A stretch of 51,675 nucleotides of DNA from an uncultured Clostridia bacterium. GTDB taxonomy: Bacteria; Bacillota; Clostridia; Christensenellales; Borkfalkiaceae. The translations under genes were made by a program, and so were the position numbers. Location: assembly GCA_944341075.1 (NCBI GenBank), contig CALVLV010000014.1:1-51675 (forward strand). The letters run 5' to 3'. Positions 1 through 51,675 of the stretch are shown in pieces; within the stretch, counting starts at the first letter, position 1; the number at the start of each line of letters is the position of its first letter. The notes below the pieces were generated by a model that made no database searches, was not told the origin of the DNA, and worked only from the letters and a program-made list of their open reading frames with translations.

Positions 1-50
1 CCTTCGGCAGGGTGTCGTCGGCTTCGCCTCCTCGCGCACGCGAAATGACA
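1..50. repeat. Right end of a mosaic intergenic repeat
   Basis: The window opens inside a copy of the dispersed intergenic repeat: the segment ends with CGCGAAATGACA, the same terminus (TCGAAATGACA) that closes the copies near 22.7, 28.6 and 36.3 kb. Only the end of the unit is present, so its full architecture is unknown. Confidence 0.6.
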
Positions 51-61
51 TGGTGCGGCAT

Positions 62-100
62 AAAAAGGGCACGGCGTGCAGCGCACGCCGTGCCCTTTTT
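62..100. terminator. Bidirectional terminator after the rnf operon
   Basis: A 13-bp perfect GC-rich stem (67-79 with 83-95) with a 3-nt loop is flanked by A5 and T5, so it can work on both strands. On the minus strand it lies about 75 nt past the rnfB stop and would end the rnf transcript. Confidence 0.85.
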
Positions 101-172
101 GTTTAATCGCGTTGTTGTTGTGGCTTAAAAGCCCGTACAGCCGCCCGTGGCGGCATTAACTAAAAAGAAAAC

Positions 173-1000
173 TTACCTTGCAAGTATTATCTTTCTGGGG
201 CACTTTTCAACGCAGGTCATGCAGCCCGTGCACTTTGTGTAGTCGAATACGGGCAGATCATTCACCATGGTTATGGCGCCGTGGGGGCAGTTCTTTGCGC
301 ATATGCCGCAGGCTATGCAGCCCACTTTGCACTGCTGCATAACTTCCTTGCCCTTTAAATGGCTTGAGCATGCAACGTATACGGGCGCCTTTACGGGTAT
401 GCGCTCTATTATGTGCTTGGGGCAGGTAACTATGCACGCCCCGCAAGAGGTGCACTTTTCGGGTATTACCTGCGCCACGCCGTCAACTATCTTTATGGCG
501 TTTTCGGGGCATACCCTTGCACAGTCGCCGCAGCCCAGGCAGCCGCTCTTGCACAGCTTGTTGCCGCCGTACAGCGTGTTGCACGCCGCGCAGGTGGGGT
601 TGCCGCAGTACTCAAACGCCTCGGGCGCGTTTGCGCCGCCGTTGCACTTTACTATTGCCACGGTGGGCTCTTCCTGCTTTACGCTTATGCCCAGCAGTTC
701 GGCTATCTCTGCCTTTTTTTCGGGCGAGGTTACGTGGCAGGCAGAAAGGTCGGCCTGGCCGCTTGCCAGCTTGCTTGCAAAGGCGCTGCAGCCCGAACAG
801 CCGCACCCGCCGCAGTTTGCGCCGGCAAGATTTTCGAGTATTTTAGTCACCTTTTCGTCTACGTCTACCTTAAAGAACTTGCCCACAAGCAGAATGGCTA
901 TAACAAGCACAAGGGCAACGCCCACAATAATGCCCGCCACAATGCCTACGGTTTTCCATGTTCCGGCATCTATGGTGCCGAGTTTTACAAGTAAATTCAT
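173..1000 (-). CDS. rnfB: Rnf complex subunit B (polyferredoxin)
   Basis: Iron-sulfur subunit of the membrane Rnf complex, which couples reduced ferredoxin oxidation to NAD+ reduction and pumps Na+ or H+. The 275-residue protein has one N-terminal membrane helix (about residues 18-40), the RnfB-type cysteine cluster around CGGCGCSGC near residue 63, and then four ferredoxin-like CxxCxxCxxxCP motifs starting CLGCGDC, CTSCGAC, CIACGIC and CTGCMTC. That is more clusters than the short proteobacterial form but usual for clostridial RnfB. A GGAGGG ribosome site lies just upstream of the ATG. It is the last gene of the operon, 12 nt after rnfA. Subunit identity is certain; the pumped ion cannot be read from this sequence. 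Confidence 0.97.
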   Translation of the reverse strand: MNLLVKLGTIDAGTWKTVGIVAGIIVGVALVLVIAILLVGKFFKVDVDEKVTKILENLAGANCGGCGCSGCSAFASKLASGQADLSACHVTSPEKKAEIAELLGISVKQEEPTVAIVKCNGGANAPEAFEYCGNPTCAACNTLYGGNKLCKSGCLGCGDCARVCPENAIKIVDGVAQVIPEKCTSCGACIVTCPKHIIERIPVKAPVYVACSSHLKGKEVMQQCKVGCIACGICAKNCPHGAITMVNDLPVFDYTKCTGCMTCVEKCPRKIILAR

Positions 1001-1012
1001 AGCTCGCCCTCC

Positions 1013-1618
1013 TTAAAGACTGAACACGTAGAACGCCATGCTTATTATGGCGGCCGTGATCATGGCTATGGGGAAGCCCTTCAATGATCTGGGCATGTCT
1101 GTATAGCAGTTTATCTTTTCGCGCAGGCCGCTCATTATTATCATAACAATGGTAAAGCCGAGGCCTGCAAACACTGCATACAGCACCGCCCAGCCCGTGT
1201 TCATGGCTGCCGCGGCAGTTTCGCCGAGGATGGATTTCATGTCGCCTATAACCAGTTCGCACACGCCCAGAACGGCGCAGTTGGTGGTTATAAGGGGCAG
1301 GTAAATGCCCATTGCATTGTAAAGAGAGGGCGATACCTTTTTGATTATCTGCTCTATTATCTGCACAAGCGAAGCTATTATAAGGATGAAGAATATTATC
1401 TCTAAAAAGTCAATGCCCAGGGGCACCATAACATACTCATACAGGGGGTATGTCACCGCCGTTGCTATTGCCATAACAAGCGTTACGGCAACGCCCATGC
1501 CTACGGCAGAAGATGTCTTTTTAGAAACGCCCAAAAAGGGACAAATGCCAAGCGTGCGCTCGGTTATAAAGTTTTCGGTGAGCACAGCGGCAAGCACTAT
1601 GGCTATAAACGTACCCAT
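1013..1618 (-). CDS. rnfA: Rnf complex membrane subunit A
   Basis: Integral membrane subunit of the Rnf ferredoxin:NAD+ oxidoreductase; with RnfE it forms the pseudo-symmetric membrane pair carrying a [2Fe-2S] cluster between them. The 201-residue protein has the family length, about six predicted helices, and the conserved half-site signatures ERTLGICPFLG near residue 21 and LITTNCAVLG near residue 108, each with the Cys expected to ligate the shared cluster. Its start overlaps the rnfE stop by one base (TAATG) and is preceded by GGAGGTGG inside the end of rnfE, so the two are translationally coupled. Confidence is high because sequence and gene order agree. Confidence 0.97.
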   Translation of the reverse strand: MGTFIAIVLAAVLTENFITERTLGICPFLGVSKKTSSAVGMGVAVTLVMAIATAVTYPLYEYVMVPLGIDFLEIIFFILIIASLVQIIEQIIKKVSPSLYNAMGIYLPLITTNCAVLGVCELVIGDMKSILGETAAAAMNTGWAVLYAVFAGLGFTIVMIIMSGLREKINCYTDMPRSLKGFPIAMITAAIISMAFYVFSL

Positions 1619-2268
1619 TACGCCACCTCCTGAACGAGCGATTCATGCGTGAGCGGCCTGTTCTTTCTGGCCCTGCGCCAGCGCTGTATGCTGTCCATAA
1701 TGCAGGTGAACAGCGCTATGCTCACGCCGTATACAAGGAATGAACCTGCGGGCTGGGCAAAGAAGCCTATGGTAAAGTCCATTATCTTTGCGCCGAATAT
1801 GCTGCCCGCGCCGAGGAATTCGCACACGATGCCCATTATTGTCAGCGCAAAGGTAAAGCCCAGGCCGGTCGCAACGCCGTCTACGGCAGATTCTGCCACG
1901 GTGTGCTTGTTGGCAAACGCCTCTGCCCTGCCGAGTATTATGCAGTTTACCACTATCAGCGCAAGGAAGCTGCCCAGCTGGTCGTAAAGGTCGGGCAAAA
2001 ACTTTTCAAGCACCATGCGCGCAAGCGTAACCAGCGTGGCAATTATAACTATATACGCGGGTATGCGCACCTCGTTGGGGATAAGCTTTCTCAGTGCGGA
2101 AATAAGAATGTTGCTCAGCGTAAGAATAACAACTACCGTAAGGCCCATGCCGAAGGCGCTGGTGGCCGAGTGTATCATGGCAAGGGTGGGGCAGGTGCCG
2201 AGAACCAGCACAAACGTGGGGTTCTGGAAAATTATTCCGTCAAGCGTAATTTTTGCATACTTGTTCAT
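1618..2268 (-). CDS. rnfE: Rnf complex membrane subunit E
   Basis: Second member of the RnfA/RnfE membrane pair. The start chosen is the ATG at 2268 (MNKYAKITLDG), preceded by GGGAGG, rather than an upstream in-frame codon that would lie inside rnfG. This gives 216 residues, normal for RnfE. The protein begins with a short soluble stretch and has the paired signatures VLGTCPTLA and LIVVNCIILGRAEAFA around two conserved Cys. Its start codon overlaps the rnfG stop as ATGA, so translation is coupled. The C-terminal tail is basic (RWRRARKNRP). Confidence 0.96.
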   Translation of the reverse strand: MNKYAKITLDGIIFQNPTFVLVLGTCPTLAMIHSATSAFGMGLTVVVILTLSNILISALRKLIPNEVRIPAYIVIIATLVTLARMVLEKFLPDLYDQLGSFLALIVVNCIILGRAEAFANKHTVAESAVDGVATGLGFTFALTIMGIVCEFLGAGSIFGAKIMDFTIGFFAQPAGSFLVYGVSIALFTCIMDSIQRWRRARKNRPLTHESLVQEVA

Positions 2269-4286
2269 GCTACGGTACCTCCCAGTAAATCGTAGTTGGC
2301 TGTGGCAAACAGTGCGGCATAAACACACAGGAAGTTGGAATAGCCTGCGCCGTCGGCGGGGGTAGAGGCGCTTGAAGCAAGCGTTTCGTCCTCAAGGTCA
2401 TTCTTTACAAACATACCGTTTTCGCCCGTGCCCGTAGCCGTCTTGAACATGTCAAGCATGGCTGCGGCGTCTTTGCCTACAAACAGCTTGCCGTCGTTGA
2501 GAATGTCGGGCGACATGTTGTTAATAAAGCTTTCGCCTGTAGAACCGTTGACGTCTATCTTGAACGAAGCAATCTTTTTGTCAGCACCAACGGTTATCGT
2601 AATGGTAAAGGCTCTTGCAGGTGCATAAGGTTGGGTCACTATCGTGTAGGTAGCTATGCCGTCTGCAAACGAATATTTGGTTTCGTCTACGTCGATATAA
2701 TCAACATAATCAAAATCAAGAGGGGCAAGCTTTACATACGTGTCGTAGTTGCCTGCGGCAAACAGCGCGGCATAAACGCAGAGGAAGTTGGAATAGCCTG
2801 CGCCGTCGGCAGGGGTAGAAGCGCTTGAAGCAAGCGTTTCGTCCTCAAGGTCATCCTTTACAAACATGCCGTTTTCGCCTGTGCCCGTAGCCGCCTTAAA
2901 CATGTCAAGCATGGCTGCGGCGTCTTTACCTACAAACAGTTTGCCGTCGTTGAGAATGTCGGGCGACATGTTGTTAATAAAGCTTTCGCCCGTAGAACCG
3001 TTGACGTCTATCTTGTACGAAGCAATCTTCTTGTCAGCGCCAACCGTCACGGTGATAGTAAACGCCTGCGCCGGACTGTAGGGTTTGGTCACTATAGTGT
3101 AGGTAAGCGTACCGTTGCTTTGAGTGACCTTTGTTTCGTCCATACTGATATAATCGGTATAGACAATGGAGTTTTCAAGAGCCATTTCATAGCCCTTGTC
3201 GTAGTTGCTTGAAGCAAACAGTGCGGCATATACGCAGAGGAAATTAGAATAACCTGCGCCGTCGGCAGGGGTAGAAGCGCTTGAAGCAAGCGTTTCGTCC
3301 TCAAGGTCGTTCTTTTCAAACTTACCGTTTTCGCCGCTGCCCGTTTCAGACTTGAACATGTCGAGTATAGCCGCAGCGTCTTTACCAACAAACAGCTTGC
3401 CGTCGTTGAGAATGTCGGGCGACATGTTGTTAATAAAGCTTTCGCCTGTAGAACCGTTGACGTCTATCTTGAACGAAGCAATCTTCATGTCAGCGCCAAC
3501 CGTCACGGTAATTGTAAACGCCTGCGCCGGGCTGTAGGGTTTGGTTACTACGCGGAATATAACGTCTGTGCCGTTCTCGCCAAGCGTAACGGTAGTGGTG
3601 GGGTCAATGTAGTCGATATACTCAAACTCTGCGAAGGGATTTACAGGTTCGGGTTCGGGCTCCTCTTCGTCGAGTATCTGAGTGCGCACAAAGGTGAGCG
3701 CGGTATTTACGGAGTTGGTTATAGCCAACCTTGTCATCCATGCGGAGGCTGCCGTCCCGAGGGTGTTGTCTGAATAGTCGGTGGCAACAAAGTTTTCGCC
3801 GTCTTCGTAGTTGTCGGAGAACCATTCAAGGTCTTCAGCTGTGATCCTGTCAAGATATGTTTCGCCGTCGCTGCGGTCAATTGCAACTTTTCCTATGCCT
3901 TCAATGGCGGTGGTGCCGTCCATTTCAACAACAACCCAGCAATAAACGTTGCCTTTGTACCCGCCTGTGCCGGAAGCATTTATAAGGTAGTTGCCGTCGT
4001 CCATAAGATATACGGCGGTAATTTTTCCGTTGGAATAGCTCGTTTCAAGTTCGGTGGAGTGGCTCTCGTTGTAGATTATCTCCTCAACCTGACCGTCGGG
4101 GTATATACTGCCCAGCACCCTGTCAAGCTTCTCTTCGTCGGTAACGCGGAACAGGGCGTTGCATATGGTGAGCAGCACGCCGCACACAAGCACTATCACC
4201 ACAAGCACGGCTATGCACTTGAAGGCGGTGCTCTTAAAGAACTGCTTTACCGAAAAATTCTTTTTGGTGTTCTGTTCTTCGCTCAT
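2265..4286 (-). CDS. rnfG: Enlarged RnfG with three C-terminal FMN_bind-like repeats
   Basis: RnfG normally has about 200 residues: one membrane helix and an extracytoplasmic domain with covalently bound FMN. This protein has 673. Residues 22-44 form the helix, about 50-205 resemble the usual RnfG domain, an acidic/Pro linker follows, and then three near-identical units of about 150 residues start near 221, 373 and 525. Each unit contains a beta-rich stretch like an FMN_bind domain (FTITVTVGADKKIASFKID), then SPDILNDGKLFVGKD and a DETLASSAST motif where family members carry the flavinylated [S/T]GAT. The canonical GAT is absent from the first domain too (NTLGTAAS). Overlaps of ATGA with both rnfD and rnfE show it is a regular operon member. 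Subunit identity follows from gene order and the N-terminus; extra flavins are an inference. Confidence 0.9.
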   Translation of the reverse strand: MSEEQNTKKNFSVKQFFKSTAFKCIAVLVVIVLVCGVLLTICNALFRVTDEEKLDRVLGSIYPDGQVEEIIYNESHSTELETSYSNGKITAVYLMDDGNYLINASGTGGYKGNVYCWVVVEMDGTTAIEGIGKVAIDRSDGETYLDRITAEDLEWFSDNYEDGENFVATDYSDNTLGTAASAWMTRLAITNSVNTALTFVRTQILDEEEPEPEPVNPFAEFEYIDYIDPTTTVTLGENGTDVIFRVVTKPYSPAQAFTITVTVGADMKIASFKIDVNGSTGESFINNMSPDILNDGKLFVGKDAAAILDMFKSETGSGENGKFEKNDLEDETLASSASTPADGAGYSNFLCVYAALFASSNYDKGYEMALENSIVYTDYISMDETKVTQSNGTLTYTIVTKPYSPAQAFTITVTVGADKKIASYKIDVNGSTGESFINNMSPDILNDGKLFVGKDAAAMLDMFKAATGTGENGMFVKDDLEDETLASSASTPADGAGYSNFLCVYAALFAAGNYDTYVKLAPLDFDYVDYIDVDETKYSFADGIATYTIVTQPYAPARAFTITITVGADKKIASFKIDVNGSTGESFINNMSPDILNDGKLFVGKDAAAMLDMFKTATGTGENGMFVKNDLEDETLASSASTPADGAGYSNFLCVYAALFATANYDLLGGTVA
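2274..3625 (-). repeat. Three tandem in-frame repeats in rnfG (453/456 bp)
   Basis: The 3' two thirds of rnfG are three tandem units with DNA periods of 453 and 456 bp, measured from the landmark GAATGTCGGG at 2501, 2954 and 3410. Long stretches are identical or nearly so at the nucleotide level, including silent positions, which points to recent duplication or ongoing gene conversion. The spacing keeps the frame, so unit number could change by recombination without breaking the gene. Confidence 0.95.
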
Positions 4287-5440
4287 TTGTCAGCAACCTC
4301 CTTCTGCTTTTTTTCGCGCCTGAAACCGAAGGGCCTGCGCCTTATATACCTGTCCAGGAGGGGAACAATAAGGTTCATTAAAATTATCACGAACGAAACG
4401 ACCTCTATCTGCAGGAAGTGGCGCATCACCGCCGTCAGCAGGCCTGCCAAAGCGTAGTAAACTATCTGCGCATATACGCCCTTGGGGCTGGTCACATAGT
4501 CGGTGAACATGAATATCGCGCCGAACATTGCGCCGCCCGAAAGTATGGAGGGGAGGAAGAACGCAAAGTCAAGGTTCAAAAGCGCCGTCATAAGGCCTAA
4601 AACAACAAGGTATAAAACGGGCTGCCACCACTTTATAACGCGCCTTACCACAAGGTATACAAAGCCGACTATAAGGGCAAGCTTGCACGTTTCGCCTATG
4701 CAGCCGGCAACGCCCGTTCCCAGGAACAGATCCAGAAGGCTGAGCGCGCCAAGGTTGGGGTCTTCTATGAGCATTGCGCCCGAAAGATAGGTTGCGCCGC
4801 TTGTAAGTTCGTCGCCCGTAACTTCGAGCACGGGGCCGAAGTTTGCCGCCGTGTAGGTGGTTATGGCAAAGGATATGAACATGAATACCCTGCCCACCGA
4901 CGCGGGGTTGGCAATGTTCCTGCCCGTGCCGCCGAATGCCATTTTAACTACTATTATGGCAAACGCCGAACCTATTGCCGCCTCGTACCAGATGGCGGTG
5001 GGGGGAAGGATGAGCGCGAGTATAAGTCCTGTCACCACAGAGGTGAAGTCGAACTGTTTAAAGAACCTGAAGAACACGCTGCGCGACTTGGCAAAGGCGG
5101 CCTTTCTGAGTTCTTCGCGCTTTGCCTTGAGTGCCGCCGCTTCTTCTTGGAAGGGCTTGCCCTCCTTTTTAAGTGCGGATATCTTTTTTGAAAGCGCCTT
5201 TGTCTCTTCGTTTGCAAAGCGCACGTTAAAGCCGCCGCGTGCTATAAAGAAGTAGATAAATTCGGCTATCACGGCAAATGCCACGCAGGTTATTTCCAGA
5301 ATGAACGCGTCAAGCAGAAAGTAAACAATGCCGCATATCGCCGCGGGGGCAAGCGCTATAAGCACGTCCAGCATGACCGTGCGCGTGGTGCGCTTTGATT
5401 TGACGTGGGGAGGGGTGGAGATTACTATGCTGTTATCCAT
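4283..5440 (-). CDS. rnfD: Rnf complex membrane subunit D
   Basis: Membrane flavoprotein of the Rnf complex, related to NqrB, with FMN covalently bound to a Thr. The motif TSGAT (flavinylated Thr about residue 217) is intact, and the conserved GGTGRNIANPASVGR loop lies near residues 170-184. The protein has 385 residues, longer than the usual 300-330, because a highly charged, probably helical insert (about residues 73-120, rich in Lys, Glu and Ala) sits between the second and third membrane helices. The start overlaps the rnfC stop by one base (TAATG) and the end overlaps rnfG as ATGA, so translation is coupled on both sides. Identity is firm; the role of the insert is unknown. Confidence 0.96.
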   Translation of the reverse strand: MDNSIVISTPPHVKSKRTTRTVMLDVLIALAPAAICGIVYFLLDAFILEITCVAFAVIAEFIYFFIARGGFNVRFANEETKALSKKISALKKEGKPFQEEAAALKAKREELRKAAFAKSRSVFFRFFKQFDFTSVVTGLILALILPPTAIWYEAAIGSAFAIIVVKMAFGGTGRNIANPASVGRVFMFISFAITTYTAANFGPVLEVTGDELTSGATYLSGAMLIEDPNLGALSLLDLFLGTGVAGCIGETCKLALIVGFVYLVVRRVIKWWQPVLYLVVLGLMTALLNLDFAFFLPSILSGGAMFGAIFMFTDYVTSPKGVYAQIVYYALAGLLTAVMRHFLQIEVVSFVIILMNLIVPLLDRYIRRRPFGFRREKKQKEVADK

Positions 5441-6747
5441 TATTTGCCTCCTTTGTTGCGCGCGCGTACGGCGGCCTTAGTCTTTCTTATCGCCTGAATA
5501 AGCGGGCGCTTTGCGGGGCATACGTATTCGCATACGCCGCACTCTATGCAATACATGGCGCCGCCCAGCTTTTCGGCGCTTTCAAAGTCGCCTGCGTTTG
5601 AATAGAAGGCGGTGTCCATGGGCATCAGGTGCATGGGGCAGTGGTCTGCGCACATGCCGCAGTTCAGGCAGGGCGTGGGCTCTTCGGCCGCGGCCTCCTC
5701 TTCGGTCAGCAACAGTATGCCGCTGGTCGTCTTTTTAACGTACAGGTCGTAGCTCTTTACGGCAACGCCCGTCATGGGGCCGCCAAGCACGACTTTTTTG
5801 GGCGCGCTCTTTTCGCCGCCGCACTTTTCAATGATGTAAGAAATGGGCGTTCCCACGGGCACCTGCACGTTTGCCGTGCGCTCTATCGCCTTGCCCGAAA
5901 CGGTGAGTATGCTGTCAAAGTCGGGCTTGCCCAGCTCTATCGCCTCGCACACGCCAAGGCAGGTGGCAACGTTGTTCACAACAACGCCCACGTCTGCGGG
6001 CAGCTTGCCGCCGGGCACCTTGCGGCCCGTTGCGCTGTATATAAGCTGCTTTTCGCCGCCCATGGGGTATATCTTGCGCAGTGCAACCACCTGAACGTCG
6101 TCGTATTTTTCAAACGCGGCAATGCAGTCGGGCTTGTTCAGCTCTATGCCTATCATTATCCTGTCCACGCCCAAAGCCTTTGCAATGTACCTTGCGCCGC
6201 GCACCACTTCGTCGGTCTTCTCTATCATCACGCGGTGGTCGCAGGTAAGGTACGGCTCGCACTCCGACCCGTTTATTATAAACGTGTCAACGGGCGTGCG
6301 GGGCGTAAGTTTTACCGCCGTGGGGAAACCCGCGCCGCCAAGTCCTACAATGCCCGCTTGCCTTACTCTTTCAATTATCTCTTCCTTTGAGGGGTCTGAA
6401 AGAGGGGGCAGGTACTGTGTGTTGCCCGAACCGTCGCCCTCTATAACGATGAACTGCCCCTGTTGGCCGCACTCGTTTTCAAGCGAGGTTATGGCGGTGA
6501 CCTTGCCGCTTATGCTTGCAAACACGTTCGACGATATTTCGCCGTCTGCCTTGGCTATAAGCTGGCCCTTTGCCACCGTTTCGCCCACAGCTACGCACGG
6601 TATCGCGGGTTTTCCCAGCGACTGGCACGTTGCAATAGTCACCGCGGGCGGTTCGGGTAATTCTTCGATCGGTGCGTCTGCCGAAAGTGCCTTCATGTCG
6701 GGCACGTGCACGCCGCCGAAAAAGAATTTGCCTTTTACAGCTTTCAA
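5440..6747 (-). CDS. rnfC: Rnf complex subunit C (NADH-binding), TTG start
   Basis: Peripheral subunit that binds NAD(H) and FMN, homologous to the Nuo51/NqrF-type NADH-binding module. Visible features are the N-terminal barrel-sandwich region, the Gly-rich nucleotide loop GLGGAGFPTAVKL near residue 135, and two [4Fe-4S] motifs CLNCGMCADHCP (about residue 359) and CIECGVCEYVCP (about 400). At 435 residues it has the family length. The start is TTG, supported by AGGAGG six nt upstream and the typical N-terminus MKAVKGKFFFGGVHVPDMK. It is the first rnf gene; the 131-nt gap to the Gx-transporter gene may hold a promoter, but no clear -35/-10 pair was found. Confidence 0.97.
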   Translation of the reverse strand: MKAVKGKFFFGGVHVPDMKALSADAPIEELPEPPAVTIATCQSLGKPAIPCVAVGETVAKGQLIAKADGEISSNVFASISGKVTAITSLENECGQQGQFIVIEGDGSGNTQYLPPLSDPSKEEIIERVRQAGIVGLGGAGFPTAVKLTPRTPVDTFIINGSECEPYLTCDHRVMIEKTDEVVRGARYIAKALGVDRIMIGIELNKPDCIAAFEKYDDVQVVALRKIYPMGGEKQLIYSATGRKVPGGKLPADVGVVVNNVATCLGVCEAIELGKPDFDSILTVSGKAIERTANVQVPVGTPISYIIEKCGGEKSAPKKVVLGGPMTGVAVKSYDLYVKKTTSGILLLTEEEAAAEEPTPCLNCGMCADHCPMHLMPMDTAFYSNAGDFESAEKLGGAMYCIECGVCEYVCPAKRPLIQAIRKTKAAVRARNKGGK

Positions 6748-6878
6748 AATATACCTCCTGTCAAATTCGCGGAAAATATTCTTTCAAATATTCTCTCTGC
6801 AAAAATTTTTTACTTACGTCAAGCAATAAAAATCAGCCTGTCAAAGCTGTATCATAGCGGCTTTTGCCGCGTAATACC

Positions 6879-7523
6879 TCATTTATCGCCGTTGCCGTCT
6901 TGCGCGTCCGGCGAATTTTCCGTGCCCTGCGCGTCTTGCGTATCTTCCGCGCCTTGGTTCTGTACGGCCTGTTCGGTTACCTGTTTGGGCGCGTTGCCAA
7001 AGGCCGCGCGGGCAAACACGCTCTGCGGCACCTTTTTGAACACTATCGTCACCACCGCGCCCACTATCGCGCCCGAAAGTATGCCTATCAGCGCGCTGTA
7101 CGGCAAAAACATAAAAATTTCGGGGGTGGCGGAAACGAGCACATACACGCTGTACTGCACTATGTTGTGCACCACCGCGGCGGCTATGCTGACCGCCATT
7201 ATGCTTACGCGGGGGTACAACAGGTATACCAGAAGGGAGGAGACGGCAAGCGACACCACCCCGCCCGTAAGCGAGTATAAAAGCATGGATATGTTGCCCG
7301 CAAACAGCGAGCCGAGCACCGTGCGCACCACCACCACAAAGAATGCCTCTATCGGGCCGTACAGTATCAGCGCGGCAAGCGAAAAAATATTTGCAAGGCC
7401 CATCTTTGCGCCGGGCACAAACAGCGGGGGAAACTGGTTTTCTATCACGAACACAATAAGCCCCAGCGCGGTGAGCAGCGCAAGCACGGCTATCTTTTTT
7501 GCGGGAAAGCGTACTTTTTTCAT
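6879..7523 (-). CDS. Gx transporter family membrane protein (Hpre_diP_synt_I)
   Basis: Multispanning membrane protein of the family once annotated as heptaprenyl diphosphate synthase component I and now usually Gx transporter. The core has about five hydrophobic helices with family signatures: a start near KIAVLALLTALGLI, PGAKMGLANIFSL at about residues 40-52 and a small-residue-rich helix near GGVVSLAVSSLLVYLLYP. A Gln/Asp/Gly-rich tail of about 40 residues follows. Family members are often encoded beside Rnf and ApbE genes, as here, and a link to flavin or electron-transfer maintenance is suspected but not proven. The ATG at 7523 is chosen; a TTG two codons earlier is possible. No Shine-Dalgarno is visible, and a TATAAT box ends 8 nt before the ATG, so the mRNA may be leaderless. 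Confidence 0.85.
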   Translation of the reverse strand: MKKVRFPAKKIAVLALLTALGLIVFVIENQFPPLFVPGAKMGLANIFSLAALILYGPIEAFFVVVVRTVLGSLFAGNISMLLYSLTGGVVSLAVSSLLVYLLYPRVSIMAVSIAAAVVHNIVQYSVYVLVSATPEIFMFLPYSALIGILSGAIVGAVVTIVFKKVPQSVFARAAFGNAPKQVTEQAVQNQGAEDTQDAQGTENSPDAQDGNGDK

Positions 7524-7531
7524 ACGCAAAT

Positions 7532-7561
7532 ATTATAAAGCATTTGCACGGCAAAAGTAAA
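7532..7561 (-). promoter_or_regulatory. Promoter of the Gx-transporter gene
   Basis: On the minus strand TTTACT (7556-7561) and TATAAT (7532-7537) are separated by 18 bp. The -10 box ends only 8 nt before the ATG at 7523, so transcription would begin at or within one or two bases of the start codon. Confidence 0.55.
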
Positions 7562-7711
7562 ATCATATCGCGCTTTTTTTATTGATAAAGCATTATTTTT
7601 TTATAAATTTTGTTTATGTATCCGCGCGCCCGCTGCGCGTACGCGCGTGCGATGTGTTTTTATTGCATTTTTTGGTAATTTTTTATAACTTTATTTTTTG
7701 CTTTTTGGCTT

Positions 7712-7747
7712 GAAAAAAGGCGGGCGCGCAATTTTTGCGCGCCCGCC
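7712..7747 (-). terminator. Terminator of the 8.3-kb membrane-anchored protein gene
   Basis: A 13-bp perfect stem (7719-7731 with 7735-7747) with loop TTT is followed on the minus strand by TTTTTTC. It lies about 50 nt after the stop of the gene ending at 7796. Confidence 0.85.
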
Positions 7748-7795
7748 GCGTTGATGTAATTTTGTATTGCGGCTATTTTGCCGCTTTTAACAAAT

Positions 7796-8824
7796 TTATA
7801 TGCGCACCCTGAACGAATAGATGCTTGTAAGCCTTTCGCGCGTGAACAGGCGGTATTTTTTGCTCGCCGACTCAAATATCACATAAAAGGTGTCGTCGTG
7901 GGCGCACATGCCTTCGCTCATGCTGGGTATCTCATAGTCGGCCACAAGGTTAGATGAATCAAGGTAATACAGCCTGGGCACATAGTTGCCGTTTATCTTC
8001 AGCTTGTTTGTGTCATATTTGGTGCCGGAGGAGCTGAAGTTGTATACAAGCATGTGCGAATTTTTAAGCGCATAGCTCTGCGAAAGTACTATTCTGTTGC
8101 CGTCGCCGTTCATTGCCATGCCCTGCACCTCGCCCGTTATGCTGTACGCGCGCGAAGGGTCTGCGGGGAAGGTCTCCGAATAGTTGGTGTTGGAGCTGTA
8201 GCGCAGTATCAGCGCCCTGTTCTCGTCGCCGGCGGGGGTGGTGAAGTGGTGGCTTTCGTCCGTTTCGTAGTTGCCGCTGCGGTAAAATTCGCCTACGTAA
8301 AAATACACTCCGTCGTAAAAGCAGAACGACGCCCTGCAATGGGGATCCCAGGTGCTGGTGGGCGTAACGCTGCCGCTATTTTCGCACTGTTCGGTTATGT
8401 CGTTGCGGTCAAGCACGTAAACCTTTCCGCCGGAAACCACCCAGAACTTGCTGCCGTTGGTGGCTATGCCGCCCGCGTGGCCCGTGTACATCTTTCCGCC
8501 TTCAAGCTCTATGGTAACATAGCCCGCAACGCCCGTGTCGTCAAGCACGTATATGCGCGAAGGCGAACCGTCGTCCATATAGCCGCTCACGTACATGGCC
8601 TCGCCGTAGTTTGCCACGCCCTGCGGTATAAATCCTTCCTCCAGCCCGGGCAGCTCTGCCTCCCTGCGGAAGCGGCCGAAGTCGGGGTACTTGTCCCCTA
8701 AGTACCATATCATCAAAAACACGGCAAGCGCCACAATAATGCTGCCTGCCGCGGCAAGCGCCGTAACAAGCCGCCTTTTCTTTGTTTCGGGCGCGGGTGC
8801 GCCCGTATTCTTCTCGTTTTCCAA
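7796..8824 (-). CDS. Membrane-anchored extracytoplasmic protein, beta-propeller-like
   Basis: I do not recognise a named family. The 342-residue product has a short cytoplasmic N-terminus with a basic patch (KKRRLV), one membrane helix at about residues 19-44 and a large outer domain. That domain has regularly spaced beta-type segments (FIPQGVANYGEAMYVSGY, RIYVLDD, GKVYVLDRND, RALILRYSS) similar to the blades of YncE- or WD-like propellers, including the motif in which a name and value are reported. No enzyme motif or extra cysteine pair is evident. The start is TTG with CGGAG upstream. It stands alone, with its own terminator, between the Gx-transporter gene and a pair of small membrane proteins. 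An extracytoplasmic binding or scaffold role is a guess from topology. Confidence 0.75.
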   Translation of the reverse strand: MENEKNTGAPAPETKKRRLVTALAAAGSIIVALAVFLMIWYLGDKYPDFGRFRREAELPGLEEGFIPQGVANYGEAMYVSGYMDDGSPSRIYVLDDTGVAGYVTIELEGGKMYTGHAGGIATNGSKFWVVSGGKVYVLDRNDITEQCENSGSVTPTSTWDPHCRASFCFYDGVYFYVGEFYRSGNYETDESHHFTTPAGDENRALILRYSSNTNYSETFPADPSRAYSITGEVQGMAMNGDGNRIVLSQSYALKNSHMLVYNFSSSGTKYDTNKLKINGNYVPRLYYLDSSNLVADYEIPSMSEGMCAHDDTFYVIFESASKKYRLFTRERLTSIYSFRVRI

Positions 8825-8966
8825 AAGTATGCTCCGCGTTGAATTTATTTGCCAATCATTTTAGCAGATTTTGCGCGGCAATGCAATTACTTTGTGTGTA
8901 TTTTCAAACTTTTATGTCTTGCGGCATGCGTAATGGGCGCCCCGCCGCCCGATAGGGGCTGTGCCT

Positions 8967-9326
8967 TCAGCCGAATATTCCGCGGAGGATGAGGCCGAAA
9001 ACAAAGGTGGCCACCGCGCCGGCAAACGCAAGGGCAAGGCGGAAGGTTACGTCGCGCCTGCGCTGTGCCTGCCCCCGCCTGAAGGCGAAGCCGCTCTCTT
9101 TAAGCGTTATAACATACATTTTTTCGCCCTTCCGTTCGGAGGATATTATGTCAAAGTACCCGTCGCAGTGCAGCCCGAACAATATGTCGTCCAGCGCCTC
9201 GCCGCCCGGCTGCTGCTTTCTGGGCAGCAGGGCAAGTATGTCCGCGCGCGAAATAAGGCAACATTCGGTGCCGTCGCACAGCTCGTATACGGCGTTCATC
9301 ACTGCGCTCTCTTTGCGTGAAAGCAT
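8967..9326 (-). CDS. Small tail-anchored winged-helix-like protein (second of a pair)
   Basis: Unrecognised 119-residue protein. The first 85 residues look like a compact winged-helix fold: helices in SRKESAVMNAVYELC and DILALL, a helix LDDILFGLHCDGYFDII, then a two-stranded wing KMYVITLKESG. A basic stretch (RRGQAQRRRD) and one C-terminal membrane helix (about residues 95-117) follow. The ATG lies one base after the stop of the upstream gene 9328-9741, whose product has the same layout, so the two are cotranscribed and probably related. The Cys pair ECC at about residue 21 is not in a recognisable metal site. A membrane-held regulator or adaptor is one possibility. Confidence 0.7.
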   Translation of the reverse strand: MLSRKESAVMNAVYELCDGTECCLISRADILALLPRKQQPGGEALDDILFGLHCDGYFDIISSERKGEKMYVITLKESGFAFRRGQAQRRRDVTFRLALAFAGAVATFVFGLILRGIFG

Positions 9327-9327
9327 G

Positions 9328-9741
9328 TCACACCGCCGCGGCTATGGCGCACACTATGGCGCTGCCCAGCGCCCCGCCCGCCAGGGCGAACAGCGCGCAC
9401 ATTACCGCCGACTTTATGTCCGTCTTGCGGCTGACCTCTATCACCGTTGCCGTGCCTTCGGCACGCCGCGCGCCCTCTTCCGGCCCTTCGGCAGAAGGCA
9501 CCCTTATCGCCGCCGCGCAGTAGGTGCCCCCGCGGGCATACTTCAGGTCTATATAACCCTGCTCCCGCAGCGCCTTCACGGCACTATCCACGTCGGCCTC
9601 GCTCAGCTTTGCGTCCGCGCCGTCCTGTCCTGCCGTACTTCTGCGGGCGGAAAGCTCTTCGGCAAGTTCGGCCGCCTCTATAATGGCGTAGCCGCCGGCG
9701 GAATAAATTTTATCGAATACTGCTCTTTCAATGGCGTCCAT
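9328..9741 (-). CDS. Small tail-anchored winged-helix-like protein (first of a pair)
   Basis: Unrecognised 137-residue protein with the same order of parts as its downstream neighbour. An N-terminal helix-rich segment with a winged-helix-like pattern (IERAVFDKIYSAGGYAII, then SEADVDSAVKALREQGYIDL and a short wing ending in TYCAAAIRV) is followed by a charged linker and a C-terminal membrane helix rich in Ala and Gly (about residues 112-136). The helix 'VDSAVKALREQGYIDL' matches 'LDDILFGLHCDGYFDI' of the neighbour in position and character. No clear Shine-Dalgarno precedes the ATG. It is the first gene of a two-gene unit downstream of rqcH and is separated from it by a terminator. Confidence 0.7.
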   Translation of the reverse strand: MDAIERAVFDKIYSAGGYAIIEAAELAEELSARRSTAGQDGADAKLSEADVDSAVKALREQGYIDLKYARGGTYCAAAIRVPSAEGPEEGARRAEGTATVIEVSRKTDIKSAVMCALFALAGGALGSAIVCAIAAAV

Positions 9742-9824
9742 ACACTATTAAAATTGCCCTCTGCCGATAAAAATATACGCGGTGGATGCGCCATATTGCC
9801 GCATGAATGACGTTTATTGCATAA

Positions 9825-9863
9825 AAATGCCGCCGCGCGCAGGGCGTGCCCTGCGCGCGGCGG
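9825..9863 (-). terminator. Terminator of rqcH
   Basis: A 16-bp perfect GC-rich inverted repeat (9830-9845 with 9848-9863) is followed on the minus strand by CATTTTTAT. It lies about 60 nt past the rqcH stop. Confidence 0.85.
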
Positions 9864-9871
9864 TTAAAATA

Positions 9872-9912
9872 TACAAAAATCGCGTTAATTGCGGCATATA
9901 TGCGGGTAAATT
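9872..9912 (-). repeat. Short intergenic element, copy in the rqcH 3' region
   Basis: Read on the minus strand this matches the ~40-bp element also found at 13.85, 24.77, 32.37 and 40.14 kb: an AATT...CCCGCATATATGCCGC core followed by AACGCG and a T-rich end. It lies between the rqcH stop and its terminator, so it is in the transcribed 3' UTR. Confidence 0.6.
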
Positions 9913-9925
9913 ACAAAAAGAAGTG

Positions 9926-11605
9926 TCAGTCCGCTCCGTCGCTCACGGCAAGTTCGGGGTGCCTGTCGGGCGTGGCAAGCGCCGTGCTGTAGTCTGTGTA
10001 CACCACAAAGCCCGTCTTTGCGCCCGAAGGTTTTTTAACAAACTTTTTCAGCGTGTAGTCCACGGGCACCTTTGCCCCGTCGCGCGCCTGCGAATACCAC
10101 GCGCATATCTCGGCGGCAACCTTTATCACCTCTTCGGGCACCTGCCTGCCTTCTGCAAGTATGCCCACGTGGCTGGAGTGGTACTTCTGCGTGTGCAGCC
10201 ACATGTCGGCGGGGGCAAGTCCCTTTGTCAGCCGCTCGTTCTGCATGTTGTTGCGCCCGGCAATTATGGTAAAGCCCATATATTCGTACCGCCTGAACGG
10301 CGCGGCGGGCGTCTGCCGCTTTTTGCCCTTGGGCGCGTTTTCCGCTTTTATCAGTCCCAGCGCGGTCAGCTCGGTTTCGGCCTCTTCAAAGTCGCGCATG
10401 TCGTCCGCCGCCTCAAGCTGGCAGCGTATGCTTTCAAGGTAAGCCTTTTCCTCCTCGGTGTCCTTTTTCTGCACGCTCAGCGCCGCCACCGTGCGCTTAA
10501 GTTTTGCATAGCGCTTGTAGTACTTCTGCGCGTTCTGCGCGGGGGTAAGGCGGCTGTCCAGCTGAATGGTTATCTCGGGGCTGTTTTCGTCGTAGTAATT
10601 TACCGCCGTAAACTTGCTTGCTCCCCGTTCTATGGCGTATATGTTGGCGGTTATCAGCTCGCCCTTCAGCTTAACGCTCTCCATGTCTTTGCATTCTTCA
10701 AGGCGGGTGAGTATTATGCCCAGCCGCTTTTCGCACTTCTTTTCGGCGGTGCGCAACGCGCCATCCAGCCTGCGCTTTTTGTCCTCGAAGGCCTTCTTTG
10801 CGCATACGTATGCGTAGTATGCCGTCTGCGCCTGCAAAAGGGTGGGGTAGCTCTTCTTTTCGCCGTAAAAACAGCAGGCCTTGAAGTCGTCGGGCGCGCC
10901 CTTTTTATAGGTCACGCAGGGGGAGAGGAACTCGCCCGAAACGTAGCGGGCAATGTCCTCCGCCGTGGCGTCGTCCCCGAACGCCGCCTCTATGTCCAGC
11001 GCGGTGGAATAGCATATGCCCGTAACGTTGTTCGCAATAAAGTCGGCGTCGCACCTGCGCCCCTGCATGGCGGCGGCAAGCGCGGCGGTGTCTGTGGGGT
11101 CTGTCTTTTCCTGCGGGGCGGGCAGCTCGTAAGCTGCGCCCGTAAACAGTATGCGCTTTGCCCCGCTTTCAAGCGTGGCGGTCTTCATTGCGCCCAGTAT
11201 TTTTCCGTTTTCAACAAGTATCACGTTGCTGTACTTGCCCATTATTTCGCAGTACAGCACGCGCTCGGCGCGCTCAAAGTCGCCCGCGCAGTCAAATTTT
11301 ATGGCGGCTATCCTTTCAAAGCGCGGCTGGGTGACCGAAAGTATCTGCGCGTTCTGCAGGTGCTTTCGCAGCAGCATGCAAAAGGCCTGCGCCTCTTTGG
11401 GGCTGTGTTTGTCGCCTTCGGCAAGATTTATGCGGCAATTTTGCGCGTGCGCGCATATTTCAAGTTTAACAGTGCCGTTTGCGGTGTATATAAAAAGCGT
11501 AAGCTCATCTTTGGCGGGTTGGTTTATCCTTGAAACCTTGCCCCCGCGCAGCTTTTCATCGAGTTCTTTTATAACATATTTAAGCGTAAAAGCGTCCTGC
11601 GGCAT
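9926..11605 (-). CDS. rqcH: Ribosome quality-control factor RqcH (NFACT family)
   Basis: Homologue of RqcH/Rqc2, which binds stalled 50S-peptidyl-tRNA complexes and directs Ala-tailing of the nascent chain; older names are FbpA or fibronectin-binding protein. The 559-residue product has the N-terminal NFACT-N domain (begins FTLKYVIKELDEKL, with GKVSRINQP), a central charged helical hairpin (about residues 300-420) and the C-terminal NFACT-R domain with GFTIIAGRNNMQNERLT, PADMWLHTQKYHSSHVGI and the end VDYTLKKFVKKPSGAKTGFV. The ATG at 11605 preceded by AAGGTG is chosen over an upstream in-frame codon 19 residues earlier. It is monocistronic between terminator and promoter regions. The neighbouring tig/clp/lon block shares the proteostasis theme but is divergently transcribed. 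Confidence 0.95.
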   Translation of the reverse strand: MPQDAFTLKYVIKELDEKLRGGKVSRINQPAKDELTLFIYTANGTVKLEICAHAQNCRINLAEGDKHSPKEAQAFCMLLRKHLQNAQILSVTQPRFERIAAIKFDCAGDFERAERVLYCEIMGKYSNVILVENGKILGAMKTATLESGAKRILFTGAAYELPAPQEKTDPTDTAALAAAMQGRRCDADFIANNVTGICYSTALDIEAAFGDDATAEDIARYVSGEFLSPCVTYKKGAPDDFKACCFYGEKKSYPTLLQAQTAYYAYVCAKKAFEDKKRRLDGALRTAEKKCEKRLGIILTRLEECKDMESVKLKGELITANIYAIERGASKFTAVNYYDENSPEITIQLDSRLTPAQNAQKYYKRYAKLKRTVAALSVQKKDTEEEKAYLESIRCQLEAADDMRDFEEAETELTALGLIKAENAPKGKKRQTPAAPFRRYEYMGFTIIAGRNNMQNERLTKGLAPADMWLHTQKYHSSHVGILAEGRQVPEEVIKVAAEICAWYSQARDGAKVPVDYTLKKFVKKPSGAKTGFVVYTDYSTALATPDRHPELAVSDGAD

Positions 11606-11711
11606 CAAATTCACCTTCAGTATGGTCTGCGCCGTCTCCGGCACTATGCAATTATAAACCAAAGGCGGGCAAAAGTAAAATAATTATTTGCCGCTTTAAT
11701 GTTCAAAACGC

Positions 11712-11740
11712 TTTTCAAAAGCTTAGTATTGTGTTAAAAT
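11712..11740 (+). promoter_or_regulatory. Possible tig promoter
   Basis: TTTTCA (11712-11717), a 17-bp spacer and TAAAAT (11735-11740), with TGTG directly before the -10 as in the stronger promoter at 25.84 kb. A second TATAAT at 11761-11766 has no good -35. No CIRCE or CtsR-like operator was seen. Confidence 0.35.
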
Positions 11741-11850
11741 GTTTTCTACGCGGAAAATTATATAATCGTATATAAAGGGTGCGCCCGTATGCAAAACGCG
11801 GCGCCGCCTTTCCCGAAAAATAAAAAACAACATTTTAAACAGGAGTATTT

Positions 11851-13167
11851 ATGAATTACACAACAGCACCCGCAGAAAAAAGTACGGTAAAGGTGACCAT
11901 CGGCTATTCGGCAGAGGAGTGGGCAGACGCCATAAACAAGGCCTACGCCCGCACCAGGGGCAAGTACAGCGTGCCCGGTTTCAGAAAGGGCAAGGCTCCC
12001 CGCCCCGTGCTTGAAAATTTCTACGGCAAGGGCATTTTCTTTGACGAAGCATTCAACATACTCTTTTCTGAAAGTTACGGCAACATTCTCGAAAAGGAGA
12101 GCGCAAACTTCACCGCGGTGGGCGACCCTTCGCTTTCGGTTGAAAATATCTCCGACGACAAGGGCGTGACCCTTGTTGCCACCGTGCCCGTAAAGCCCGA
12201 CGTGACCATAGAAACATACAAGGGTTTAAAAATAAAAAGTTATGAGTATAATGTTACCGATGAAGACGTGGAAAAGGAGGCGGGGCGCATAACGCTGAGC
12301 AAGGCCGAAGACGTTGAAGTGACCGATCGCCCCTGCAAGGGCGGCGATATCGCCAACATAGACTTTTCGGGCAAGGTAGACGGCGTTCAGTTCGCAGGCG
12401 GCACCGCCGAAGGCTACGACCTGACTTTGGGCAGCGGCGCGTTCATTCCCGGGTTTGAAGAGCAGGTAGAGGGCATGTCCGTGGGCGAAACAAAGGACAT
12501 CACCGTAAAGTTCCCCGATGACTACCAGGCCGACGATCTGAAGGGCAAGGAGGCTGTGTTCACCGTTAAGCTCAACGGCATAAAGGAAAAGAAGTGCCCC
12601 GAACTCACCGATGAATTCGTAAAGGCCAACGCCGGCTGCGAAACGGTGGAGGAATACAAAAATAAGTGCCGCGAAAGGCTTGAGCGCCGTGCGGCTACCC
12701 GCAGCCTGAACGAAACGGAAAACAGCATAATAAAGGCCATCTGCGAAAAGGCCCATGCCGAGATCCCCGACGCCATGATAGAGCAGGAGATCGACAAGAT
12801 GGTTCAGGATTTTTCAAACAGGCTCATGTATCAGGGCATCAGCCTTGACGACTATCTCAAGTTCACAGGCGCCACCATGGAGCAGTTCCGCAGCCAGTTC
12901 ACCGGCTCTGCCGCCGAAAGGGTGATGTCTACCCTTGTAATAGACAAGATAGTCCGCACCGAGGGCTTCAAGGCCGAACCCGAAGAGGTTGACGCCAAGG
13001 TGGAAGAACAGGCCAAGTCTGTAGGCAAAACTGCCGAAGAATACAAAAAGTCGATGGATCCCAGGCAGTTCGAGTATATCGAAAGCGACATAATAATAAC
13101 CAAGCTCTTCGACTTCCTCAAGGCAAACAACGAGCTTTATACCGAAGCCGCCGAAGAGAACAAGTAA
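11851..13167 (+). CDS. tig: Trigger factor, ribosome-associated chaperone
   Basis: Cytosolic chaperone and peptidyl-prolyl isomerase that docks at the ribosome exit tunnel through L23. The 438-residue product shows all three parts: the ribosome-binding domain with the signature [17 protein letters not shown] near residue 44, an FKBP-type isomerase domain (about residues 150-245, containing [14 protein letters not shown] and [17 protein letters not shown]), and the helical C-terminal arms. AGGAG precedes the ATG at normal spacing. It heads a tig-clpP-clpX-lon order that is common in Bacillota and Proteobacteria, with clpP 50 nt downstream and probably in the same transcript. Confidence 0.98.
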
Positions 13168-13217
13168 GTCTATCGTCACCGTGCCGCCCGTCTTGGCGGT
13201 GCGGTAAAGGAGTAAAT

Positions 13218-13817
13218 ATGGTAAACAATGTAAGGGGCGCGCTCGTGCCCTATATAGTGGAGCAGACCTCACGCGGGGAGCGCTCGTACGATATCTACAG
13301 CAGACTTTTAGAGGACAGGATAGTATTCTTGAGCGGGGAGATAGACGACGCCACCGCCAACACCGTTGTGGCGCAGCTCATCTACCTTGAGGCCAAGGAT
13401 CCTTCAAAAGATATTTCGCTGTACATCAACAGCCCCGGCGGCAGCGTTTCGGCAGGGCTTGCCATATACGACACCATGAACTATGTAAAGTGCGACGTAT
13501 CCACCATATGCATAGGCATGGCGGCCTCGATGGGCGCCTTCCTGCTTTCAAGCGGCGCCAAGGGCAAAAGGTTTGCCCTTCCCAACAGCGAAATAATGAT
13601 CCATCAGCCCCTCGGCGGCGCGCAGGGCCAGGCCAGCGACATAAAGATCGCCGCAGACCACATACTTCGCACAAAGCGCAAGCTCAACGAAATACTTGCC
13701 GCAAACACTGGCAGGCCCGTTGAACAGCTTGAGCGCGACACCGACAGGGATAACTACCTCTCCGCAGACGAGGCGCTCGCCTACGGCCTTATAGACAAGG
13801 TATTCACCAAGAGGTAA
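13218..13817 (+). CDS. clpP: ATP-dependent Clp protease, proteolytic subunit
   Basis: Serine protease that forms the double-heptamer chamber served by ClpX. At 199 residues it has the family length. The catalytic triad is complete: Ser104 in GMAASMGAF, His129 in [11 protein letters not shown] and Asp174 in ERDTDRD. The N-terminus ([31 protein letters not shown]) has the usual short propeptide-like extension and the YDIYSRLL loop involved in ATPase docking. AAGGAG lies 6 nt before the ATG. It follows tig closely and precedes clpX by 210 nt. Confidence 0.98.
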
Positions 13818-13846
13818 ATTGTCATCGCCGTCATGCGCATTTGCAT

Positions 13847-13885
13847 GATTGCCCCGCATATATGGCTCAACCAACGCATTTTTAT
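13847..13885 (+). repeat. Short intergenic element between clpP and clpX
   Basis: Copy of the ~40-bp element with core GATTGCCCCGCATATATGG, then CCAACGC and T5. It lies about 30 nt after the clpP stop and is followed by a small GC hairpin (13886-13902) with no T tract, so it is probably transcribed with clpP-clpX. Confidence 0.65.
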
Positions 13886-14027
13886 GCCCGCCGCCAGCGG
13901 GCGTTATGCGGTGCGGCGTGCGGGGCGCAAAAATTTAATATAACGCTTTAAGGCATATATACATAACGCTGCCTTACATTTGCGGCAGAACATGGCGCAG
14001 TGCTTTTTGCGCGGCGCGGAGGTATAA

Positions 14028-15257
14028 ATGAAAGAAAAAAGATACTGTTCCTTCTGCGGAAAACCCGAAGAGCTGGTTTCAAAGCTCATAACGGGGCAGA
14101 ACGGCGCGTGTATATGCGACGAGTGCCTTGAGATCGGCTACGACATGATCAAGGACGAGGTTGTCGACAAATTCGAACCCGTTCCCTTAAAAAAGCCCGC
14201 CGAGATCAAAGCCGAACTCGATAAGTACATCGTAGGCCAGGACGAGGCCAAAAAGGTGCTCTCCGTGGCGGTGTACAACCACTATAAGCGCATAAACAAC
14301 GCCGCTTCGGCAGGCAGGAACAACGACGATATAGAGATAGAAAAGAGCAATATACTGCTCCTCGGCCCCACGGGCTGCGGCAAAACGCTGCTTGCCCGCA
14401 CGCTTGCAAAAATACTCAATGTTCCCTTTGCCACAACAGACGCCACCACCCTCACAGAGGCAGGCTACGTGGGCGAGGACGTGGAAAACATACTTTTAAA
14501 ACTCATTCAGAACGCCGACTATAACATAGAGCGCGCCCAGCGCGGCATTATCTATATAGACGAGATAGATAAAATAGCCCGCAAGGGCGAAAACGTGTCT
14601 ATCACGCGCGACGTCAGCGGCGAGGGCGTTCAGCAGGCGCTTTTGAAGATAATCGAAAGCACCGTTGCCAACGTTCCGCCCCAGGGCGGGCGCAAGCACC
14701 CCCAGCAGGAGATGCTCCGCATAGACACCACCGACATTCTGTTCATCTGCGGCGGCGCGTTCGTCGGTCTGGACAAGATAGTGCAAAAGCGCAAAGATAC
14801 CACATCACTCGGCTTCGGCGGGCAGGTAAAGCTTGCCGACAACGAAGTTTCGTACGAAATGCTTGCCGACGTAAAGCCCCAGGATCTCACAAAATACGGC
14901 CTTATACCCGAATTTGTGGGCAGGGTGCCCATAGTCGTCAGCCTGCACCCGCTTGATGAAGACGCGCTGGTGAACATACTCACCCAGCCCAAAAACGCAA
15001 TAATCAAGCAGTACCAGAAGCTCATCGCCCTCGATGGTGTAAAGCTCACCGTAGAGGACGACGCCGTGCGCGAAATAGCCAACACCGCCATTCGTTTAAA
15101 GACGGGCGCCCGCGGCCTGCGCACCATTATAGAAAGTTTTATGACGCCCGTAATGTACAGGCTGCCCTCCGAACCCAACGTAGAGGAAGTTATAGTAACG
15201 CGCGACTGCGTGACGGAGCATGCGGAGCCTAAACTCATCTATAAACAATCCGCATAA
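14028..15257 (+). CDS. clpX: Clp protease ATP-binding subunit ClpX
   Basis: AAA+ unfoldase that delivers substrates to ClpP. The 409-residue product has the N-terminal zinc-binding domain (Cys7, Cys10, Cys30, Cys33), Walker A GPTGCGKT near residue 109, Walker [11 protein letters not shown], the pore-loop segment after [13 protein letters not shown], and the FGF/IGF-type ClpP-docking region near LGFGG. The arginine finger region EFVGRVP is present. GGAGG stands ahead of the ATG. The upstream spacer has a copy of the short intergenic element; downstream there is a 452-bp gene-free region filled with mosaic repeats before lon. Confidence 0.98.
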
Positions 15258-15664
15258 AAACTTTATATAAGCGGCGCATTTCTGTGTTGCGTTTACGGGT
15301 CTGCTCGGTCATTTACGCTTAAGTAAACTCCCTCGCAGCATTCCGCACGCGCCTTGAACTGCTTGCTTCTCTAAAGTTTTTGCACCGCGTATTCCTCGCG
15401 CGCCTCTTGCCTCCCTTGCTAAAGGGAGGTGGCACGCAAAGCGTGACGGTGGGATTTATGCTCGTTTCTTCAAGGGTTATCGGGAATGTACGCCTTGAAC
15501 TGCTTGCTTCTCTGAAGATTTTGCCCTATATCGTGCCGCCCCTGCCTAAGGGGAGGTGCCGCACTAAGTGCGGCGGAGGGGTACGATGCTGCAGCGGAGA
15601 AATCTCAAAGGGCATGGTATTTGGCGCATAGTATGCGGTCAATTCAATAATGTAAATGGAAGGA
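15258..15664. repeat. Mosaic repeat block between clpX and lon
   Basis: No gene is supported here. The block contains two direct copies of a ~31-bp unit with core CGCCTTGAACTGCTTGCTTC (about 15350 and 15491), a CCTCCCTTGCTAAAGGGAGG palindrome near 15412 followed by GGCACGCAAAGCGTGACGG, and a second, diverged palindrome near 15535 ending in GAGAAATCTCAAAGGG. The same modules recur near 22.6, 28.3, 31.2, 36.2, 44.2 and 50.1 kb. Small open frames here are by-products of the repeats. Confidence 0.8.
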
Positions 15665-15691
15665 GGGGGAGCGGTCAGCTCCCCCTTGTTT
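15665..15691 (+). terminator. Terminator-like hairpin directly ahead of lon
   Basis: An 8-bp GC-rich stem GGGGGAGC/GCTCCCCC (15665-15672 with 15678-15685), loop GGTCA, then TTGTTTT. It ends about 20 nt before the lon ATG, leaving too little room for a promoter behind it, so it may attenuate lon rather than simply end clpX mRNA. Confidence 0.7.
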
Positions 15692-15709
15692 TAAAATCAG
15701 GAATTTTTT

Positions 15710-18019
15710 ATGGCATTGAAATACTTGCAATCTATACCGGTGGTTCCCCTGCGCGGCAGGGTGGTATTCCCCGGCACAACAATAACGTTCGATGCGGGCA
15801 GGCTTATATCGCTGTCCGCCGTAAAGCGCGCCACCGACGGCGACATGACGCTGTTTGTCTCTGACCAGGCCGACGCCGAAAAGGAGGAGATAACCGCCGA
15901 AGATATCTGCGCCGTAGGCACGGTGGCAAAGATAAAGCAGATAACCCGCCTGCCCTCGAACAGCGTGCGCGTCACGGCCGAGGGTCTGTGGCGTGCAAAG
16001 GCGCTTACCTTTTCTTTGGAGGAATGTTTCCTTGCCGAGGTAGAAGAGCTCAGGCCCGTCCACGGCGACGAGATTCTGGAAGAGGCTTACTTCCGCTCGG
16101 CAAAGGGCATGATGCACGACATCGCCGCCGGCGAAAACCGCTTTGCCAAGGACTCTGTGGCGCGCATGGAGCGGTGCGCCGACGCCGACGAATTTGTCAA
16201 CATAGCGGCAAACAGCCTTCCCTTGCGCGAGGAGGTAAAGCAGTCCCTGCTTGAAACGCAGAACGTGGTGGAAAGGCTGCGCGTGCTTGAAAAGTGCCTG
16301 AACAACGAAATGGAGATAGCGCGCATAGGCCGCAAGATAAACGCGGCGGTGCGGCAGAGCATTGATAAAAACCAGCGCGAATATTATCTGCGCGAACAGC
16401 TCAAGGCCATTCACGCCGAACTTGGCGACGACGAGGACGAACGCACTGCGCTCGCCGACAAAATAAAGGCCAAGGGCATGCCGCAGGAGGTGGAGGAAAA
16501 GGCGCTGAAAGAGATAGCCAAAATGGACAAGATGTCCTCTTCCTCGCCCGAATATACCGTAATACGCAACTACCTCGACTGGCTGATAGACCTGCCGTGG
16601 AATGAGCAGACCGAGGACACCGCCGACCTTAAGGACGCCGTAAGGATACTCAACGAAGACCACTACGGCCTTGAGAAGATAAAGGATAGGATAACCGAAT
16701 ACCTTGCCGTGTTAAAGCTTACGGGCAACCTCAACGCGCCCATACTCTGCTTTGTGGGCCCTCCGGGCGTGGGTAAAACTTCCATCGCGTCGTCGGTGGC
16801 GCGCGCGCTCGGCCGCAAATTCGTGCGCATGAGCCTTGGCGGCGTAAAGGACGAGGCCGAGATCCGCGGCCACAGGCGCACCTACATCGGCTCTATGCCC
16901 GGCCGCATAATCTACGGCATAAAGAACGCGGGCACCATAAACCCCGTATTTCTGCTCGACGAAATAGACAAGCTCTCTTCAGACATGCGCGGCGACCCCG
17001 CCAGCGCCCTGTTGGAGGTGCTCGACCCCGCCCAGAACAACACCTTCCGCGACAGGTACCTCGAGGTACCCTACGACCTTTCAAAGGTGCTGTTCATAAC
17101 CACGGCAAACAGCGTGGAGACCATACCTTCGCCCCTTCTTGACAGGATGGAGCTTATAGAGATAAGCGGGTACACCGAAGAGGAAAAGCTGCAGATAGCC
17201 AAGCGCTACCTGGTGCCCAAGCGCATCGCCGCAAACGGCCTCACCCCCGAAAAGCTCACCTTTACCGACGGCGCTCTGCGCGCCATAATCGAAGGTTACA
17301 CCCGCGAGGCGGGCGTGCGCACCCTTGAGCGCAGAATAGACGCGGTATGCCGCAAAGTGGCGGTAAAGGTGGCAGAGGGCGCCGCAGCAAAGCGCAAAAT
17401 AACTGCCGAAAGCCTTCACGCCATACTTGGCGCGGCGCGCTACAGGCAGGAGGCGGAAATGCCCCGCCACGACGAGGTGGGCGCCGCAACCGGACTTGCA
17501 TGGACGGCCGTGGGCGGCACTACCCTTACTATAGAGGTATCGGCAATGCACGGCAAGGGCGACATTGTGCTCACGGGCAAGCTGGGCGACGTAATGAAGG
17601 AGAGCGCCCGCGCCGCCATAAGCTACATCCGCTCCAACAGCGCAAGCTACGGCATAGAAGATTCTGCGTTCGAAACAACGGACATCCACATTCATGTGCC
17701 CGAAGGCGCCACCCCCAAGGACGGCCCCAGCGCGGGCATAACCATGGCCACGGCAATACTTTCGGCTTTCACCAAAAAGCCGGTGCGCGGCGACATTGCC
17801 ATGACGGGCGAAATAACGCTTCTTGGCAACGTGCTGCCCATAGGCGGGCTTAAGGAAAAGACGCTTGCCGCCTACCGCACGGGCGTGCGCAAGGTGATAA
17901 TACCCGAAGAAAACCAAAAAGACCTTGAAGAGATCCCCAAGGACATACGCGAAAAGATAACGTTTATTCCCGTAAGCGACGTGGGCACCGTATTCCACAA
18001 CGCCATAGTGGGGCTTTGA
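15710..18019 (+). CDS. lon: ATP-dependent protease Lon (LonA type)
   Basis: Cytosolic AAA+ serine protease for damaged and regulatory proteins. The 769-residue product has the N-terminal LON substrate domain (begins [18 protein letters not shown]), a coiled-coil segment, the AAA module with Walker [10 protein letters not shown] and Walker [11 protein letters not shown], and the C-terminal protease domain with the Ser-Lys dyad: Ser674 in PKDGPSAG and Lys715 in GGLKEKT. Length is typical. The start is supported by AGGAA upstream and the conserved N-terminus. The ysxC start follows within 20 nt, so the two are one transcript. A terminator-like hairpin lies just before the start codon. Confidence 0.98.
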
Positions 18020-18037
18020 GGCAAAAAGGTGGCTCAT

Positions 18038-18682
18038 ATGCTTAAGATAACCGACGTTTCGTTTATAACCAGCGCGGCGCACAAGTCGCAGTTCATACGC
18101 GCCGACAAGCCCGTTATAGCTGTGTGCGGCAAATCCAACGTTGGCAAATCAAGCTTTATAAACATGCTGGCAAACCGCAAAAAGCTTGCCAAAGTTTCAA
18201 AGGAACCGGGCAGGACGCGGCTTGTAAACTATTTCGACTTCGGCAGTTTTATCCTCGCCGACCTGCCGGGATACGGCTTTGCAAAGGTATCCAAGGCGGA
18301 AAAGGCGCGCTGGGCGCGCCTGATGGAGGAATTTTTTGCCGACAGAGCCAACTGCGCGCACGCCTTTTCGCTTGTAGACGTGCGCCACATGCCCACCGCC
18401 GACGACGTGAACATGGTGAATTTTCTGTACGCGGGGCTTATTCCATTCACCATAATAGCCACCAAGGCCGACAAAGTTTCGCGCATGGCGGCAAAAAACA
18501 ACGTGCGCGGCATAGCCGCAACATTGAAGTGCGGCACGGCGGATATAATACTCACCTCTTCGCAGACGCGCCTGGGGCTGGACGAAGTGCTCGCCCGCCT
18601 GCAGCGGGTGGTGTGCCCCGATACGCCTGCTGAGGAGAATATGGAAGAAGATATGAAAAAAGTTGAAGGCACGGAGGACTGA
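18038..18682 (+). CDS. ysxC: Ribosome-biogenesis GTPase YsxC/EngB
   Basis: Essential GTPase acting in late 50S assembly. Motifs in order: G1 GKSNVGKSS near residue 31, G2 Thr in PGRTRLVNYF, G3 DLPGYG, G4 TKAD and G5-like SSQT. The ATG at 18038 is chosen because AAGGTGG lies five nt upstream; a GTG three codons earlier is inside that site. The product has 214 residues with a short acidic tail (about residues 195-214) beyond the usual end. It follows lon directly, the common lon-ysxC pairing of Bacillota, and precedes the sugar-transferase-like gene by 2 nt. Confidence 0.95.
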   Translation: MLKITDVSFITSAAHKSQFIRADKPVIAVCGKSNVGKSSFINMLANRKKLAKVSKEPGRTRLVNYFDFGSFILADLPGYGFAKVSKAEKARWARLMEEFFADRANCAHAFSLVDVRHMPTADDVNMVNFLYAGLIPFTIIATKADKVSRMAAKNNVRGIAATLKCGTADIILTSSQTRLGLDEVLARLQRVVCPDTPAEENMEEDMKKVEGTED

Positions 18683-18684
18683 CC

Positions 18685-19434
18685 GTGGAAGGTTTTCTTG
18701 AATTTATGGCTTCGCCCTGGGGCATAGCCATATTTACCGTTGTGGCGGTTGCAATAGTAATATTCTTTTTTGCGGTAAACTACCGCTTTTTCGCAAAGGC
18801 CGTTCTCGATTTTGTATTTGCGCTGCTGGCGCTGATAGTGCTGTCGCCCTGCATAGGCGTGTGCGCCGCCATACTCAAAAAAAAGTGCGGCACGGTGTTT
18901 GAAAGCGTGTGGGCGGTAGGCAAGGGCGGCAGGCCCGTGCAGCTGCACCTTTTTTGCGGCTATCAGACTGAGGAAGGAGGGCAGTGTTACATACGCCGCA
19001 GCGCCATAATGTACTTTCCGCTGCTTGCAGACGTGCTTTCGGGCAAGTTGTCTATAGTCGGCCCCACGGCCCTTGCTTTGCGCGACGGCGCCGTCATCCC
19101 CGAGCAGTTCGACCGCCGCTTTTCGGTGCGCCCCGGCATATTCAGCCCCGCGGTAACGGCATACCCCTCCAAACCTTCGTTTGAAGAGATGTTCGCCTTC
19201 GACTGTAACTATGCTGCCGGACGCAGCCTGCTAACCGATGTGCGCACGGTGTTCACCTATGCGCTCAGGGCGGTGCGCGGCGAGGGCTACAGCCTTGTAA
19301 CTTTGGGGCGCGCAGGTCTTGCCGAACACATGCTTGAAAACGGAGAGCTGACCCCCGAACAGTTTGCCGAAACCGAAAACATAGCAAGTGAAGAAGTAGC
19401 TTCCGTCGCCCGCGCAAAGATGCGCGTCGGCTGA
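18685..19434 (+). CDS. Degenerate polyprenyl-phosphate sugar-1-phosphate transferase homologue
   Basis: Related to the monotopic PglC/WbaP-type phosphoglycosyl transferases that start glycan assembly on undecaprenyl phosphate. Matching features over 249 residues: an N-terminal extra helix, the re-entrant helix region KAVLDFVFALLALIVLSP, GTVFESVWAVGKGGRPVQL, DVLSGKLSIVGP and the end VRPGIFSPAV...DVRTVF. However the catalytic Asp-Glu dyad, normally SLDELPQL, reads AIMYFPLL; VGPRP reads VGPTA; and the KFRTM segment is not conserved. It therefore probably lacks transferase activity and may have a regulatory or binding role. The start is GTG, with GGAGG upstream, 2 nt after ysxC. It ends at a strong bidirectional terminator. 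Family link is clear; function unknown. Confidence 0.8.
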   Translation: MEGFLEFMASPWGIAIFTVVAVAIVIFFFAVNYRFFAKAVLDFVFALLALIVLSPCIGVCAAILKKKCGTVFESVWAVGKGGRPVQLHLFCGYQTEEGGQCYIRRSAIMYFPLLADVLSGKLSIVGPTALALRDGAVIPEQFDRRFSVRPGIFSPAVTAYPSKPSFEEMFAFDCNYAAGRSLLTDVRTVFTYALRAVRGEGYSLVTLGRAGLAEHMLENGELTPEQFAETENIASEEVASVARAKMRVG

Positions 19435-19473
19435 ATGTTGCTAATTAATTTAAGGTTTGTTTTTAATTAAAAG

Positions 19474-19511
19474 GGCCGCCCGCGGCGCAAAATTTTGCGC
19501 CGCGGGCGGCC
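19474..19511. terminator. Bidirectional terminator between convergent genes
   Basis: A perfect 38-bp palindrome (19-bp arms, GGCCGCCCGCGGCGCAAAA and its complement) lies between the plus-strand transferase-like gene and the minus-strand CDF gene. T-rich sequence follows on each side. Confidence 0.85.
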
Positions 19512-19543
19512 TTCTTATATATTCTTAAAAAAATATGGCTGCC

Positions 19544-20707
19544 TCAGCTCTCTATGTAGGGGTGCTCCACGTGCACAACGGCGTTGAAGCCGCTCTTTTC
19601 CTTTATGTCAGCCTTTATCTTTTCGGCTATCTGCTCGTCAGAAAGTTCCATGCCGTAGGGCATTATCACGTCAAAGTATACGTTGTGTATCTTATCCCAT
19701 TCTGCTATGCGCAGATCGTGTATGGTGGCTTCGGGGTTTATGCCCTTAACAACGCCCTCAACAAGCGTGCGCATCTCTTCGGTGTCGCCGTCCACAACTA
19801 TCGGATCCATGTGTATCACGGCCTCTATGCCGAATTTTTCGCCTATCTCCCGCTCTATGTGGTCTATAAGCGCGTGCGTGTCCATAAGGTTGCCGTCTGC
19901 GGGCACTTCGGCGTGAAACGTAACTATGGCGCGCCCTGGCCCGTAGTCGTGGTATACAAGGTCGTGTATCCCCAGTATGTCGTCGTGCTCAAGCGCAAGT
20001 TTGTCAATCTCTTCGGCAAGTTCCTTGCTCATCGGCCTGCCCAAAAGGGGCGCCTGGGTGCTCTTTACCGCGCCCCAGCCCGCCTTGAATATGAACAGCG
20101 CCACAACAAGTCCCGCAATGCCGTCTATGGGCAGGTCGGTGTACTGCCCCACTATCAGCGCAACCAGCACCACCGAAGTTGCCACAACGTCTGAAAGCGA
20201 GTCTGTGGCGGTCGCCTTTATGGAGGGGGAGTTTATGCGCTTTGCTATCTTGCGGTTGAAGTAGAACATCCAGAATTTTACAAGTATGGAGGCGATCAGT
20301 ACGCCCATCGCCACGTAGGAAAATTCTGCCTTTTCGGGCGTGATTATCTTTTCTACCGAAGATTTGCCCAGCTCAAAGCCCATAAAAATTATCAGCACCG
20401 AAACTATCAGCCCGGCAACGTACTCTATCCTGCCGTGGCCGAAGGGGTGCTCCTTGTCGGGCTTCTGCCCCGCAAGTTTAAAGCCTATCAGCGTTATCAC
20501 CGAAGACGCCGCGTCTGAAAAGTTGTTGACCGCGTCGGCGATTATGGCAACCGACCCCGCAATTATGCCCACGGTCAGCTTGCCCGCCACAAGCAGAATG
20601 TTAAGTATTATTCCCGTTATGCCCGAAAGCAATCCGCACCGCGTGCGCACTTTGGGGTCGTCGGCGCCGCCCTTGGGCACAAAAAGTTTTAAAAGCAGTT
20701 CGCTCAT
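19544..20707 (-). CDS. Cation diffusion facilitator, Mn-type signature
   Basis: Cytoplasmic-membrane metal/proton antiporter that exports divalent metal. The 387-residue product has six predicted helices and a C-terminal cytoplasmic domain of about 170 residues, longer than average. Metal-site signatures are NNFSD in helix 2 (NxxxD) and DSLSD in helix 5 (DxxxD); this pair is typical of the Mn-transporting CDF group (MntE, MneP) rather than Zn/Cd types with HxxxD. The start at 20707 (MSELLLKLFVPKG) is preferred to an upstream in-frame codon because homologues start here and a GGTG lies upstream. It is a lone gene, convergent with the preceding operon. Metal specificity is inferred from the motif only. 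Confidence 0.9.
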   Translation of the reverse strand: MSELLLKLFVPKGGADDPKVRTRCGLLSGITGIILNILLVAGKLTVGIIAGSVAIIADAVNNFSDAASSVITLIGFKLAGQKPDKEHPFGHGRIEYVAGLIVSVLIIFMGFELGKSSVEKIITPEKAEFSYVAMGVLIASILVKFWMFYFNRKIAKRINSPSIKATATDSLSDVVATSVVLVALIVGQYTDLPIDGIAGLVVALFIFKAGWGAVKSTQAPLLGRPMSKELAEEIDKLALEHDDILGIHDLVYHDYGPGRAIVTFHAEVPADGNLMDTHALIDHIEREIGEKFGIEAVIHMDPIVVDGDTEEMRTLVEGVVKGINPEATIHDLRIAEWDKIHNVYFDVIMPYGMELSDEQIAEKIKADIKEKSGFNAVVHVEHPYIES

Positions 20708-20910
20708 AAATTTCACCGTATGCCCGCGCTCTTTTATAGGCGGCCTTTCCGTCGCCCGGCGCAGCGGCATTTGTAAACTTACTTTTTTCTGTTCCGATTA
20801 TTCTATCATATGCGGCTTTAAATGTAAAGCGCGCATGGGCACGCGCACCAGTTTTTATAAAAATCCGTCATCAATTTTTACCTTCTCTCTTAAATTTCAC
20901 GTTAAAATAA

Positions 20911-20939
20911 TTAAGTTTTTGCCTCGGTTATGGTATACT
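20911..20939 (+). promoter_or_regulatory. lspA promoter with extended -10
   Basis: TTAAGT (20911-20916), 17-bp spacer and TATACT (20934-20939) preceded by TGG. The -10 ends 10 nt before the lspA ATG and no Shine-Dalgarno lies between them, so the transcript would have a leader of about 3-4 nt. Confidence 0.6.
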
Positions 20940-20949
20940 GTATACAGCT

Positions 20950-21657
20950 ATGGATAAAAAACTTAAAATCAAAAACTTTTTTATAAATATCGGCAAAAGA
21001 ATAAAAAACAACTTCGGCTGGCGCAGCGCACTCTTTCTGGGCGTGTTCGCCGCAATGCTTGTGGTAGACCTTGTCACCAAGCATTTTGCCGAGGCCGACG
21101 ACTGGCACTTTACCGTTATACCCGGCTTTATTGAGGTAGACGGCGTGTATCACAACGACGGCGCAAGCCTGGGCATGGGCGGCGGAACTACATGGGCGCA
21201 GCCGCTGTTCATAACCTTCACATTTATCGCCCTGCCCATATTCATCGGCGCCATACTTCTGCTGCCCGAAAGGTTCACGCTTTTAAAGCTGTGCCTGTAT
21301 ATGGCAACTTCGGGCGCCATAGGCAACCTTGTTGACCGCCTTGCGTTCGGCTACGTGCGCGACTTTATCGGCATGGACTGGGGCTTTGTGTCCTACGTGT
21401 GCAACTTTGCCGATATCTGGCTGATGGTCGGCCTGGTGCTCGCCGTAATAGACATGCTGTTTTTGAACGAGGTGGCGGTGTTCCCGCTCACAAAGCGCGC
21501 AAAGCAGGCGCAGCAAAAGCGCAAGGAGGAAGAGGAGGCCAAAAAGGCAGAGGGTCATTCGGAGCAAAGCGTGCCTGAAGCCTCTGCTGAAGACACTGCG
21601 CCCGGTCACGGGAACGAGGCCGAACAGAGCGGCGTGGCGGAGAAAAAAGATGAGTGA
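20950..21657 (+). CDS. lspA: Lipoprotein signal peptidase LspA with charged C-terminal tail
   Basis: Membrane aspartyl peptidase (signal peptidase II) that removes signal peptides from prolipoproteins; several lipoproteins are encoded nearby. Conserved features: DLVTK near residue 41, HNDGASLG, GAIGNLVDR...GYVRDFI with the first catalytic Asp, and NFADIW with the second. The 235-residue product is longer than usual (about 150-170): a basic 24-residue N-terminal extension and a Lys/Glu/Ala-rich tail of about 60 residues after the last helix. The ATG has no ribosome site and lies 10 nt from a -10 box. The 3' end overlaps the RluD-type gene by 8 nt, coupling the two. Confidence 0.95.
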   Translation: MDKKLKIKNFFINIGKRIKNNFGWRSALFLGVFAAMLVVDLVTKHFAEADDWHFTVIPGFIEVDGVYHNDGASLGMGGGTTWAQPLFITFTFIALPIFIGAILLLPERFTLLKLCLYMATSGAIGNLVDRLAFGYVRDFIGMDWGFVSYVCNFADIWLMVGLVLAVIDMLFLNEVAVFPLTKRAKQAQQKRKEEEEAKKAEGHSEQSVPEASAEDTAPGHGNEAEQSGVAEKKDE

Positions 21658-22570
21658 GGGCGGCGTTTTTACTTTTTCCGCACAGGCCGCCTGTGGCCGC
21701 GCAGACGTGTTTTTAAGCGGCAATATGCCCCAATTAACGCGGTCGGCGCTCAAAAAGATATTCGATGGCGGCGGCGTTGAGATAAACGGAAAGGCCGCAA
21801 AGCCCTCGCACGGGGTAAGGGCGGGCGACGTTGTAAGCGTAGTTGTGCCCGCCGCGGAGGAGTATTCCGTTCAGCCCGAGGCCATTCCGCTGGATATCGT
21901 CTATCAGGACGCCGACCTTGCCGTGATAAACAAGCCGCAGGGCATGACGGTGCACATGGGCAACGGCAACAAGCAGGGCACGCTGGTAAACGCGCTTTTA
22001 TATAACCTTGACAGTTTAAGCGGCATAAACGGCGTCATCCGCCCCGGCATAGTGCACCGCATAGATAAGGATACTTCGGGGCTGCTGGTAGTTGCCAAAA
22101 ACGACGCGGCGCACCTGTCGCTTTCAAAGCAGATAGCCGAAAAGACCTGCCGCCGCACCTATATAGCCCTTTTAGAGGGCGTTGTAAAGCAGGATAGCGG
22201 CAACATAACCACCTACATAGGCCGCGACCCCAAGGACAGGCTTAAAATGGCGGTTGTGCCGCCCGAAAAAGGCAAGCTCGCCATAACCGACTTTGCCGTA
22301 GAGGAGCGGTTTGAAGGCTACACGCTCTGCCGCTTCGATTTAAAAACGGGCCGCACGCACCAGATAAGGGTGCACGCAAAATACATGGGTCACCCCGTGG
22401 TGGGCGACCCCGTATACGGCATAAAAAAGCAGAAGTTTGCCTTAAACGGCCAGCTGCTGCACGCCGCGCGGCTGGAGTTCACCCACCCCTCAACAGGCAG
22501 GCGAATGGCGTTCACCGCCCCGCTGCCCGACTATTTTACCGATGTGCTCAAAAAACTAAAAAGGCAATAG
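21650..22570 (+). CDS. RluD-type 23S rRNA pseudouridine synthase
   Basis: Pseudouridine synthase of the RluA/RluC/RluD family, modifying uridines in rRNA. The 306-residue product has an N-terminal S4 RNA-binding domain (GRADVFLSGNMPQLTRSALKK...GEVEINGK-like) and the catalytic domain with the active Asp in HRIDKDTSGLLVVAK, plus RTYIALLEG and GRTHQIRVH. It starts within the last codons of lspA, the conserved lspA-rluD arrangement of Bacillota. Which uridines it modifies (RluD-like 1911/1915/1917 or others) cannot be told from motifs. Confidence 0.95.
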   Translation: MSEGGVFTFSAQAACGRADVFLSGNMPQLTRSALKKIFDGGGVEINGKAAKPSHGVRAGDVVSVVVPAAEEYSVQPEAIPLDIVYQDADLAVINKPQGMTVHMGNGNKQGTLVNALLYNLDSLSGINGVIRPGIVHRIDKDTSGLLVVAKNDAAHLSLSKQIAEKTCRRTYIALLEGVVKQDSGNITTYIGRDPKDRLKMAVVPPEKGKLAITDFAVEERFEGYTLCRFDLKTGRTHQIRVHAKYMGHPVVGDPVYGIKKQKFALNGQLLHAARLEFTHPSTGRRMAFTAPLPDYFTDVLKKLKRQ

Positions 22571-22919
22571 TTGATTAAGCCCCCGGTTTGTGCCACATGG
22601 CCTTTACCGGTCGTGTTATGCGTTTTGTTGCACGCATATGTCATTTCGACCGAGCGACAGCGAGTGGAGAAATCTTAAATAAAGTTAACGATTAAGCCAA
22701 GAGATTTCTCCGTGCGCTCATTACATTCGCTTAGTCGAAATGACATGTACGGTTGCTATCGCAAAGTTCGTATGCTACTGTCCGCATTAAAACAGACAGT
22801 GCCCGCAACGCGATTGTGTTTTGTGTAAAACCGACAATAGTTAAGGTATATTGCAGGGGCAATTAAAAATTTTTACACGGCACACAATATTTTTTGTACC
22901 ACAAATTCCCTTCAAATTG
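22571..22919. repeat. Gene-free region with a large inverted repeat
   Basis: No gene is supported. Positions 22639-22745 form a 107-bp inverted pair: TGTCATTTCGACCGAGCG...CGAGTGGAGAAATCT facing AGATTTCTCC...TTAGTCGAAATGACA, with a ~25-bp centre. The rest is AT-rich sequence leading to the promoter of the next gene. The pair is the most complete simple copy of this module in the window. Confidence 0.8.
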
Positions 22920-22948
22920 TTGTGTTTGCGTTTTTATAATGATATAAT
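22920..22948 (+). promoter_or_regulatory. Promoter of the 108-residue membrane protein gene
   Basis: TTGTGT (22920-22925), 17-bp spacer and TATAAT (22943-22948); another TATAAT lies at 22935-22940. A normal leader with AAAAAAGGAG follows. Confidence 0.6.
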
Positions 22949-22980
22949 AAAATCACAAAAACAAAAAAGGAGCTTGTGTT

Positions 22981-23307
22981 ATGGCAGAAAACAAAAATAC
23001 ATCCAAAAAGACTACAAAGCGCCGCGTTCACAGGGAAACGGTAGATATCGTAAAGCTGTGCGCATTCTGGGGCATATTTATTGCCGCCATACTGTTCGTG
23101 GCAAGGGGTATACTCAACTTCTTCGACCTCGGCAGCGTGGGCGCAACCATAATGAACGTCTTCGATATCCTCGGCAAGCTTGCGCTGCTCGTTGCGGTGG
23201 CATTCCCCGCATACAACTATGTGCGCGGCAAGGCAAAGGTTTGGAAGATAATCTTCTGGGCGGCACTCGTCGTGTATGTGGCGGGCTGCGTGTTCAGCCT
23301 TCTTTAA
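22981..23307 (+). CDS. Small membrane protein, three predicted helices
   Basis: Unrecognised 108-residue protein. A basic N-terminus (about 20 residues, rich in Lys, Arg and Thr) precedes three hydrophobic segments near residues 25-45, 55-76 and 88-107. The residues NFFDLGS between the first two and the YNYVRGKAKVWK loop between the last two look like cytoplasm/outside boundaries. AAGGAG lies 11 nt before the ATG, with its own promoter and a strong terminator, so it is a single-gene unit. Nothing in the sequence suggests a specific role. Confidence 0.8.
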   Translation: MAENKNTSKKTTKRRVHRETVDIVKLCAFWGIFIAAILFVARGILNFFDLGSVGATIMNVFDILGKLALLVAVAFPAYNYVRGKAKVWKIIFWAALVVYVAGCVFSLL

Positions 23308-23359
23308 TGGCGCAGGGCGGCGCTTTATGCGTTGCCGCCGCGTTTACAATTCAAAACAG

Positions 23360-23391
23360 ACGGTCTGCTTTAACGGCAGGCCGTTTTTTTC
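23360..23391 (+). terminator. Terminator after the 108-residue membrane protein gene
   Basis: A 9-bp stem (23360-23368 with 23376-23384, one G-U pair), 7-nt loop, then seven T. It lies just ahead of the der promoter. Confidence 0.85.
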
Positions 23392-23420
23392 TTTACAAAA
23401 CGCCCGCATTTTATTATAAT
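23392..23420 (+). promoter_or_regulatory. der promoter
   Basis: TTTACA (23392-23397), 17-bp spacer, TATAAT (23415-23420). The -35 overlaps the end of the preceding terminator. The start codon is about 26 nt from the expected transcription start. Confidence 0.75.
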
Positions 23421-23452
23421 GTTGTAGAAAATATTAATTCGGCAGGTAAAAA

Positions 23453-24769
23453 ATGGCAAAACCGCTTGTGGCGATAGTCGGCAGGCCCAACGTGGGCAAA
23501 AGCACCTTTTTCAACAAGGTTGCAGGCAGAAAAATTTCAATAACCGAGGACAGGCCGGGCGTTACGCGCGACAGGCTGTATGCCGACGCCGAGTGGCGCG
23601 GCAGGGCCTTTTCTATGGTAGATACCGGCGGCATAGAGCTCAAGTCGCAGGACACCATGTGGCGGGAGATCAAAAAGCAGGCAGAAGTGGCCATAGATAC
23701 CGCGCAGGTGATACTCTTCTTTGTGGACGGAAGGGAGGGGCTTACCTCTTCCGACTACGACGTGGCAGAAATGCTCCGCCGCAGCAAAAAGCCGGTAATT
23801 TTAGTTGTCAACAAGCTTGATAACTACTCGCAGGACAAGCTGTTTGAATTTTACTCGCTCGGTTTGGGCGAACCCTACGGCATATCGTCCGAGCACGGCA
23901 CGGGCATAGGCGACCTTCTGGACGAGGTGGTCAGCTACTTTGAAAAGATACCCGCCGAGGAGGACGACAGCATAAAAATAGCCGTAGTCGGCAAGCCCAA
24001 CGCGGGCAAGTCAAGCCTTGTAAACAGGCTTCTTGGCTTCGACCGCTCTATCGTCACCGACATAGCGGGCACCACGCGCGACGCAATAGATACCCGCTTC
24101 ACCTCGCCCGACGGCGGCGAATACACAATTATAGATACCGCCGGCATACGCAAAAAGAGCAGGGTGGAGGACGATATAGAGTATTATTCGGTGATGCGCG
24201 CCTTCGACGCGGTGCGCCGCGCCGACGTGTGCCTGCTTGTTGTGGACAGCACCGAAGGCCTTACCGAGCAGGACACAAAGATAATCGGCTACGTTCACGA
24301 ACAGGGCAAGCCCTCTGTAATAGTCATGAACAAGTGGGATCTTGTGGAAAAGGACACCAACACCATAAACAAATTCCAGGCAAAGCTTAAGGAAGATTTA
24401 AAGTTTATGGACTATTTCCGCTCTATATACGTTTCTGCAAAGACGGGTCAGCGCACCGAAAAGATACTTGCGGCCGTAAACGAGGTATATGCAAACTCCA
24501 GGCGGCGCATACAGACGGGCGTTTTGAACGACGTCATCTCCTCCGCCGTGCGCGCCAACGAACCGCCCTCTTACAACGGCCGCAGGCTTAAAATTTATTA
24601 CTGTACGCAGGTGGCGGAAGCTCCCCCCGCGTTTGCGCTGTTCGTAAACGACGGCAGGCTGCTGCATTTTTCGTACGAAAGGTTTTTAGAAAACACCCTG
24701 CGCTCGGCGTTCGATTTTTCGGGCACGCCCATAAAGATACTCACGCGCGACAAAAAGGAAGATAACTGA
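23453..24769 (+). CDS. der: Ribosome-biogenesis GTPase Der/EngA
   Basis: Double-GTPase protein required for 50S assembly. Two G domains in tandem are visible: G1 motifs GRPNVGKST (residue ~8) and GKPNAGKSS (residue ~180), G3 DTGGI and DTAGI, G4 NKLD and NKWD, followed by the KH-like C-terminal domain (begins near NSRRRIQTGVLND, ends KKEDN). At 438 residues it matches the family. The ribosome site is weak (GGCAGG). It precedes plsY by 86 nt, the usual der-plsY order of Bacillota, with a short intergenic element in the gap. Confidence 0.97.
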   Translation: MAKPLVAIVGRPNVGKSTFFNKVAGRKISITEDRPGVTRDRLYADAEWRGRAFSMVDTGGIELKSQDTMWREIKKQAEVAIDTAQVILFFVDGREGLTSSDYDVAEMLRRSKKPVILVVNKLDNYSQDKLFEFYSLGLGEPYGISSEHGTGIGDLLDEVVSYFEKIPAEEDDSIKIAVVGKPNAGKSSLVNRLLGFDRSIVTDIAGTTRDAIDTRFTSPDGGEYTIIDTAGIRKKSRVEDDIEYYSVMRAFDAVRRADVCLLVVDSTEGLTEQDTKIIGYVHEQGKPSVIVMNKWDLVEKDTNTINKFQAKLKEDLKFMDYFRSIYVSAKTGQRTEKILAAVNEVYANSRRRIQTGVLNDVISSAVRANEPPSYNGRRLKIYYCTQVAEAPPAFALFVNDGRLLHFSYERFLENTLRSAFDFSGTPIKILTRDKKEDN

Positions 24770-24773
24770 ATTT

Positions 24774-24813
24774 GATTGCCCCGCACATATGCCGCAAACA
24801 ATGCGGTATTTTG
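24774..24813 (+). repeat. Short intergenic element between der and plsY
   Basis: Copy of the ~40-bp element: GATTGCCCCGCACATATGCC, then GCAAACAATGCGG and a T-rich end. It begins 5 nt after the der stop and ends about 40 nt before the plsY start, so it lies in the der-plsY mRNA. Confidence 0.65.
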
Positions 24814-24855
24814 TAACTTTTTCGCGCGGCGGCATGTTGCTTTAAAAGGTTTTAT

Positions 24856-25614
24856 ATGACTGAATTTGTTATTTCGGAAAAGTGGTATTACTTTATTATT
24901 GCCGCGGCCGTATGCTACCTTGTGGGCTGCTTCAACTTTGCGGTAATAATTTCGCAGTTCAAAAACAGGGATATCCGCGGCGTGGGCAGCGGCAACCCCG
25001 GCACAATGAACATGATGCGCACCTTCGGCCTCAAGATAGGCATAATCAACTTTTTCTGCGATGCGCTCAAGGGCGGCCTGCCCGTTCTTGCCGTATACTT
25101 CGTGTTCCGTAACAGCGTGTTTGCGGGCACCGCGGTAAACGTGGCCGACGTTATGCGCTACTGGTGCGGCCTGTTCGTTGTCATCGGCCACATCTTCCCC
25201 GTCACCATGAAGTTCAAGGGCGGCAAGGGCATTGCCTCTACGCTGGGGCTGTTCTGGGTGGCGCTCTCGTGCGAGCAGTGGTGGTATGTGTTCATAGGCT
25301 TCGGCGTGTGTATACTCGTGTTCATCTACATTGCCATATCGGAGTGGGGCTCTATGGGCAGCCTTTTAGGCGTTTCGGCGTTTTCCATATGGCAGGCGGT
25401 GGAGTTCTATTTTGAATACAGCGGCGTGCTTGCAAACGGCTGGGTAGTGCTGTGCTTTATGCTGTTGCTTGCAATAAACCTGTTCACATGGATAGCCCAC
25501 CACAAAAACCTTTACAAGCTGCTGGGCGGAGAGGAGCACCGCACTTCAATCAAGCGCATGATAAACAAAAAGCTCAAAAAAAAGGATCCCCCCGCAAGCG
25601 GGCAGTCTGCGTAA
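24856..25614 (+). CDS. plsY: Glycerol-3-phosphate acyltransferase PlsY
   Basis: Membrane enzyme that transfers an acyl group from acyl-phosphate to glycerol 3-phosphate, the first step of phospholipid synthesis. The three conserved loops are present: GSGNPGTMNMMR near residue 48, the GHIFPVTMKFKGGKGIAST segment near residue 110 and a late NLFTWIAHHKNLYKLLGGEEHRT segment. The usual GATN in the first loop reads GTMN. At 252 residues it is longer than typical (about 200) owing to an insert near residues 90-100 and a basic C-terminal tail. AAAAGG precedes the ATG. Confidence 0.93.
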   Translation: MTEFVISEKWYYFIIAAAVCYLVGCFNFAVIISQFKNRDIRGVGSGNPGTMNMMRTFGLKIGIINFFCDALKGGLPVLAVYFVFRNSVFAGTAVNVADVMRYWCGLFVVIGHIFPVTMKFKGGKGIASTLGLFWVALSCEQWWYVFIGFGVCILVFIYIAISEWGSMGSLLGVSAFSIWQAVEFYFEYSGVLANGWVVLCFMLLLAINLFTWIAHHKNLYKLLGGEEHRTSIKRMINKKLKKKDPPASGQSA

Positions 25615-25708
25615 AACCGGGCTTTTAAGTCTTAAATATGCCATATACGGCGGCATATATGCGGCAATTATAGGGCAAATAAACGGTAGATATATGGTAA
25701 ACAGAGGG

Positions 25709-25740
25709 GCGGCGGCGCAAACTTGCGCCGCCGCCGCTTT
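25709..25740 (+). terminator. Terminator after plsY
   Basis: Near-perfect stem GCGGCGGCGCAA/TTGCGCCGCCGC with a tiny loop, followed by CGCTTTATAC. The same hairpin sequence, with another loop, ends the lipoprotein gene at 27.49 kb. Confidence 0.7.
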
Positions 25741-25835
25741 ATACTAAAGAGTGTTGTATATTATAAGCACAGATTATATTATTTGCAAAATCAATAAATA
25801 TCAGCTTTGCTTTAAATTTTAACGCAACGCAACTA

Positions 25836-25863
25836 TTGACATACGTTCATACTGTGGTAAAAT
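25836..25863 (+). promoter_or_regulatory. Strong promoter for the first lipoprotein gene
   Basis: Consensus TTGACA (25836-25841), 16-bp spacer and TAAAAT (25858-25863) preceded by TGTGG. The start codon is about 25 nt from the expected transcription start. Confidence 0.75.
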
Positions 25864-25894
25864 ATAAGTGAAAACAGCTGAAGGAGGGCTTTTT

Positions 25895-26368
25895 ATGATA
25901 TCAAAAAAATTGGCACTCTTATTTGTGCCGCTTTTGTGCCTGCCCATACTTGCGGCGTGCGGCGTTCAGCCAAAGGGGGAAATGTGCACGCTTGAGCAGG
26001 CGTATAAAAACGGCTGGCTTACGCGCGAAGACATAATAGATATTGCATACTTCAGCAACGATGGCAATGCGCTCAACGAAGAAACTATCGGTGAAGACTA
26101 CGCCCCCGCGCAGCAGGCGGGCACCCTGTCCGGTTCGGTAGAACAGCAGATAAAGCTTAACTATTCGCTTTTACAGAACGGCGACACCTACGGCGCGGAA
26201 AATGTTGTCATAGACGACTTTTTCGGAAAGTACGGCGACTGCTATGCCGTGCAGCTCGGCGAAAAAGACGGCGGCTCTTTCCCCGTGTACAGCGAGTATG
26301 CCGTGGCGGGCATCAACTTCAGTTCGGGCGATACGGGCGATGTGATCTATGTATGGAAAGCCGCCTGA
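25895..26368 (+). CDS. Lipoprotein, single copy of a small extracytoplasmic domain
   Basis: Secreted lipoprotein of unknown role. The ATG at 25895 is chosen over an upstream GTG because AAGGAGGG lies 7 nt before it. The 157-residue product has a signal peptide with lipobox LPILAAC (Cys about residue 22). The mature part has a helix-turn motif TLEQAYKNGWLTREDIIDIAY and a beta-rich half DDFFGKYGDCYAVQL...YVWKA. Both halves recur in the two-domain lipoprotein encoded next (SFTLLPEAFEKGLITHGQLE and FGDKCVVFI), so they are paralogues. It has its own strong promoter, suggesting abundant expression. Confidence 0.85.
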   Translation: MISKKLALLFVPLLCLPILAACGVQPKGEMCTLEQAYKNGWLTREDIIDIAYFSNDGNALNEETIGEDYAPAQQAGTLSGSVEQQIKLNYSLLQNGDTYGAENVVIDDFFGKYGDCYAVQLGEKDGGSFPVYSEYAVAGINFSSGDTGDVIYVWKAA

Positions 26369-26458
26369 GCTGTATATATGCTCCTGCCCGCGCTGAATGC
26401 GCATAACAGCGTGTGTATGTAACACAAATTTATAAACAGATGTCCGCTATTCCGCGCC

Positions 26459-26506
26459 CTGTCATTTCGACCGGAACGAACGCAGTGAGTGGAGCGGAGA
26501 AATCTG
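26459..26506 (+). repeat. Mosaic-repeat module in the leader of the second lipoprotein gene
   Basis: Single copy of the TGTCATTTCGACCG...GTGGAGCGGAGAAATCTG module. It ends 24 nt before the ATG of the second lipoprotein gene, so the module supplies part of its 5' UTR. Confidence 0.75.
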
Positions 26507-26530
26507 TAAAAGAGTGGAGGAGAACGTTTT

Positions 26531-27451
26531 ATGAAGTTTAAAAGTCTGGCATTGCTGCTTGCCCCGCTTTTGTGTCTGCCCATACTTGCGGCGTGCGCGG
26601 GCGACACAAATGCAGGCAGGGATGACGCCGATACGGGCAAAACGGACGAGATAACGCAGACGGGCGAAGAAGATCAGACGGGGAATGGAGATACCACCGT
26701 GACTAAGCCCGAAGGCACCTATCTTGCCGCGCCCGACGGCGCGCCCACAATGGCCGAAATGCGCGCGGCCGAGCTGCACAGCCTTACGGAAAAAAATATT
26801 CCGCCAGAGATAATCAGCTTTGACTGCCACGCCGTGTTCGGCGACAAATGCGTGGTATTTATAAATGGCCCGTGGGGCTACGGTCAGGCCGGCTGGACGG
26901 ACATTATAGACGGAGTAGAGATCAACTACAATCAAAGGCAATTTATGTACCTTTACAGCGACTATTCGTTCACTCTTCTGCCCGAAGCCTTTGAAAAGGG
27001 GCTTATCACGCACGGGCAGCTTGAAACTGTAAAATTTAATTTTGAAAACGATATTTACTACACCCTGCCCGAGGGCGACCCCGAAGACGAGGACTACGAC
27101 TTGCTCACGTATGTTCCCGCGCCCGATGGCGCACCCACTACTGAAGAGCTACGTGCCGCAGCAAAAAAGGCAGAGGGCGAACAGCCCGCCGATATAACAT
27201 TCCGCTGCCACGCCGTGTTCGGCGACATATGCGTGACTTTTGTGTATGGCAAGGCGTATATTTCCGACGGAATATATGATTACGTGGATCAGGTGTTGTT
27301 CTTCTATTACGGCGATTATAAACTGTTAGTTTACACCGACGGTCAGTTCATTTCAATACCGCAGGCATTTGAAAGCGGTCTTTTAACGCATGAACAGCTT
27401 GAAACAGTTGATCACAATTACACTTACGGAATTTGTTACGTTTTAAACTGA
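26531..27451 (+). CDS. Lipoprotein with two tandem domains related to the upstream lipoprotein
   Basis: Secreted lipoprotein of 306 residues. Signal peptide with lipobox LPILAAC (Cys 22), then an acidic Thr/Asp/Gly linker to about residue 63, then two related domains, each starting APDGAPT. Each contains a helix, a beta segment with CHAVFGDKCVVF or CHAVFGDICVTF, and the closing helix EAFEKGLITHGQLETV or QAFESGLLTHEQLETV. Two Cys per domain (CHAVFGDxC) could form a disulfide or bind metal. GGAGGAG precedes the ATG. The family is also represented by the preceding gene. Function is unknown. Confidence 0.87.
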   Translation: MKFKSLALLLAPLLCLPILAACAGDTNAGRDDADTGKTDEITQTGEEDQTGNGDTTVTKPEGTYLAAPDGAPTMAEMRAAELHSLTEKNIPPEIISFDCHAVFGDKCVVFINGPWGYGQAGWTDIIDGVEINYNQRQFMYLYSDYSFTLLPEAFEKGLITHGQLETVKFNFENDIYYTLPEGDPEDEDYDLLTYVPAPDGAPTTEELRAAAKKAEGEQPADITFRCHAVFGDICVTFVYGKAYISDGIYDYVDQVLFFYYGDYKLLVYTDGQFISIPQAFESGLLTHEQLETVDHNYTYGICYVLN

Positions 27452-27489
27452 AAATATCATATAAATATGTGACCTGAAACTAAAACAGA

Positions 27490-27545
27490 GGCGGCGGCGC
27501 AAGTTTGCGCCGCCGCCCCGTTCTTAAAAAAATTTTTTCCCTTTT
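27490..27545. terminator. Terminator between convergent lipoprotein and PH-like genes
   Basis: Stem GCGGCGGCGCAA/TTGCGCCGCCGC (27491-27502 with 27505-27516) followed by CCCGTTCTT and then an A7T6 tract with further T runs. It would end the lipoprotein transcript and possibly the minus-strand gene ending at 27607. Confidence 0.7.
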
Positions 27546-27606
27546 TTTAAGGCTGATAGTTGGGTGCCAATAGATAGAACTGGCCCCCCAAAAAAAATGC
27601 GGTTGT

Positions 27607-28089
27607 TTATTTCTTTTCTTCGTCGTCGCCCGTGCTTGTTTTAGACTTTATGCTGTATTCTATGGTGGGCTTTACGTTCAGCACGGCCTGCACAAAGTCG
27701 CTGTACTGTTCGGGCTTTATCACCACGTTCAGGCAGCTTTCGTTTTCAAACACTATGCTCAGCTTGTCGGCAGTTCTGTCAAGTATTATGGCGTCTATGT
27801 CGTCTATGTTATACTTGCTCTTTAAAAACGAAAAGCTCATCTTAAGCTGTTTGCCGTCTATAGCATAGTAAGAGGAGGTGATAAACAGCACCGATATCAC
27901 CGTAAGCGCCACCGAAACTATGAACGAAAGCACATATTTTGCAATGGTGAACGCCTTTACCGCCGAATGTTCCAGGCCGTAGGCTATGGTCTGCCACAGC
28001 GTTATGCCGAACGCCGTTACGCCTATTGCCAGCATTACAATTATAATTATGCGTATCGCGCGCGTGAATTTGTATTTGAAAATTCTCAT
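27607..28089 (-). CDS. Two-helix membrane protein with PH-like domain
   Basis: 160-residue protein with two membrane helices (about residues 13-37 and 50-74) and a C-terminal domain of about 75 residues. That domain has the pattern of bacterial PH-like (bPH) domains: YYAIDGKQLKMSFSFLKSKYNIDDIDAIILDRT, then KLSIVFENESCLNVVIKP. A Lys/Glu/Asp tail follows. The ATG at 28089 is chosen; a GTG six residues earlier is in-frame. There is no Shine-Dalgarno, and a -10 box ends 6 nt before the ATG, so the mRNA is probably leaderless. Role unknown; bPH membrane proteins are often envelope-stress or lipid-linked but that is not shown here. Confidence 0.8.
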   Translation of the reverse strand: MRIFKYKFTRAIRIIIIVMLAIGVTAFGITLWQTIAYGLEHSAVKAFTIAKYVLSFIVSVALTVISVLFITSSYYAIDGKQLKMSFSFLKSKYNIDDIDAIILDRTADKLSIVFENESCLNVVIKPEQYSDFVQAVLNVKPTIEYSIKSKTSTGDDEEKK

Positions 28090-28095
28090 GGCAGA

Positions 28096-28124
28096 ATTAT
28101 ACACCATAATCTTTATTAAATCAA
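28096..28124 (-). promoter_or_regulatory. Promoter for the PH-like membrane protein, leaderless spacing
   Basis: On the minus strand TTGATT (28119-28124), 17-bp spacer and TATAAT (28096-28101). The box ends 6 nt before the ATG, so transcription should begin at the start codon itself. Confidence 0.65.
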
Positions 28125-28139
28125 GTTAAATTTTTGTTT

Positions 28140-28650
28140 GGGTTGTCTGAAATTTTGCCCTGCCGGCTCTCTTTATACACGGGCGCCAAGGACGCGGCAC
28201 CGTCTCACCGCCATTAAGGTAAATACATGGCGGTTTTGCGGTTTCCCCAAGGGAACCCTCCGCAAAGTAGCGTCGCTTGCGCTCCTCACGCGGTCACCAC
28301 TCGGGCTCTTGCCTCCCTTGCCAAAGGGGGGAAGGCTTGCCTCTGGCAAGCCAAGGGGGGATTTTGCCCTCGTTCTTCTCGCCAACGGTAAGGAAAACCC
28401 GTTGGCTCGGTCACCGCAAAAACACTGCATTATGTTTTTGCTCACCTCGGACAGCAAAACAGCGGGTGTCCGCTGTTTTGAGAAAACTGTCCTCGCCTCA
28501 CTTCGGCACGCACAACGGGTATCCGTTGTGTTATGAAATGGTTCGTTCGTCATTATTAAGGGAGACTGTATTGCGGCAGAGATTTCTCCATGCGCCGCCG
28601 CGATTAAAAATCGCGGCGGCTTAGTCGAAATGACAAAAACGGGCACCTTC
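28140..28650. repeat. Mosaic repeat block (first large copy)
   Basis: A ~510-bp gene-free block made of repeat modules: GGTTTCCCCAAGGGAACC with GCAAAGTAGCGTCGCTTGCG, the CCTCCCTTGCCAAAGG-type palindrome, CTTGCCTCTGGCAAGCC, an ACAACGGGTATCCGTTGT palindrome and a closing TTAGTCGAAATGACA. Positions 28225-28417 are repeated almost exactly, in reverse, at 44068-44260. Open frames across it on both strands are by-products of the repeats and not supported as genes. Confidence 0.85.
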
Positions 28651-28746
28651 CATAGCAAGGGTGGCTGTATTGCGGTTTGTCATTGACGCGATTAGCGCCG
28701 TGCATAAACAAAATATGCGGTTTGCAAAATTTGCGGCGGCAAAGCC

Positions 28747-28775
28747 TTGAAAAATTGTCCGTTTTGCGGTAAAAT
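28747..28775 (+). promoter_or_regulatory. Promoter of the aconitase-like gene
   Basis: TTGAAA (28747-28752), 17-bp spacer, TAAAAT (28770-28775), with an overlapping TATAAT at 28775-28780. A leader of about 60 nt with GGGAGG follows. Confidence 0.5.
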
Positions 28776-28840
28776 ATAATCCAATACACTTATTGTTATG
28801 CCGCAGGGCGCACAACCTTAAAAAAATGGGGAGGTCAGCT

Positions 28841-31060
28841 ATGATTAAACTTATAAAAGGCGGAGTCTATTACATGGAGGGCAAGCTGTTCAAAGAGCGC
28901 GAGGCCTTCATGGTGGAGTCTAAAAAGCAGAAGGCCGTAAAGGGCACCATGGCCTATAAAATTTTAAAGGCGCACAACAAGGGCGACGAAGAAAACCTTA
29001 AAATAAAGTTCGACGCCCTCGCCTCGCATGATATAACCTATGTGGGCATAATTCAGACGGCAAAGGCCTCCGGCCTTGAAAAATTCCCCATATCCTACAC
29101 GCTCACCAACTGCCACAACTCGCTGTGCGCGGTGGGCGGCACCATAAACGAAGACGACCACGTGTTCGGCCTTTCGGCTGCAAAAAAATACGGCGGCAAC
29201 TACGTGCCCCCGCACCTTGCGGTAATACACCAGTACATGAGGGAGGCCGAGGCTAAGTGCGGCGCAATGATACTCGGTTCCGATTCGCACACCCGCTACG
29301 GCGCGCTTGGCACCATGGCGGTGGGAGAGGGCGGCCCCGAACTTGTAAAGCAGCTTTTGGGGCAGACCTACGACGTAAAGCGGCCTGAAATTATAGCCGT
29401 ATACCTAAAGGGCAAGCCCAAAAAGGGCGTCGGCCCGCAGGACGTAGCCATAGCCCTTGTCGGCGCTACTTTCAAAAAGGGCTTTGTAAAAAATAAGGTG
29501 CTCGAATTTATCGGCCCCGGCATAAAAAACCTGTCCATGGACTACCGCCTGGGCATAGACGTAATGACCACCGAAACTACATGCCTCTCCAGCATATGGG
29601 AGACGGACGATACCACTAAAGAATTCTTTAAAATACATGGCAGGGAGGGGGACTTCAAAGAACTTCACCCCGCCCAGCCCGCCTATTACGACGGCGCGGT
29701 GGTAATAGACCTTTCGCGCGTGGAGCCGATGATAGCGCTGCCCTTCCACCCCTCGAACGCCTACACCATAAGGGAAGTTATCGAAAACGCCAAAGATATC
29801 CTCGGCGAGGTGCAGGAGCAGGGCAACAAGCTAAAGGGCGCGCCCACCTTCCGCCTCACCGACAAAATACGCGACGGAAAGATATATGTAGACCAGGGCA
29901 TAATAGCAGGCTGCGCGGGCGGCATGTACGAAAACATTGCCGAAGCCGCCGAAATTTTAAAGGGCAAAAGCTGCGGCAACGGCGAATTTTCTTTGAACGT
30001 ATATCCTCAAAGCCAGCCGGTGTTCAAGTGCCTGGTTGAAAACGGATATATCTCCGCGCTGATGGGCGCGGGCGCCATTGTAAAGACGGCCTTCTGCGGC
30101 CCCTGCTTCGGCGCGGGCGACACCCCTGCAGATAACGCCCTCTCCATCCGCCACACCACCCGCAACTTTGAAAACAGGGAGGGGTCAAAGCTGGGCGAAG
30201 GCCAGCTTTCGGCAGTCGCACTCATGGACGCGCGCTCTATCGCCGCAACGGCGGCAAACGGCGGAGTGCTCACCCCGGGCACCGAGGCTGAGTACACCAA
30301 AAAGCTTAAAAAATACTACTTCGACGGCGAAATATACCAAAAGAGGGTATACCGCGGCTTCGGCCATCCCCTGCCCGAAATTCAGCTGGTATACGGCAAC
30401 AACATAGCCGACTGGCCCGAACAGATACCCCTTGCCAACAGCGTGCTCATGAAGGCGGCGTCTGTGCTCAACGACCCCGTGACCACCACCGACGAGCTGA
30501 TCCCTTCGGGCGAAACGTCGTCTTACCGCTCCAACCCCATGCGTCTTGCGCAGTTCGCGCTCTCGCGCAAAGACCCCGGCTATGTAGACAGGGCAAAGGG
30601 CATACAGCAGGACGAACTTTTCCGCAGGCAGAACGGAACGCTGCCCGAAGAGGTGCTCAAACAGGTGGGCATTGCGCTCGATAAAGACACAATGTACGGC
30701 AGCTGCGTAGTTGCCCGCAAGCCGGGCGACGGCTCTGCAAGGGAACAGGCGGCGTCCTGCCAGCGCGTGCTGGGCGGCGTTGCCAACATCGCCTGCGAAT
30801 ACGCCACCAAGCGCTACCGCTCCAACCTTATAAACTGGGGCATGCTGCCGCTCGTGTGCCGCAACTTCGACTTCAAGCTCGGCGACTATGTCTATATTGA
30901 AAATATCGTCGGCCTTTTAAAGGAAGGGGCGGATGTGGTGCCCGCAAAGCACATTTCTGGCGGAAAGGTAAAGAACATCCAGCTTGAACTCGGCTTCCTC
31001 ACTCAGGAAGAAAAGCAGATAATTCTTGCCGGCTGCCTTATTAACTACAACAAAAAGTAA
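28841..31060 (+). CDS. Stand-alone aconitase-family hydratase
   Basis: Member of the [4Fe-4S] aconitase/isomerase superfamily. The 739-residue product has the four-domain layout, with cluster cysteines at about residues 358 (AGCAGG), 419 and 422 (FCGPCFG), the same spacing as classical aconitases, and the swivel domain motif YGSCVVARKPGDGSAREQAA with a Ser/Arg substrate site. It resembles the 'hydratase' proteins of Clostridia and E. coli YbhJ more than AcnA/AcnB, so the substrate may be another hydroxy-acid. No citrate synthase or isocitrate dehydrogenase gene is near. GGGAGG precedes the ATG at 28841, chosen over an earlier in-frame codon. It is monocistronic with a promoter and a strong terminator. 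Confidence 0.88.
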   Translation: MIKLIKGGVYYMEGKLFKEREAFMVESKKQKAVKGTMAYKILKAHNKGDEENLKIKFDALASHDITYVGIIQTAKASGLEKFPISYTLTNCHNSLCAVGGTINEDDHVFGLSAAKKYGGNYVPPHLAVIHQYMREAEAKCGAMILGSDSHTRYGALGTMAVGEGGPELVKQLLGQTYDVKRPEIIAVYLKGKPKKGVGPQDVAIALVGATFKKGFVKNKVLEFIGPGIKNLSMDYRLGIDVMTTETTCLSSIWETDDTTKEFFKIHGREGDFKELHPAQPAYYDGAVVIDLSRVEPMIALPFHPSNAYTIREVIENAKDILGEVQEQGNKLKGAPTFRLTDKIRDGKIYVDQGIIAGCAGGMYENIAEAAEILKGKSCGNGEFSLNVYPQSQPVFKCLVENGYISALMGAGAIVKTAFCGPCFGAGDTPADNALSIRHTTRNFENREGSKLGEGQLSAVALMDARSIAATAANGGVLTPGTEAEYTKKLKKYYFDGEIYQKRVYRGFGHPLPEIQLVYGNNIADWPEQIPLANSVLMKAASVLNDPVTTTDELIPSGETSSYRSNPMRLAQFALSRKDPGYVDRAKGIQQDELFRRQNGTLPEEVLKQVGIALDKDTMYGSCVVARKPGDGSAREQAASCQRVLGGVANIACEYATKRYRSNLINWGMLPLVCRNFDFKLGDYVYIENIVGLLKEGADVVPAKHISGGKVKNIQLELGFLTQEEKQIILAGCLINYNKK

Positions 31061-31077
31061 TATGCAGGCGGCCTCCC

Positions 31078-31111
31078 CGCATGTCGGGGAGGCCGCTTTT
31101 TGCATGGCCAA
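31078..31111 (+). terminator. Terminator after the aconitase-like gene
   Basis: 12-bp perfect stem GCGGCCTCCCCG/CGGGGAGGCCGC with loop CATGT, followed by TTTTT. Confidence 0.9.
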
Positions 31112-31145
31112 TAGGGTATTATAATATTAACGTAAGTGCCCGTTG

Positions 31146-31305
31146 TCATTTCGACTAAGTGAGTGAAGCGAACGCATGGAGAAATCTCAAAAAAATCCCA
31201 CCGATACACTTTCGCTGTGCTCGTGTGCATCACCTCCCTTAGTAAGGGAGGCTGTAGTTCGGAAGAGATTTCTCGACTTCGGCTGTCTCCTCCGCTCGAA
31301 ATGAC
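31146..31305. repeat. Mosaic repeat with inverted ends
   Basis: Within the ~300-bp gene-free gap, GTCATTTCGACTAAGTGAG...GAGAAATCTC faces GAGATTTCTCGAC...CGCTCGAAATGAC across a CCTCCCTTAGTAAGGGAGG palindrome. The outer arms make a nested inverted repeat of about 160 bp. No gene is supported. Confidence 0.8.
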
Positions 31306-31366
31306 GTAATTTGTGTTTGCAATAAAATAGCGCAATTGGCGCAGGCGAAAAATTGCTTTTTAATGC

Positions 31367-31894
31367 CTACGCCTGCGGCTGAATTTTTTTGCCGCCGCCG
31401 TGCCCCTCAAAGTGAGGCTTGCGGCGCCTTTTTATTCGCTCGCCGTCCTTCGGTGCTCTGTCATCTCTGCCGTCGGGGCCGCCTTTCTGTTCTTCGGCGC
31501 CACCATGTTGCCCGTCCGCGTCGTTTTCGCTTTCTGTATCTTCAGCGAGGCCATCATCCTTTTCCCCGGGCCTGAATCCGCCTGTCTTAAAGTCGGGCGG
31601 CAAAAATTTAAAGCGCCTTCTTCTGTTCGGCATGCCGTTTTTGCCGTCGAATTCAAATCTTCCGCCCGCCTGTCCGCCATGCCCGTCATCTTCGCCTTCG
31701 GGCGCGCAGTCGGGGCAACCTGTGTCGTGCCCGCAGTCGGGGCGGTCGCGTTCCTCATCATTGTATTCCGCACGCATTTCCGCGCCGACGTCGGCCCTGT
31801 TTCCGCCGCCCGTATTGCCATTTGAACAGCCAGCCGCGCATGTGCAGCACGCAGCCGCGGCCACTGCAATAAACGTATATAAAAACTTTTTCAT
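31367..31894 (-). CDS. Low-complexity Gly/Asp-rich putative lipoprotein
   Basis: 175-residue frame with a good signal peptide (MKKFLYTFIAVAAAACC) and a lipobox ending AAGC (Cys about residue 23). The rest is hydrophilic and low in complexity: Gly, Asp, Glu, Arg and Lys with DCGHDTGCPDC near residue 54 (three Cys that could pair or bind metal) and a basic end KRRRKPHFEGHGGGKK. No family is recognised. The start has no Shine-Dalgarno, and CATACT stands 8 nt before the ATG. It diverges from the TM1266 promoter. Signal peptide and reading-frame length favour a real gene, but the composition leaves doubt. Confidence 0.55.
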   Translation of the reverse strand: MKKFLYTFIAVAAAACCTCAAGCSNGNTGGGNRADVGAEMRAEYNDEERDRPDCGHDTGCPDCAPEGEDDGHGGQAGGRFEFDGKNGMPNRRRRFKFLPPDFKTGGFRPGEKDDGLAEDTESENDADGQHGGAEEQKGGPDGRDDRAPKDGERIKRRRKPHFEGHGGGKKIQPQA

Positions 31895-31934
31895 AAAAGC
31901 AGTATGTTAAAATTAACAACGGTTATTCATTTGC

Positions 31935-31963
31935 TTGTCAATTTTGTGCGTTGGTGATATAAT
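31935..31963 (+). promoter_or_regulatory. Promoter of the TM1266-type gene and leader RNA
   Basis: TTGTCA (31935-31940), 17-bp spacer and TATAAT (31958-31963). The predicted start near 31970 places the whole structured leader in the transcript. Confidence 0.8.
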
Positions 31964-31969
31964 AGCCAT

Positions 31970-32090
31970 TGCCTGAACGGAAAGGCGTTGCCTGACTGCA
32001 AAGGGGTGAATAGGTATTTTAAGTTTCTGCCGCGCTGCGCGCGGCAGGGCGTTTCCGTTTTCCCCGCTTTTTTCAGGCGGGGAGTTTTTT
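31970..32090 (+). ncRNA. Candidate cis-regulatory leader with alternative pairing (switch-like)
   Basis: The 121-nt leader has (a) two tandem ~19-nt related units starting TTGCCTGA (31969 and 31988); (b) a strong stem CTGCCGCG/CGCGGCAG (32027-32034 with 32040-32047); (c) a terminator-type hairpin TCCCCGC/GCGGGGA (32061-32067 with 32077-32083) followed by T6 and then directly the ATG. The Shine-Dalgarno GGGGAG (32079-32084) is inside hairpin (c). Segments near the 5' end can pair with the expression region: AACGGAAA (31976-31983) with TTTCCGTT (32052-32059), and GCCTG of the first unit with CAGGC (32074-32078), which would break hairpin (c). This is the layout of a riboswitch or attenuator. 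I do not recognise a known class. Confidence 0.65.
32061..32090 (+). terminator. Terminator/SD-sequestering hairpin before the TM1266 gene
   Basis: 7-bp stem (32061-32067 with 32077-32083), 9-nt loop, then TTTTTT ending one base before the ATG. Because the ribosome site lies in the 3' arm, formation would block both elongation and translation. Confidence 0.7.
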
Positions 32091-32339
32091 ATGTCTGAAA
32101 ACAGAGTGGCAATAATCAGCATAATAGTGGAGGATCGCTCCTCCGCCGCGCAAATAAACGCGCTTCTGTCTGAGTACGGCGATTACATAGTCGGCCGCAT
32201 GGGCGTGCCGTACAAACAGAAGCATGTATCGGTCATGTGCGTAGTCGCCGACGCCCCCGCGGAGGTGCTCAATTCGCTCACGGGCAAAATAGGCAGTCTA
32301 AGCGGCGTTTCTGCAAAGACTTTAATGGCAAAAATTTGA
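32091..32339 (+). CDS. TM1266-family iron-only hydrogenase system regulator
   Basis: Small ACT-like protein (82 residues) of the family named after Thermotoga TM1266 and usually found near [FeFe]-hydrogenase maturation genes (hydE, hydF, hydG). Family features: N-terminal VAIISIIVEDRSSAAQINALL, the central GDYIVGRMGVPY and the closing GKIGSLSGVSAKTL. No metal or DNA-binding motif is visible, and its regulatory role in the family is suggested by context rather than shown. Here no hydrogenase gene is near; the gene is followed after 94 nt by an ABC importer operon. It sits right after a switch-like leader, so its expression is probably controlled in the 5' UTR. Confidence 0.9.
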   Translation: MSENRVAIISIIVEDRSSAAQINALLSEYGDYIVGRMGVPYKQKHVSVMCVVADAPAEVLNSLTGKIGSLSGVSAKTLMAKI

Positions 32340-32372
32340 ACGGCGCGCGGCGTTACTGACGCGTTTTGTCGC

Positions 32373-32415
32373 AATTGACCCCCACATATGCCCTAAACAA
32401 CGCATAATATTTTTG
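32373..32415 (+). repeat. Short intergenic element ahead of the ABC operon
   Basis: Copy of the ~40-bp element: AATTGACCCCCACATATGCC, then CTAAACAACGCATAATATTTTTG. It ends 5-6 nt before AAGGAG of the binding-protein gene. Confidence 0.65.
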
Positions 32416-32433
32416 TTTAAAAAGGAGATATAT

Positions 32434-33459
32434 ATGAAAAATTATAAAAGAGTTATAGCGGCCGCGGCATGCGCCGCAACCGCCGCGGTCATGTGCGCAA
32501 CAATGCTCGCCTGCAGCGACGGCGCTGATGCAAACCCTGAATCGGTCAAATTGTTTTCCGTAGCCGCAACAGATGTCGGCGCGCCCGGAATCGACGCCGA
32601 TTATTTTGTAGCGGCAGAACCCGCTGCAACTACCCGTGCCAACGCCACGGGACTTAAATTTGCCGGCGACCTTCAGGAGCTTTACGGGGCGGAAGGCGGG
32701 TATCCGCAGGCTGTGCTTGTAGCTAAAAACGAACTTGTTGAAAGCAATCCTGCTTTTCTTTCGGCTTTTATTGCAGAGGTAGAGGAAAACGCAAACTGGC
32801 TTGCAACAGCCACGGCAAAGACTATAATAGATACAGTTGCCTCGCACCTTCCCGCCGACACAACGCCTACTTTCACCGAAAAAAATCTGAACGCGACTGT
32901 CATAGCAAACTGCGGCATAAACTTTGTTTCCGCCGCGCAGGATAAGCAACGGGTCAACGACTTTATTGAAGAAATGGCAGAAGTAGACCCTTCTTCGGTG
33001 GGCACGATTACAGATTCGTTCTTTTGCGGAACGCTCGGCACGGCTTCTCAACCCTCTGAAATAAGCGTATATATGCCCGACGGCGCGCCCGCGCTCGCTC
33101 TTGCAAAGCTCATGAACGAAGAAAACCAATTCGGACAGACGAGCGTGGAATACAACGTTGTGCCCGCAAATACTATAGGCGCCCAGGTCAACGGCGCTGA
33201 TCCTGCGGCAGATATATGCGTTCTGCCCGTAAATGCGGCCAGCAAACTGCTCGGCAGCGGCGAAAAGTATAAAATGCTAGGCACTGTGACAAACGGCAAT
33301 CTTTACCTTCTCACCAAGGACGGGGAGAGCATAACGGAGCAAAACGTTTCGTCGCTCGCCGGCAAAAAAATAGGCGTCATCAATCTTGCCAACGTACCCG
33401 GTCTTACGCTTAAAATAATACTCAATAAATACGACGTTGCCTTTGAAACGTTGCAATAA
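32434..33459 (+). CDS. ABC transporter substrate-binding lipoprotein, apparently circularly permuted
   Basis: Extracytoplasmic binding protein of the NMT1/SsuA/TauA-like group (type II fold). The ATG at 32434 (AAGGAG upstream) gives 341 residues with a signal peptide and lipobox MLAC (Cys 27). The order of conserved segments is reversed from what I know of this family. The usual C-terminal half comes first (DYFVAAEPAATTRAN, DLQELYGAEGGYPQAVLVAK, a helix and DSFF), and the usual N-terminal half follows after a short linker (ISVYMPDGAPALALAKLM, ADICVLPVNAASKLLG, GTVTNGNLYLLT, LAGKKIGVINLANVPGLT), where the protein stops. The cut lies just after the first lobe, as expected for circular permutation. 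Substrate unknown; likely a small organic or amine-type ligand. It is followed by its permease and ATPase. Confidence 0.88.
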   Translation: MKNYKRVIAAAACAATAAVMCATMLACSDGADANPESVKLFSVAATDVGAPGIDADYFVAAEPAATTRANATGLKFAGDLQELYGAEGGYPQAVLVAKNELVESNPAFLSAFIAEVEENANWLATATAKTIIDTVASHLPADTTPTFTEKNLNATVIANCGINFVSAAQDKQRVNDFIEEMAEVDPSSVGTITDSFFCGTLGTASQPSEISVYMPDGAPALALAKLMNEENQFGQTSVEYNVVPANTIGAQVNGADPAADICVLPVNAASKLLGSGEKYKMLGTVTNGNLYLLTKDGESITEQNVSSLAGKKIGVINLANVPGLTLKIILNKYDVAFETLQ

Positions 33460-33471
33460 TAAAAGATAAAA

Positions 33472-34242
33472 GTGAAAAATTTTAAAAGGGCTACCCTTCT
33501 GAACATTGCATGGGCGGCGGTAGCCATTGTAATAATTTTTATAGTATGGCTGATAGCGTATGCATGCGTTAAAAACGACTATGTCGTCCCGGATATCGGG
33601 TCTACTTTTGCCGCGTTTGCCGAACTGTTCACGCAAAGTTCGTTCTACTCGGCCTTTGGCAACACATTTTTGCGCACTCTGATATCGTTCGCCGTCTCCT
33701 TTGTGCTCGCAGCGGCGCTGGCTTCCGTTTCCGCGGTGTGCCGTCCGTTCAGAACGGTATTCGCCTTCATTATCTCCATTCTGCGCACTTTGCCTACAAT
33801 GGCTATAACGCTTATGTTGCTTATATGGACAAATCCGCGCGTCGCGCCTGCCATTGTCACCGCGCTTGTGCTCTTCCCTATGGTATATTCGCAATTTGTG
33901 GCGGCAATAGACGGGGTCGACCCCGGGCTTTTGCAGATGGCGCAGGTGTACCGCGTTTCCCCGCGCGAAAAACTCACAAAAATCATTCTTCCGTCTGTCG
34001 GGTCAGAGGTAGGCGCCCAGATCGGCGCAGGACTTTCGCTGGGAATAAAAATAATGGTTTCGGCAGAGGTTCTCTCGTATACGCTTAACAGCCTCGGCGG
34101 CATAATGCAGCAGGCAAGGCTGTACGCCGAAATGCCGCGTTTTGCGGCGCTGACAATAGTTTGTATTATTACGGGACTGGTTTTCGAGCTTCTCACTTAC
34201 TGCCTTAACATGGCGTTCAGCCGAAGGAGGGGCGGGCGATGA
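33472..34242 (+). CDS. ABC transporter permease (BPD transp 1 type)
   Basis: Integral membrane subunit of the importer. Six predicted helices over 256 residues, with a long N-terminal periplasmic segment and the EAA-like loop just before DPGLLQMAQVYRVSPREKLTKIILPSV (about residues 145-170), which docks the ATPase. The first membrane segment follows MKNFKRATLLN, so the GTG at 33472 is taken as start; the ribosome site is weak. It overlaps the ATPase gene as ATGA and starts 12 nt after the binding protein. The pattern fits the SsuC/TauC/NMT-type permeases. Confidence 0.9.
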   Translation: MKNFKRATLLNIAWAAVAIVIIFIVWLIAYACVKNDYVVPDIGSTFAAFAELFTQSSFYSAFGNTFLRTLISFAVSFVLAAALASVSAVCRPFRTVFAFIISILRTLPTMAITLMLLIWTNPRVAPAIVTALVLFPMVYSQFVAAIDGVDPGLLQMAQVYRVSPREKLTKIILPSVGSEVGAQIGAGLSLGIKIMVSAEVLSYTLNSLGGIMQQARLYAEMPRFAALTIVCIITGLVFELLTYCLNMAFSRRRGGR

Positions 34243-34904
34243 TAGAGCTTAAAAACATAACAAAAAAATACGGCGGCGTGACTGTATACGAAAATTTCGA
34301 CTTTGCCATAGAGGAGGGCAAAATAACCTGCATACTCGGCGAAAGCGGCAGCGGCAAGACCACCCTTTTGAACATGCTGGCAGGCCTTACGCCGTACAGC
34401 GGCACCATTTCGCCCTCGCTCACATGTTCGTATATCTTCCAGCAGCCCCGCCTTGTGCCCTCGCTAACCGTCATGGGCAACCTTTCGCTTGTGTGCAAAG
34501 ACCGCGCCGCCATACGCTCAATGCTCGCCCGCGTGGGGCTTGAAGGCAGGGAAAACAGCTACCCGCGTAGGCTTTCTGGCGGTCAGGCGCAGCGCGTGGC
34601 AATAGCCCGCGCCTTTCTGTATCCCTCGCGGCTGATGCTGCTCGACGAGCCCTTTTCCTCGCTCGACCTCGCACTCAAAATAAAAATGGCGCAGCTCTTT
34701 CTCGATATACGCAGATCGGACGGCCGCACGGCGGTGTTCGTCACGCACGACGTGGACGAGGCGCTGATGCTGGCAAATGATATAGCCATACTGCGCGGCG
34801 GCAGGGTGGTAAGGCGCCTTTCGCCCGAGGGCGAACCTGTTGCCGACCTGTTTGCCCGCCAGGCGCTGCGCGGCGAGCTTATCTCTGCCCTTATTTCGGA
34901 GTGA
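34239..34904 (+). CDS. ABC transporter ATP-binding protein (SsuB/TauB-like)
   Basis: Cytosolic ATPase that drives the importer. All motifs are present: Walker A GESGSGKTT near residue 34, Q-loop in FQQPRLVPSLTV, signature LSGGQAQR, Walker B LMLLDEPFSSLD and H-loop VFVTHDVDEA. The 221-residue length is typical of the SsuB/TauB/NitD group, although the region between helical-domain segments is shorter than average. It starts within the permease gene (ATGA overlap) and completes a three-gene importer. Confidence 0.95.
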   Translation: MIELKNITKKYGGVTVYENFDFAIEEGKITCILGESGSGKTTLLNMLAGLTPYSGTISPSLTCSYIFQQPRLVPSLTVMGNLSLVCKDRAAIRSMLARVGLEGRENSYPRRLSGGQAQRVAIARAFLYPSRLMLLDEPFSSLDLALKIKMAQLFLDIRRSDGRTAVFVTHDVDEALMLANDIAILRGGRVVRRLSPEGEPVADLFARQALRGELISALISE

Positions 34905-34991
34905 CTTTTACTTTTCCCGTACACAATTCGTGTATTGCCCTGCATGGCGCCCTGCGCGGTGTTAGTTTGTTACAAAAAAGTGTGCGTTTTT

Positions 34992-35022
34992 AAAGCGGCG
35001 GAAGGTTTTGTTCCGCCGCTTT
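34992..35022. terminator. Terminator after the ABC operon
   Basis: 12-bp perfect stem AAAGCGGCGGAA/TTCCGCCGCTTT with 7-nt loop. The T tract is short (TTT), so termination on the plus strand may be only moderate; A and T flanks allow function both ways. Confidence 0.6.
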
Positions 35023-35169
35023 CGTTCAGCTTCCATAAATTTGAAAAATTTGTGAAAAAAGCCCTTTCAAAAGGTTTTATTTTGCGCGCGGTTTATGTTA
35101 TAATTCATGTGTATTCACAATGGGGTGTATGTTTTTTTGCCCGCCGTTTTTACGGCAGCCGCATTTGCC

Positions 35170-35472
35170 TCAGGCCGCTATTAAAAGGGGCAGACCAGAA
35201 CGGAACGTTATATAAAAAAAGTATACGTTCAGCACGGCGATAACGGGCATAAGCACCATAAACAGCAGGTTCTTAAGCCTGTAGCGCATGGCAAACATGG
35301 CGCAGTAAATACCTATGGCTCCGCCCATCAGCGCGGTAAGTATAAGTTTGCCGTCGCCGCGGCGCGCCCCGTCGCCCTCGCCATCTTCGTCGCGCTGCGC
35401 CTTTATAAGCATTACCGCGTAGAAGTTTACGGCAAGAATATACACTATAACAACTACATAAAGCAGTATCAT
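35170..35472 (-). CDS. DUF1294 family membrane protein
   Basis: Small membrane protein of 100 residues with the DUF1294 pattern: a first helix (about residues 3-24), a charged loop with KAQRDEDGEG and ARRGDGKLILTALMGGAIGIYCAMFAMRYRLK, then a last helix. The family is widely conserved without known function. The ATG at 35472 is chosen; an earlier in-frame start is unlikely because it lies in the shared promoter region. No Shine-Dalgarno is seen and a CATACT box ends 6 nt upstream. It is divergent from purE across a 16-bp palindrome. Confidence 0.8.
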   Translation of the reverse strand: MILLYVVVIVYILAVNFYAVMLIKAQRDEDGEGDGARRGDGKLILTALMGGAIGIYCAMFAMRYRLKNLLFMVLMPVIAVLNVYFFYITFRSGLPLLIAA

Positions 35473-35480
35473 AATAAAAG

Positions 35481-35502
35481 TATGCCGCAATTGCGGCAAT
35501 AT
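35481..35502. promoter_or_regulatory. Palindrome between DUF1294 gene and purE, possible operator
   Basis: TGCCGCAATTGCGGCA (35482-35497) is a perfect 16-bp palindrome. It is flanked by CATACT (35479-35484, minus) and TATACT (35500-35505, plus), so it could serve as an operator for both genes. It also shares GCCGCA with the short intergenic element, so it may be only a relic of that. Confidence 0.4.
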
Positions 35503-35523
35503 ACTCGGCAGGAGGGTTATTTT

Positions 35524-36021
35524 ATGGCAAAAGTTGCCGTTATAATGGGTTCCAAGTCAGACTTTGCGGTGGTAAAGCCCGCCGTAAAGGTGCTTAAAGA
35601 TTTCGGCGTACAGGCAGAGGTGCGCGTTATTTCCGCACACCGCACCCCGGACGAGGCGCACGCCTTCGCCGCGTCTGCAAAGGATAGCGGGTTCGAGGCC
35701 ATCATCTGCGCCGCAGGCAAGGCCGCACACCTCGGCGGCGTTATAGCCGCGTACACTACGCTGCCCGTCATCGGCCTGCCCGTAAAGACGGATATGATGG
35801 GCGGGCTCGACAGCCTTCTGTCCATAGTGCAGATGCCCTCGGGCATACCCGTTGCCACCGTCGGCGTGAACGGCGGCGAAAACGCCGGCCTGCTCGCGCT
35901 GCAGATACTGGGCATAAAATACCCTGAAATAGCCGAAAAGCTTGCCGCATACAAGGCAAACATGGCAAACAAGATAGCCGCAGACGACGCCGCCCTGCAG
36001 CAGGAGCTTAAGGAGCTTTAA
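35524..36021 (+). CDS. purE: N5-carboxyaminoimidazole ribonucleotide mutase (PurE, class I)
   Basis: Converts N5-CAIR to CAIR in purine synthesis. The ATG at 35524 (AGGAGG upstream) gives 165 residues beginning MAKVAVIMGSKSDFAVV. Class I signatures are the GSKSD phosphate loop, SAHRTPDEAHAFA and GKAAHLGGVIAAYTTLPVIGLPVKT. PurK, which would make its substrate, is not in the window. It is the first purine gene; a ~480-bp repeat-filled gap with a possible terminator separates it from purC, so the cluster may have more than one promoter. Confidence 0.97.
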   Translation: MAKVAVIMGSKSDFAVVKPAVKVLKDFGVQAEVRVISAHRTPDEAHAFAASAKDSGFEAIICAAGKAAHLGGVIAAYTTLPVIGLPVKTDMMGGLDSLLSIVQMPSGIPVATVGVNGGENAGLLALQILGIKYPEIAEKLAAYKANMANKIAADDAALQQELKEL

Positions 36022-36027
36022 AAAACT

Positions 36028-36067
36028 ACCCGCAATGCTTTACGTGTTTGCGGGTATTTAAGTTATT
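36028..36067 (+). terminator. Possible terminator after purE
   Basis: 8-bp stem ACCCGCAA/TTGCGGGT (36028-36035 with 36048-36055), 12-nt loop, then an AT-rich run ATTTAAGTTATTTT. The T tract is broken, so this may be a partial terminator. Confidence 0.5.
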
Positions 36068-36119
36068 TTGCCGCAATAAAAGCGGGCCGCCCTTTGGCTT
36101 TGGAAACGTAAGTTTGCAA

Positions 36120-36360
36120 AGGCGCTTGATAGTTTTATCGTCATTCCGCGTGAGGAGCGTGAGCGACGCTACTTTGCGGAGGGTTCCCTTTGGGAAACCG
36201 CAAACTAAGTAAGCGTAGCGGACGCATGGAGAAATCTCTGCCGCAATATGGCCTCCTTTACTAAGGGAGCTGGCACGCGCAGCGTGACGGAAGGATTTTT
36301 TGAGATTTCTCCGCTTTGCTCACTTCGTTCGCTACGGTCGAAATGACAGGCGGCATGTTT
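36120..36360. repeat. Mosaic repeat block between purE and purC
   Basis: The gap has no gene. From about 36137 to 36346 it carries repeat modules with inverted ends: GTCATTCCGCGTGAGGAGC...GAGAAATCTC facing GAGATTTCTCC...GTCGAAATGACA. Inside are GCGACGCTACTTTGCGGAGG with GGTTCCCTTTGGGAAACC and a CCTCCTTTACTAAGGGAG palindrome. The module with GCGACGCTACTTTGCGGAGG also occurs at 28.27 and 44.21 kb. Confidence 0.8.
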
Positions 36361-36499
36361 CCGCTCGGTCGTAAGGAGCCGCAGGCGACGGTATAAGGGC
36401 ACGCAAACAATTAAACGGATATAAATTTTATACTTAAAATAAAAAAATTTTCGCGCGGAGGCGAAAACCGAGGCGCGCATTTAAGGAGAAATATTTATT

Positions 36500-37231
36500 A
36501 TGGAACAGCTTGAAAGAATGCAGCAGCTTTACGAAGGCAAGGCCAAAAAGGTCTACGCCACCAACAACCCCGACTACGTTATCGTGTCTTACAAAGACGA
36601 CGCCACGGCCTTCAACGGCCAGAAGAGGGGCACTATTGTCGGCAAGGGCGTGATCAACAACAAGATGAGCAACATGCTCATGGCCATGCTTGAAAAGAAG
36701 GGCGTTCCCACCCACTTTGTAGAGCAGCTTTCAGACAGGGACACCGTTGTTAAAAAGGTGCAGATCGTTCCCCTTGAAGTAATAATAAGGAACGTTGCCG
36801 CAGGCAGCTTTTCAAAGCGTTACGGCGTAAAGGAGGGCACCAAACTCTCCATACCCACCATAGAATTCTCTTACAAGTGCGACGAGCTGGACGATCCCCT
36901 CATCAACGACTACCATGCGCTTGCCTTAAACCTTGCCACCGAAAAGGAGATAGCAAGGATAAAGGAACTTGCATTCAGGGTAAACGACCTTCTCATAGAG
37001 TTCTTCAAACACCTCAACATAGACCTCATCGACTTCAAGCTTGAGTTCGGCAGGTTCCACGGCGAAGTGATCCTCGCCGACGAGATCTCGCCCGATACCT
37101 GCCGCTTCTGGGAGGCAGGCAGCTGGGATACCGAAAAGCACGTTTCGCTTGATAAGGACAGGTTCCGCCGCGACCTCGGCGGCGTGGAAGACGCCTATCA
37201 GGAAGTGTTCAAGCGCCTCACCGGAGAATAA
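36500..37231 (+). CDS. purC: SAICAR synthetase
   Basis: Ligates aspartate to CAIR using ATP. 243 residues, typical of the bacterial form. Signatures: [14 protein letters not shown] at the ATP site, [31 protein letters not shown] and [35 protein letters not shown] precedes the ATG. The purF-like gene begins 5 nt after the stop, so the two are cotranscribed. Confidence 0.98.
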
Positions 37232-37236
37232 GCTGA

Positions 37237-38658
37237 ATGGGCGGTTTTTTCGGTTCGGTCAAAAAGAGCAGCGCCGTGTTCGATACGTTCATAGGCGCTG
37301 ACTATCATTCGCATCTGGGCACAAAACGCGGAGGCATGGCGGCATACGACGCTGCCATCGGCCTTCAGCGCGAGATACACAATATCGAAAATTCACCCTT
37401 CAGAACTAAGTTCGAGCGCGTCCTCTCGGATATGCGCGGCAACGCCGCAATAGGTTGCATAAGCGACACCGACCCGCAGCCCCTTTTAATGGTGTCAAAA
37501 ATAGGCAAATACGCCATAAGCACCATAGGCATAATCAACAATGCCGAAGCGCTCATGCAAAAGGTGCTTTCTGGCGGCGGGTACTTCGACGGCATGACGG
37601 GCAGCAAGGTAAACTCCAACGAGCTTGTCGCCGCCCTCATAAACAGCAAAAGTTCTTATGTAGAGGGCATACGCTACGCGCAGGACTGCATAGACGGAAC
37701 GGCCTCCATACTTCTTCTCACCGACCGCGGCACGCTGATAGCCGCAAGGGACAAGCTCGGCAGGCTGCCCGTAAAGATAGGCAGGGGGGAGGACGGATTC
37801 TGCGTGTCCTTTGAAGACTTTGCCTACCGCAAGCTGGGCTATGCCGACTATAAGGAGCTCGGCCCCGGCGAAATAGTTGAAATTTCCGCCGACGGCGTAA
37901 CGCAGCTTGCCCCCGCCGGGCAGAAGATGCGCATATGCGCCTTTCTGTGGTCTTACTACGGATATCCCACTTCCTCTTACGAGGGGGTAAACGTAGAGAT
38001 GATGCGCTACAAAAACGGCGAAATATTTGCGGGGAACGACGCAAAGACGCACGACGTGCACGGCATAGACTATGTGGGCGGCGTACCCGATTCGGGCACC
38101 CCCCACGCGATAGGCTATGCAAACGCCTGCAAGGTGCCCTTTGCCCGCCCCTACATAAAATACACCCCCACGTGGGCGCGCAGCTTTATGCCCGTAAACC
38201 AGGCCGAGCGCAACAAGATAGCAAAAATGAAGCTCATCCCCGTGCACGAACTCATAGAGGGCAAGCGCCTGCTTCTTGTGGACGATTCCATAGTGCGCGG
38301 CACGCAACTTAAAGAGACGGTCGACTTTTTATACTCCCACGGGGCAAAGGCGGTGCACATGCGCTCTGCCTGCCCTCCCATAATGTACGGCTGCAAATAC
38401 CTCAACTTTTCGCGCTCTTCGGGCGATATGGATCTTATCACCCGCCGCGTTATGTTCGAGCTGGAGGGTGAGGACGCCGTAAAGCATCTTGAAGAGTACA
38501 GCGACTCGAATACCGAGCGCGGCAGAAAGATGCGCACTACCATCTGCGAAAAATTCGGCTTTGAATCTCTGGAGTTTCAGTCTATAGATGGCCTTATACA
38601 GGCCATAGGCATAGAGCCCTGCAAACTGTGCACATATTGTTGGACGGGCAAGGAATGA
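37237..38658 (+). CDS. PurF-like paralogue without the catalytic N-terminal Cys
   Basis: 473-residue homologue of amidophosphoribosyltransferase. It has a Ntn-type N-terminal half (MGGFFGSVKKSSAVFDTF, then DYHSHLGTKRGGM) and a phosphoribosyltransferase half with the PRPP loop LLLVDDSIVRGTQ near residue 347 and a Cys-rich end CKLCTYCWTGKE. In real PurF the mature protein begins with Cys (CGVFG); here that position is Phe in GGFFG. It therefore cannot use Gln in the normal way and may use free ammonia, partner with another glutaminase, or do something else. It lies between purC and the complete purF, so selection keeps it in the pathway. This paralogue type occurs in other Clostridia and Bacteroidetes, commonly annotated simply as PurF. 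Confidence 0.88.
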   Translation: MGGFFGSVKKSSAVFDTFIGADYHSHLGTKRGGMAAYDAAIGLQREIHNIENSPFRTKFERVLSDMRGNAAIGCISDTDPQPLLMVSKIGKYAISTIGIINNAEALMQKVLSGGGYFDGMTGSKVNSNELVAALINSKSSYVEGIRYAQDCIDGTASILLLTDRGTLIAARDKLGRLPVKIGRGEDGFCVSFEDFAYRKLGYADYKELGPGEIVEISADGVTQLAPAGQKMRICAFLWSYYGYPTSSYEGVNVEMMRYKNGEIFAGNDAKTHDVHGIDYVGGVPDSGTPHAIGYANACKVPFARPYIKYTPTWARSFMPVNQAERNKIAKMKLIPVHELIEGKRLLLVDDSIVRGTQLKETVDFLYSHGAKAVHMRSACPPIMYGCKYLNFSRSSGDMDLITRRVMFELEGEDAVKHLEEYSDSNTERGRKMRTTICEKFGFESLEFQSIDGLIQAIGIEPCKLCTYCWTGKE

Positions 38659-38685
38659 TCGGCCGCAGCTGCGGCGGGAGAAGCA

Positions 38686-40095
38686 ATGGACGAAATTCAG
38701 GACGAAATCCATGAAGAGTGCGGCGTATTCGGTGTATATTCCTCCGAAAACCGCACCGTGGCGCACACTGTCTACTACGGGCTTTTCGCCCTTCAGCACA
38801 GGGGACAGGAGAGCGCCGGCATAGCTGTTGCCTATGCCGATAAAATAATGTATTACAAGGGCATGGGCCTTGTGCCCGACGTGTTTTCGGGCGGCAAGCT
38901 TGACGACCTGCCCGAAGGCGACATAGCAATAGGCCATGTCCGCTATTCCACCACGGGCGCAAGCCAGCTTTTAAACGCCCAGCCCGTAGTTTTCACGGGC
39001 AAGTGCGGCAAAATGGCGCTGGCGCACAACGGCAATCTCGTTAACACCGCCCGCCTGCGCGAAGAGCTTATAAAAAACAACGCCGTGTTCCAGACGAGTA
39101 TCGACTCCGAGGTAATGGCTGTGCTCATAAACAGCCTGTCCGACGGCGACATTTTAAAGGGCGTAATGCGCGCCTGCCCCCGCTTCGAGGGCGCCTATGC
39201 GCTGGTAATAATGACGACCGATAAGCTCATCGCCGTGCGCGATCCCTACGGCATCCGCCCGCTGTGCATAGGCACGGTGGACGACGACATAGTGGTGGCA
39301 AGCGAAAGCTGCGCGCTTGACGCGGTGGGCGCAAACTTTGTGCGCGACGTAAAGCCGGGCGAAATAGTGGTGATAGACTCCGAGGGCATAACTTCGCACA
39401 TGATGGAGCGCATACCGCAGAGCAGGATGTGCATTTTCGAGTATGTGTACTTTGCCCGCCCCGATTCTGTGATAGACGGCTGCAGCGTATACGCCGCCCG
39501 CGCCGAAGCGGGCAGGCTGCTTGCAGAGCACTGCGGCGTAGAGGCAGATATAGTGGCGGGCGTGCCCGACAGCGCAAACGTTGCGGCACGCGCCTATGCG
39601 GAGGCCAGCGGCATACCGTTTGCCGAGGCGCTGGCAAAGAACAGGTATGTGGGCAGAACTTTCATTCAGCCCGACCAGCGCCAGCGCGAAAACGCGCTTG
39701 CCGTAAAAATGAATGCCCTGCGCGCAAACATACGCGGCAAAAGGCTTATAATAATAGACGATTCAATAGTGCGCGGCACCACTATGCGCAAAATAGTGCG
39801 CATGCTGCGCGAGGCGGGCGCCAAAGAAGTGCACGTGCGCGTGTGCTCGCCCATAATCAAACACCCCTGCCACCTGGGCATAGACTTTCAGACGTATTCG
39901 CAGCTTGTGGGCGCAAACCGCACCGAAGAGCAGATAGCCAAGCTCATCGGCGCCGACAGCGTGCGCTACCTTTCGGTGGAGCACCTCGTCCAATCGTGCA
40001 AGGCATGTAATCTCAACTTCTGCCTCGGCTGCTTTACGGGCGAATACCCCTACCCGCCCGAAGGGTTCGAAACCGATAAGCTCAGGCTGGAATAA
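38686..40095 (+). CDS. purF: Amidophosphoribosyltransferase (PurF)
   Basis: Makes 5-phosphoribosylamine from PRPP and glutamine, the first committed step. 469 residues with an 11-residue propeptide (MDEIQDEIHEE), then the catalytic Cys in CGVFGVYS. Other signatures: RYSTTG, AHNGNLVN, DPYGIRPL, the PRPP loop IIIDDSIVRGTT and a C-terminal Cys cluster (SCKACNLNFCLGCF) suggesting the [4Fe-4S] type of Bacillus PurF. It follows the Cys-less paralogue by 27 nt, with GGGAG before the ATG. Confidence 0.97.
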   Translation: MDEIQDEIHEECGVFGVYSSENRTVAHTVYYGLFALQHRGQESAGIAVAYADKIMYYKGMGLVPDVFSGGKLDDLPEGDIAIGHVRYSTTGASQLLNAQPVVFTGKCGKMALAHNGNLVNTARLREELIKNNAVFQTSIDSEVMAVLINSLSDGDILKGVMRACPRFEGAYALVIMTTDKLIAVRDPYGIRPLCIGTVDDDIVVASESCALDAVGANFVRDVKPGEIVVIDSEGITSHMMERIPQSRMCIFEYVYFARPDSVIDGCSVYAARAEAGRLLAEHCGVEADIVAGVPDSANVAARAYAEASGIPFAEALAKNRYVGRTFIQPDQRQRENALAVKMNALRANIRGKRLIIIDDSIVRGTTMRKIVRMLREAGAKEVHVRVCSPIIKHPCHLGIDFQTYSQLVGANRTEEQIAKLIGADSVRYLSVEHLVQSCKACNLNFCLGCFTGEYPYPPEGFETDKLRLE

Positions 40096-40140
40096 GGCGG
40101 GCGCAACCGCAGTTTATCTGCGCGCTTTCATCGGCCGCAC

Positions 40141-40173
40141 ATCTTTTAGTTGCGGCATATATATGGGGCAATT
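40141..40173 (-). repeat. Short intergenic element between purF and purM
   Basis: On the minus strand: CAATTGCCCCATATATATGCC then GCAACTAAAAGAT, the core of the ~40-bp element. It lies in the 182-nt purF-purM gap together with a hairpin CGGCGCA/TGCGCCG (40214-40234) that lacks a T tract. Confidence 0.55.
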
Positions 40174-40277
40174 GCAGTCCCGTGCGGCTCTGCCGCAAAA
40201 ATCATGCATATATCGGCGCATCGCTTTTGCGCCGTAAAACATTTAAATCAAATTTTATAGCGAGGTTAAAAACTTTT

Positions 40278-41300
40278 ATGGCAATATCTTATAAGGACAG
40301 CGGCGTAGACGTTGAAAGGGGGTACCGTGCGGTAAAGCTGATGAAGCAATACGTGCAGTCCACGTATACCGCGGGCGTTCTGGGCGACATAGGCTCTTTC
40401 GGCGGCTTCTTCGAAATGGATAAAACCGTTAAAAATCCCGTGCTCGTGGCCGGCACAGACGGCGTGGGCACCAAGCTCAAATATGCGTTCGTTGCAAACA
40501 AGCACAACACCATCGGCATAGACGCCGTTGCCATGTGCGTCAACGATATTGTCTGCCAGGGTGCAAAGCCGCTGTTTTTCCTCGATTATTTTGCCACGGG
40601 CAAGCTCTCGCCCGAAACGGTTGCCACCGTCGTAAAGGGCGTATCCGAAGGCTGCAGGCAGGCGGGCGCGGCGCTCATCGGCGGCGAAACTGCCGAAATG
40701 CCCGGATTCTATGCCGACGGGGAATACGATATCGCAGGCTTTGCCGTGGGCGTGGTGGATAAAAAGAAGATAATCAACGGCAAAAAGATAAAGCCGGGCG
40801 ACATGCTCATCGGCCTCAAGTCCAGCGGCATACACTCCAACGGATATTCGCTGGTGCGCAAACTCTTCGGCGAAGACAGGGCAAAGCTCGAAAAGTACGA
40901 CCCTCGCCTTGGAGCCACCCTTTTAGACGTGCTCCTCATGCCCACGCGCATATACGTACGCTCTGTACTCAAACTCATAGAAAAAGTAAAGGTAAAGGGC
41001 ATCGCGCATATCACGGGCGGCGGCTTTATAGAAAATATCCCCAGGATCTTCCCCGAGGGAGTGGGTTGCGAAATATGGCAGCGCTCTTACGAGGTGCCCG
41101 CCGTCTTCAAGATCATGCAGGAGATGGCAGAGATATCCGACGAGCAGATATACAACACCTTCAACATGGGCATAGGCATGGTGGTGTGCGTTTCCAAGCG
41201 CGACGTAGAAAAGACGCTCGCCGTGTTAAAGGCCGCAGGCGAAGATTGCTGCGTTATAGGCAAAACGGTAAAGGGCAGCGGGGTCAAACTTATAAAATGA
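40278..41300 (+). CDS. purM: AIR synthetase (PurM)
   Basis: Closes the imidazole ring, converting FGAM to AIR with ATP. The ATG at 40278 is chosen because the family N-terminus MAISYKDSGVDVERGYRAV starts here; an earlier in-frame start would add 32 non-conserved residues. Signatures: VLVAGTDGVGTKLK, GIDAVAMCVNDIVCQGAKPLFFLDY, ALIGGETAEMPGFY and HITGGGFIENIPRIFP. 340 residues, normal. The end overlaps purN as ATGA. Confidence 0.97.
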   Translation: MAISYKDSGVDVERGYRAVKLMKQYVQSTYTAGVLGDIGSFGGFFEMDKTVKNPVLVAGTDGVGTKLKYAFVANKHNTIGIDAVAMCVNDIVCQGAKPLFFLDYFATGKLSPETVATVVKGVSEGCRQAGAALIGGETAEMPGFYADGEYDIAGFAVGVVDKKKIINGKKIKPGDMLIGLKSSGIHSNGYSLVRKLFGEDRAKLEKYDPRLGATLLDVLLMPTRIYVRSVLKLIEKVKVKGIAHITGGGFIENIPRIFPEGVGCEIWQRSYEVPAVFKIMQEMAEISDEQIYNTFNMGIGMVVCVSKRDVEKTLAVLKAAGEDCCVIGKTVKGSGVKLIK

Positions 41301-41914
41301 AGCGCATAGCCGTATTCGCCTCGGGCGGGGGCACCGATTTTCAGTCGGTGATAGACGCCAACGAGCGCGAGCATTTCTGCGAAATTTCATTGCTGGTGGC
41401 CTCTAAGGCGGGCATAGGCGCCATAGACCGCGCAAAAAAGCACGGCATCCGCGCCGAAGTCTTTTCCAAAAAGGACTACCCCGACATAGAGGAGCTGTAT
41501 TCCCGCCTTTCGGCGCTGCTTGAAGAGCTTAAGGTGGACTACATAGTGCTCGCCGGCTGGCTGAAAATAATACCCGAAAGTTTTATAAAAAAGTTTGAAG
41601 ACAGAATTATAAACATTCACCCTTCGCTTATACCCGCCTTCTGCGGCGGCGGCTTTTACGGGCTGCGCGTGCATAAGGCGGCGCTGGACTACGGCGCAAA
41701 AATATCGGGCTGCACCGTGCACTTTGTAAACGAAGTGCCCGATGGCGGCGCCATCATCGCCCAGCGCGCAGTTCCCGTGGAGGAGGGCGACACGCCCGAA
41801 AGCCTTCAGGCGCGCATATTGGAGGTCGAGCACGAGCTTTTGCCCTTCTGCGTTAAAAAACTGTGCGAAGGCAAAATAGCAAAAAACGGCCGCAGCGTTA
41901 CAATAAAAGAGTAA
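41297..41914 (+). CDS. purN: GAR formyltransferase (PurN)
   Basis: Transfers a formyl group from 10-formyl-THF to GAR. The start is the ATG in the ATGA overlap with purM, giving MKRIAVFASGGGTDFQSV. The 205-residue product has the GSGGTNLQ-like phosphate loop (ASGGGTDFQ), the catalytic motif IINIHPSLIPAFCGGGFYG (Asn and His) and GCTVHFVNEVPDGGAIIAQ with the conserved Asp. GGGGTD replaces the common GSGSN at the phosphate loop. Context and motifs agree. Confidence 0.96.
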   Translation: MKRIAVFASGGGTDFQSVIDANEREHFCEISLLVASKAGIGAIDRAKKHGIRAEVFSKKDYPDIEELYSRLSALLEELKVDYIVLAGWLKIIPESFIKKFEDRIINIHPSLIPAFCGGGFYGLRVHKAALDYGAKISGCTVHFVNEVPDGGAIIAQRAVPVEEGDTPESLQARILEVEHELLPFCVKKLCEGKIAKNGRSVTIKE

Positions 41915-42049
41915 TAAAAAGAGTAATGCGCCGCAGCTTTTGCGGCGGGCTGCAGATAAAAAGCGGCGGGCACTATGGCGGCGCGCCTTGCGGGCGCACA
42001 TACAGCGCGCACATACAATAACAAAAAATATTTCAGCGAGGTTTACATA

Positions 42050-43669
42050 ATGGAGATGAAAAAAAGGGCGCTCGTAAGCGTATCCGACAAGACTGGCGTA
42101 GTAGATTTCTGCAAAGGGCTTATAAATAACGGCTTTGAAATTATTTCCACCGGCGGCACCGCAAAGGCGCTCAAAGAGGCAGGCTTAAAGGTAATAGGCA
42201 TATCCGAAATTACCGGCTTCCCCGAATGTCTCGACGGCAGGGTAAAAACGCTGCACCCCAACGTGCACGCCGGCCTGCTTGCAATGCGCTCCAATCCCGA
42301 GCACATGAAGCAGCTTGAACAGCTGGGCATCAACACCATAGATATCGTGGCGGTAAACCTCTATCCCTTCAAGGCCACGCTTGCGCGCGGCGCAGACTTT
42401 GCCGAGTGCATCGAAAATATTGATATCGGCGGCCCCACAATGATAAGGGCGGCGGCAAAGAACTATCAGGACGTGGCGGTAATAGTCGACCCCAAGGACT
42501 ACGGCAAGGTGCTTGAAGAGCTTGCCGCGGGCGGCGTTACGCTTGAAACCAAAAAGTACCTTCAGTACAAGGTATTCGCCCACACCGCCGTGTACGACAG
42601 CCTTATTTCCAACTATCTTGCCGCGCAGCTGGGCATACAGTACCCCGAAACCATAACCTTCGCCTACGAAAAGGCGCAGGATATGCGCTACGGCGAAAAT
42701 CCCCAGCAGTCGGCTGTGTTCTATAATGAACCTTTCATCCGCAAGGGCTCGCTGTCAGCGGCAAAACAGCTGTGGGGCAAGGAACTTTCGTACAACAACA
42801 TAAACGATGCAAACGGCGCGCTCGAACTTTTAAAGGAGTTCGGCGATACCCCCGCGGTGGTCGCCTGCAAGCATGCCAACCCCTGCGGCGTGGGCACGGG
42901 TAAGGACATATACGAGGCATATATGCGCGCGTACACCTCCGACCCCGTATCCGTTTTCGGCGGCATACTCGCCATAAACGGCACGGTTGACGCCAAGACC
43001 GCCGAAGAGATAAACAAGATATTCATAGAGATAGTAATGGCGCCCGCATATTCGGACGAGGCGCTTAAAATACTCGAAGGCAAAAAGAACATCCGCCTTC
43101 TGCAGATAGAAGATATCTCCGCCCGCCGCGCGCCCGACGCACGCGACATGAAAAAGGTATACGGCGGCCTGCTCGTTCAGCAGTACGACGAGTGCCTTAT
43201 AAAGGGCGAAGACATGGGCCTGTTCAGCCGCAAGGCGGAAGTCACCGTGACGACTACCCCCACGGGCAAGGAAAAGACTGCTTACGGCCTTGGCGTCGTG
43301 ACCGACCGTATGCCCACCGCAGAGGAAGTGGATGCCATGATGTTCGCATGGCGCGTGGTAAAGCACACCAAGTCCAACGCAATAGTAATAGGCAAGCCCG
43401 GCCGCACCACGGGCATAGGCATGGGCCAGACCAACCGCATATGGGCGGCACAGCAGGCCATAGAGCACGCAGGCGCGGAGGCAAAGGGCTCTGTAATGGC
43501 GTCCGACGCGTTCTTCCCCTTCTCCGACTGTGTAGAGGCAGCAGCCGCCGCAGGTATAACGGCCATAATTCAGCCGGGCGGCTCCATCCGCGACAAGGAG
43601 TCTGTAGAGGCAGCCAACAAGGCTGGCATTGCCATGGTATTTGTCGGCGAAAGGCACTTTAAGCACTAA
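42050..43669 (+). CDS. purH: Bifunctional AICAR transformylase/IMP cyclohydrolase
   Basis: Catalyses the last two steps to IMP. The ATG at 42050 (GAGG upstream) gives 539 residues. The N-terminal MGS-like cyclohydrolase domain ([40 protein letters not shown]) is followed by the transformylase with [51 protein letters not shown] and [10 protein letters not shown]. At the Lys-His dyad CKHANP is intact. It follows purN by 135 nt and precedes a large repeat block. Confidence 0.98.
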
Positions 43670-44514
43670 AAGAGTTCACGCGAAATCTTTTTGCTGAAGC
43701 AAAAATCTTCCGCCGTGATATTTACGGTAAGTCGTAACAAGGCTTAACGGCGAAAGTAAATTCCGCCTTGCCTTGTTTCGGCGTAAGTATTTTAAAACTT
43801 GCTTTTGCAAAAAGTTATTCCTTGTAAAGTTTTTAACGCTCGCGCCGGCTCGCTGAACTTTACTGCGGGGAACTTTGCTTGAAACGTTAATTATTTTAGA
43901 AAAATTTTTCCACAATATAGGCTCCCTTGTGGAAAGACGAACGAGGCATTTCATAGCACAACGGACACCCGTTGTGTGTGCCGAAGTGAGATGAGCGAGC
44001 ACAAAAATCCCCCCTTGCCCGACAAGTCGGGCTATCCCCCCTTTGGCAAGGGAGGCAAGGGGTGAGAGCGGTGACCGAGCCAACGGGTTTTCCTTACCGT
44101 TGGCGAGAAGAACGAGGGCAAAATCCCCCCTTGGCTTGCCAGAGGCAAGCCTTCCCCCCTTTGGCAAGGGAGGCAAGAGCCCGAGTGGTGACTGCGTGAG
44201 GAGCGCAAGCGACGCTACTTTGCGGAGGGTTCCCTTGGGGAAACCGCAAAGCCGCCATGTAAACACATTGATGGCGGCGAGACGCTGGCTTGCGAAAGCG
44301 TTAGCGACAGCAAGACTGAGGGATTGTTCCTCATTCGGGCGCCCTCAATGCACCTTACTGTCATTTCGACCGAGCGTAGCGAGTGGAGAAATCTATTCCT
44401 TAATCGTGCCTCCCTTGCCAAAGGGAGGTGGCACGCACGGGCGTTGCGAGGGCGTGGCGGTGGGATCAAAAAACTTATTCCAAATATTATTACTCGCTTT
44501 ATAAGGGGTTTTTT
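43670..44514. repeat. Mosaic repeat block (second large copy) between purH and purD
   Basis: About 845 bp without a supported gene. Positions 44068-44260 are a near-exact inverted copy of 28225-28417. Other modules present are an ACAACGGACACCCGTTGT palindrome, a CCTTGCCCGACAAGTCGGGC palindrome, CATTTCGACCGAGCG...GAGAAATCT, and CCTCCCTTGCCAAAGGGAGG at the end. The left 250 bp, AT-richer, includes a short stem TTTTTGC/GCAAAAA near 43690. Open frames on the minus strand here are by-products of the repeats. Confidence 0.85.
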
Positions 44515-45795
44515 ATGAATGTATTGGTTATAGGCAACGGCGGAAGGGAACATGCCATTCTGCTTGCCCTTAAAAAGAGTAAAAGGGTAAACAAACTTTA
44601 TTGCATGAAGGGCAACGCGGGCACGGCTCAGATAGCCGAAAATGTAGACGTTGACTACATGAACATCCCCGCCGTGGTGGAATACGCCAAAAACCACCCC
44701 GAGATCGACTACTATGTGGTCGCCCCGGACGATCCCCTTGCAATAGGGCTTGTGGACGCGCTTGAAGATATAGGCAAGCGCTGCTTCGGCCCGCGCAAAA
44801 ATGCCGCCATAATCGAAGCCAGCAAGGCCTTTTCAAAGAACCTGATGAAAAAGTACGGCATACCCACCGCGCAGTCGGAGATCTTCGACGACTACAAAAA
44901 GGCGCTCGCCTATGTGCGCAGTCAGGGCGCGCCCATAGTTTTAAAGGCCGACGGCCTGGCTTTGGGCAAGGGCGTGCTCATCTGCAATACCCTTGAGGAG
45001 GCGGAAGAGGGCTTGAAGAGCATAATGCTCGATAAAACTTTCGGCGCTGCGGGCAATAAGGTCGTCATAGAGGAGTGCATGCGCGGCCTTAAGTACACCC
45101 CCGGCGAAGAGGTCTCCGTGCTCTCGTTCACCGACGGCAAGACTATAGTACCCATGATAACCTCGTGCGACCACAAGCGCGCGCTCGATGGCGACAAGGG
45201 CCTCAACACCGGCGGCATGGGCACGTTCTCTCCCTGCCCCTTCTGGACTAAGGAGCTTGAAGAGGAGGTCATGAATAAAATAATGATCCCCACCATGAAC
45301 GCAATGAACGCGGAGGGCCGCACCTTCAAGGGCTGCCTCTACTTCGGGCTTATGCGCACAGACAAGGGCATGAAGGTGGTGGAATACAACTCCCGCTTCG
45401 GCGATCCCGAAACGCAGGTGGTGCTGCCCATGCTCAAAACCGACCTCATGGACATATTCGAGGCGGTGACCGACGGCAGGCTCTCAGATATAAACATAGA
45501 GTGGGAGCAAGGCGCGTGCGTGTGTGTGGTGCTCGCCTCGGGCGGATACCCCTCGCACTACGAAAAGGGCAAGCAGATAACCATAGGCGACGTGGGCGAC
45601 TGCCAGATAGTGCACGCGGGCACGGCCATTAAGGACGGCAAGCTTGTAACCAACGGCGGGCGCGTGCTCGGCGTTGTTGCCAAGGGCGCCGACATAGACG
45701 AGGCGCGCAAAAAAGCATATGCCGCCGCAAAAAATATCAGCTGGGACGGCATGTACTACCGCAGCGACATAGGCATAAAGTACCGCGAGGGCTGA
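44515..45795 (+). CDS. purD: Phosphoribosylamine-glycine ligase
   Basis: ATP-grasp enzyme joining glycine to phosphoribosylamine. The ATG at 44515 (AAGGGG upstream) begins MNVLVIGNGGREHAILLAL; an earlier frame start lies inside the repeats. The 426-residue protein has the PurD dinucleotide-like loop GNGGREHA, APDDPLAIGLVDALE, VLKADGLALGKGVLI, the ATP-grasp EEVSVLSFTDGKT and GGMGTFSPCPF, and EYNSRFGDPETQVVLP. It precedes the DUF4177 gene by 33 nt. Its separation from purH by a repeat block probably reflects insertion of repeats into an older operon. Confidence 0.97.
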   Translation: MNVLVIGNGGREHAILLALKKSKRVNKLYCMKGNAGTAQIAENVDVDYMNIPAVVEYAKNHPEIDYYVVAPDDPLAIGLVDALEDIGKRCFGPRKNAAIIEASKAFSKNLMKKYGIPTAQSEIFDDYKKALAYVRSQGAPIVLKADGLALGKGVLICNTLEEAEEGLKSIMLDKTFGAAGNKVVIEECMRGLKYTPGEEVSVLSFTDGKTIVPMITSCDHKRALDGDKGLNTGGMGTFSPCPFWTKELEEEVMNKIMIPTMNAMNAEGRTFKGCLYFGLMRTDKGMKVVEYNSRFGDPETQVVLPMLKTDLMDIFEAVTDGRLSDINIEWEQGACVCVVLASGGYPSHYEKGKQITIGDVGDCQIVHAGTAIKDGKLVTNGGRVLGVVAKGADIDEARKKAYAAAKNISWDGMYYRSDIGIKYREG

Positions 45796-45828
45796 TGCCG
45801 CGCCGCACATACTGCCGGGGAGGAAGAC

Positions 45829-46002
45829 ATGAGGGAATATAAGGTAGACGTATTCGATACGGGATTCAAAACAAAAAAGTCGTTTGAAGGGGCCTTTCAG
45901 AAGCTGATAGAAGAGCGCGTGTCGCAGGGCTATATCCTCCATTCGTTCAGCACCACGCTCGAGGTATGCACGGCAGTATTCGAACGCGAAAAACAGCAGT
46001 AA
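45829..46002 (+). CDS. Small DUF4177-type protein
   Basis: A 57-residue gene, too short for most ORF callers, placed between purD and purL. GGGGAGG precedes the ATG. The sequence MREYKVDVFDTGF...FQKLIEERVSQGYILHSF...AVFERE fits the DUF4177 pattern (an EYKV-type first strand, a helix ending in EGW-like QGY, and a closing VFxR strand). Function is unknown; the gene is in the purine operon but has no known purine role. Confidence 0.75.
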   Translation: MREYKVDVFDTGFKTKKSFEGAFQKLIEERVSQGYILHSFSTTLEVCTAVFEREKQQ

Positions 46003-46087
46003 AATGTGATTTGGTTGCGGCATATTGCCGCACCTTTCGCTTTTTTATACAAAATAAAATTTTTAAATTTACGCTTTGGAGCGCACG

Positions 46088-49000
46088 ATGATCTACAGAG
46101 TTTTCGTTGAAAAAAAGGACAATTTACAGGCTAAAAAAGTAATGGAAGAGGCCAGCGGCCTGCTCGGCATAAGGGATATAAAAGATGTCCGCGTGCTCAT
46201 CCGCTACGACGTGCAGGGCATGACCGAGGCCGAGTTCGAAGCCGCCATTCCCGGCGTGTTCTCCGAACCGCCCGTAGACAACGTATACATGGAAAACGTT
46301 GAATTCGGCAGCGACTATGCCGTATTCGCCATAGCCTACCTCACCGGCCAGTACGACCAGCGCGCAGACAGCGCCGCCCAGTGCGTGCAGCTTTTAACGC
46401 AGAAGGAAAGGCCCCTTATAAAGTGCGCCCGCGTGTACGCCGTAAAGGGCGCCACCGCCGAGGAGGTGGAAAAACTCAAAAAGCACCTCATCAACCCTGT
46501 GGAGAGCGAGGAAGTCAGCCTTGAAAAGCCCGAAACGCTCGTTCACGAGCACGTTGAGGCGCCCGACGTGGAGAGCGTGAGCGGCTTTACCGCCATGACC
46601 GATGAAGAGATAGCCGCCTACCACAAAAAGATGGGCTTTGCCATGTCGGCGGAAGACCTCGCCTTTGTGCGCGACTACTTTATATCGGAAAAGCGCGACC
46701 CCACCGAAACCGAGCTTAAAGTTATAGATACATACTGGTCGGATCACTGCCGCCACACCACGTTCGCGACAGAGATAACCGACGTTGAAATAAACAGCGA
46801 CAACCCCGACGTTGCAAAGGCATACGCCCTTTACAACGACCTTTTCAAAGAACTGTACGCAGGCAGAAAGGACAAGTACCCCTGCCTTATGGACATAGCC
46901 ACCATAGGCGCCAAAAAACTCAAAAAGGACGGTAAGCTGAATAACCTTGACGAGTCGGAGGAGATAAACGCCTGCTCAATAAACGTGGACGTGGAACTTG
47001 ACGGCAAGCCCGAAAAGTACACCGTCATGTTCAAAAACGAAACGCACAACCACCCCACCGAGATCGAGCCCTTCGGCGGCGCGGCTACCTGCCTGGGCGG
47101 CGCCATACGCGATCCCCTTTCGGGGCGCACCTACGTGCTTCAGTCCATGCGCGTGACGGGTGCCGCCGACCCCACCGAGAGGCTGGAAGACACCCTTCCC
47201 GGCAAACTGCCGCAGCGCGTCATAACCACTACGGCTGCGGCGGGCTTTTCATCCTACGGCAACCAGATAGGCCTTGCCACGGGCGAAGTTGCCGAAGTTT
47301 ACCACCCCGGCTACAAGGCCAAGAGGCTTGAAACGGGCTACGTTGTGGCGGGCGCCAAGTCCGACATGATCTACCGCGAACGACCCAAGGCTGGCGACGT
47401 CATCATACTGCTCGGCGGCGAAACGGGGCGCGACGGCTGCGGCGGCGCAACGGGTTCTTCCAAGGCGCACGATAAAAAGTCCGTTCAGACGTGCGGCGCC
47501 GAGGTGCAGAAGGGCAACGCCCTCACCGAACGCAAGCTGCAGCGCCTGTTCCTCAACAGCGAGGCCACCCGCAAGATCAAAAAGTGCAACGACTTCGGCG
47601 CGGGCGGCGTTTCCGTTGCAATAGGCGAACTTTCAGACGGCGTTGAAATTCAGCTCGACCTCGTGCCCAAAAAGTACGAAGGCCTTTCGGGCACCGAACT
47701 TGCCATATCCGAATCGCAGGAGCGCATGGCGGTGGTAGTGGCGGCGGAGGACGCGGCCGAATTTATAAAGCTTGCCGCCGCAGAAAACCTTGCCGCAACG
47801 CCCGTTGCCAAAGTAACCGATACCCGCCGCATGAAGATGTTCCACCGCGGCAGGGCAATAGTCGATATCTCGCGCGACTTTCTCGATACAAACGGCGTAA
47901 AGCAGCGCATGCCCGCCGAAATTGACGAAAAAGTTACCGGATTTTTTGCAAAAAAGGCAAACGGCGACTTTGCTGCAGACCTCAAAAATACCCTCTCCGA
48001 CCTCAACGTATGCTCCAAAAAGGGCCTTTCGGAGATGTTCGATAGCACCATAGGCGCCAAGTCGGTATATATGCCCTTCGGCGGCAAAAACCAGCTCACG
48101 CCCGTAACAGCCATGGCGGCAAAGATAGTCGGCGGCGAGACTGACGACTGCACGGTATCCGCCCACGGCTATAACCCCAACCTTATGTCATCTTCGCCCT
48201 TCACGGGCGCAATATATTCCATCGTAACGTCGGTTGCCAAAGTGGTGGCAGCGGGCGCAAAGATTGAGGATATCCGCCTCACGCTGCAGGAGTTCTTCAT
48301 GCGCCTGCGCGAAGATAAAAAGCGCTGGGGCGTGCCCATGTCCGCCCTTCTCGGCGCGCTGTACGCGCAGATAAACCTCGGCCTCGCGGCCATCGGCGGC
48401 AAAGACTCCATGAGTGGCACATTCGAAGATATAGATGTGCCCCCCACGCTGATATCCTTTGCCATAGCGCCCGCCAAGGCCTCAAAGCTCATAACCAACG
48501 TGCCTGAGCGCGCAGGGCTTAAAGCATGGCTGCTCCCCATGAAAAAGGACGCCGCTTTAACGCCAGACTTTGAATACCTTAAAAAGCTGTACGCAGCCGT
48601 TAATTCGGGCATATGTGCGGGTGTAATTAAAAACGCCGCCGTCATAGAACAGGGCGGCGTAGCGGCCGCGGTTGCAAAATGCTGCTTCGGCAACGGCCTC
48701 GGCTTTGACTTTGCCATGAACGAGGGCGACCTGTTCACCGAGCGCTACGGCGATATTATAGTATTTGCCGACGATATAACTTCCCTCGGCGCAGACGCCG
48801 TGTATGTCGGCGCCACGTCGGGCGGCGGCTTTACCTGCAACGGCGCCACCGTTTCTATGGAAGACGCCCTTGCGGCATATACCTCAAAACTCAACGGCGT
48901 GTTCCCCGCAACCGCGCCTGTCGAAGGCGACATACCCGACTGCGACTACGGCGGCACGGGCAAATACAGCGGCATTGCCATAAAGGCGGCAAGGCCCCGC

Positions 49001-49789
49001 GTGTTCATACCCGCCTTCCCCGGCACCAACTGCGAACTTGATACCGAGCGCAAGTTCAGGCTTGCGGGCGCCGAAACGGAGATACTCGTCATCCGCAACC
49101 GCACCCCCTGCGACATTGAGGAGAGCGTTCAGGCCATAATAAAGGCCATAGAGCGCGCCAACATGATCGCCTTCCCCGGCGGCTTTTCGGGCGGCGACGA
49201 GCCCGACGGTTCGGGCAAGTTCATTGCCACCACATTCAAAAACCCCGCCATATCCGAAAAGATAGCCGTCCTTTTGGAAAATCGCGACGGCCTCATCCTC
49301 GGCATATGCAACGGCTTCCAGGCTCTCATAAAGCTCGGCCTGGTGCCCTACGGCAAGGTCAGCCCGCTCACGTCTGGTTCGCCCACGCTCACCTACAACA
49401 ACATAGCCCGCCACGTCTCCACGCTGGTAGATATCCGCGTTGCCTCTGTAAAGAGCCCCTGGCTTTCCGCATGCAAGGTGGGCGATGTGTACACCGTGCC
49501 CGTCTCCCATGGCGAGGGCAAGCTGATAGCGCCCGCCGCCGAGCTGGAAAAGATGAGGGCAAACGGCCAGATAGCCACGCAGTACTGCGATAAATGCGGC
49601 CGCCCCACAATGGTCAGCCCGTTCAACCCCAACGGCAGCATGTGGGCAATAGAGGGCATCACCTCGCCCGACGGCCGCGTATTCGGTAAAATGGGCCACA
49701 GCGAGCGCATCGGCGAAAACTTGTACAAGAACTGCCCGGGCAATTTTGATATGAAGATATTTGAAAGCGGCGTCCGCTATTACAAGTAG
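46088..49789 (+). CDS. purL: FGAM synthase, single-chain PurL
   Basis: Large one-chain phosphoribosylformylglycinamidine synthase of 1233 residues (fused PurL-PurQ type). The ATG at 46088 begins MIYRVFVEKKD; GGAG lies 6 nt upstream. The N-terminal PurS-like domain is followed by the two-part synthase (DTYWSDHCRHTTF, NETHNHPTEIEPFGGAATCLGG, GGKDSMSGTFEDIDVPPTL), then a C-terminal glutaminase with PAFPGTNCELDTERKF, GGFSGGDEPDGSGKF and the catalytic Cys in LGICNGFQALI (about residue 1074). Genomes of this lineage therefore need no separate purQ or purS. It ends the purine cluster. Confidence 0.97.
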   Translation: MIYRVFVEKKDNLQAKKVMEEASGLLGIRDIKDVRVLIRYDVQGMTEAEFEAAIPGVFSEPPVDNVYMENVEFGSDYAVFAIAYLTGQYDQRADSAAQCVQLLTQKERPLIKCARVYAVKGATAEEVEKLKKHLINPVESEEVSLEKPETLVHEHVEAPDVESVSGFTAMTDEEIAAYHKKMGFAMSAEDLAFVRDYFISEKRDPTETELKVIDTYWSDHCRHTTFATEITDVEINSDNPDVAKAYALYNDLFKELYAGRKDKYPCLMDIATIGAKKLKKDGKLNNLDESEEINACSINVDVELDGKPEKYTVMFKNETHNHPTEIEPFGGAATCLGGAIRDPLSGRTYVLQSMRVTGAADPTERLEDTLPGKLPQRVITTTAAAGFSSYGNQIGLATGEVAEVYHPGYKAKRLETGYVVAGAKSDMIYRERPKAGDVIILLGGETGRDGCGGATGSSKAHDKKSVQTCGAEVQKGNALTERKLQRLFLNSEATRKIKKCNDFGAGGVSVAIGELSDGVEIQLDLVPKKYEGLSGTELAISESQERMAVVVAAEDAAEFIKLAAAENLAATPVAKVTDTRRMKMFHRGRAIVDISRDFLDTNGVKQRMPAEIDEKVTGFFAKKANGDFAADLKNTLSDLNVCSKKGLSEMFDSTIGAKSVYMPFGGKNQLTPVTAMAAKIVGGETDDCTVSAHGYNPNLMSSSPFTGAIYSIVTSVAKVVAAGAKIEDIRLTLQEFFMRLREDKKRWGVPMSALLGALYAQINLGLAAIGGKDSMSGTFEDIDVPPTLISFAIAPAKASKLITNVPERAGLKAWLLPMKKDAALTPDFEYLKKLYAAVNSGICAGVIKNAAVIEQGGVAAAVAKCCFGNGLGFDFAMNEGDLFTERYGDIIVFADDITSLGADAVYVGATSGGGFTCNGATVSMEDALAAYTSKLNGVFPATAPVEGDIPDCDYGGTGKYSGIAIKAARPRVFIPAFPGTNCELDTERKFRLAGAETEILVIRNRTPCDIEESVQAIIKAIERANMIAFPGGFSGGDEPDGSGKFIATTFKNPAISEKIAVLLENRDGLILGICNGFQALIKLGLVPYGKVSPLTSGSPTLTYNNIARHVSTLVDIRVASVKSPWLSACKVGDVYTVPVSHGEGKLIAPAAELEKMRANGQIATQYCDKCGRPTMVSPFNPNGSMWAIEGITSPDGRVFGKMGHSERIGENLYKNCPGNFDMKIFESGVRYYK

Positions 49790-50377
49790 CTCACAAATTT
49801 TTCGTTTTGGCCGAAAACGAAAAATTTCGTGACTTTGAGGGACCAGCCCCTCTTTGCGCAATTCTGAGTGCCCTCGATTATATAATTGCGCAAATTCACC
49901 CTGCTGAGGCGCAGGTATGCGCAAATTGTGTCTTTCTGCGCAAGGAAACCTTGCTTGAAACGTTTATTTATTTAGTACGCTCCTTCACGCCATTCCGCAC
50001 GCTCTTTCTTGCCTCCCTTGTTGAAGGACGAGCGAGGCATTTCATAGCACAATGGACACCCATTGAGCGTGCCGAAGCGAGATGAACGAGGGCAAATGTA
50101 AGCCCGAGTGGTGACCGAGCCGCCATGTATTTACCTTAATGGCGGCGAGACGGTGGCGAGCATTGCGAGCGAAGGAGGGATTTGTGCTCGTTTCTTCAAG
50201 GGTTATCTGTGCCGGTTGCTGTGGTAAAAGATTTTTCAAGGGTTATCTGTGCTGAGGAATACCGTTCCTTCAGGGTTATCCGTGCAATAGTACAACAAAA
50301 CAGTTCAAAAAACTGCATCTCAACCGCGGGTTGTGCAAAAAACAACCTGCGGTTTACTGTATTCAACCTCTGGTATG
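49790..50377. repeat. Repeat-rich gene-free region after purL
   Basis: About 590 bp with no supported gene. A perfect 14-bp AT-rich inverted repeat AAATTTTTCGTTTT (49795-49808 with 49814-49827) stands right after the purL stop. Then come modules of the mosaic family: GAACGAGG-like CGAGCGAGGCATTTCATAGC, a diverged ACAATGGACACCCATTG, CATGTATTTACC...AATGGCGGCGAGACG, and three TTCAAGGGTTATC/TTCAGGGTTATC repeats at about 50200, 50240 and 50270. A hairpin AACCGCGGGTTGT/ACAACCTGCGGTT lies near 50320-50353. Confidence 0.75.
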
Positions 50378-50406
50378 TTGTTTTTACCTCCCCCTCGGGG
50401 TATATT
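50378..50406 (+). promoter_or_regulatory. Promoter of the XRE/SHOCT operon
   Basis: TTGTTT (50378-50383), 17-bp spacer and TATATT (50401-50406). The transcript would start about 65 nt before the first gene of the operon. Confidence 0.5.
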
Positions 50407-50477
50407 TTAACTGTAAAAACCGCAGGGCGCAGCCATTGAACGAACGTTAAAACACGCACCCTGCAGGAGGTAAAAAC

Positions 50478-50639
50478 ATGAAGCGCAAAAACTTCCCCGC
50501 AGAGGCGGGCGGCGCCGACGAACTGCCCGCGGAGCGCGCCCTTACGGCGTACGATAACGAACAGTCTGCCCGCAGGCTGGCGGCCGAACGTAAAAACGAT
50601 TATCTTTCATTCATAAAAAAGGAGGTACATAAATTATGA
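50478..50639 (+). CDS. Small charged protein leading the XRE operon
   Basis: 53-residue gene not called by length-limited ORF finders. AGGAGG stands 8 nt before the ATG, and its TGA stop overlaps the ATG of the XRE gene (ATGA). Composition is highly charged with Ala and Arg (RALTAYDNEQSARRLAAERKND) and an amphipathic-helix character; no membrane segment. Its operon position and overlap favour a real protein, possibly a partner of the regulator, but no family is recognised. Confidence 0.65.
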   Translation: MKRKNFPAEAGGADELPAERALTAYDNEQSARRLAAERKNDYLSFIKKEVHKL

Positions 50640-51109
50640 ATACCATAGGTCAGAGGATAGCTTACTACCGCAAAAAGGCAAATCTTACCCAGGAGGAGCT
50701 TGCCGAAAAGTGCTCGGTAACGCCGCAGGCGGTATCAAAATGGGAGAACGACATCTCTGCCCCCGACATCTCTCTCTTCCCCGTGCTTGCAAAGCTGTTC
50801 AACGTCTCCTGCGACGAGCTTCTCGGCGTAGAGAACGAAACGCCCAAGGTTGTGCCCGAGGAACTTGTCGATCTCAGCAAGGTGCTGTTAAAGATAAGGG
50901 TGATATCTGCGGGCGGCGACAACGTAAAAATCAATCTTCCCGTAATGCTTGCCGAACAGTTTTTAAAACATTCCGACATCGGCGGCAGCGACACGTTCAA
51001 AAACATTGATTTTGCGCAGATAATCGAGCTGGTAAAGAGCGGCGCCGTGGGCAAACTTATAGAAGTGACGTCGGCCGACGGCGATATAGTCACCATGTCT
51101 GTAGAATGA
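50636..51109 (+). CDS. XRE-type regulator with SHOCT-like C-terminal domain
   Basis: 157-residue protein. Residues 5-60 are an XRE/Cro helix-turn-helix (IGQRIAYYRKKANLTQEELAEKCSVTPQAVSKWENDIS), and the last 75 residues match the SHOCT-like domain of YvlB-type Bacillota proteins (LLKIRVISAGGDNVKINLPV ... IELVKSGAVGKLIEVTSADGDIVTM). It overlaps the downstream gene, whose product is a free copy of that domain, so the two may hetero-associate. The regulated target and signal are unknown. In other Bacillota, YvlB-like proteins respond to envelope stress; that link is only by analogy here. Confidence 0.88.
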   Translation: MNTIGQRIAYYRKKANLTQEELAEKCSVTPQAVSKWENDISAPDISLFPVLAKLFNVSCDELLGVENETPKVVPEELVDLSKVLLKIRVISAGGDNVKINLPVMLAEQFLKHSDIGGSDTFKNIDFAQIIELVKSGAVGKLIEVTSADGDIVTMSVE

Positions 51110-51333
51110 AGATAGTTATAGAACAGGCGGGCGGCGTGCGTATTTCACTGCCCGTACCCGTGCGGCTTGCGGCAAGGCTCATATGCCGCGCCCTGCGCAA
51201 AGATTTACCGCGCGGCGCTACGCACTCGCGTGAATTTGTAAAGGCGCTTAAAAAGGCAAAAAAACAGTGGAAGGGGCTCGCCATAACAGAGGTCACTTCT
51301 TCCGACGGCGCAAAAGTTACAATAATACTGTAA
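51106..51333 (+). CDS. Stand-alone SHOCT-like domain protein
   Basis: 75-residue protein that repeats the C-terminal domain of the preceding regulator: IVIEQAGGVRISLPVPV...EFVKALKKAKKQWKGLAITEVTSSDGAKVTIIL aligns with the regulator's C-terminal domain along its length. The acidic ends of the regulator are replaced with basic residues. It starts in the last codons of the XRE gene (ATGA overlap). It is probably a partner or modulator of the regulator. A terminator follows after about 85 nt. Confidence 0.78.
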   Translation: MKIVIEQAGGVRISLPVPVRLAARLICRALRKDLPRGATHSREFVKALKKAKKQWKGLAITEVTSSDGAKVTIIL

Positions 51334-51418
51334 AGGCAAAAATACGGCCGCTTCCCACGCGCGTGGCAAAAGGAAATGTTTGGAACGGCACGGGGCGGCG
51401 GCAAAGGGGAATATCAGG

Positions 51419-51455
51419 CCGAGGCGGCGCATTCTGCGCCGCCTCGGACGTTTTT
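51419..51455 (+). terminator. Terminator of the XRE/SHOCT operon
   Basis: 13-bp perfect stem CCGAGGCGGCGCA/TGCGCCGCCTCGG (51419-51431 with 51435-51447), loop TTC, followed by ACGTTTTT. Confidence 0.9.
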
Positions 51456-51483
51456 CCTTCAAAAATTTTGTGCCGCCGCATAC

Positions 51484-51512
51484 TTTACATATACAAAATA
51501 TTGTGGTATACT
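51484..51512 (+). promoter_or_regulatory. Strong promoter near the end of the window
   Basis: TTTACA (51484-51489), 17-bp spacer and TATACT (51507-51512). No coding sequence is seen after it in the remaining 163 nt; an inverted repeat follows instead. Confidence 0.75.
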
Positions 51513-51518
51513 GTAAGG

Positions 51519-51650
51519 GATTAATACGAACCCGATTTAAAGCGGGGATATCACGGCACTATCTGCGTTAAAGCCTTTGCCAATACGTCTTTGTATTGCC
51601 TGCGGGCTTTGCCTTGCTTTTGCCGCAATCTGCCCGCTTTAAATTGCTTT
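51519..51650 (+). ncRNA. Candidate structured RNA or leader, truncated by the window
   Basis: Downstream of the promoter, ATTTAAAGCGGG (51535-51546) and CCCGCTTTAAAT (51633-51644) form a perfect 12-bp closing stem around about 86 nt. Inside, AAAGCC/GGCTTT and CAATAC/GTATTG can pair in nested order. No ribosome site or reading frame is evident within it. It could be a small RNA or the leader of a gene beyond the window. I cannot assign a known class; a 6S-like rod is one possibility but is untested. Confidence 0.4.
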
Positions 51651-51675
51651 GCACCTTTAAATAGCGCATTTTGCG

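What the first reader, a model, noticed from the sequence alone, without database searches (positions are those of the whole stretch)
31970..32090. Switch-like RNA leader controlling a TM1266-type regulator gene
The leader has a promoter at the right distance, tandem 5' units (TTGCCTGA), a strong central hairpin, and a terminator whose T6 ends one base before the ATG and whose 3' arm contains the Shine-Dalgarno. The 5' segments AACGGAAA (31976-31983) and GCCTG (31971-31975) are complementary, in order and nested, to TTTCCGTT (32052-32059) and CAGGC (32074-32078); pairing them would open the terminator. This is seen in sequence; that it senses a ligand or protein is inference. TM1266 proteins are tied to [FeFe]-hydrogenase assembly, so an Fe-S, redox or cofactor signal is plausible. 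I recognise no known riboswitch class.
Basis: partly seen in the sequence, partly recalled or inferred. Interest (0 to 1): 0.9.

Follow-up and report, generated by a model that had tools for sequence, protein, structure and literature searches.

The report
Twin-loop RNA switch beside TM1266 genes
The leader carries a small, two-fold symmetric RNA hairpin that matches no family in the RNA library checked; it recurs in many Clostridia-like bacteria before genes for hydrogenase assembly or a nutrient importer, and it probably switches them off when a regulator, possibly the neighbouring TM1266 protein, grips it.

Summary
The two 5' units (31972-32004) pair with EACH OTHER: P1 CCU/AGG, a GA/AA loop, P2 of 4 bp, an AA/GA loop, P3 AGG/CCU. 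Covariation is strong (42 sequences: 92.8% paired against 76.4% shuffled; 71 against 21.5 double-change cells). No Rfam family reaches its threshold. Hits occur in 48 of 347 genomes of the order and 29 of 391 of the class, before TM1266, an SsuA/NMT1-like ABC importer, hydE, hydG or aspA-hydF. A second form abuts the Shine-Dalgarno of the importer gene or hydG. All 48 order genomes and 28 of 29 class genomes also encode TM1266, some on another contig. The window's genome shows no HydG, so hydrogenase is not the constant partner. Best reading: an OFF switch. Free strands pair with the terminator's 5' arm; bound as a hairpin, they release the terminator or cover the ribosome site. TM1266, NikR-C-domain-like without a DNA-binding domain, is the prime suspect for the bound factor; a small molecule is the main rival. 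Binding and function are untested.

The parts
31935..31963 (+). sigma-70-type promoter TTGTCA-N17-TATAAT; expected start about 31968-31971, so the element would lie at the very 5' end of the RNA
   Evidence: 11 of 12 matches; start site inferred
31972..32004 (+). twin-loop element (hairpin): P1 31972-31974/32002-32004 (CCU/AGG); GA 31975-31976 with AA 32000-32001; P2 31977-31980/31996-31999 (ACGG/CUGC, first position A.C); AA 31981-31982 with GA 31994-31995; P3 31983-31985/31991-31993 (AGG/CCU); apical loop 31986-31990
32025..32049 (+). central hairpin between element and terminator; sequence varies between relatives
32060..32090 (+). intrinsic terminator (stem 32060-32084) and T6 (32085-32090) abutting the ATG; in relatives its 5' arm competes for the element (weak in the window itself)
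32079..32084 (+). Shine-Dalgarno GGGGAG within the terminator 3' arm
   Evidence: sequence
32091..32339 (+). TM1266-family protein (82 aa), predicted beta-alpha-beta-beta-alpha-beta fold like the NikR C-terminal domain
32434..33459 (+). ABC substrate-binding protein, SsuA/NMT1-like, circularly permuted relative to homologues
33472..34242 (+). ABC permease (BPD_transp_1)
34239..34904 (+). ABC ATPase

Best explanation
The leader holds a cis-regulatory RNA element that matches no Rfam family: a short hairpin made of two nearly identical units (CCUGA-N4-AAAGG) that pair head to head, giving a pseudo-two-fold symmetric stem with two GA/AA internal loops. SHOWN by comparison: the fold, its recurrence, its gene partners, its two placements (before a terminator; directly on a Shine-Dalgarno). 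INFERRED: the hairpin is too weak to form alone and is held by a bound factor. When free, its strands pair with the terminator's 5' arm and transcription reads through (ON). When bound, the hairpin is fixed and the terminator forms, or in the second placement the ribosome site is covered (OFF). The most likely bound factor is a TM1266 multimer, so that TM1266 represses its own operon and further operons in trans, relieved or enhanced by a signal that TM1266 senses.
For: Fold: RNAalifold recovers it unprompted. Covariation: 34 sequences, score 0.416 against 0.196 shuffled; 42 wider sequences, 0.499 against 0.169, and P3's third pair occurs as GC, AU, CG, UA and GU; 21 SD-placed copies, 100% of cells paired. 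Needs a partner: its second P1 pair has probability below 0.05 in 22 of 32 isolated leaders. Anti-terminator: before the 3' arm is made, mean pairing of the terminator 5' arm with the element is 0.76, against 0.47 (arm shuffled) and 0.44 (element shuffled) in 32 leaders. OFF when bound: copies abut the SD of the SBP gene, of hydG in 5 genomes and of TM1266 in one. TM1266: all 48 R1-positive genomes of 347 encode it, 198 do overall (hypergeometric p 1.2e-13), and 28 of 29 R2-positive of 391, 236 overall (p 4.8e-6; the 28 compared by eye). Of 30 class loci fetched only for their TM1266 score, 11 have an R2 hit (E <= 0.1) 88-190 nt upstream on the same strand. In G078, G374, G322 and G331 the element sits at the importer and TM1266 lies on another contig. 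Of 37 order genomes that I picked, 35 show no HydG and 33 of those carry TM1266. TM1266 keeps basic residues R5, R36, K/R42, K/R44, K66, K76.
Against: No binding data of any kind. Most TM1266 genomes give no element hit (150 of 198 in the order, 208 of 236 in the class), though the models miss divergent copies (G260; 3-bp P2 forms). The co-occurrence is partly trivial because TM1266 is usually the next gene, and genomes are not independent; one class hit genome (G499) has no TM1266. The models include the window and near relatives (4 of the 48 order genomes contributed to R1). The NikR C-domain fold is not known to me to bind RNA, and conserved basic residues also fit an anionic ligand. The anti-terminator is weakest in the window itself (0.21, the one leader of 32 below 0.3). 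Elements swapped between leaders score almost as well (23-31 of 32 against 31), so part of the signal is composition. A duplex-energy test gave only a mean z of -0.63.
Confidence: 0.5

Rival explanations
1. Small-molecule riboswitch: the twin loops are two aptamer sites for a metabolite tied to both the importer and H-cluster assembly; TM1266 is just a co-regulated gene.
For: Conserved loop nucleotides and two expression platforms (terminator, SD) are typical of riboswitches; the importer gene is next, without TM1266 between, in L047, L057, L079 and L080, and hydE or aspA is next in L145, L149, L135, L138.
Against: Only about four conserved nucleotides per strand and loop, no large pocket; genomes without a HydG hit keep it, so an H-cluster metabolite is unlikely; every order-level hit genome has TM1266.
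Confidence: 0.28
2. Protein-bound attenuator, but the protein is not TM1266 (a general RNA-binding or antitermination protein).
For: Symmetric hairpin resembling dimer sites; marginal stability alone.
Against: A general factor would predict many unrelated sites, but R1 gives one strong site per positive genome (weak second hits at E 0.05-0.1 in 4 of 61) and R3 sites lie only between TM1266 and the importer gene; TM1266 co-occurs.
Confidence: 0.15
3. Only a plain terminator/attenuator with chance 5' repeats, or a translational brake without a ligand.
For: The terminator is strong and abuts the ATG.
Against: Covariation, and spread with a conserved core over many families.
Confidence: 0.04

Closest known systems
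LicT/SacY-type ribonucleic antiterminator (RAT) hairpins (recalled, no call)
   Same: Short hairpin with two similar internal loops and pseudo-two-fold symmetry, bound by a dimer, at a leader terminator
   Different: Sequence differs; no BglG-type regulator is next to it; here binding is inferred to favour termination rather than prevent it
Autoregulatory ribosomal-protein leaders such as rplJL (recalled; start of one abstract seen in the listing)
   Same: First gene product proposed to bind its own leader by attenuation
   Different: No ribosomal protein; also placed at SD sites inside operons and proposed to act in trans
HMP-PP riboswitch (PMC6478431, passages seen)
   Same: A conserved structured part and an intrinsic terminator before the gene
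   Different: There the aptamer is embedded in the terminator; here element and terminator are separate, and the gene partners differ
NikR
   Same: TM1266 model matches the NikR C-terminal domain (TM-score about 0.86)
   Different: TM1266 has no ribbon-helix-helix DNA-binding domain

Membership tests
Any of 4227 Rfam 15 families | covariance-model score at or above gathering | tested here: not met
   window: 0 hits at gathering; leader at E<=10: best 29.2 bits to anti-hemB (gathering 49.5), over central hairpin and terminator; 11 and 15 loci of relatives at E<=1: no gathering-level match; one sub-threshold hit (L10_leader, 30.6 bits, gathering 44) covers L181's leader
PyrR binding site (RF00515) | model score at or above 54 bits | tested here: not met
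   22 bits
HMP-PP riboswitch | conserved aptamer inside the terminator hairpin | tested here: not met
   conserved element is 5' and separate from the terminator, whose loop varies; whether Rfam holds this family was not checked
BglG/LicT RAT | site next to a BglG-family regulator gene | tested here: not met
   neighbours are TM1266 and an ABC importer; control by a distant regulator not tested
BglG/LicT RAT | dimeric protein binds the two internal loops | not testable with these tools
   needs binding assay
TM1266 family (TIGR03959, PF21699) | score over curated cut-off | tested here: met
   103.1 against 60.8 bits, and 101.7 against 27
NikR | C-terminal regulatory-domain fold | tested here: met
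   Foldseek on the predicted model
NikR | N-terminal ribbon-helix-helix domain | tested here: not met
   82 aa; the one domain covers nearly the whole chain
Riboswitch (as a kind) | direct binding of a small ligand | not testable with these tools
   no biochemical assay

The most novel reading that the evidence does not exclude
TM1266, a NikR-C-domain-like protein family annotated only as a putative hydrogenase regulator, is an RNA-binding sensor that reads a dyad-symmetric twin-loop hairpin and controls H-cluster assembly and an ABC importer by both attenuation and SD occlusion, in cis and in trans.
Probability: 0.45. Interest if true: 0.9.

Novelty: new variant of a known kind. Interest (0 to 1): 0.78.

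Why it matters
It gives a testable molecular role to TM1266, found in 236 of the 391 genomes of the class searched and named only as a putative regulator, without a DNA-binding domain. It suggests a shared RNA regulon linking [FeFe]-hydrogenase maturation (hydE, hydG, aspA-hydF) with an uncharacterised importer, present even in genomes without a HydG hit. If TM1266 binds it, this would be an RNA-binding role for the NikR/ACT-like fold and a compact part for building RNA switches in anaerobes.

Tried and rejected
Rejected: the window-only helix AACGGAAA:TTTCCGTT as the conserved switch (5'-unit duplex test mean z -0.24). Rejected: membership in Rfam families. Rejected: 'follows hydrogenase' as the general rule, because no HydG (E <= 1e-20) was found in the window's genome or in 35 of 37 further genomes; the 28-32% identical hits in G017, G024, G027, G031 and G049 were taken as other radical-SAM enzymes (judgement, not tested). 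Rejected: 'follows the importer' as the general rule, because hydE/hydG/aspA loci carry it. Judged false positives: L143 (inside a hydE-like reading frame), L150 (before a Rex-like gene, no TM1266 in that genome, P3 broken) and, at order level, the four weak hits L084-L087 without a recognised partner gene; they stay in the counts. Of the 236 class genomes with TM1266 only the 30 best-scoring loci were fetched in that search. Importer substrate: not identified; the nearest solved relative by profile is 3hn0, 'nitrate transport protein' (E 2.4e-31). Corrections to my notebook: says P(elem) is near 0 in 26 of 32 leaders, one search gives 22 of 32 below 0.05; one search puts sigma-factor and thymidylate-synthase neighbours at all three of L092, L093 and L095, which is too broad; one search lists L057 as another cut point, but it shares the window's.

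Full report
WHAT IS IN THE WINDOW. The leader 31968-32090 starts from a near-perfect promoter and ends in a terminator whose T6 touches the ATG of a TM1266 gene. The TM1266 gene is followed by a substrate-binding protein, a permease and an ATPase. The genus is probably Candidatus Coproplasma: contigs of the same lengths appear in named records.

THE CONSERVED STRUCTURE. TM1266 was found in 43 of 61 related genomes and leaders of 39 loci were read. 34 of them share two units, CCTGA-N4-AAAGG with variations, 3-8 bases apart. The units pair with each other: P1 (CCU/AGG), a 2x2 loop GA/AA, P2 (first position A.C, A-U, G-U or G-C, then three pairs), a 2x2 loop AA/GA, and P3 (AGG/CCU), closed by an apical loop. 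RNAalifold gives the same fold unprompted. On 34 sequences 92.1% of cells pair, against 81.7% when partners are shuffled, and sliding the partners by 1-3 columns drops this to 25-59%. On 42 more diverse sequences the covariation score is 0.499 against 0.169, with 8 of 10 pairs showing changes on both sides. Sequences are related, so the shuffle counts are not probabilities.

DISTRIBUTION. Model R1 finds one copy in the window's genome and hits in 48 of 347 genomes of the order; four of these 48 had contributed to the model. Of the 48, 38 lie just before TM1266, one is cut by a contig end, four precede the importer's binding-protein gene without TM1266 beside it (L047, L057, L079, L080), one precedes hydG, and four weak ones have no recognised partner. 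Model R2 hits 29 of 391 genomes of the class. By my reading 19 precede TM1266, three an ABC importer gene, two hydE, two aspA, one hydG, and two look false; 23 of the 29 loci (L135-L157) were fetched only after the model was built. HydE, HydG, HydF and aspartate ammonia-lyase were confirmed by family models for six proteins, and a seventh, divergent one passes HydG's cut-off; the other names are by eye or by similarity to these. aspA is followed by hydF in L193. Looked at the other way, of 30 class loci fetched for TM1266 alone, 11 have an R2 hit (E <= 0.1) within 190 nt upstream, and all 17 such hits in that search lie on the TM1266 strand.

TWO PLACEMENTS. Besides the copy before a terminator, a second form lies directly on a ribosome site. 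Between TM1266 and the binding-protein gene, 21 distinct sequences of the general form UUU-RA-N4-NA-AGG-loop-CCU-GA-N4-GA-AAA-GGAG were collected; all 210 cells pair, with 23 double-change cells against 6.5 shuffled. Model R3 finds such copies in 10 of 41 relatives at E <= 0.01, each in that same gap (positions compared). The window's own gap has none. Directly before hydG, elements touching the SD occur in G301, G512, G556, G058 and G043 (hydG confirmed for all but G556). In L017 the TM1266 copy itself carries the SD and no terminator is seen.

HOW IT MAY SWITCH. Alone, the hairpin is weak: its second P1 pair has probability under 0.05 in 22 of 32 leaders, over 0.5 in 3. In RNA ending before the terminator's 3' arm, the 5' arm pairs with the element with mean probability 0.76; shuffling the arm gives 0.47 and shuffling the element 0.44, the observed value being higher in 31 and 29 of 32 leaders. 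Swapping elements between leaders hardly lowers the count (23-31 of 32 in 20 swaps, against 31), and the window itself is the weakest case (0.21). A duplex-energy test gave a mean z of only -0.63. So an anti-terminator is likely for the family and uncertain for this very leader. The SD placement independently suggests that the bound hairpin means OFF. This direction is inference.

WHO BINDS. TM1266 occurs in 198 of 347 order genomes, and in all 48 with an element (p 1.2e-13); in the class in 236 of 391, and in 28 of 29 with an element (p 4.8e-6). Much of this follows from adjacency, and genomes are not independent. The telling cases are genomes where the element stands before the importer while TM1266 lies elsewhere: G078, G374, G322 and G331, and G533 and G556. 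G302, of the same family, has neither TM1266 nor an element hit; whether it has the importer was not tested. No HydG was found in the window's genome or in 35 of 37 order genomes that I picked, 33 of which have TM1266, so the constant companion of the element is TM1266. TM1266 is predicted with high confidence (pLDDT 94) as a ferredoxin-like domain matching T. maritima TM1266 (2nzc) and the NikR regulatory domain, and 135 distinct homologues largely keep six basic positions. A symmetric protein on a pseudo-symmetric hairpin is attractive but untested. Against it, most TM1266 genomes show no element with these models, although variants are missed: G260 carries a clear copy with P1 changed to CCC/GGG (by eye), and several TM1266 loci show a 3-bp P2 (by eye).

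KNOWN OR NOT. No Rfam family matches at gathering strength. Searches for TM1266 with riboswitch (no paper), TM1266 alone (5 papers), hydG/hydE with RNA-motif terms (20 of 118 listed), hydrogenase maturation with leader-RNA terms (12 of 283 listed), 'iron-only hydrogenase system regulator' (4 papers) and 2NZC (6 papers) listed no paper whose title or abstract start describes such an element. Two motif-discovery papers and one review contain none of the hyd terms searched in their main text (PMC11109978, PMC8632094, PMC7266159; supplements and figures not seen). The large 2017 motif survey of Weinberg and colleagues (recalled) is not held, so a report there cannot be excluded beyond Rfam.

VERDICT. 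A real RNA element, undescribed in what could be searched; mechanism likely, binder open.

Noticed in passing
window 32434-33459: The ABC substrate-binding protein is circularly permuted: residues 208-341 match the start and 29-197 the end of the L012 homologue. At least two other cut points occur (L052/L053; L063/L077), while many relatives keep the usual order. Recurrent natural circular permutation of a binding protein deserves its own study.
   Followed up: partly
L007, between element and terminator: A long inserted repeat-like stretch separates element and terminator, yet both look intact (by eye).
   Followed up: no
L162, L164, L175, L184, L187: Leaders carry a second, related hairpin in tandem after the first, e.g. 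with GGG/CCC in the P3 place (by eye).
   Followed up: no
L092, L093, L095: TM1266 without a visible element in its leader, in genomes without a HydG hit; a sigma-factor-like gene end lies upstream in L092 and L095, a thymidylate-synthase-like gene downstream in L092 and L093 (by eye).
   Followed up: no
L146 557-1069: Element and TM1266 followed by a small membrane protein that looks like an ECF-transporter S component (by eye; no NCBIfam hit at 1e-10).
   Followed up: no
window 28793-31060 and 35482-36021: An aconitase gene upstream recurs in 22 of the 34 loci L001-L034 (loci differ in reach), and purE downstream in L031 and L033; no functional link tested.
   Followed up: no
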